IMG/VR virus record: IMGVR_UViG_3300044675_003864
Span: 1-31,640 of that record
DNA length: 31,640 bases
Direction: 5' to 3' (one strand)
Source: a virus
The translations under genes and the position numbers were made by a program. This document shows, piece by piece, positions 1 to 31,640 of the stretch (position 1 is its first letter; each line of letters opens with the position of its first letter). The notes under the pieces were generated by a model. The model worked only from the letters and a program-made list of their open reading frames with translations. It was not told the origin of the DNA and ran no database searches.

Positions 1-5
1 GAATA

Positions 6-1889
6 ATGGCTAATACAACAGATGTAAAATATTTAGGAAAAGACTTTACTCAATTAAGAACAAACTTAATTGAATTTACAAAGAACTATTTCCCAAACAC
101 ATATACCGATTTTAATGAATCATCACCAGGTATGTTATTTTTGGAAATGTCATCTTATGTAGGTGATGTTCTAAGTTTTTATACTGATAAGCAAATAAAA
201 GAGTCTTTATTAGTAACCGCTGAAGAAAAGACGAATCTATACTCATTAGCACAATCTTTAGGTTATAAAGTAAAAAATAAGATAGCAAGTTCGGTAGATA
301 TAGATGTATTTCAATTATTACCATCGGTAGTAAGCGGAAGTACTGTAGTTCCTGATTGGAGTTACGCACTAACAATATCATCAGGAATGGTGGTTAAATC
401 TAAATCATCTACTGCAGAATTTAGAACATTAGAGACTGTTAATTTTAAAACTTTAGAGAACGATCCTAATGCAAATGTGAGTGCATATCAAATTAATGAT
501 GTAACTAATCAAATTGAATATTACCTATTAAAGAAATCAGTTAAAGCTGTTGCAGGCAATATTCAAACAGCAACATACACATTTACAGATCCTAAACGTT
601 TCGATAGAATACTATTGAATACAGAAAATATTATTGAGCTAGTAGACATTATTGATTCTGATAATAATAATTGGTATGAAGTTCCAAATTTAGCACAGGA
701 TACAATATTTGAAACTATAGCAAATGTAGTACAGAATGACCCGGTATTATCACAATATAATACACCAGTTCCATATTTGCTGAAATTGAGAAAAACAGCC
801 AGACGATTTATTACAAGATTTAGAACTGATGGGACTTTAGAGATACAATTCGGAGCGGGCATATCTGCTGATTTGGATGAAGAAATAATACCTAATCCAG
901 ATAATGTAGGTTCCGGACTACCAAGTTTACAGTTAATGTATGACTTTCCTATAGATCCATCAAACTTTATGTATACTAAAAGTTATGGATTAGCACCAGC
1001 TAATACAGTATTAACAGTTAGGTATACTACAGGTGGTGGGATAGAATCCAACGTACCAGCTTTTGATTTAGATCAGATCATAGAATTAAATTTTGATATA
1101 AACGATTCTGGACTAAATGCAAATTTAGTAAATCAACTTAAGGCGTCGGTTGCTTGTACTAATCCAAATCCTGCATCAGGAGGTAAAGATGGTGAATCAG
1201 AAGATGATGTTAGAAATAATACATTAGCATTTTTTGCCGCACAAAGTAGAGCAGTTACCGATCAAGATTATATAATTAGAGCATATTCTATGCCTCCGAA
1301 ATTTGGAGCTATATCAAAAGCTTATGTTATACAAGATGTGCAGGTTAATCAACAGACAAATCAAGCAGTTGCCAATCCATTAGCATTAAATTTATATACT
1401 TTAGGATACAATTCAGATGGTACATTAACAGTACTTAATAACGCAGTTAAAGAAAACTTAAAGAATTATTTAACGCCATATAGAATGTTAACAGATGCAA
1501 TCAATATTACAGATGCATTCATTATTAATTTCGGTATAGAATTTGATATAATAACTTTACCGGAATTTAATTCTAACGAAGTATTGATAAAATGTATTGA
1601 TACATTAAAACAATATTTTGATATTAAAAAATGGCAAATAAATCAACCTATTATTATATCAAAAATATATACTTTATTAGATAGAGTGGATGGTGTACAA
1701 ACTGTACCTAGAGTATCAATAAATAATATAGCAAATAAAGAATTAGGATATTCAGAAAATATTTATCCTATGTCTACACAAGATGGGGGTAGTACTAGAA
1801 ATGGTGTGATCTATCCATCAATGGACCCTAGTATCTTCGAAATAAAATATCCAAATAACGACATAAAAGGTCGTGTAATAAGCCTATAA
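6..1889 (+). CDS. 6: Baseplate wedge protein, T4 gp6-like (baseplate J family)
   Basis: Probable baseplate wedge subunit. In T4, gp6 dimers form the continuous ring of the baseplate and bind gp7. The 627 residues are close to T4 gp6 (660). Two hallmark stretches are visible. Near residues 37-70 is FNESSPGMLFLEMSSYVGDV followed by a K-E-S-L-L segment. Around residues 389-445 a GGKDGESEDDVRNN motif leads into AVTDQDYIIRAYSMPPKFG, the signature of gp6/gpJ-type wedge proteins. The C-terminal third has the mixed alpha/beta make-up usual for this family. The start ATG lies 5 nt inside the window and no other in-frame start is visible, so a few upstream residues could in principle be missing, although ATG-GCT with an N-terminus MANTTDVKYLGKDF looks authentic. 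It is followed 4 nt later by the next virion gene, and heads the structural operon. Family assignment is firm; its partner is probably the protein at 4782-9215. Confidence 0.93.
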   Translation: MANTTDVKYLGKDFTQLRTNLIEFTKNYFPNTYTDFNESSPGMLFLEMSSYVGDVLSFYTDKQIKESLLVTAEEKTNLYSLAQSLGYKVKNKIASSVDIDVFQLLPSVVSGSTVVPDWSYALTISSGMVVKSKSSTAEFRTLETVNFKTLENDPNANVSAYQINDVTNQIEYYLLKKSVKAVAGNIQTATYTFTDPKRFDRILLNTENIIELVDIIDSDNNNWYEVPNLAQDTIFETIANVVQNDPVLSQYNTPVPYLLKLRKTARRFITRFRTDGTLEIQFGAGISADLDEEIIPNPDNVGSGLPSLQLMYDFPIDPSNFMYTKSYGLAPANTVLTVRYTTGGGIESNVPAFDLDQIIELNFDINDSGLNANLVNQLKASVACTNPNPASGGKDGESEDDVRNNTLAFFAAQSRAVTDQDYIIRAYSMPPKFGAISKAYVIQDVQVNQQTNQAVANPLALNLYTLGYNSDGTLTVLNNAVKENLKNYLTPYRMLTDAINITDAFIINFGIEFDIITLPEFNSNEVLIKCIDTLKQYFDIKKWQINQPIIISKIYTLLDRVDGVQTVPRVSINNIANKELGYSENIYPMSTQDGGSTRNGVIYPSMDPSIFEIKYPNNDIKGRVISL

Positions 1890-1893
1890 TATT

Positions 1894-2988
1894 ATGATAA
1901 TAGCATTGACCCCATATAAAGACGCTACAATATACGAAGATTATCCGAATAAGAACACCGGATTAGATGAGATATTAGAACTACAAAAGGTTGCATATAG
2001 CACAGGTAGCTATGCAGAATCTAGAGCGTTAATATACTTTAACCAATCAGAAATTTTAGAGACTTTAGATTATGTATCTAATCACACAGCAAGTAATGCA
2101 ACTTGGTCAGCGTCATTAAAACTAAATACAGTACAAACATCACAGGTACCGTTAGAATATTCAATTGTTGTTGGAGCAATATCAGATTCTTGGACCAACG
2201 GAACAGGAAAATTTGCTGATGCAGAATTATCAGGAGGGGCTACCTGGACATATAGAGCAGGAGAAGTAGGTACAGTATGGGCAACAGGTAGTTTTCCAAT
2301 AGGCACTACAGGTTCATATTATTCCAATCCTGGTGGAGGAACTTGGTATACAGCATCGCAAGCAACACAATCATTTACATTTAAGGAAGATAATGATGTG
2401 AATGTAAATGTATCATCAATAGTAGAAGATTGGGAAGCATCGAATTATCTTAATAATGGATTTATAGTACGATTAGGAAATATACTATCACCAGAAGTAT
2501 TACCAGGTACAAATCTGCAATTCTATAGTTCAGATACACATACTGTATATAGTCCGCAATTATTTATACAATGGGACAATGTAACTCAATTTAATTCTGG
2601 ATCATTACCTGCTATATCTATTAACGATCAACCTATTATATATTTAGATGGATTTAAGGGAGAATATACAACCGATTCAATAGTTAGAGTATTCGTTAAG
2701 TCAAGACCGATGTATCCAAAAAGAACATTTAGTCAGAATCCTTCATATGGTACTGTATATGCGTTACCTACACAATCATATTATAGAATACTTGATGGTC
2801 ATACTAATGAAGTTATTGTTGACTATAGCGAGTATACAAAATTAGCATGTAACACAGCAGGAAACTATTTCGATTTTTCTACATCAGTATTATATCCTGA
2901 ACGATTCTATAAGTTTCAATTTAAGTCGATAATATCGAGTAGTACAGTATATTTTATAGACGAATATTTATTTAAAATAGTTAACTAA
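1894..2988 (+). CDS. Virion structural protein with DNRLRE-like beta domain
   Basis: Baseplate- or tail-associated protein of unknown exact role, 364 residues. The N-terminal ~230 residues resemble a DNRLRE-type beta-sandwich (a carbohydrate-binding-like fold). Visible landmarks are ATIYEDYPNKNTG near the start, then ESRALIYFNQSEI, an alternating beta pattern, SIVEDWEASNYLNNGFIVRL and finally YSPQLFIQWD. The C-terminal ~120 residues form a second beta-rich domain ending in SSTVYFIDEYLFKIVN. No catalytic motif, signal peptide or membrane segment is seen. It starts 4 nt after gp6 and its stop overlaps the next start (TAATG), so it is probably translationally coupled and made with the baseplate proteins. 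The domain call rests on pattern recognition only; a surface or glycan-binding decoration of the wedge is inference. Confidence 0.6.
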   Translation: MIIALTPYKDATIYEDYPNKNTGLDEILELQKVAYSTGSYAESRALIYFNQSEILETLDYVSNHTASNATWSASLKLNTVQTSQVPLEYSIVVGAISDSWTNGTGKFADAELSGGATWTYRAGEVGTVWATGSFPIGTTGSYYSNPGGGTWYTASQATQSFTFKEDNDVNVNVSSIVEDWEASNYLNNGFIVRLGNILSPEVLPGTNLQFYSSDTHTVYSPQLFIQWDNVTQFNSGSLPAISINDQPIIYLDGFKGEYTTDSIVRVFVKSRPMYPKRTFSQNPSYGTVYALPTQSYYRILDGHTNEVIVDYSEYTKLACNTAGNYFDFSTSVLYPERFYKFQFKSIISSSTVYFIDEYLFKIVN

Positions 2989-4118
2989 TGAGTTTCAAAA
3001 ATTATAGAAAATTAGGGTTTGCAGTTACCGAAAGTGACACTGCAGTGCCTAGAAATGATTTAGGGTATCTAATATTAGATAAAAATAATAATCCACAGTC
3101 TATATCAATTCCTATAGTTACACAGCTATTTGAATTTGGTAAGTACAGAGAGGTAGTTGATATTGAATTTCTAGAATTATTTCCACCTATACTTACCCCA
3201 CCTGTAGATGTTGCTGCATTACTAGCACAGATTACTGCATTAAACGCTGCACTAAGTGCTAGTTTATTAGTTCAAGTAGAACCTACACCTGTAGAATTTG
3301 ATTTGTGGAGAACTAGAAAAACATTTAAACGAATTGTCGACAAACCTGTAAACCCATATGGTGCAGGTACCGACGCGTGGACATCTGAACAACAATGGGC
3401 AGATTTTAATTCGGTTATACAATTAATTTTCGGACCATCACTTACGCCTGAATTACAAACATTAATATCTGAATATAGAGCTGAAGTAGCGTTAATAACT
3501 GCTACCATAGGCGACGCACCGCAGCCTGGCGGATTGTTTAGTGGTGGTGTAAATTTTGGTGTACAAGTACCATTAACATCTGTAGATGATGCAATACAAC
3601 CACAACAATCACCGCAACCACTTACATATACTGACATTAGTGCTATAGGGCAGTTTATTAATGATGAGAATATTGGAGATGTAGATACATTCTCACCATT
3701 ATTGAATCAATCGACAATGACTTTCCTACAAAATACAAACAGATCTTTAATATTAGATGTGAAGGATAGTCAAATAAATGCGTTAGTGTGGGGGGATATA
3801 CCATGGCCATATTATACATATATCAATCCAATTTCAAATCGACCATTTGTCACATCAATGAGCGAATTTAGACATCATTGTAAAAAGATAGTATATTGGC
3901 TAACTATACCACAAATGATGAATATCGATAATGTTGCTACAATTAATGCTATCATAGGGAATACTTCTTGGCGTGTACTGAATAATACAGCAACACAGGC
4001 TGATCTAGTAGCGTTATATGAAACTATAGGTAGATTAGAAAATACACCATTAAAAGATAGTAATGGTGATACAATAGCACCAGTAGGAGCAACCGGATAT
4101 TTCGTTAATATAAGATAA
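2988..4118 (+). CDS. Baseplate-region structural protein, unknown function
   Basis: I do not recognise this 376-residue protein. It begins MSFKNYRKLGFAVTESD, has a short Ala/Leu-rich helical segment near residues 75-95 (VAALLAQITALNAALSASLL), then Pro/Gly-rich loops around residues 170-215. The C-terminal part is richer in aromatic residues (GDIPWPYYTYINPISNRPF; FRHHCKKIVYWLTIPQMM). There is no signal peptide or recognisable enzymatic motif. It overlaps the stop of the preceding gene by one base and sits between gp6 and the giant wedge-like protein, the position occupied by baseplate wedge genes in T4-like phages. A role as a baseplate or tail-tip component is inferred from position alone. 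Confidence 0.5.
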   Translation: MSFKNYRKLGFAVTESDTAVPRNDLGYLILDKNNNPQSISIPIVTQLFEFGKYREVVDIEFLELFPPILTPPVDVAALLAQITALNAALSASLLVQVEPTPVEFDLWRTRKTFKRIVDKPVNPYGAGTDAWTSEQQWADFNSVIQLIFGPSLTPELQTLISEYRAEVALITATIGDAPQPGGLFSGGVNFGVQVPLTSVDDAIQPQQSPQPLTYTDISAIGQFINDENIGDVDTFSPLLNQSTMTFLQNTNRSLILDVKDSQINALVWGDIPWPYYTYINPISNRPFVTSMSEFRHHCKKIVYWLTIPQMMNIDNVATINAIIGNTSWRVLNNTATQADLVALYETIGRLENTPLKDSNGDTIAPVGATGYFVNIR

Positions 4119-4122
4119 ATCT

Positions 4123-4776
4123 ATGTCACAACTTAAATTTTTTGCTTTAGATTCAACAGGACAGCCAAAACTAACGCAGTCAGGATCAAAGGCAGCAACA
4201 ATAATACGACAATTAAATCAAGCTATTATAGATAATAGGGATTATTCATTTGGATGGTTTAAAGGGCTAAATGTCGAAACAACCGATGCTAACGCATACG
4301 AATTTGCGGATGAATTACGAGAATATGCAAAATTTAATGCAAAAAAATCTATATGGGATAACACATTAGCTACAGGCAATTATTTTAAATGGGACTATTA
4401 TGCTCAAGAATCAAGAGCTACTGCATCACTTAACATAGTAGATACCGAGTTTATTAATGACAGAGCATTCCAAATAAAATCATCAGAACAAAATGGTGAT
4501 TCTAATTTTATTGAATATTATGGTAGATATCGACCGGAACTTTTTGAGATATATGATGTGTATTATACCGTAGTTCCTACTGCAGGAATAATAATATTAC
4601 CACCACCATATGATACTTTAAATAGAGAGCATGTATTAGCATGGTTCAAAGGAGTAAATTTAGCACCAACAACAGCTGCTCTAGATAGATATAGAGAAAG
4701 AATAAAAAACTATTTAACAGATCCAAGGGTTCAGCCCGATATTAAAATTGATGTTGGGATATTTATATCTAAATAA
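4123..4776 (+). CDS. Baseplate-region structural protein, unknown function
   Basis: A 217-residue protein with no family that I recognise. Visible features are an N-terminal MSQLKFFALDSTGQPKLTQS, two similar segments DYSFGWFKGLNVETTDANAY (near residues 38-57) and EHVLAWFKGVNLAPTTAALD (near residues 170-190), and a polar C-terminus. The two FKG-[LV]-N segments suggest a weak internal repeat, each followed by a predicted helix. There is no membrane segment or catalytic signature. It lies 4 nt after the previous gene and 5 nt before the giant wedge-like protein, so it very likely belongs to the same baseplate transcript. A small wedge-assembly or connector role is only a guess from position. Confidence 0.5.
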   Translation: MSQLKFFALDSTGQPKLTQSGSKAATIIRQLNQAIIDNRDYSFGWFKGLNVETTDANAYEFADELREYAKFNAKKSIWDNTLATGNYFKWDYYAQESRATASLNIVDTEFINDRAFQIKSSEQNGDSNFIEYYGRYRPELFEIYDVYYTVVPTAGIIILPPPYDTLNREHVLAWFKGVNLAPTTAALDRYRERIKNYLTDPRVQPDIKIDVGIFISK

Positions 4777-4781
4777 CGGTA

Positions 4782-7700
4782 ATGTCATTTTCCTTCATAA
4801 ACAGCGATAGTTTAATACAAGTACAGAATTTACCAGATACTGGTAAGTACTATGATGATAGAATAATAGATCTAATACCATCATCATATTATGATATACT
4901 TACATTACCGAACTCATCAATAAATTTAGAATTACACGCATACGATTTAGTCGGTAATTATTTAACTGGAACTAGTTACGCCAATACTAACTATTGGGGG
5001 TATAGTAGTAATGTAGCAGCGCCTAATCTAAGGTTGAATGTAGATGTAAACAGTATATTGGAAGAATTAGGCCTGCTTCGAGGGCAATATCTATTAGGTA
5101 CAAATTTGTATAAACCTGAAGTAGGAAATTATAATACATCATCGTTTTACATAAAAGAAATATCAACAACTAGAAGAGAATTACGATTATATCCTGTTAA
5201 TGACGATAGTACACAATTTCAAACAGAGTATACTAACTTTATAGATAGTTGGAATAGTAACTTTCTGTATTGTATAGATGATTCAGTTAGAAGATATGAA
5301 CATTATCAACAAAACTTTTATTTCGACAATAACGCAGTATCGTTTGCATCATATACATCATCATTAGCTACGCCATTGGCAGTCTATACAAATACAACAT
5401 CCAGTGCGTTCGATCAATATATATTAGGCATAAATAACGATACTAATTGGTACACAAATGGCGCGGCAAATAGCAACACTATAACCATCGGCGGGACGAT
5501 TGCTACTGGGTTAACTGTTGCACCATCACAACAGTATTTAGATGCATTTGCATCAAAAGCAGCAATAACCGCATTATGGTTTAAGTCAGCTGATATTGAA
5601 ATAACACCTGATACTATACAAAGATTTGAATTCGAAATTAAAGAATATATAAATACATTTGCATCTACAGTAACTGTACAACAGATAAAAAGTATATATG
5701 ATAGTATACTAACAAAAGAATTTTGGAGAAAGGATTCGAATGGTACACCGATATATGTAGGACAAACATACTTTAACACGATACGAACGGCACTACCATC
5801 TTTTCCTGGGTTACCCCCGTTACCGGCACCACCATCAACATTCGCTAAGGCAGGATATTCATTACAACCGTTTAATGTATATAATGATAAATTAGTATTA
5901 AATTTTGGTAACAATAATTTAGCTAAAATAATCAATATAGCTAAAGAAGACCCATATGCTATTATTGTAAAATTGTCACAACCATTAGATTTACAATTTC
6001 AAGAATATGATAGATTATGGATAGCTACCGAACTTATAGAACCATTAATAGATAAAATCTTATTAATCAATCTAATAGTTCAACAGCTAGGTAACAATCT
6101 ACGTGGTCCTAATTTTGATATTGATATAGAAGAGGCGCAAAGTATAGCAACATCATTACAATCTTGGAATGATTTATTATCGGCAAATGTTGCAACAAAT
6201 CAACAGATAATAAATAAGTATTTTAGTTCTAGTATAGATGGGATAGTATTAAATATAGATTATACAGACTTTAAAAACTTTATACATTTTAGTTCTGCTG
6301 AAGAACGAGTATCTAATTTTAAGTATAAACTAGAATTAATAGAATATTATACTAATAGAATTAATGTACTAAATAGTTCTACAGGTTCACTTCTAGATAT
6401 AAATGTATTGGAGTCTGAAAGTAATAGAAATAAAATTATTTCAGGATTTGATGATTTTGAAAAATATTTATTCTATCAAACAAATGACACATATCAATTA
6501 TATACATTTGAGACAGGATCAATTCTACCATGGCCTAAACAAAATGTAGCCAACTCGTATATATCATACGAAAATCAAGTATCGACAACTAGTTCAATAG
6601 CTGAAACATATTTTAGTGATTTATTACAACAGGCACAGACATATGACTCATATAATTTACATAGCTTAAGAAAGACTATTCCTGTACATTTACAAGATGA
6701 CCAATTTAATGCTGATTATATCTTATTTGTAGATATGATTGGTCATTACTATGATATTATTTGGTCATACATTAATGATATGACTAAAATCAATACTAGA
6801 TTAGAAAATCCTAGAGATGGTGTATCTAATGATTTAATATATGGAATAGCTAAATCATTAGGATTAGATGTATATAATGGTAGAAACATACAAGAACTTT
6901 GGAAATATTCATTAGGTGTTGATACAAGCGGTAGTTATATACAAACAGGTAGTATTCAATCATTATCATATGAGCAAGGCACAAAAGAAGTATGGAGAAG
7001 AGTAATTAATAACTTACCATATCTTTATAAGACAAAGGGAACTGCAAGAAGTATTAAAGCATTATTATCTTGTTATGGAATTCCTACTAGTATATTGAAT
7101 ATACGAGAATATGGTGGTGTCGCTTCTGATGAAAACGATTTATTTCCTTATTGGGTGCATGATATATTTACATATGCACATAAAGCTACAGGTGATGATT
7201 CAAATTATGTCATAACACCATGGCAAGCATTCACAAAAGTTACAAAAGACCTCCCGGCCGGATATCAAACTAGTAGTTTAGTACTACCTCCAACATCAAC
7301 CGGAACAAGTACAGGACCGACAACTACTACAATACCTACATTAGGTATACAAACAGGAACATCATCGACTATAAATTCACCAAGATCAAGCACGATAGTT
7401 AATAGAAGTACTGATACACAATCGACACAATACCCGGATGCTATAGAGTTTAGATTTAGAACTGACGACAATTTTACATATGCATATAATCAAGAATATT
7501 CATTATTAAGATTGAATTCAGTTAATTATCAGTTCACAGGAGAAACTTGGTCACAGATACAAACACAATGGAATCAAACAAATGTAATATGGGCATATGC
7601 AAGTGCATCATTAGCAGTAGCTAATCCATTCTTTGAAGTTACATTAAAACGTACAACAGATAAACAAGGAACATTGACATTATATATGTCAGGTAGTAAT

Positions 7701-9215
7701 GGGTTTCTATCCGCGTCTATTGAGGATGTATATTTATTTAATAATGATTGGATAACTGCTGCAGTACAACGAGGCATATCTACAGATGTGACATCGTCTA
7801 ACAATCAATCTTATACATTAAAATACCAAAGAGGGTATTACGGAAAGATAGTACAATCAGGTAGCGCAGCGATAGATTTAAGCACAGTATCAACAAGCGG
7901 CTCATATAATGCAAACTGGACTTCTGGTAGTTATATTGCATTTGGGCAAGGTGGATTGAATACTGCTATATCCGGTAATTATTCTAATAAGTTTAATGGA
8001 TTTTATCAAGAATTAAGATATTGGTATGGTACGTTGAGTGATTATGCTATTAGCAATCATACTTTATCACCCAATTCATATAATGGTAATGAACATTTTT
8101 CTGCGTATTACGATTTAGTATTTAGAACATCATTATCAAGAAAAGATTTGGTGGTAAATGGTACATTTGGATACCAACAACAGTTATCACATCACCCTAA
8201 TCAAAATATAAACACCGGCTCATCTGCAATATTCGTTAATAGAGTGGGCGTAAATAGTGTACCTTTTGAAGGAGTAGAGGATGCATATTACACACTTTAT
8301 GCAGATTTAACTTCAAAAGTAATATCAAGCGAAAAGATTAGAATACAATCACAATCGTTAAATGGTACAGCACTACAAACAGATAAGAGAGTGACTATAT
8401 CATCATTAGATAAAAATTCTAATGATTCAAATAAATTAGGTATATTCTTTTCTCCACAGGCAGGAATTAATGAAGATATCGTAAACCATATGGGGTATAT
8501 ATCTTTAGATGATTATATAGGTGACCCTAGATATGCGTATGAGTATAATTATAAAACGTTAGTAGACTTATCTTCAGAATATTGGAAAAAGTATAATAAT
8601 AAAAATGACTTTGAAGCATATTTTAGAGCACTACAAATATACGATTTATCAATATTCAGACAGATTAAAAAGTTTGTACCTGCAAGAGCTAATCTGATAT
8701 CTGGTATATTAGTAGAACCAAACTTATTAGAAAGAAGTAAAGCTAGAATAGTAAGAAATATAGTTCTTGAAGAAGCATCAGTATTTAAACCAACTGCAGG
8801 TCGTAGTACATATGCCGAAACAGGAACAACCTTGTCTGCAATAAATAACCCATTACCTGCAGGTGGCGCTAACATATTTGCGGCACAGCTAATGACAGGA
8901 ACTGTAGCCGATAATGCACAAGGTACAGCACCTACCCCAGTTGCCTCTCCTATAGGTACACAGACAGTTATTGGTGGCCAATATATATTACCTACAACAT
9001 CAACAAATATAGTTACCGGTGTTGTAATGGATACAACAACCAACACATCATTGTCGGACGGATTTATTACGGGAACTAAATTGGTTAGTGCAGGCATTAA
9101 TATACCAAGTTTAGACACTGTAGATGGTGGTCCGGTAGTGTCAGTAATACAAGCAAATAGTACACAGATATTTACACAACCTTTAGGGACAACCGGAAAT
9201 TTAGAAATTAGATAA
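4782..9215 (+). CDS. Giant baseplate wedge-like protein (gp7/gpI-type core plus LamG-like domain)
   Basis: Largest gene in the window, 1477 residues. Around residues 620-705 is a segment of the type FVDMIGHYYDIIWSYINDMT ... RDGVSNDLIYGIAKSLGL. At residues 747-770 is LYKTKGTARSIKALLSCYGI, which resembles the KGT-x(3)-I-x(2)-LL-x(3)-G motif of P2 gpI/tail-protein-I (Tri2) baseplate proteins; T4 gp7 is the functional counterpart that clamps two gp6 chains. Residues ~886-1105 look like a LamG/concanavalin-type beta-sandwich (DAIEFRFRTDD ... FNGFYQELRYWYGTLS). Near residues 1295-1320 is FVPARANLISGI, recurrent in large tailed-phage structural proteins. A Ser/Thr/Gly-rich stretch (~residues 830-880) links core and LamG region, and the last ~150 residues are low-complexity Thr/Ala/Gly. 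Synteny with gp6 and the KGT motif support a wedge role; the gp7 equivalence is inference. Confidence 0.72.
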   Translation: MSFSFINSDSLIQVQNLPDTGKYYDDRIIDLIPSSYYDILTLPNSSINLELHAYDLVGNYLTGTSYANTNYWGYSSNVAAPNLRLNVDVNSILEELGLLRGQYLLGTNLYKPEVGNYNTSSFYIKEISTTRRELRLYPVNDDSTQFQTEYTNFIDSWNSNFLYCIDDSVRRYEHYQQNFYFDNNAVSFASYTSSLATPLAVYTNTTSSAFDQYILGINNDTNWYTNGAANSNTITIGGTIATGLTVAPSQQYLDAFASKAAITALWFKSADIEITPDTIQRFEFEIKEYINTFASTVTVQQIKSIYDSILTKEFWRKDSNGTPIYVGQTYFNTIRTALPSFPGLPPLPAPPSTFAKAGYSLQPFNVYNDKLVLNFGNNNLAKIINIAKEDPYAIIVKLSQPLDLQFQEYDRLWIATELIEPLIDKILLINLIVQQLGNNLRGPNFDIDIEEAQSIATSLQSWNDLLSANVATNQQIINKYFSSSIDGIVLNIDYTDFKNFIHFSSAEERVSNFKYKLELIEYYTNRINVLNSSTGSLLDINVLESESNRNKIISGFDDFEKYLFYQTNDTYQLYTFETGSILPWPKQNVANSYISYENQVSTTSSIAETYFSDLLQQAQTYDSYNLHSLRKTIPVHLQDDQFNADYILFVDMIGHYYDIIWSYINDMTKINTRLENPRDGVSNDLIYGIAKSLGLDVYNGRNIQELWKYSLGVDTSGSYIQTGSIQSLSYEQGTKEVWRRVINNLPYLYKTKGTARSIKALLSCYGIPTSILNIREYGGVASDENDLFPYWVHDIFTYAHKATGDDSNYVITPWQAFTKVTKDLPAGYQTSSLVLPPTSTGTSTGPTTTTIPTLGIQTGTSSTINSPRSSTIVNRSTDTQSTQYPDAIEFRFRTDDNFTYAYNQEYSLLRLNSVNYQFTGETWSQIQTQWNQTNVIWAYASASLAVANPFFEVTLKRTTDKQGTLTLYMSGSNGFLSASIEDVYLFNNDWITAAVQRGISTDVTSSNNQSYTLKYQRGYYGKIVQSGSAAIDLSTVSTSGSYNANWTSGSYIAFGQGGLNTAISGNYSNKFNGFYQELRYWYGTLSDYAISNHTLSPNSYNGNEHFSAYYDLVFRTSLSRKDLVVNGTFGYQQQLSHHPNQNINTGSSAIFVNRVGVNSVPFEGVEDAYYTLYADLTSKVISSEKIRIQSQSLNGTALQTDKRVTISSLDKNSNDSNKLGIFFSPQAGINEDIVNHMGYISLDDYIGDPRYAYEYNYKTLVDLSSEYWKKYNNKNDFEAYFRALQIYDLSIFRQIKKFVPARANLISGILVEPNLLERSKARIVRNIVLEEASVFKPTAGRSTYAETGTTLSAINNPLPAGGANIFAAQLMTGTVADNAQGTAPTPVASPIGTQTVIGGQYILPTTSTNIVTGVVMDTTTNTSLSDGFITGTKLVSAGINIPSLDTVDGGPVVSVIQANSTQIFTQPLGTTGNLEIR

Positions 9216-9231
9216 TAAAATCAGAAAAAAA

Positions 9232-9240
9232 TATATTTAT
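9232..9240 (+). promoter_or_regulatory. Candidate promoter element TATATTTAT, 18 nt before the 9259 start
   Basis: The 9-mer TATATTTAT lies in the 43-nt gap after the giant wedge-like gene. The extended form TATATTTATTAATAAA (9232-9247) is identical to the one at 27626-27641. It recurs in five of the six gaps of at least 30 nt. On the opposite strand it reads as a T4-like late-promoter box (AATAAATA), so its direction is unproven; + orientation is favoured because all genes are +. Confidence 0.45.
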
Positions 9241-9258
9241 TAATAAAATAGAAATAAT

Positions 9259-9927
9259 ATGGGATTCTTAGATAACACCACAGTAACCGTAGATGCGATT
9301 TTAACTAAAAAAGGAAGAGAGTTATTGTCAGCAGGTTCACAAGATTTTAACATTACAAAATTTGCATTATCTGACGATGAGGTAGATTATACATTGTGGA
9401 ATCCAGATCATCCAAATGGTAGCGATTACTATGGCACAGTAATACAAAATATGCCATTATTAGAAGCTACGAGCGATGAAACGCAAGTAATGAAATATAA
9501 ATTAATTACATTACCTATAACAAGTCAGTATATACCAGTAATTCAAGTTACAAATTCATCATATGTATATTCTACAGCCACAGGCCAAGTGGATATTATA
9601 CAGCCTAGAACAACCGCAGGTGGGTCAACAGGTACTAATTTAGGTTCGTTAAACGCTACAGCAGGGTATACAGCAATATTATCAGATGGTGAGTTCTTTA
9701 ATTTAGCAATTAATACACCAGTATCAAACACAGCTACTGTACCGCAATTTATAGGCGATATACAAACAAATAGAAGCGTATCTGTAGTTGGGCTATCATT
9801 TGGAATTAGTCCTAAACGCCAACCATCAGCCGCTGAAGGAGATAAAACTGCTATATTAACTTTAATTGGTAATGAAACCGGTGGTTTAGTAACTATTAAT
9901 TTGACAATACAAGCATCAACAATATAA
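9259..9927 (+). CDS. Virion-associated protein, unknown function
   Basis: A 222-residue protein beginning MGFLDNTTVTVDAILTKKGR, then FNITKFALSDDEVDYTLWN. This N-terminal pattern (a DAxLTxxGRELL element followed by ITKFALSDDEVDY) feels familiar from structural genes of marine T4-like phages, but I cannot name a function. The C-terminal ~60 residues (VVGLSFGISPKRQ ... LVTINLTIQAST) have the alternating hydrophobic pattern of an immunoglobulin-like beta-sandwich. It has its own candidate promoter 18 nt upstream, the first real break in the structural operon, which suggests expression at a level different from the baseplate genes. A tail-fibre or baseplate decoration protein is plausible from context; there is no direct evidence. 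Confidence 0.6.
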   Translation: MGFLDNTTVTVDAILTKKGRELLSAGSQDFNITKFALSDDEVDYTLWNPDHPNGSDYYGTVIQNMPLLEATSDETQVMKYKLITLPITSQYIPVIQVTNSSYVYSTATGQVDIIQPRTTAGGSTGTNLGSLNATAGYTAILSDGEFFNLAINTPVSNTATVPQFIGDIQTNRSVSVVGLSFGISPKRQPSAAEGDKTAILTLIGNETGGLVTINLTIQASTI

Positions 9928-9938
9928 AATAAAAACAT

Positions 9939-11015
9939 ATGAGCATATTTTCAACATTTCAGTCAAACGACATACGATCTAATATTATAAGAGTAATATC
10001 TAACGGTATATGGTCAAATAATACTCCCGATTTAAGTACATTCTTCACATCATCTGCACAGACAGATACACAGAAGAAATATTTTTATCAAGTATGGAAC
10101 GCAAGTCCAGCAGCCTCAGGTTCTGAACAACAATTTTCGGTAGCATATGGTAATCGTTTTGGTAGTGGTAGCAATCAATCACAATCATCTGTTGATGATC
10201 CAACAAAAGCGATATATTCGCAAATGAAGGTAACTGTATTAGAGCCTGGAGATAATATATTTACATTTAATAGTGGTAGTACAACACAAGATTCAGATCA
10301 AATATATGTACTTACAATAGATAGAGCTAGAATTAAAGATAGCCTAGACCCAGGTGGTTGGGAACTTTATTTAGCGACATTAAGCGGATCCGCAGTAGCT
10401 AACAATGTACATACAGGATCTAACGTAAAAGTTAAAGGAGATAACTCGGTAGTGTCGTTAATCGATGATAGCGAAGTTACAACAACAAGGGTTGATATAT
10501 CAAATTCATTAAAACGATATAATATAATAAGTGGGTCATTAGTAGGAGGAGCATATACAGATGGTGGTGGAAATTATCATTACTACGGATTTGTATATCC
10601 ACAATTAGGACTAATGGTATTTAATGGATTAGCACTAAATCAATATGTCGCATTTAATTCAGTATCAGGAAGTATAGCAGGTGATAATGCATTCAAATTA
10701 TTTACATCAATATCCGGTGCAGCAGCAATAAATTCTACTTATGATTTTTCTGCAGTAAATAATCAAAAAACTATTTCTAGTAATTACTTTGTACGAGTTG
10801 GAAATTCTGATTATAACTTTAGTAATAATCCAACATTTATATCTGGCGCCAATGGCCAAATATTACAACCATTTATAAATGACCCACAAACATTCGTTAC
10901 TACAGTTGGATTATATAATAATAATAATGAGTTATTAGCAGTAGCAAAAGTTTCTAGACCGTTATTGAAAAATGCAGAATCTGAATTACTTGTTAAGGTA
11001 AGAATCGACTATTAA
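9939..11015 (+). CDS. Virion structural protein with shared C-terminal module
   Basis: A 358-residue beta-rich protein, rich in Ser, Asn and Gly. The N-terminus MSIFSTFQSNDIRSNIIRVI is followed by ASGSEQQFSVAYGNRFGSGS, typical of structural phage proteins. The C-terminal ~75 residues (YNFSNNPTFIS ... FVTTVGLYNNNNELLAVAKV ... ELLVKVRIDY) match in spacing the end of the next protein (FTFTSNPTIL ... YITTIGLYNDSGSLVATGKL ... DLNFLVRFDI), so the two share a homologous terminal domain. No enzymatic motif, membrane segment or signal peptide is present. It sits 11 nt after the previous gene and 14 nt before the next. The shared end probably docks to a common partner in the tail or baseplate, which is inference. 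Confidence 0.6.
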   Translation: MSIFSTFQSNDIRSNIIRVISNGIWSNNTPDLSTFFTSSAQTDTQKKYFYQVWNASPAASGSEQQFSVAYGNRFGSGSNQSQSSVDDPTKAIYSQMKVTVLEPGDNIFTFNSGSTTQDSDQIYVLTIDRARIKDSLDPGGWELYLATLSGSAVANNVHTGSNVKVKGDNSVVSLIDDSEVTTTRVDISNSLKRYNIISGSLVGGAYTDGGGNYHYYGFVYPQLGLMVFNGLALNQYVAFNSVSGSIAGDNAFKLFTSISGAAAINSTYDFSAVNNQKTISSNYFVRVGNSDYNFSNNPTFISGANGQILQPFINDPQTFVTTVGLYNNNNELLAVAKVSRPLLKNAESELLVKVRIDY

Positions 11016-11029
11016 AATTGACATAACAT

Positions 11030-12922
11030 ATGGCTAATTATGGTGTTTTTAAAGCTATACCCCCATATGATTTTACTCGTACAACGTTTAGAACATATAA
11101 GCAGTGGCAATTAACAAAGCAAAACTTTCTATCTGCCAGTTATGCCACAGACGACCATATATCGGTATATTCATATTTTGAGCCTAACATAAATTTATAT
11201 CCTGGCGGTATAGTGCCGTATAGTGCATCATTAGGGTCTACAGACCCCATTAATACTAGTACTAGTAATGGATTTATAAGTCCACAACTTAATAATTCTG
11301 CAGTATATTATTTATTACGACATCAGTATTACACAAATCCATATACAAATAACTCTTTTGGTAACACAGACCCTGAATATGCAATTAAAAACTTGTACGA
11401 ATCAGGTTCCGTAATATCAATACCACAACGATATTATGGTGAAGAAGTAAAGCCTGGATCTGTGTTTATAGATATAGATGGTATAAACGTATCAGGTACA
11501 GGTAGCATTCAATTAAATATTATTGATGATAAACAAGGAAATCTAGTAGACACTAAATATTCTAGTTCAGTTGCATTAGAATCTAGAAAATTATATTTAG
11601 GATTTAATCAAAGTAATTATTCGATAAATAATACATACACAACACAATGGTTAACTGCACCGGTTGGCACATATGATATACCATTTAGTAATTTTTCGGT
11701 ATCATATAGAAATCTTAGAATAGTAGATTCTGACATAATAGACGTTTATTATACAGGAATAAGTGGGTCTGTTGGCAGAGCAGCAAAATTTGATGGTGCC
11801 CGGGATTCATATTTAAGAATAAAAGAGAATAATGGATCAACACAATTGTCACCAGAAAAAGACGACGATTTTAGTATATCTGTATGGGCATTTATTGACA
11901 GTCCAGGTCCAGGTGTATTTAGTTCTGATGACCCATATTCTTATATTGTATCTAAAAGAAAATTAGGAGAGCGAGTAGTAGCAACTCCAGGGGCAACAGC
12001 AACATCGGTAGTTACGGTTAATTCAGATTATCCATATAATACTAATAAATTTCCATTTGAACTTAGAATAGCTGCACAAAATGTAACTATGCTACCAATA
12101 TCAACGAATGTGGCTACTACATTAGAGGCAAGACGGTCAGATGGAATAAATACTACTATTTTAAGTGCATCTATACAAACAGGAGTTAGTCAGTCTATAT
12201 ACAGAGATAATCAAATTAGAAACGCATATCATATTATATATCAAAAAACCGGATCTAATTTAGAACTATATATAGACGGTACCTTAATAGACTCAAAACC
12301 AGATACTGTAGAATTTAACTTTAATAATAAATGCGACCTATTTATAGGTAGTTTGGATACGCAATTGATAGGCAGTACAACTCCAGCATTAAAACATGGG
12401 TTAGCCGGTACAATAGATGAGTTTCAATTTTTTAGACGAGCATTAACACAAGAAGAAATAACCATTTTAAGTGCACCACAACACGCAGTTAATTCTAATG
12501 TTATAGGAAATGTGTTTTATGATCACGGAATAATAAATATATCAGATACTAGACCTAAATATAAAGACTTATCAAAAAATATAGCAAGTTGGAATACAAT
12601 ATCTGGCTCGCAACCAGGAGGACCTGGAGCGTTTAATAAGTTTAACCTTTGGTATAAATCTACACAACCAATAGAAGAGGTAGAAGTTCTATGCAGAATT
12701 AGAGAGGATGAATTTACATTCACATCAAACCCTACTATATTGGAAGATTATAGAAGTCAAAAGGTAGCAGGTTTTGTTACAAGTTCATATTTTAAACCAT
12801 ATATCACAACAATTGGATTATATAATGATAGCGGCTCATTAGTAGCAACAGGAAAATTAGCAAGTCCTATATCTAAAATATTAGACGCAGACTTAAATTT
12901 TCTAGTTAGATTTGATATTTAA
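11030..12922 (+). CDS. LamG-domain virion protein (probable tail fibre/adhesin)
   Basis: A 630-residue protein with a LamG/concanavalin-A-like domain at residues ~249-478. The domain shows AAKFDGARDSYLRI, DDFSISVWAFIDSP, then NAYHIIYQKTGSNLELYIDG, and closes with LAGTIDEFQFFRRALTQEEI, the order of landmarks expected for the LamG jelly roll. Such domains usually bind glycans or host surface molecules. The N-terminal 240 residues (MANYGVFKAIPPYDFTRTTF ...) are probably the virion-attachment part. The last ~75 residues form the module shared with the preceding gene. The start follows the previous stop by 14 nt. It is the last gene before the DNA-metabolism cassette. Adhesin or receptor-binding function is inferred from the domain; the domain call itself is fairly secure. 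Confidence 0.72.
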   Translation: MANYGVFKAIPPYDFTRTTFRTYKQWQLTKQNFLSASYATDDHISVYSYFEPNINLYPGGIVPYSASLGSTDPINTSTSNGFISPQLNNSAVYYLLRHQYYTNPYTNNSFGNTDPEYAIKNLYESGSVISIPQRYYGEEVKPGSVFIDIDGINVSGTGSIQLNIIDDKQGNLVDTKYSSSVALESRKLYLGFNQSNYSINNTYTTQWLTAPVGTYDIPFSNFSVSYRNLRIVDSDIIDVYYTGISGSVGRAAKFDGARDSYLRIKENNGSTQLSPEKDDDFSISVWAFIDSPGPGVFSSDDPYSYIVSKRKLGERVVATPGATATSVVTVNSDYPYNTNKFPFELRIAAQNVTMLPISTNVATTLEARRSDGINTTILSASIQTGVSQSIYRDNQIRNAYHIIYQKTGSNLELYIDGTLIDSKPDTVEFNFNNKCDLFIGSLDTQLIGSTTPALKHGLAGTIDEFQFFRRALTQEEITILSAPQHAVNSNVIGNVFYDHGIINISDTRPKYKDLSKNIASWNTISGSQPGGPGAFNKFNLWYKSTQPIEEVEVLCRIREDEFTFTSNPTILEDYRSQKVAGFVTSSYFKPYITTIGLYNDSGSLVATGKLASPISKILDADLNFLVRFDI

Positions 12923-12934
12923 AAATAAAATGTT

Positions 12935-13336
12935 ATGGCACGAAAAAAGATGTCACAAAAATTCGTAGCAAAAAAATACGGATTTCGTTCAGGTTTGGAA
13001 TTAGAAATATCCGACCAATTACAAAAGAAAAATATAATCTTTGAATATGAAAAAAAGAAGATTGATTATGTAGTCCCGGCTCGTAAGGCAAAATATACTC
13101 CAGACTTTGTTTTAGCAAATGGTATTATTATCGAAACCAAAGGTAGATTTTTAGCTGACGATAGAAAGAAGCAATTGTTAGTTAAAGAACAAAACCCTGA
13201 ACTAGATATTCGATTTGTATTCTCTAGTTCGAAAGCTAAATTATCAAAAGCTAGTAAAACAACTTATGCCGATTGGTGTATAAAGAACGGATTCAAATAT
13301 GCTGATAAAACTATTCCTGAGGAATGGTTATATTAG
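12935..13336 (+). CDS. Endonuclease I, T7 gp3-type Holliday-junction resolvase
   Basis: A 133-residue nuclease of the phage endonuclease I family, which cleaves four-way DNA junctions and branched replication intermediates before packaging. It aligns by eye with T7 gp3 (149 residues): FRSGLE gives E22 (T7 E20), YTPDF gives D57 (T7 D55), and IIETKG gives E67 and K69 (T7 E65 and K67), completing the PD-(D/E)XK active site. Downstream, DDRKKQLLVKEQNPELDIRF, FSSSKAKLSK and TIPEEW also match T7 gp3, so the whole fold is present; only the basic C-terminal tail of T7 gp3 is absent. It is the first gene of a replication/recombination cassette, 34 nt upstream of the primase start chosen here. T4 itself uses an unrelated resolvase (gp49), so this is a swap of a functionally equivalent enzyme. 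Confidence 0.93.
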   Translation: MARKKMSQKFVAKKYGFRSGLELEISDQLQKKNIIFEYEKKKIDYVVPARKAKYTPDFVLANGIIIETKGRFLADDRKKQLLVKEQNPELDIRFVFSSSKAKLSKASKTTYADWCIKNGFKYADKTIPEEWLY

Positions 13337-13370
13337 GATAAATGAAAAAAGTTTTTTATATTACTGTGGG

Positions 13371-14303
13371 ATGGAAAGATTGTTAGAATTATTAGATAAT
13401 ATTTTAGGTAAAGGTAAACCAACAAATAAAGGTAACTATGCATACCATTGTCCGTTTTGTAATCATCAAAAACGCAAATTAGAAATACAGATTACTTCTA
13501 CCGATGATGGTGAAAATCATTGGCATTGTTGGACATGTAATGCCTCAGGTAAAAAATTAGTAAATCTATTCAAAAGATTACAGCAACCTAGAGAGGTAAT
13601 TGCCGAACTATTATCATTACTAAAATTACCTAATTACTATAAAGATAATAATGCTGTAGTAAAGGCATCAATACTAAGGTTGCCGGATGAGTTTATACCA
13701 TTATGGAGAAACTCTGGAACAATAGAACAGAAGAATGCTTTAAACTATCTTACTAATTATAGAAATACATCATTATCAGAAATGATAAAGTATAATATCG
13801 GGTATTGCGAAAGGGGTAAGTATTCTAAAATGATTATAGTACCTAGTTATGATTCTAATGGTAACTTAAACTATTTTGTTGGTAGATCATATTATAAAAC
13901 AGATGGATTTAAACATAAAAATCCAGATGTATCAAAAGATATAGTAGGATTTGAGCTATTTATAAATTGGGACTATCCTATTGTATTAGTTGAGGGTAGT
14001 TTTGATGCGATAGCTGTAAGAAGAAATGCTATACCATTATTTGGAAAGACAATATCAGAAAATCTTAGAAAAAAGATAATAGAAAATAAGGTTAAAGAAA
14101 TATACATTTGTTTAGATAAGGATGCTCAAAAACAAGCGATAGAGCATGCAGAAGAATTTATGTCGAATGGAATAAATGTATATTTTGTTGATTTAGCACA
14201 AAAAGATCCTGCTGAAATAGGATTTGAAAAAATGATACAAATAATTAAAGACACTCCTCCGTTAACATTTAGTAAGTTAATAGAATATAAGTTAGATTTA
14301 TGA
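13371..14303 (+). CDS. DNA primase (CHC2-type zinc finger plus TOPRIM)
   Basis: Primase that would lay RNA primers for lagging-strand synthesis. Counting from the ATG at 13371 (310 residues), the zinc-binding domain has CPFC at 27-30 and CWTC at 53-56. A TOPRIM domain follows with VLVEGSFDA (E208) and ICLDKDAQ (D249, D251), the acidic triad that binds metal. This is the DnaG/T4 gp61 architecture. The open frame extends upstream to 13299 and overlaps the endonuclease I gene, but the extra residues are poorly primase-like and the MERLLELLDNILG start gives the normal lead-in to the zinc finger, so 13371 is preferred. No helicase domain is attached; the replicative helicase must lie elsewhere. 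Its stop overlaps the next start (ATGA). Confidence 0.9.
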   Translation: MERLLELLDNILGKGKPTNKGNYAYHCPFCNHQKRKLEIQITSTDDGENHWHCWTCNASGKKLVNLFKRLQQPREVIAELLSLLKLPNYYKDNNAVVKASILRLPDEFIPLWRNSGTIEQKNALNYLTNYRNTSLSEMIKYNIGYCERGKYSKMIIVPSYDSNGNLNYFVGRSYYKTDGFKHKNPDVSKDIVGFELFINWDYPIVLVEGSFDAIAVRRNAIPLFGKTISENLRKKIIENKVKEIYICLDKDAQKQAIEHAEEFMSNGINVYFVDLAQKDPAEIGFEKMIQIIKDTPPLTFSKLIEYKLDL

Positions 14304-17300
14304 TAACAAAAGTACAAAGTAAATTAAATGAAATAGATAAAATCTTTCACATATCTGACGTACACATTCGAAACTTAAAAAGACATGAAGAATATAATCA
14401 AGTATTTGATAGATTGTATGCATATATAGAAAAGAATAAAACGCCTAATAGCGTAATATTCTTAGGTGGTGATATAGTACATGCTAAAACTGATATGACG
14501 CCAGAATTAGTACAAATGGTACAAAAGTTTTTGAAGGCTTGTGCAGATATCTGCACTACTATTCTAATTACCGGAAATCATGATTGTAATCTGAATAATA
14601 AAAATAGATTAGATGCATTAGATCCTATTGTAAATGCAATCAACCATACAGAATTAATCTATCTAAAAGAAAGCGGCGTATATCATATAGCTAATATACA
14701 TTTTACAGTTATGTCTGTATTTGATAGGCCTGTTAACTTTATAAAAGCAAATGAATTCGAAGCTGATTATAAAATAGCATTACATCACGGCGCAGTAGAC
14801 ACATCAGTTACAGACACTGGACATAAGCTGTCAAACATACATGTACCAGTAAATATGTTTGATGGTTATGATTTAACATTATTAGGTGACATACATGTAC
14901 CTGCGCAGTATCTTAATAAAGAAAACACTATAGCATACCCGGGCAGCACAATACAACAAAATTATTCAGAATCATTGAATCATGGGATTCTAGTATGGGA
15001 CGTTAAGACCAAAAAATCAGAGTTTGTAGTTATCCCAAATGATTATGGATTCTATACTTTAGATATAGTTGATGGTAAATATATATTACCTAATGATTTA
15101 CCAAAAAACTTAAGATTACGTTTACGAGTTCAAAATACTAATACTGCTGATATTAAGACTATATTAGCCGATATTAAAACCCTGTACAACGTCTTAGAGA
15201 CCCCTATACAAAAGATTAATACGAATAGGGGGCATAGTATATCTAACATAAACAAGGTTAATATAGGGGATGTTAGGGATATAGAATTTCAAAACCAATT
15301 ATTATCAGATTATTTAAAACAAACTAAAAATACAGATGATATTATAATTGATGGTGTAAAACATGTTAATAGAAAATGTAATAGCTTATTACATAAATTA
15401 GAAACCAATAAAAACACAGTTTGGATACCAAAACGATTTACCTTTTCTAATATGTTTAGTTATGGTGAAAATAATGTAATTGACTTTTCACAGTTAAAAG
15501 GATTATATGGCATATTTGCGCCTAATGCAGCAGGTAAATCTACATTATTTGAATCGTTAGCTTTCTGTATATTTGATAAATGTAATAGAACATCTAGAGC
15601 AGAACAGATACTAAATAGTAAATGTAAAAACTTTTCTAGTAGATTTGAATTTACTATAGATAATGATACATATGTAATAGAACGAAATGGTAAAACAATT
15701 CGAGAACATATTAGAGTAGAAGTAAACTTTTACCAGTTACTAGAATCAGGCGAACAAAAGTCATTAAATGGTAAAGAACGAAGTGATACAAATAAAGTAA
15801 TCCGTACTTACTTAGGAACATATGAAGATTTCGTATTAACAGCATTATCAGTACAGAATAACAATACTGGATTTATAGATATGGGACAAAGAGAACGAAA
15901 AGAACTATTAGCTCAATTTCTAGATTCAGATATATTTGAACATTTATATAAAATAGCCAATGAAGAAAGTAAAGATATATCAACTATAATAAAAGATCTA
16001 AGCAAAAAAGATTTAGATGGTCAATTAGCCATAATTAATGTAGATCTAGAAAAAGCTGAAGATCAATTAGCAGACTTAAATGTTAATAAGATAGAAAAGG
16101 ATAATGAAATTCATCAAGTTTTCGAGGAGATAAACACGTTATCAGAATCGTTAATACCATTAACCATAACAAATACTGATATTAATAGATTATTGATAGA
16201 TCAATCAAATATAAAAGTTAAAATAGTAGATACTCATACAAATATTAACAATATAAATAAAGAAATACAGGAACTACAAAATCAAATAGATTCTAATAAG
16301 GCTAAATTACAATTGGTAAACTTAGATGAAATTAATTCGTATATAGCTTCTAAAGATTCTATACAAAAACAATTAACGCAGATTCAAAGAGATGAAAAGA
16401 AAGTTGAGGTAGACATTCAACATAAGGAGGCGAAAATGTCTAAATTAGATAAACTGGAGTATGACCAAAATTGTAACTATTGTATGAACAATATTTTTGT
16501 CAAAGATGCTATAGACACTAAACAGTCACTATCTTCAGATTATCAATTAAGAGATACATTATTAAAATCAATAGCAGAACTTAATGATAAGCTACAAACA
16601 ATAAATGAGTTTGAGAAAAAGAAAAAAGCGTATGATTTTATTGTAGATTCTATAAAACGAACGGAGTCTACAAAATTACAAACAGAGAATAAAAAATTAA
16701 AGTTTGATAATGATTTGATACAGTATCAAACAAAACTACAATCTATATTAAACGATATTCAATTGTATGAACAGCATAAGGAGTCTATATCTAAAAATAA
16801 TGAAATTAATACCGCAGTAGCCCAAAAACGAGTTAGTTTATCTAAACTTAAGTCGGATATACAAAATATAGATAAGGCTCTTAATGAGTGTCTTTTCACA
16901 AAATCAAATAATATAAGTAAGAGAGAATTTATACTTAACGAATTAAGTAGATTGTCTGAATTACAAAAGGAATATTCATATTATCAACTATATATGGATT
17001 CATTTTCTAGAGATGGTGTGCCGTATCAACTAATAGCAAAGGCACTACCTAAAATAGAATTGGAAGTTAATAATATTTTAACACAAGTAGTAGATTATCA
17101 GGTACATTTGAATACAGATGGAAAAAATATAAACGCATTTATAGTATACGATTCTGAAAAGTTTTGGCCATTAGAACTGGCATCTGGAATGGAAAAGTTT
17201 GTTGCGTCATTAGCCATTAGGACAGCATTGATTAATATATCTAGTTTACCTAGACCTGTATTTTTAGTTATAGATGAAGGTCTAGGAAATTTAGATGCTG

Positions 17301-17455
17301 AGAACTTAAATAATATGTATGTGTTATTTGATTATCTAAAAACTCAGTTTGAGTATATAATTGTAATATCACATATAGAATCTATTAGAGATATGGTTGA
17401 TTCTGTTATTGAAATAACTAAAGTTAACGAACAATCATCAATAACGTATGAATAG
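14300..17455 (+). CDS. 47-46: Fused recombination nuclease-ATPase (T4 gp47-gp46, Mre11-Rad50/SbcD-SbcC)
   Basis: A 1051-residue single-chain fusion of two proteins normally encoded separately. The Mre11/SbcD part (~1-375) has phosphoesterase motifs HISDVH (D20, H22), FLGGDIVHAK, TGNHDC, ALHHGAVD and LGDIHVP. The Rad50/SbcC part begins near residue 385 (FTFSNMFSYGENNVIDFSQL), with Walker A FAPNAAGKST near 405-415, then long coiled-coil arms (~540-910). The arms are divided by a CxxC zinc hook, CNYC at 725-728. The C-terminal lobe has the signature region ELASGMEKFVASLAIR near 960, Walker B VFLVIDEGLGNLD near 988 and an ISH switch segment. In T4 this complex processes double-strand ends for recombination-dependent replication. 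All catalytic elements are intact, with no stop or internal start at the junction, so the fusion looks genuine. The start overlaps the primase stop by 4 nt. Confidence 0.93.
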   Translation: MITKVQSKLNEIDKIFHISDVHIRNLKRHEEYNQVFDRLYAYIEKNKTPNSVIFLGGDIVHAKTDMTPELVQMVQKFLKACADICTTILITGNHDCNLNNKNRLDALDPIVNAINHTELIYLKESGVYHIANIHFTVMSVFDRPVNFIKANEFEADYKIALHHGAVDTSVTDTGHKLSNIHVPVNMFDGYDLTLLGDIHVPAQYLNKENTIAYPGSTIQQNYSESLNHGILVWDVKTKKSEFVVIPNDYGFYTLDIVDGKYILPNDLPKNLRLRLRVQNTNTADIKTILADIKTLYNVLETPIQKINTNRGHSISNINKVNIGDVRDIEFQNQLLSDYLKQTKNTDDIIIDGVKHVNRKCNSLLHKLETNKNTVWIPKRFTFSNMFSYGENNVIDFSQLKGLYGIFAPNAAGKSTLFESLAFCIFDKCNRTSRAEQILNSKCKNFSSRFEFTIDNDTYVIERNGKTIREHIRVEVNFYQLLESGEQKSLNGKERSDTNKVIRTYLGTYEDFVLTALSVQNNNTGFIDMGQRERKELLAQFLDSDIFEHLYKIANEESKDISTIIKDLSKKDLDGQLAIINVDLEKAEDQLADLNVNKIEKDNEIHQVFEEINTLSESLIPLTITNTDINRLLIDQSNIKVKIVDTHTNINNINKEIQELQNQIDSNKAKLQLVNLDEINSYIASKDSIQKQLTQIQRDEKKVEVDIQHKEAKMSKLDKLEYDQNCNYCMNNIFVKDAIDTKQSLSSDYQLRDTLLKSIAELNDKLQTINEFEKKKKAYDFIVDSIKRTESTKLQTENKKLKFDNDLIQYQTKLQSILNDIQLYEQHKESISKNNEINTAVAQKRVSLSKLKSDIQNIDKALNECLFTKSNNISKREFILNELSRLSELQKEYSYYQLYMDSFSRDGVPYQLIAKALPKIELEVNNILTQVVDYQVHLNTDGKNINAFIVYDSEKFWPLELASGMEKFVASLAIRTALINISSLPRPVFLVIDEGLGNLDAENLNNMYVLFDYLKTQFEYIIVISHIESIRDMVDSVIEITKVNEQSSITYE

Positions 17456-17469
17456 ATAATTATTGATAT

Positions 17470-19878
17470 ATGATTCGTAAGTACGCTGATAGAAAATATT
17501 TAGAAAATATACCGGTATTGATAGAAGACACATCAGAGTCTTCATTAAATTACTTTAATGTTATAACATGCCCTAAGGTATTTCAAGCTGGTAAAAACTT
17601 AATACGACTACAAGGATCGCAGAATTTATTAGTGAATACACCTGTATTAGTTGAGATACTAGATTTTAATAATAATCCAATTTATTATGAAATACCTAAT
17701 ATAGTAGAAGAGGATGGGTCAAGAATAATATCAGTTTGGATATATCCAGATACTCCTCCTGGTAATACAAAAATAACAATTGTAGGTATTGCTCGAATAG
17801 ATCAATCAGGAAATCAACTGTCCGAAAAAGATATAAGTGCTTATAATATTAGATGGACAAAAAAGTTATCAACTAATACAAATACAAAAAACTCTTCTGA
17901 AATTATATTTCAATCAGAACCGATAGTATCAATTACAGAAGCAAAAAGTGCAGTATTTACTAAGAGTTATATAAGTGGATCTAGCTTTGCAACCGCATCA
18001 TTTACAAATCTGCAGTATAAATTTAGTAACAATACAGCAATTCTAGAATCAATTTCAGGATCAACAGCAACTTGGTCAGGAAGTAATGTATCAGCTCTAT
18101 TAGGTGGCAAATTAGTAGTATATCCGAACAATATAATTAATACAACACCGCTACCGACATTTACATTATATACAGAATCATTTCAATCATCAACTGGAGA
18201 AAGAATAACTAGTCCTGAAATAATACCATATACAGCATTTTTAGATAAAATAATAGGTAATTATGCTATTTTATCAACTCCATATAAAGTACAAGGTCAA
18301 CTTGGTAAACATATTTATGATAATGCGTTATTAGTATCCGGAACTATAGAATATTATCAATTCCCTACAATAACACCAGTTACAGCATCACAATTAATTG
18401 GGGGTGGTGATGTGACTAGTTCAATAGGAGTGTTATCTATAAAGAATATAGATAATATAACAGGTGATGTAAATAGAATAAATGTATATGCGAGAAAGTC
18501 TAGCACTCCAAGCACAGTCAGACCGTTTCGAGGATATGATACACCTGCGTCATATATTAAAATAGCAGATACCGTAGTACAACCTAGAGAAGTATTAATG
18601 GCTCCTAATTTACCAATATTAGATATACCAATAAGTTACTTAGTAAACTATTGGACAGGCTCTAAAAGCCAAGGAATGGAAAATAGTATACACTTTGCTA
18701 TAGAGTCTGTAGTAGTTCCACTAACAAACGCAATTGCACCAGATAAAACACCCACCGGAGCAAATATAGATTCATTTGCAAATAATAAATACTTTATAAT
18801 AGAAACCAAAGATTATTATAATCTACAAAAGGATACTATATATCAATTACAAATTGATGCAGCGGTTGAAGATATTACAGGATATGATGCAGGCCTTGGA
18901 TATCAATTAGTAGATATAGTATTATCCGGAAGTGCTTGTGTTGATACTCATCTAAATCTATCAAATGTAAAATATATAGGTAGCATAAAAAACACAGATG
19001 GATATTTATATTTAGATCAAACGTTTGATTTTACTGTACCATTTAATGGTGACGCAAAATTAATGTTTTTACTCAGGTCAGGTAAATGGTATTTTTCTGA
19101 TATAAGTATTAAACCTAAACAAGATTTAGGATTTACACCAAACACATTAGAAGTGTTAGTTCCTATCGAGGGACAGTATGTATCTGATAAGTATGACTTA
19201 AAGATTGAATATGTTGATTATTTAGGTAATAGATCAAAAACGGTAAGTGAAGTAAAAGAATTTAATATTGGAGCGACACCATTAATTCTAAATCAGGTAT
19301 TTGCTGATACTGTTGTATCTAATACACAATATGCATCAGCGTCTATAGTCACTGGGTCGTTACAAGTTACAGGGTCAGTATATTATCAAAATAGAAAACA
19401 GTATAATTTCGGACAGTTTTATGATACTACTACACAAAGTGGATCTAGAAATACTCCGTATGCAATGAAACTTAATACAACAGATATTTCTGAAGGGGTT
19501 AGTATTACAAATAATGGTTCTGGATTACCAACCAGAATAACAGTAGCTAATACAGGATATTATAATCTTCAATTTTCATCGCAATTATATAATACTAACA
19601 ATTCAAATTTACTTTTTACTATTTGGTTTAGAAAAAATGGTACTGATGTGACCAATTCAGCAACTAATGTTGAGGTTGTTAAGGGATCTGGAGTAAATGG
19701 ACAACTAGTTGCGGCGTGGAACTATTTAACATATTTAACATCTAGTCAGTATGTAGAAATTATGTGGTCATATGATGATGGTGGGAATACTGGACAACTA
19801 TTATATTTACCATCGAGTAGTTTAGTACCATTTCCTGCAGTACCATCCGTAATAGCAACTATGACACAGGTAGCATAG
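17470..19878 (+). CDS. Large virion protein with C1q/TNF-like C-terminal domain (probable fibre)
   Basis: An 802-residue, beta-rich structural protein. The N-terminal ~130 residues (MIRKYADRKYLENIPVLIED ... VEILDFNNNPIYYEIPN) look like repeated Ig-type strands and may be the virion-binding base. A Ser/Thr-rich region follows (SGSSFATASFTNLQ), then further beta domains. Residues ~641-802 resemble a C1q/TNF-type jelly roll: NFGQFYDTTTQ, TPYAMKLNTTDISEGVSITN, TVANTGYYNLQFSSQLY, LFTIWFRKNGTDV and YVEIMWSYDDGG fall in the order typical of phage receptor-binding tips. It is separated from the recombination gene by 14 nt and precedes the SHAEG-repeat fibre. A role as a fibre or fibre-connecting protein is inference; the terminal domain is a moderately confident pattern match. 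Confidence 0.65.
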   Translation: MIRKYADRKYLENIPVLIEDTSESSLNYFNVITCPKVFQAGKNLIRLQGSQNLLVNTPVLVEILDFNNNPIYYEIPNIVEEDGSRIISVWIYPDTPPGNTKITIVGIARIDQSGNQLSEKDISAYNIRWTKKLSTNTNTKNSSEIIFQSEPIVSITEAKSAVFTKSYISGSSFATASFTNLQYKFSNNTAILESISGSTATWSGSNVSALLGGKLVVYPNNIINTTPLPTFTLYTESFQSSTGERITSPEIIPYTAFLDKIIGNYAILSTPYKVQGQLGKHIYDNALLVSGTIEYYQFPTITPVTASQLIGGGDVTSSIGVLSIKNIDNITGDVNRINVYARKSSTPSTVRPFRGYDTPASYIKIADTVVQPREVLMAPNLPILDIPISYLVNYWTGSKSQGMENSIHFAIESVVVPLTNAIAPDKTPTGANIDSFANNKYFIIETKDYYNLQKDTIYQLQIDAAVEDITGYDAGLGYQLVDIVLSGSACVDTHLNLSNVKYIGSIKNTDGYLYLDQTFDFTVPFNGDAKLMFLLRSGKWYFSDISIKPKQDLGFTPNTLEVLVPIEGQYVSDKYDLKIEYVDYLGNRSKTVSEVKEFNIGATPLILNQVFADTVVSNTQYASASIVTGSLQVTGSVYYQNRKQYNFGQFYDTTTQSGSRNTPYAMKLNTTDISEGVSITNNGSGLPTRITVANTGYYNLQFSSQLYNTNNSNLLFTIWFRKNGTDVTNSATNVEVVKGSGVNGQLVAAWNYLTYLTSSQYVEIMWSYDDGGNTGQLLYLPSSSLVPFPAVPSVIATMTQVA

Positions 19879-19893
19879 AATACTAAATTTACA

Positions 19894-19902
19894 TATATTT
19901 AT
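19894..19902 (+). promoter_or_regulatory. Candidate promoter element TATATTTAT upstream of the repeat fibre
   Basis: Lies in the 38-nt gap before the fibre start, with 14 nt between the box and the ATG. The 12-mer ACATATATTTAT (19891-19902) is identical to the one before the gene at 25714. The opposite strand reads TATAAATA, the T4 late-promoter consensus, so direction is not settled by sequence alone. Confidence 0.45.
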
Positions 19903-19916
19903 ACAAAAGATAACTA

Positions 19917-22900
19917 ATGAGCTTTAATCTTACTAACCAATACATATCTCAATCATTTCACAACCTAGTACAAATAAGTGGATCTACAATATTGGTTGAT
20001 GGCCTAGGAAATTTCGTATATGATTTAGATACAATCAAAACCGGATCATTTACAGGATCATTTGTAGGAGACGGTAGCGGATTATCAAACGTCGGAGTAG
20101 GAAGTGGACTTTTAACAACAGCATCTTTTAACTCGTATACAGGATCTAATGCATCTCGATTTGCAGGAACTGCTTCATTTGCATCAACAGCATCATTTAC
20201 TCCTAATGCTTTAATAACAGCTTCTGTAGCATCTAATATTATTACTTTTACAAAAGGAGATGGTAGTACGTTTCCCATAACAGTCAATACAGGAAGTGGA
20301 GGAGGAAGTGGATTATTAACAACTGCTTCTTTTAATTCATATACAGGTTCCAATACTTCGCAATTTGCAGGAACATCTTCATTTGCATCAACAGCATCAT
20401 ACGCTTTAAATGGAGGAGTAACACAAATTGTTGCTGGAACAAATGTAACTATAACTAATGGTGGAAGTGGTTCTGTAACCATAAATGCTGCAACAGGAAG
20501 TGGCAGTGGAAGTGGAACACCAGGTGGATCAAATAGAGAAATACAATTTAATAGTGGAAGTGCGTTTTCAGGCAGTGCAGCATTTAGATTTATATATACA
20601 AGTCAAAGTTTAGAACAAGGATACCAAACAACAGCATCAGGATCATATTCGCACGCAGAAGGAGGTGAAACACAAGCAATAGGAGAAGGATCACACGCTG
20701 AAGGACGCCAAACAACAGCATCAGGAGATTATTCACACGCTGAAGGAGAATATACACAAGCAATAGGATTTGTATCACACGCTGAAGGTGCAAATACAAT
20801 TGCTCAAGAGCAATTCTCACACGCTGAAGGCATCCTTACACAAGCAATAGGACTTGCATCACACGCTGAAGGGTCGGAAACACAAGCAATAGGATATGCA
20901 TCACACGCAGAAGGAGACAGAACAAAAACAGGAACACAAAACGCTTATTATGCTCAATCTGTAGTATCAGGTATAGTAACATTATCAAGTTCGTATGGTG
21001 ATGTATCTACTGAATTTAGTGCTGATAATAGATTATATCTATATGATGATCCATTTGATAATATTTATACTAGAGCAACTTTTATCATAAGTCAATCATA
21101 TTATAGCGGCTCAACAAATACAATAGTAGAATTGTATGATACAAGCGTAACAACAACAACTGCTTACGTTGGTGATATTAATTATGGAATAGAAAACTGG
21201 ACAGGAGATCAAACTATACCAGGAGATTATTCACACGCAGAAGGATATGAAACACTAGCAATAGGATCATATTCACACGCAGAAGGCTATAGCACACAAG
21301 CAATAGGAAATTATTCACACGCAGAAGGAGACAGAACACAAGCAATAGGAATTGCATCACACGCAGAAGGTTATCAAACACAAGCAATAGGAGGTTATTC
21401 ACACGCTGAAGGTGATGCCACACAAGCAATAGGAGATCATTCACACGCTGAAGGTAATTACGCACAAGCAATAGGATATGCATCACACGCTGAAGGACGC
21501 CAAACAAAAACAGGAACACAAAACGCTTATTATGCTCAATCAGTAGTATCAGGTTCTATAATATTATCAGGTTCTTACGGCAATGTAACTAGTTCATTTG
21601 TGGCAGATAATATATTGTATTTATATGATCAACCATTTGATGATTACTATAATAAAGCAAAATTCATAATTAGTCAATCATATTATAGTGGCTCAACAAA
21701 TACAATAGTAGAATTGTATGATACTAGTATAAATACAGCAACAGCTTATGTTGGAGATTTAGGACAAGGTATATACAACTGGACCGGTGATCAAACTATA
21801 CCAGGACAATATTCACACGCTGAAGGTGAATATACACTAGCACTAGGAGATTATTCACACGCTGAAGGCTCTGGTACACAAGCATCAGGAGAATTCTCAC
21901 ACGCTGAAGGAGAATATACACAAGCAATAGGAAGTGTCTCACACGCTGAAGGTGATGCCACACAAGCAATAGGAGGTGCATCACACGCTGAAGGGGAAGA
22001 TACTCAAGCAATAGGATATGCATCACACGCAGAAGGATGGTACACAACAGCATCAGGAGATTATTCACACGCTGAAGGATTAGGAACAATAGCATCGGCT
22101 GACTTCCAACACGTACAAGGATTATATAATATCACAAGTTCAGTATCAGGAGCATTTATAGTAGGAAACGGAGTATCTAATGCAAGTAGAAGTAATTTAA
22201 TTTATGCACATGATAATGTAGTAGAAATCTCAGGTTCATTATTTATAAGTGGAGCAGCACAATCAGCAGGTAATAACAACATATTAACTTACAATACAAC
22301 CACAGGTTTAGTAACTTACACAGCTTCAGCTGCAATTGGTGGAGGAGGAAGTGGAACACCAGGTGGATCAGATACAGAAATTCAATTTAATAGTGGAAGT
22401 GCGTTTTCAGGCAGTGCAGCATTTAGATTTATATATACAAGTCAAAGTTTAGAACAAGGATACCAAACAACAGCATCAGGATCATATTCGCACGCAGAAG
22501 GAGACACTACACAAGCAATAGGATCATATTCACACGCAGAAGGAGAAACTACAATAGCAATAGGAAATGCATCACACGCTGAAGGAGGCCAAACAAAAAC
22601 AGGAACACAAAACGCTTATTATGCTCAATCAGTAGTATCAGGTTCCATAACATTATCAGGTTCTTATGGTGATGTAACTAGTGAATTTAGTACTGATAAT
22701 AGATTGTATTTATATGATGCACCTTATAATATTTATACTAGAGCAACTTTTATCATAAGTCAATCATACTACTCAAATCCAAATACAATAGTAGAATTGT
22801 ATGATACAGGTATAAACACAACTACTGCATATGTTGGAGATATTAATTATGGAATATATAACTGGACAGGAGATCAAACTATACCAGGATACGCTTCACA

Positions 22901-23714
22901 CGCTGAAGGTTGGCAAACACAAGCAATAGGACAATATTCACACGCTGAAGGATATTACACTCTAGCAATAGGAGAATATTCACACGCAGAAGGAGAATAT
23001 ACACAAGCAATAGGAAACTATTCACATGCAGAAGGTCGACTTACAAACTCAAAAGGACAGTATTCACACGCTGAAGGACGCCAAACAACAGCATCAGGAT
23101 CATATTCACACGCTGAAGGCTATGACACACAAGCAATAGGATCATATTCACACGCTGAAGGTGGCTCCACACAAGCATCAGGATCATATTCACACGCTGA
23201 AGGTGCTAACACACAAGCAATAGGAGTTGCATCACACGCAGAAGGTAACTTCACACAAGCAAAAGGAGATCAATCACACGCAGAAGGATTGGGCACAACA
23301 GCATCAGGATCATATTCACACGCTGAAGGCACTAGTACACAAGCAATAGGAGAATATTCACACGCTGAAGGCGCTTCCACACGAGCAATAGGAGCCGGAT
23401 CGCATGCTGAAGGATTAGGAACAATAGCAAACGGAGATTATCAACACGTACAAGGACAATATAATATATCATCCTCAGCTCAATCAGCTTTTATAGTAGG
23501 TAATGGAACATCTAATGCAAGTAGAAGTAATTTAGTATTTGCTTCAGGAAGTACTTTCCAAATCTCAGGTTCACTATTACTAAATGATATATTGGTACTT
23601 GCACCAAGAACAACAACACCAACACCTTCAGCAGGAATGTTAATAGTATCAGGTTCAGGAGCAAATCAACATATATACTGCTATCTAAACAGTACTTGGA
23701 AACAATTAGATTAA
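19917..23714 (+). CDS. Tail fibre/adhesin with 37 SHAEG beta-roll repeats
   Basis: A 1265-residue probable host-recognition fibre. The N-terminal ~240 residues are Gly/Ser/Thr-rich fibre sequence (FTGSFVGDGSGLSNVG; ASFNSYTGSN twice). Then come 14-residue repeats of the form AIGxYSHAEGxxTQ, resembling the YadA/Hia head repeat that folds as a trimeric left-handed beta-roll. I count 37 exact SHAEG units in blocks of 7, 7, 7, 3 and 13, with two degenerate QHVQG units closing blocks. Three blocks are separated from the next by a ~100-residue cassette (TGTQNAYYAQ ... NWTGDQTIPG) present in three copies. A GTPGGS...EIQFNSGSAFSG lead-in and a post-roll segment (FIVGNG ... NASRSNL) each occur twice. 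The C-terminus (PSAGMLIVSGSGANQHIYCY ...) is a short fibre-end motif with no chaperone or endosialidase domain. Receptor-binding function is inferred from fold and location. Confidence 0.85.
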   Translation: MSFNLTNQYISQSFHNLVQISGSTILVDGLGNFVYDLDTIKTGSFTGSFVGDGSGLSNVGVGSGLLTTASFNSYTGSNASRFAGTASFASTASFTPNALITASVASNIITFTKGDGSTFPITVNTGSGGGSGLLTTASFNSYTGSNTSQFAGTSSFASTASYALNGGVTQIVAGTNVTITNGGSGSVTINAATGSGSGSGTPGGSNREIQFNSGSAFSGSAAFRFIYTSQSLEQGYQTTASGSYSHAEGGETQAIGEGSHAEGRQTTASGDYSHAEGEYTQAIGFVSHAEGANTIAQEQFSHAEGILTQAIGLASHAEGSETQAIGYASHAEGDRTKTGTQNAYYAQSVVSGIVTLSSSYGDVSTEFSADNRLYLYDDPFDNIYTRATFIISQSYYSGSTNTIVELYDTSVTTTTAYVGDINYGIENWTGDQTIPGDYSHAEGYETLAIGSYSHAEGYSTQAIGNYSHAEGDRTQAIGIASHAEGYQTQAIGGYSHAEGDATQAIGDHSHAEGNYAQAIGYASHAEGRQTKTGTQNAYYAQSVVSGSIILSGSYGNVTSSFVADNILYLYDQPFDDYYNKAKFIISQSYYSGSTNTIVELYDTSINTATAYVGDLGQGIYNWTGDQTIPGQYSHAEGEYTLALGDYSHAEGSGTQASGEFSHAEGEYTQAIGSVSHAEGDATQAIGGASHAEGEDTQAIGYASHAEGWYTTASGDYSHAEGLGTIASADFQHVQGLYNITSSVSGAFIVGNGVSNASRSNLIYAHDNVVEISGSLFISGAAQSAGNNNILTYNTTTGLVTYTASAAIGGGGSGTPGGSDTEIQFNSGSAFSGSAAFRFIYTSQSLEQGYQTTASGSYSHAEGDTTQAIGSYSHAEGETTIAIGNASHAEGGQTKTGTQNAYYAQSVVSGSITLSGSYGDVTSEFSTDNRLYLYDAPYNIYTRATFIISQSYYSNPNTIVELYDTGINTTTAYVGDINYGIYNWTGDQTIPGYASHAEGWQTQAIGQYSHAEGYYTLAIGEYSHAEGEYTQAIGNYSHAEGRLTNSKGQYSHAEGRQTTASGSYSHAEGYDTQAIGSYSHAEGGSTQASGSYSHAEGANTQAIGVASHAEGNFTQAKGDQSHAEGLGTTASGSYSHAEGTSTQAIGEYSHAEGASTRAIGAGSHAEGLGTIANGDYQHVQGQYNISSSAQSAFIVGNGTSNASRSNLVFASGSTFQISGSLLLNDILVLAPRTTTPTPSAGMLIVSGSGANQHIYCYLNSTWKQLD
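20509..20664 (+). repeat. 156-bp direct repeat, copy 1 (fibre lead-in)
   Basis: Encodes the segment GSGTPGGSNREIQFN through the first SHAEG unit. Near-identical to 22347-22502, with differences confined mainly to the NRE/DTE codons. It marks the start of each half of the fibre, indicating duplication of a whole lead-in plus roll. Confidence 0.88.
20634..20924 (+). repeat. SHAEG beta-roll block A (7 units of 42 nt)
   Basis: Seven tandem 14-codon units coding [A][IS]GxxSHAEGxxT. The core TCACACGC(T/A)GAAGG is nearly invariant at DNA level. Unit 5 is diverged before its core (AQEQFSHAEG). Confidence 0.9.
20925..21224 (+). repeat. Fibre cassette, copy 1 (100 codons)
   Basis: Codes KTGTQNAYYAQSVVSG ... 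NWTGDQTIPG, including ISQSYYSGSTNTIVELYDT. It interrupts the beta-roll between blocks A and B. Related copies are at 21507-21806 and 22596-22889. Confidence 0.9.
21225..21506 (+). repeat. SHAEG beta-roll block B (7 units)
   Basis: Seven tandem SHAEG units between cassette copies 1 and 2. The same number as in blocks A and C suggests a fixed structural module of roll plus cassette. Confidence 0.88.
21507..21806 (+). repeat. Fibre cassette, copy 2 (100 codons)
   Basis: Same length as copy 1. Diverged in the middle (SSFVADNILYLYDQPFDDYY versus STEFSADNRLYLYDDPFD), conserved at both ends. Confidence 0.9.
21807..22112 (+). repeat. SHAEG beta-roll block C (7 units plus QHVQG cap)
   Basis: Seven SHAEG units, then a degenerate ASADFQHVQGLYN unit that closes the roll before a non-repeat region with FIVGNG and NASRSNL motifs. 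Confidence 0.88.
22077..22200 (+). repeat. Post-roll direct repeat, copy 1
   Basis: Encodes GLGTIAS...QHVQGLYN through FIVGNG and NASRSNL. It corresponds to 23412-23538 with moderate divergence in the middle. It caps the first fibre half. Confidence 0.8.
22347..22502 (+). repeat. 156-bp direct repeat, copy 2 (fibre lead-in)
   Basis: Second copy of the 20509-20664 segment; it begins the second fibre half. The stretch coding SGSAFSGSAAFRF through the first roll unit appears identical between copies. Confidence 0.88.
22473..22595 (+). repeat. SHAEG beta-roll block D (3 units)
   Basis: Only three SHAEG units before cassette copy 3, compared with seven in the equivalent block A, consistent with loss or gain of whole 42-nt units. 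Confidence 0.88.
22596..22889 (+). repeat. Fibre cassette, copy 3 (98 codons)
   Basis: Third cassette, two codons shorter (YSNPNTIVEL in place of YSGSTNTIVEL, and DAPYNIYTR in place of DDPFDNIYTR). Confidence 0.9.
22890..23465 (+). repeat. SHAEG beta-roll block E (13 units plus QHVQG cap)
   Basis: Longest roll block: thirteen SHAEG units, then ANGDYQHVQGQYN. Several units diverge in the linker (SKGQYSHAEG, AKGDQSHAEG). Confidence 0.88.
23412..23538 (+). repeat. Post-roll direct repeat, copy 2
   Basis: Second copy of the 22077-22200 segment. It caps the second fibre half and leads into the short C-terminal end domain. Confidence 0.8.
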
Positions 23715-23736
23715 CTTAAAAATAAAATAAAATAAA

Positions 23737-23952
23737 ATGATCCCTTTAAACCTAAATTTTAACAGACCTAAACCTAGAAAAGTAACTTTAGAATACACTA
23801 TTGATAATCCAGGTAAGAAAATAGTATATGCTCAAACAAGAGAAGTTGGTAGAATAGTATTATGGAGAGCTGCAGCGTATGATTCTATTGGGCAGTGGAC
23901 TGATGCTGATGTGACCAACAAACTAAAAGAGTTATACCCAACTAATGATTAA
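23737..23952 (+). CDS. Small protein, unknown function
   Basis: A 71-residue basic protein that I do not recognise. The sequence (MIPLNLNFNRPKPRKVTLEY ... GRIVLWRAAAYDSIGQW ... VTNKLKELYPTND) suggests a small globular alpha/beta fold with no Cys, membrane segment or signal peptide. It follows the fibre stop by 22 nt, with an A-rich leader (AAAATAAAATAAAATAAAATG) and no Shine-Dalgarno. Its 3' end overlaps the next start by 8 nt, which suggests translational coupling to the nucleotidyltransferase-ligase fusion. That is the only hint to function. Confidence 0.6.
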   Translation: MIPLNLNFNRPKPRKVTLEYTIDNPGKKIVYAQTREVGRIVLWRAAAYDSIGQWTDADVTNKLKELYPTND

Positions 23953-25669
23953 TAAAGTAATAGCAGTATACCCAGGACGCTTTCAGCCAATGGGAAAACA
24001 TCATGCTGCAACATTTCTGTGGCTACAAAAACAATTTGGGGCTAACAATACTTATATAGTTACTTCTGATAAAGTAGAACTACCAAAATCACCATTAAAC
24101 TTTAAAGAAAAGAAAGCTGTTATAGATATGTATGGGTTTGGTAATAAAACTATCAAAGTTAAGAATCCATATAAAGCAGAAGAATTGCTATCTAAATTTG
24201 ATCCTAACACAACAGCGGTAGTATTTATGGTAGGTGAAAAGGATATGAAAGAAGATGCTAGATTTAAAGTAGGTAAATTAAAATCTGGAGCTGATTCATA
24301 TTTTCAGAATTATAATGATAGTAAAAACAATTTACAGGGATACGATAAATACGGATATCTTATAACAGCACCGCATATATCATTAAATGTACCAGGATAT
24401 GGTGAAATGAGTGGAACCAAAATTAGACAAGCACTTGGAGACCCTAAATTACCAAAAGAAGAAAAGAAAAAAGTATTTGACAAAATATTCGGATGGTATT
24501 CAGAAAAATTAGCCAATTATATTATAGATAAATTTACAGTAGATATGCAAGAATCAGTTTTAACTAGAGAATGGTGGAATAAAGTATTTAGAGATAGTAA
24601 GCCTACAGACACTTTGGATATGGAGCATCAATTGTTAGTTTGCGGAGGTGCCGCAGGACACATGGCTCACCCTTTTAATATTGATTGGGTAAAAACAGGA
24701 CCTGATTTAGTTAAAGTATTTCAACAATCAATAAACTTTTTAAATAAGAAACCTGCCTCTGTTAAAATAGATGGAGTAAATGCATCTATTAGATTAATAA
24801 CATTAGATGGTAAAAAGACATTTGTACTAGATAGAGGGTCTAATAAACCATTAGATGTTAAAGGTATTACAAAAGCAGATTTAGAAGATAGATTTGGCGC
24901 TGGACATGGAATGATAAAAATCGGAGGTACTGTATTAGATATATTTAATGATGCAATACCAGAATCTCAATCAGAACTAAAAAGATTAGGTCTATGGGAC
25001 AATCCTAATATACTATTCAATATTGAATATGTAGCTGGATCTACTAATGTATTAGCATACAATAAAAACTTTTTAGCTATACATGGCTTATTAGAAATAG
25101 TACAAGTTACACCAACAAAACGAACTACTAAAGAAAAGGTATATAATAAAAAGGTATTACAAGACTATTTGAATAAACTTAATTTAACTGCTAACGGATA
25201 TGGATATGAAGTATTAGGGTCTGTACCAACCACATTAGATGGTGAACCTAATTTACAAGCTGAATTAAATAAAAAGTATACAGTAAATTATGGCGGTGGA
25301 AAAGAAGAGACTAAAACGTTAGGTAAATGGTTAGCTAAAGCTACATTACCAGATACAACATTCAAAACAAAAGACGGTAAAGTAGTATCTGCACTATCGA
25401 AAGATGTATTATCAAAACTAATGTCAGGAATGCCATTAGATGAATATGTTGCAGATCCAAAAGATTATAAATCTGTAGTAGATGGGTTTGTTATATATTT
25501 AGCTACTATGAAATTAGGCGATGCTGTATTAGCTAAGCTATCATCCCCTTTGGGCCCTGTATCCGAGCATGAAGGGATTGTTATAAGAGATAAGACAATA
25601 TATAATAAACCTTTTAAGATTACCGGAAAGTTTATTTTAGGGGGGTTAGCGAGTAGTTTTAGAAAATAA
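23945..25669 (+). CDS. Nucleotidyltransferase fused to ligase-like adenylyltransferase
   Basis: A 574-residue two-domain protein. Residues 1-200 form a Rossmann-type nucleotidyltransferase of the NMN-adenylyltransferase/cytidylyltransferase class. GRFQPMGKHH (11-20) takes the place of GRFQPxHxGH, and MSGTKIR (155-161) is the second active-site motif. The first His of HxGH is not conserved (GKHH). Residues ~235-574 carry the ordered motifs of covalent nucleotidyltransferases (DNA/RNA ligases, capping enzymes): motif I VKIDG with Lys274, motif III-like FNIEYVAG with Glu361, motif IV EGIVIRD (543-549) and motif V FKITGKF (Lys558). The pairing suggests an enzyme of NAD+/nucleotide chemistry or RNA repair. 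Similar N-terminal sequences occur in T4-like cyanophages, from memory. Both motif sets are visible; substrate and biological role are unknown. It overlaps the upstream small gene by 8 nt. Confidence 0.75.
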   Translation: MINKVIAVYPGRFQPMGKHHAATFLWLQKQFGANNTYIVTSDKVELPKSPLNFKEKKAVIDMYGFGNKTIKVKNPYKAEELLSKFDPNTTAVVFMVGEKDMKEDARFKVGKLKSGADSYFQNYNDSKNNLQGYDKYGYLITAPHISLNVPGYGEMSGTKIRQALGDPKLPKEEKKKVFDKIFGWYSEKLANYIIDKFTVDMQESVLTREWWNKVFRDSKPTDTLDMEHQLLVCGGAAGHMAHPFNIDWVKTGPDLVKVFQQSINFLNKKPASVKIDGVNASIRLITLDGKKTFVLDRGSNKPLDVKGITKADLEDRFGAGHGMIKIGGTVLDIFNDAIPESQSELKRLGLWDNPNILFNIEYVAGSTNVLAYNKNFLAIHGLLEIVQVTPTKRTTKEKVYNKKVLQDYLNKLNLTANGYGYEVLGSVPTTLDGEPNLQAELNKKYTVNYGGGKEETKTLGKWLAKATLPDTTFKTKDGKVVSALSKDVLSKLMSGMPLDEYVADPKDYKSVVDGFVIYLATMKLGDAVLAKLSSPLGPVSEHEGIVIRDKTIYNKPFKITGKFILGGLASSFRK

Positions 25670-25690
25670 GAATATTTAAAATATTTTACA

Positions 25691-25699
25691 TATATTTAT
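25691..25699 (+). promoter_or_regulatory. Candidate promoter element TATATTTAT, 14 nt before the 25714 start
   Basis: In the 44-nt gap after the fusion gene. The 12-mer ACATATATTTAT (25688-25699) is identical to the copy at 19891-19902. An upstream AATATTTAAA (25671-25680) is shared with the gap before 27646, so the conserved element may be longer than the 9-mer. Confidence 0.45.
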
Positions 25700-25713
25700 T
25701 TAAAAATAAAGTT

Positions 25714-26346
25714 ATGGCTAAATCAAATGCGGATAGCAAGTTACGTAATATAGATGCAATTAAGCAGATGCTTAATGGAAATCATAAGTTTCAAACAAAA
25801 ACAACACTAGGTTATACAGGTAAAACTACTGATAAACGTGAAGTAGGAGATATTTGGGTAGATGAAGATGGATTTGAATGGGAACAAAAAGCTGGCTATA
25901 GAATTAAAAAAGGAAAGTTAGACGGCTTACGAGAGGAACTAAAGATCTTTAAACATTGTAGAAAGGAAACTTGTACTTGTATAGAGCCTAGTAGAGCTGA
26001 TGAAAAGATGCGAACATTACACGGAATGTGTTTAGATTGTGTTATCGATATGGAACATAATTTAAAGTTAGATGGGAAGTATGAGGCGTATGAGTTTGAT
26101 AAAATGAAACAAAATGCTTTATCTTGGTTAAGAGAAAGCGAAAAGGAGGTTGAGGCGTTGAAAATTGCAATATTCCAAGCACCGGAATTTGTAACTGTAG
26201 ACGGTCATATTAATAAATGGGAGTTACAATATGATCCTGAGAAAATGAAAAATTCAATTGAAGACCAATTCAATCAATTGAAGCATAAAATTTTTGAAGA
26301 GTATAAGGTTACAGTAGAAGAATATGAACAATTTAAAACTATCTAA
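25714..26346 (+). CDS. Cys-rich conserved phage protein, possible zinc-binding
   Basis: A 210-residue protein without a family that I can name. The N-terminal half contains REVGDIWVDEDGFEWEQKAG, which looks like a small beta-hairpin domain. A cluster of cysteines, C82, C87, C89, C106 and C109 (HCRKETCTC ... HGMCLDC), could bind zinc. The C-terminal half is highly charged and predicted helical, probably coiled-coil (SWLRESEKEVEALKIAIFQA; EDQFNQLKHKIFEEYKVTVE). There is no membrane segment. A candidate promoter lies 14 nt upstream, so this gene may start a new transcript that includes the GAF-like protein. Its place close to the terminase would suit a packaging- or head-assembly factor, but that is only positional. 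Confidence 0.6.
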   Translation: MAKSNADSKLRNIDAIKQMLNGNHKFQTKTTLGYTGKTTDKREVGDIWVDEDGFEWEQKAGYRIKKGKLDGLREELKIFKHCRKETCTCIEPSRADEKMRTLHGMCLDCVIDMEHNLKLDGKYEAYEFDKMKQNALSWLRESEKEVEALKIAIFQAPEFVTVDGHINKWELQYDPEKMKNSIEDQFNQLKHKIFEEYKVTVEEYEQFKTI

Positions 26347-26362
26347 AACATTGACTACTTAA

Positions 26363-27004
26363 ATGAATGTTTCAATTGACACAATAATACTAGCCGCAAT
26401 TATATCTAGTTTAATCGGCCCGGCTATAGTAAAAATATTAGATTATATACTGTTTAAATGGAAAAAACGTAATGCTGATCAACAAAAGAAATTAGCTAAA
26501 GATCCATTAGAAGAAGCAATACAAAATTCAGAAGTTATAAATGCTTATTTACATAACTTAATAACAGACTTTGGTTTTGATAGAGGATGGGTGTCAATGT
26601 TTCATAATGGTGGTCATTATTATCCTACAGGTAAATCAATACAAAAGTTTAGTACATTTTATGAGGTATGCGGGCCTGGTATAGCTACTATACAGAACCA
26701 ATTTATGAATATACCAGTAAGCTTATTCTCAAAAAGTATAGGTGAAGTTTATAAGCACGGAAAATTAATAGCATCAATTGACGGCGATAATAAGTATGAT
26801 CTAGAATCTGCAATGTTAGCAACAGGATCATTAACAACATATTTATTTGCATTAAAAAACTTAGAAGGTAAGTTTTTCGGTATAATAGGATTTGATTTAA
26901 TAAAAGACGTAGAAGAAATATCGCAAGAAGACTTATTACTATTACAAACACAGATAAATACATTATCAGGATATATATTCGAATATTTACACATAAAACA
27001 ATAA
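26363..27004 (+). CDS. Membrane-anchored GAF-like domain protein
   Basis: A 213-residue protein with a single hydrophobic N-terminal helix (residues ~6-31, IILAAIISSLIGPAIVKILD) followed by a positively charged FKWKKR stretch, as expected for an inner-membrane anchor with the C-terminal part in the cytoplasm. Residues ~55-210 resemble a small-molecule-binding GAF fold: FGFDRGWVSMFHNGGHYY, YEVCGPGIATIQNQFMNIPV, and KFFGIIGFDLIKDVEEISQE near the end. No kinase, HTH or cyclase domain is attached, so it would act as a sensor or adaptor only. It starts 16 nt after the preceding gene. The membrane call is solid; the GAF assignment is a pattern match of moderate strength, and the ligand and purpose are unknown. 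Confidence 0.65.
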   Translation: MNVSIDTIILAAIISSLIGPAIVKILDYILFKWKKRNADQQKKLAKDPLEEAIQNSEVINAYLHNLITDFGFDRGWVSMFHNGGHYYPTGKSIQKFSTFYEVCGPGIATIQNQFMNIPVSLFSKSIGEVYKHGKLIASIDGDNKYDLESAMLATGSLTTYLFALKNLEGKFFGIIGFDLIKDVEEISQEDLLLLQTQINTLSGYIFEYLHIKQ

Positions 27005-27005
27005 T

Positions 27006-27344
27006 ATGGCAGACCTCATATCGCAACAACTAGAAAAAGCATCTGAAGATTTAAGAGTAGCTATGGCTAAACATGCTAAAGTTAATATAGAACTACAAAA
27101 ACTAAAAAGTCAGTTCATATCGCAAACAAATCCAGTAACAAAAGAAAAAATAAAGCCTAGATTAATAGCTTTAAATAAAGCAGAAAAACTTGCAAAGGCA
27201 GTATTGGATAGAGCAGAGCTTAACTTTCAAGATATATTACGAACTGAACCTGCCGATGTTGTTGATTTATTAGACCATAAACTAAAAGAACATTATCTTA
27301 GACTATTGATTCGAAAAAAGATAACTGAACAAATCAATAAGTAA
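27006..27344 (+). CDS. Small helical protein; possible small terminase subunit
   Basis: A 112-residue, almost wholly helical, charged protein (SQQLEKASEDLRVAMAKHAK; LIALNKAEKLAKAVLDRAEL; VVDLLDHKLKEHYLRLLIRK). The heptad-like spacing indicates coiled-coil helices. It lies one base after the GAF-like gene and its stop overlaps the next start (TAATG). In T4 the small terminase gp16, a coiled-coil oligomer, is encoded just upstream of gp17. Position and helical character would fit that role, but no sequence motif shows it and two small genes intervene before TerL. I therefore leave it as a candidate only. Confidence 0.55.
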   Translation: MADLISQQLEKASEDLRVAMAKHAKVNIELQKLKSQFISQTNPVTKEKIKPRLIALNKAEKLAKAVLDRAELNFQDILRTEPADVVDLLDHKLKEHYLRLLIRKKITEQINK

Positions 27345-27610
27345 TGGACACTAGAATAAAAGAAAATACTGTTCATATAAATGAAAAAAATTGGACTACT
27401 TTCGAAAGATTAGCAAAAGCCAATAATATTCTATATGATGCAACAATATCTAAACTATATAAAGGATATACCGAAGTAGAATTTTATTCTACAAATGATT
27501 GGAACAAAATGAAAACGCTTATGAATAAGCATAATGTTTTTTATAAAGACAGATTCAACGAAGCGCTAAGAAACTATATAAGAAATATAATAAACGAGTT
27601 TAAGTTTTAA
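27344..27610 (+). CDS. Small protein, unknown function
   Basis: An 88-residue protein, MDTRIKENTVHINEKNWTTF to IRNIINEFKF. It is rich in Lys, Asn and aromatic residues, and looks like a compact alpha/beta domain with a C-terminal amphipathic helix (DRFNEALRNYIRNIINEF). No Cys, membrane segment or known motif is seen. It overlaps the upstream helical gene by one base, so the two are probably translated together. It is followed by a 35-nt gap with a candidate promoter. Confidence 0.55.
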   Translation: MDTRIKENTVHINEKNWTTFERLAKANNILYDATISKLYKGYTEVEFYSTNDWNKMKTLMNKHNVFYKDRFNEALRNYIRNIINEFKF

Positions 27611-27625
27611 TATTTAAACTATTTT

Positions 27626-27634
27626 TATATTTAT
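27626..27634 (+). promoter_or_regulatory. Candidate promoter element TATATTTAT upstream of the terminase cluster
   Basis: In the 35-nt gap after 27610, 11 nt before the next ATG. The 16-mer TATATTTATTAATAAA (27626-27641) is identical to 9232-9247. This would be the promoter for the small gene at 27646 and the split terminase. Confidence 0.45.
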
Positions 27635-27645
27635 TAATAAAGTAT

Positions 27646-27888
27646 ATGGCATTAGTCCCACAAACATTACAAGTACAGATATATAACGCATTTTTAAAAG
27701 CATTTAATAATAAGGTTGCGACCCCGGAAACATGTGCATTACAAATATCTAATGACTTAGCATTAGCAATAGACATATATATTAAATCGCAAACAATAAT
27801 AGTCCCACCAGGACAATCAGTATTAGCGCCACCGCCAGCCGGAACAGGTACAACAGTATCACCATCCGCACCTGCACAAATATCTTAA
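27646..27888 (+). CDS. Small protein upstream of terminase, unknown function
   Basis: An 80-residue protein. Residues 1-48 form an amphipathic helical domain (ALVPQTLQVQIYNAFLKAFN; CALQISNDLALAIDIYIKSQ). Residues 49-80 are a Pro/Ala/Ser/Thr tail (PPGQSVLAPPPAGTGTTVSP). It starts after a candidate promoter with an A/T-rich leader and ends 4 nt before terminase. The helical head with a disordered tail recalls small structural or assembly proteins of T4-like phages. I cannot assign a function. Confidence 0.6.
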   Translation: MALVPQTLQVQIYNAFLKAFNNKVATPETCALQISNDLALAIDIYIKSQTIIVPPGQSVLAPPPAGTGTTVSPSAPAQIS

Positions 27889-27892
27889 TGTT

Positions 27893-28468
27893 ATGAGCGA
27901 TAAATACAAAGAAATAATTAAACAAGAGTATAGGAAATGTTTTCAAGATCCTATATACTTTATGAAGAAGTATTGTGTGATTCAACATCCACAAAAAGGT
28001 AAAATCAACTTTAACTTATACCCATATCAGGAAGATTGTTTACGAGACTTTAACACATATGATTACAATATTATATTGAAATCAAGACAGCTAGGTATAT
28101 CAACCTTATGTGCTGCTTATTCGTTATGGTATATGACATTTTATGGAGATAAAAATATAATGGTACTTGCAACTAAACAAGAAGTAGCTAAAAATCTAGT
28201 AACTAAAGTTAGAGTAATGTATCAGAATTTACCTAGTTGGATAAAAGTACCTTCTGTAGAAGATAATAAATTAAGTCTTAGATTTAAAAATGGTTCACAA
28301 ATAAAAGCTACAACAACAAATAGTGATGCAGGTCGATCTGAATCATTGTCAATGCTAGTTGTAGATGAATGTGTATCTGGCACGACACATATTAAGGTTC
28401 GTAATAAAAAAACAGGCGAGATTAAACATATACAAATATCAGAGTTATATAACGAATTGAAAAACTGA
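27893..28468 (+). CDS. terL: Large terminase, N-terminal fragment fused to intein IntN1
   Basis: First third of the DNA-packaging ATPase (T4 gp17-like). Extein residues 1-159 contain a Walker-A-like SRQLGIST at 64-71 (T4 gp17 SRQLGKTT) and Walker B MLVVDE ending at the catalytic Glu159. Residues 160-191 (C-V-S-G-T-T...YNELKN) are not terminase. They form a 32-residue intein N-half that starts with the nucleophilic Cys and a block-A pattern, then stops at 28466. The matching C-half is on the gene at 29501. Splicing would restore VVDE|CAFIDN, the canonical terminase sequence after Walker B. The start at 27893 is the only sensible ATG after the previous stop, as the ATG at 27888 meets TGA after one codon. 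The fragment alone lacks the rest of the ATPase and the nuclease, so it cannot package DNA unspliced. Confidence 0.93.
   Translation: MSDKYKEIIKQEYRKCFQDPIYFMKKYCVIQHPQKGKINFNLYPYQEDCLRDFNTYDYNIILKSRQLGISTLCAAYSLWYMTFYGDKNIMVLATKQEVAKNLVTKVRVMYQNLPSWIKVPSVEDNKLSLRFKNGSQIKATTTNSDAGRSESLSMLVVDECVSGTTHIKVRNKKTGEIKHIQISELYNELKN
28370..28465 (+). other. Split intein 1, N-terminal half (IntN1, 32 residues)
   Basis: Begins with Cys1 in CVSGTTHIKVRN (block A) and ends IQISELYNELKN at a stop. Its length and its break before block B define the atypical split site, as in AceL-TerL (IntN of about 25 residues). It pairs with IntC1 at 29501-29830. Confidence 0.9.
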
Positions 28469-28475
28469 TATTGTG

Positions 28476-28484
28476 TATATTTAT
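28476..28484 (+). promoter_or_regulatory. Candidate promoter element TATATTTAT for the homing endonuclease
   Basis: Just after the TerL-N stop (28468) and 18 nt before the ATG at 28503, the same spacing as at 9232-9240. It would let HEG1 be transcribed independently of terminase. The context is TGTATATTTATATG. Confidence 0.4.
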
Positions 28485-28502
28485 ATGTATAATAGATGCT
28501 AT

Positions 28503-29516
28503 ATGGACAATAAAGAAATATTATCTAAAATTTATATAAATGGTAGCCTACATCATGACGTACTACAAACTACGTTTTTTAAAAAGCGTAATATAGAAAA
28601 TGTATATCAAGCTATATTAGATAACACATCATTTTTAAATGATTATGATCCTAGTTTACGAGAACGAATATATTATATAGAACATGATTATAATGATGTA
28701 CAACGATGCCCATATTGTAACACCAATAAACTTAAGTTTAATGGTAAGTATAATCCATTTAGTAAGACATGTTTACAAAAAGAATGTGTCACTAAACATA
28801 GAAATATAGTGGCTATCGAAAAGTGGTCACGTAGTACAAAACGAATTCAATATATGGAAGATATTTGTAATGGGTGTGGTACTACGTATAAAAAGGCAAA
28901 GAATTCAATTAAACGATATTGTACTCAAAAGTGTTGGACATTAAACGGTGATTATGTACATTCAGAAGTGACAAAACAAAAGATTAGAAATACTAATAGT
29001 GTTGTTCATAGTAGTATAGAATTCAAAGAAAAACATAAACAGACATATCTTAATGCAAGACATAAACAGTCTGAGACTATGAAACGTAAAATAGCAAATG
29101 GGGAGTTTACGCCATGCATTACAAATTCATGGACTAGATGGAAAGCACAATTAAATATTAACGGCACAATAAAAAAGTTTAGGAGTATGTGGGAAGCTGC
29201 ATTCTACTCATTAAATACACATTTACAATACGAAGTTACCAGGATACCATATATAATCGATAACAATTCGCATACATATATAGTTGATTTTACTGATAAT
29301 ACTAATAAAATATTATATGAGATAAAACCAAAATCGTTAGTAGAACACCCCCGAAATATTGTTAAACAAACAGCAGCTCAAAACTGGTGTAAAAATATGG
29401 GATATTCGTATGTAGTTATCGATGATGATTGGTACATTAGTAACTTTGATAGATTTGATTTGACAAAACATCCTGAACTTACAACTGTAATTAATTCTAT
29501 ATGCAAAAAGAAATAG
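28503..29516 (+). CDS. Homing endonuclease 1: zinc ribbons, NUMOD3-like region, PD-(D/E)XK nuclease
   Basis: Free-standing endonuclease gene lying between the two halves of intein 1; such genes copy themselves into intein-less alleles. Numbered from the ATG at 28503 (337 residues), there are two Cys clusters: C69, C72, C90, C95 and C122, C125, C140, C144, probably zinc-binding. Residues ~152-200 look like NUMOD3-type DNA-binding helices (HSEVTKQKIRNTN; SETMKRKIANGEF). The C-terminal nuclease has E231 (SMWEAAFYSL), D262 (HTYIVDF) and ExK E273-x-K275 (YEIKPK), a PD-(D/E)XK active site. In-frame GTG at 28473 and ATG at 28485 are alternatives; 28503 is preferred because it lies 18 nt after the TATATTTAT box. 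Its 3' end overlaps TerL-M by 16 nt. The nuclease motifs are clear; homing activity and target are inferred from position. Confidence 0.82.
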   Translation: MDNKEILSKIYINGSLHHDVLQTTFFKKRNIENVYQAILDNTSFLNDYDPSLRERIYYIEHDYNDVQRCPYCNTNKLKFNGKYNPFSKTCLQKECVTKHRNIVAIEKWSRSTKRIQYMEDICNGCGTTYKKAKNSIKRYCTQKCWTLNGDYVHSEVTKQKIRNTNSVVHSSIEFKEKHKQTYLNARHKQSETMKRKIANGEFTPCITNSWTRWKAQLNINGTIKKFRSMWEAAFYSLNTHLQYEVTRIPYIIDNNSHTYIVDFTDNTNKILYEIKPKSLVEHPRNIVKQTAAQNWCKNMGYSYVVIDDDWYISNFDRFDLTKHPELTTVINSICKKK

Positions 29517-29830
29517 TACATAATAGTGATTGGGAGATATTAACACCATCAGGGTGGTCAGATTTTATAGGCGTATCAAAGACTACTAAAAATGTAATGT
29601 TTACAATAACTTTTGATGATGGTACAACACTACAATGTAGCGAATGGCATTTATTAAAATACCCAAATGGTGAATTTTTAGACGCATGTCATGTATTATC
29701 GGGCGATATTTTATTTGGGGGTAAAGTTGTAACATCGGTTACGTATGAATTAGGTGAATTTGAATTATATGATGCAATGGAAGTTGAATTAGATAATGAA
29801 TATTTTACCAATGATGTCGTAAGTCACAAC
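29501..29830 (+). other. Split intein 1, C-terminal half (IntC1, 110 residues)
   Basis: Contains ILTPSGWSDFIGV, block-B-like TLQCSEWH, block F (LYDAMEVELDNEYF) and block G NDVVSHN, followed by extein Cys+1 at 29831. The penultimate His and terminal Asn needed for Asn cyclisation are present. No endonuclease domain is embedded; that function is on the separate HEG1 gene. Confidence 0.9.
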
Positions 29831-30193
29831 TGCGCGTTTATCGACAATATAGATACGGTATGGGCAGCAGCTCAACAAACACTTGCTACAGGAGGAAAAG
29901 CAATTTTATTATCATCACCTAATGGTACCGGCAACTTTTTTCATAAAACATGGGAGGACGCAGAGAATAATCCTAAAAGTAGATTTCATCATATTCGATT
30001 ACCATGGACAGTACATCCAGAAAGAGATCAAGCTTGGAGAGAAAAACAAGATGAATTATTAGGGCCAAGAATGGCTTCGCAAGAATGTTTGGATGGCGAT
30101 TGTTTAGTTACGGTATATGATACAATAACTGATGAAGTTAAGGAAATGACATTATTTCAGCTATATAAAGAAAATAGAAATGTTAACCTGTAA
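29501..30193 (+). CDS. terL: IntC1 / large terminase middle fragment / IntN2
   Basis: A 230-residue protein in which a short terminase piece is framed by parts of two different inteins. Residues 1-110 are IntC1, with a block-B-like LQCSEWHLL (His50) and the terminal block VVSHN|C. Residues 111-195 are terminase extein, starting CAFIDNIDTVWAAAQQ, passing the coupling-type motif LLSSPNGTGNFF and ending ELLGPRMASQE. Residues 196-230 (C-L-D-G-D-C...NRNVNL) are IntN2, again starting with Cys. In T4 gp17 the extein part corresponds to the second half of the ATPase domain. It is not functional by itself and needs splicing at both ends. Its N-terminus overlaps HEG1 by 16 nt and its C-terminus overlaps HEG2 by 14 nt. 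The order IntC-extein-IntN is the same as in engineered peptide-cyclising split inteins. Confidence 0.92.
   Translation: MQKEIVHNSDWEILTPSGWSDFIGVSKTTKNVMFTITFDDGTTLQCSEWHLLKYPNGEFLDACHVLSGDILFGGKVVTSVTYELGEFELYDAMEVELDNEYFTNDVVSHNCAFIDNIDTVWAAAQQTLATGGKAILLSSPNGTGNFFHKTWEDAENNPKSRFHHIRLPWTVHPERDQAWREKQDELLGPRMASQECLDGDCLVTVYDTITDEVKEMTLFQLYKENRNVNL
30086..30190 (+). other. Split intein 2, N-terminal half (IntN2, 35 residues)
   Basis: Starts with Cys1 in CLDGDCLVTVYD and ends with a helical EMTLFQLYKEN plus five residues before the stop at 30191. The split is again before block B. The last codons overlap the HEG2 start. Confidence 0.88.
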
Positions 30194-31067
30194 AGTTTGT
30201 AATACATATACCGCAAAACAATTGTTTCAACACTTACATAGTGTGCATGATATGTCTATTGCTGAATATAGAGATTTATACGGTAAGCATGAAGTAGTAC
30301 AAATGGGGTTTAATCCTAAGACTAGTACATTATATAAAACTTCTGATCAAATACTATCTAATCGTGTAAAGGGTGGGTATTCTAAAATATATAATAAATT
30401 AGATAATGTTTCTACATATGATTTAAGTAAAACTATTGAATTGCTAAAACATAATGATTTATATACTAGATATATAGGAAAATCAAAATACCGTACTATG
30501 ATAAATGATGATTCTAAATTATATAAATCAGTAATACATCATACTAGCAATTTAGATAAACATTTTAAACGAGTATCATTTACTAATCGTATAGAATATT
30601 TAATATCTGATTTAGATGATTCATACATAATGTGTTCATGTAAGCAAGAACATACTTTTAATAAATACTGCAATAAATGTCCCGACAGACCCGGGAGTCG
30701 AACTGCCCAAGGTAAAACTGTATCTGATGAGACTAGAAAGCGAATACGAATAAGTACATTGAATTACATATCTAAGATGAAATCAAAACGAATAATGCCT
30801 AGATATAATGTTAATTCAATATCTATAATTGAGGAATATGGAATTACTAACGGATATTCATTCATACATGCAGAGAATGTTGGTGAATATCATATTAAAG
30901 AATTGGGATACTTCTTAGATGCATACGATCCTATAAAAAATGTAGTTTTAGAGATTGATGAATCGCATCATTATGATAAAGATGGGCAGTTAATAGAAAA
31001 AGATGTTAGGAGACAAAAAGAAATTGAGGATTATTTACAATGCAAATTTATTCGTATACGTATATGA
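30180..31067 (+). CDS. Homing endonuclease 2: zinc fingers plus Vsr-like (EDxHD) nuclease
   Basis: A 295-residue free-standing endonuclease located between the halves of intein 2. The N-terminus has a C2H2/MucR-like finger, CKVC (C4, C7) with H18 and H23 in FQHLHSVHDMSIAEYRDLY. A second Cys group is C152, C154, C164 and C167. The C-terminal ~60 residues match the phage Vsr-like homing nuclease family (I-Bth0305I type): ELGYFLDAYDP (E241, D247), VVLEIDESHHYD (H263/H264) and LIEKDVRRQKEIEDYLQCKF (D275), an EDxHD-like set. It overlaps TerL-M by 14 nt at its start, and its stop overlaps TerL-C by 4 nt (ATGA), so it is tightly coupled in translation. It shares no obvious full-length similarity with HEG1, so the two interruptions probably arose independently. 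Homing function is inferred from family and position. Confidence 0.82.
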   Translation: MLTCKVCNTYTAKQLFQHLHSVHDMSIAEYRDLYGKHEVVQMGFNPKTSTLYKTSDQILSNRVKGGYSKIYNKLDNVSTYDLSKTIELLKHNDLYTRYIGKSKYRTMINDDSKLYKSVIHHTSNLDKHFKRVSFTNRIEYLISDLDDSYIMCSCKQEHTFNKYCNKCPDRPGSRTAQGKTVSDETRKRIRISTLNYISKMKSKRIMPRYNVNSISIIEEYGITNGYSFIHAENVGEYHIKELGYFLDAYDPIKNVVLEIDESHHYDKDGQLIEKDVRRQKEIEDYLQCKFIRIRI

Positions 31068-31384
31068 TACAAAACAGATATAAAATTTTAACGCCGAATG
31101 GATTTGAAGATTTTGACGGCGTGCAAAAAATAACTCATACTGGATATGTATTGGTTAAATTAAGTAATGGCGTAGAAATTAAATGTTCTAAAAATCATGC
31201 GTTTATATTAGATGACAGAGAAATATTTGCACATGAGTTATATGAAGGATGTGAAATAGATACAACCACATCGGAATCCGTATATGTCATATCAATATCA
31301 TATATAAACGAAATAATTGATTTATTTGATATATTAAATGTAGATTCACATAAATTCATAGTTAATGGTTTAGTGTCACATAAT
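31064..31384 (+). other. Split intein 2, C-terminal half (IntC2, 107 residues)
   Basis: ILTPNGFEDFDGVQ parallels ILTPSGWSDFIGV of IntC1. It has block-B-like EIKCSKNHAF, block F LFDILNVDSHKF and block G VNGLVSHN before Cys+1 at 31385. It is homologous to IntC1 but clearly diverged. Confidence 0.9.
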
Positions 31385-31640
31385 TGTGATGCCGATTTCA
31401 TTTCATCAGGAAATACATTACTAGATCCAGACTTATTATCCTGGTATGAAAATACAACAGTACAAGAACCTGTTGAGAAACGAGGGTTTGACGGTAATTT
31501 ATGGATATGGGAATATCCAAATTACTCTAGACAGTATGTGGTTAGCGCTGACGTTGCAAGAGGCGATGGTGGGGACTATTCAGCATTCCATATAATAGAT
31601 GTAGAAACCTTAACACAGGTTGCTGAATATAAAGGACAAA
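31064..31640 (+). CDS. terL: IntC2 / large terminase C-terminal fragment (partial, runs off window)
   Basis: An open frame from ATG at 31064 to the window end, 192 complete codons without a stop. Residues 1-107 are IntC2, from MIQNRYKILTPNGFEDFDGV, through block-B-like IKCSKNHAFIL (His45), to GLVSHN|C. Residue 108 on is terminase: CDADFISSGNTLLDPD, then RQYVVSADVARGDGGDYSAF, in which the SADVARG Asp corresponds to a metal-binding Asp of the gp17 nuclease (T4 VDVSEG). Splicing with the previous fragment gives ASQE|CDADF, the conserved start of the nuclease half. The start is decided by the ATGA overlap with HEG2 and by similarity of its first residues to the start of IntC1 (both reach ILTP within 15 residues). 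The rest of the nuclease domain lies beyond 31640. Confidence 0.92.
   Translation, partial: MIQNRYKILTPNGFEDFDGVQKITHTGYVLVKLSNGVEIKCSKNHAFILDDREIFAHELYEGCEIDTTTSESVYVISISYINEIIDLFDILNVDSHKFIVNGLVSHNCDADFISSGNTLLDPDLLSWYENTTVQEPVEKRGFDGNLWIWEYPNYSRQYVVSADVARGDGGDYSAFHIIDVETLTQVAEYKGQ

Follow-up and report, generated by a model that had tools for sequence, protein, structure and literature searches.

The locus described here raises the question of why a phage should place two kinds of nucleotidyl-transfer domain in a single polypeptide, and what the two might do together. The window, by which we mean the whole stretch of 31,640 nucleotides analysed (IMG/VR record IMGVR_UViG_3300044675_003864), comes from a T4-like freshwater phage. 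On its plus strand at 23945..25669 lies an ORF of 574 amino acid residues encoding a fusion of a nucleotidyltransferase (NTase) and a ligase-like domain, as supported by ORF translation, near-identical copies and conservation. The genes around it include a gp6-like baseplate wedge, a primase, an SbcC-like nuclease subunit and the large terminase. The ORF is nearly identical on three further contigs (100% on L003 and L004, 99.7% on L005), which rules out an assembly join and confirms the fused two-domain ORF as real. Both the NTase and the ligase domain are under purifying selection, with pairwise dN/dS of 0.08-0.31 in each.

The gene immediately downstream (25714..26346, plus strand) has no assigned function and is kept beside the ligase gene in L061, L062, L064 and L092-L094. 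Directly upstream, at 19917-23714, is a large tail-fibre-like ORF (1265 aa) in which SHAEG is repeated dozens of times. The large terminase gene (27893-31639) is split by two intein-like insertions, with junctions near VDECVSGTTHI / VVSHNCAFI and ECLDGDCLVTV; an endonuclease-like ORF lies at 28473-29516 and a further ORF at 30180-31067.

Residues 1-200 (23945..24544, plus strand) were assigned to the HIGH NTase superfamily by family profile, Pfam and AlphaFold2/Foldseek. With Pfam CTP_transf_like the window protein scored 15.4 bits, under the cut-off of 21, and relatives scored above it (L048 26.0, L065 27.7, L066 21.3 and L002 35.3 bits). The predicted fold matched NadM, NadD and CoaD in Foldseek, NadM 2qjo being the best (E 2.6e-5). 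The NTase family profile retrieved phosphopantetheine and NMN adenylyltransferases, and PHROG 395 matched this half weakly (E 4e-4). The canonical HxGH is absent from the window NTase; GKHH takes its place within GRFQPMGKHH (residues 11-20, 23975..24004, plus strand), of which the last His, His20, does not vary across the family alignment. Its counterpart in most of the fused relatives is [GSA]xHH, so GKHH is a feature of the clade and not a sequencing error; HxGH occurs in the split-gene relatives and LR756508. The heptapeptide MSGTKIR (residues 155-161, 24407..24427, plus strand) reads as the SxTxxR motif of HIGH NTases. Like NadM, NadD and CoaD, the window NTase has the HIGH-superfamily fold and the GRFQP and SGTxxR motifs, but it differs from them in having GxHH for HxGH and no Nudix partner, and in that the related records lack NadV.

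Residues 234-574 (24644..25666, plus strand) form a putative Rnl1-like covalent nucleotidyltransferase (ligase-like) domain, as indicated by AlphaFold2 (pLDDT 89 for this half), Foldseek, VIA-align and motifs. Direct searches of Pfam, NCBIfam and PDB sequences gave no significant family for it. Among 24 members, no Pfam RNA ligase family was over the cut-off and the T4 Rnl1 family was unmatched, with Pfam RNA_ligase matching weakly in 3 of the 24 (best E 0.016). In structure comparison T4 Rnl1 came first both in Foldseek (E 5e-3) and in VIA-align (Z 8.3, rmsd 3.9, 177 residues, 16% identity); a Z near 8 would be weak taken singly, but the match list is consistent in itself, 49 of 50 rows among the matches listed being ligases.

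The plus-strand motifs of this half run from a conserved family signature at its N-terminus, GGAAGHMAHPF (residues 234-244, 24644..24676), through motif I KIDG (24764..24775), with Lys274 as the predicted adenylylated lysine, to DRGS (residues 296-299, 24830..24841), the probable counterpart of the RNA-ligase SK/SR motif. Motif III, NIEYV with Glu361 (25019..25033), aligns in hhalign with NFEFV (Glu159) of T4 Rnl1, and with a widened profile it is in register with that enzyme (E 6.9e-4, probability 27%). Motif IV, EGIV (residues 543-546, 25571..25582), is followed by motif V, FKITG with Lys558 (25613..25627), in which the second Lys of the T4 Rnl1 K-x-K is missing: FKITG has one Lys, as against K240 and K242 in the T4 family. 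Lys274-Ile-Asp-Gly, Asp296-Arg-Gly-Ser, Glu361, Glu543-Gly and Lys558 are invariant in 15 full-length relatives. The domain thus shares with T4 RNA ligase 1 (Rnl1, gp63) the predicted fold, KxDG, the register of motif III and the EG of motif IV; it differs in its low identity, in the single lysine of motif V, in a long insertion between motifs IIIa and IV and in its fusion to an NTase, which T4 Rnl1 does not have. By fold and motifs, then, the C-terminal domain resembles an Rnl1-type enzyme, and it is not placed in the Rnl1 sequence family.

The full-length AlphaFold2 model has two confident domains, built from shallow folding alignments (24 and 15 rows), and gives no defined mutual orientation of NTase and ligase (pTM 0.55). 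Between them lies a disordered linker (residues 201-238, 24545..24658, plus strand; pLDDT < 50), which in relatives is the site of variable inserts. An earlier note, made from the sequence of the window by itself, had proposed two structurally distinct AMP-transfer-type domains in one chain, and the NadM-like and T4 Rnl1-like predicted folds bear this out. Its view of GKHH as an altered HxGH agrees with the clade-typical [GSA]xHH. The order of motifs I, III, IV and V that it gave holds, and its predicted nucleophile, Lys274, does not vary among the 15 relatives. The second half, for which it had named a missing ligase fold as a refutation, has T4 Rnl1 as its top structural match.

The two domains recur together well beyond the window, which the earlier note had not seen. 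A scan of viral contigs gave 205 stretches encoding relatives, of which 80 were kept, and a profile scan gave 501; these contigs are fragments and are not independent of one another. In the annotated phage collection the only matches were Microcystis phage Mel-JY01 and an unannotated 484-kb phage genome. By a strict pattern, the ligase domain stands behind GRFQP-type NTases in 42 distinct complete ORFs, and in 9 ORFs it stands behind a different, GxFKP-type NTase. Gene order changes as well. L077, L079, L081 and L082 encode the two enzymes separately, in overlapping genes whose order is reversed, the NTase lying downstream of the ligase. In L135/L136 the ligase gene and a separate HIGH NTase gene face each other, and in LR756500 the gene next to the ligase carries the NTase at its C-terminal end. 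Among megaphage-like contigs binned as Firmicutes, L157 has the two fused and L156 has both in one gene island. In L055-L057 we saw ligases with no NTase in the part of the DNA covered. Pairing by fusion and by neighbouring genes in either order, with different NTase subfamilies, suggests that the NTase and the ligase very probably work together. The protein of phage Mel-JY01, annotated 'cytidylyltransferase like protein' (WWT39297.1), shares the domain order NTase-ligase with the window protein, aligns over 66% of the latter at 34% identity, and has its ligase domain preceded by a site of the LxE|GG type; it differs in its length of 639 aa and its leader-like N-terminus MGKLINILLSE, and its annotation covers the NTase half only.

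A comparable arrangement occurs in cyanophages, where HIGH NTases of T4-GC190 (PHROG 395), often with a T4-like leader and detected in virions, are encoded beside a KxDG protein, DUF6267 (PF19782), usually as separate genes and not as the fusion of the window. DUF6267 was found in 469 phage records and has the motif order HxxH...KxDG...EGxV...K. It lies directly before the NTase in S-CAM1, S-WAM1, ACG-2014e, S-8S55, syn9, Syn2 and S-SZBM1, and one gene away in DLP_6. In P-SSM2 and ACG-2014f DUF6267 and the NTase lie apart. In S-PM2, as deposited (L196 2526-4305), DUF6267 is spread over two ORFs, the second of which encodes its C-terminal part together with the NTase; a frameshift or a sequencing error is possible. 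In hhalign, whose values in this study are single pairwise comparisons, the window family matched the Mel-JY01 type with E 9e-9, the Mel-JY01 type matched DUF6267 with E 3.9e-4, and the window ligase family matched DUF6267 with E 0.029 directly and 0.013 with the widened profile, HxxH and KxDG being in register. A search for the DUF6267 family in the related records gave none above the cut-off. These comparisons are suggestive only, and DUF6267 is a possible distant relative of the window ligase domain. In the open-licence literature we found no paper naming DUF6267 and none containing all the terms that describe an RNA ligase-cytidylyltransferase fusion.

A further feature that the earlier note had not seen is a prohead-protease-type site in the linker of nearly all relatives. 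Of 52 non-redundant ligase loci, 50 have [LIV]-x-E|GG just before the ligase domain, and T4 gp21 cuts after L/I-x-E (PMC9026906). The two exceptions are the window (LLVC|GG) and L066 (LLLC|GG), both with Cys for Glu. In the window the residues before GG, LLVC (residues 230-233, 24632..24643, plus strand), make up a degenerate (L/I/V)xE site by junction comparison. L066 also carries, at 5989-8463, an HNH-homing-endonuclease-like stretch in frame within the NTase-ligase linker, bordered by a 10-nt duplication, GGGGCTGCCG. As LLLC|GG occurs at the L066 insertion and LLVC|GG in the window, an insertion of this kind may have left a scar in the window too. Both the window and L066 were scanned against Rfam for an intron underlying the linker insert, with no hits. 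Other inserts were observed in the linkers of relatives. A CWxGYxxxGxKKKxxxxVPNC module is present in many of them (L007, L016, L047, L059 and L092), a related form occurring in the virion-detected protein of S-SZBM1 gene 139 (L211 8989-10362), and in L068 a HAD-like stretch (FDDTI...FIDDSEDN) was read between the NTase and the ligase.

Such a site would fit with packaging in the capsid. T4 internal proteins carry a capsid-targeting sequence of about 10 residues (PMC9026906; PMC9958956), and T4 IPII and IPIII start with MKTYQEFIAE|A. Stand-alone ligase relatives start with MISFKQFVLE|GG or MITFxQFLxE|GG, and cyanophage NTases start with MKSFSQFLTE|T, MKKFSAFLSE|A, MKKFSAFLNE|A or MRFRQFIIE|A. 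The likeness is one of the 10-residue leader, for IPII and IPIII are neither ligases nor NTases, and the window protein, which starts with MINKVIAVYPGRF, has no N-terminal leader. Leaders are present in the relatives in L077, L079, L081, L082 and L156. The leader pattern, which was defined post hoc after such cases had been seen, occurred at 26 of 331 non-redundant N-termini and at 8 of 1480 internal Met, with a shuffle mean of 1.6. Of 12 long relatives, 11 encode a T4-type S77 prohead protease.

Cyanophage NTases, related to that of the window at the superfamily level, have been detected in virions by mass spectrometry several times: T4-GC190 in S-SM1 (PMC3037559), a cytidylyltransferase in S-SZBM1 (PMC9146016; S-SZBM1_140, leader MRFRQFIIE|A) and in S-CREM2 (PMC10665884), and NMNAT-like proteins in S-SCSM1 and S-CBWM1 (PMC9602691). 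The authors of virion proteomics allow for carry-over in CsCl preparations. In one case, the virion table of S-SZBM1, the leader-bearing NTase is present and its leaderless DUF6267 neighbour is absent, as the leader idea predicts. These patterns suggest that relatives of the window protein are packaged in the capsid and cleaved. With neither the leader nor the Glu, the window protein's own sequence does not support packaging or cleavage in the window phage.

Leaders were also observed on other proteins. L156 and L157, binned as Firmicutes/Erysipelotrichaceae, have runs of unrelated genes with T4-like leaders such as MKSINQYISE|S; in L156 these are 13 of 24 plus-strand ORFs. In L165 (2474-3103), L167 (10848-11411) and L168 (12431-12952) a HAD-phosphatase-like gene and P-loop kinase genes occupy one syntenic slot near capsid genes, a common leader ending in (I/L)NE preceding the different enzyme domains.

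The junction can also be read as a mere conserved N-terminal edge of the ligase domain, unrelated to packaging or protease cleavage. GGAxGHMxHPF is itself conserved and the Glu may belong to the same motif; moreover, closeness to head and tail genes does not by itself mean that the product of a late gene is packaged. However, the Glu and the Leu/Ile are conserved at the junction while the sequence upstream varies freely, and in stand-alone genes the same residues close a 10-residue T4-like leader. In L017/L050 the internal junction MKLKDLIVE|GG equals the leader MKLKDLLxE found on many unrelated proteins of these phages, and LR756508 has retained HxxHPF with no EGG motif. We consider it unlikely that a domain edge accounts for the site.

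Two other explanations concern the chemistry. The NTase could be an NMN adenylyltransferase that rebuilds NAD+ after depletion by defence, with the ligase-like domain using NAD+ as AMP donor and the NMN so released being recycled by the NTase. NadM is the best fold match, GRFQPF and SGTxxR are present, cyanophage relatives annotated as NMNAT-like are detected in virions (PMC9602691), and NadV working with NadM/NadR is known from phages (PMC9503650). According to that survey, however, phages with NadM always carry NadV, and NAPRTase (NadV) was found in 0 of 12 related records (2 of them whole phage genome records, several others fragments); NadD and CoaD fit the fold almost as well, and HxGH is altered. 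With no NadV, NAD+ reconstitution becomes less likely, and we regard it as improbable. The earlier note is therefore supported in part, its domains and motifs standing and the NAD+ salvage role that it had offered being weakened. The pair might instead belong to a modification pathway and not to the repair of breaks: a small molecule, activated by the NTase in CMP- or AMP-linked form, would be attached by the ligase-like domain to nucleic acid or to some other target. The recurrence of HIGH NTase with a KxDG domain speaks for this, as do motif V and a sequence that depart from true RNA ligases, but no sugar, lipid or base-modification genes were noticed tracking with the pair in an unsystematic look, and we give this pathway little credence.

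We favour, tentatively and at a little under an even chance, an accessory two-enzyme protein of end joining or nucleotidyl transfer in a T4-like phage, packaged in the capsid in relatives. Its anatomy, folds, conservation and recurrent pairing are established by the results above. In the proposed mechanism the C-terminal domain would adenylylate itself on Lys274 with AMP from ATP or NAD+ and pass the AMP to a 5'-phosphate end or similar, and the end would then be joined, most likely in RNA. In the same pathway the NTase domain would act on a small molecule or end that bears a phosphate, transferring a nucleotidyl group to it. To judge from the relatives, the ligase module may have arisen behind a capsid-targeting leader and the prohead-protease site LxE|GG. 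In most of them the enzymes are probably loaded into the head, separated by cleavage as the head matures, and then injected for an early role such as restoring RNA damaged by host defence. With the LxE site lost to Cys in the window phage, its two enzymes probably remain a single covalent chain.

RNA repair by end joining, a role that the earlier note had also named, is possible and is our leading guess, since Rnl1 is the closest fold and ligases of that type serve phages against tRNA cleavage (PMC7824862). A full kinase-phosphatase-ligase set for tRNA end-healing is not claimed, a PNK-like P-loop kinase family (AAA_33) being found in only 4 of 14 records. The most specific form of the proposal, possible but doubtful, is that most relatives are virion-carried polyproteins, loaded into the head and split at LxE|GG, with both enzymes injected to restore damaged RNA or nucleotides before phage gene expression, and that in the window phage, which has no cut site, the enzymes remain fused.

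The cyanophage 'cytidylyltransferases' are core genes that have repeatedly been found in virions with no role assigned, and an RNA-ligase-like partner gives a testable frame for them. The link also suggests what the DUF6267 family may be, and it draws attention to a large group of phage proteins with leader tags that are likely to be injected into the host.
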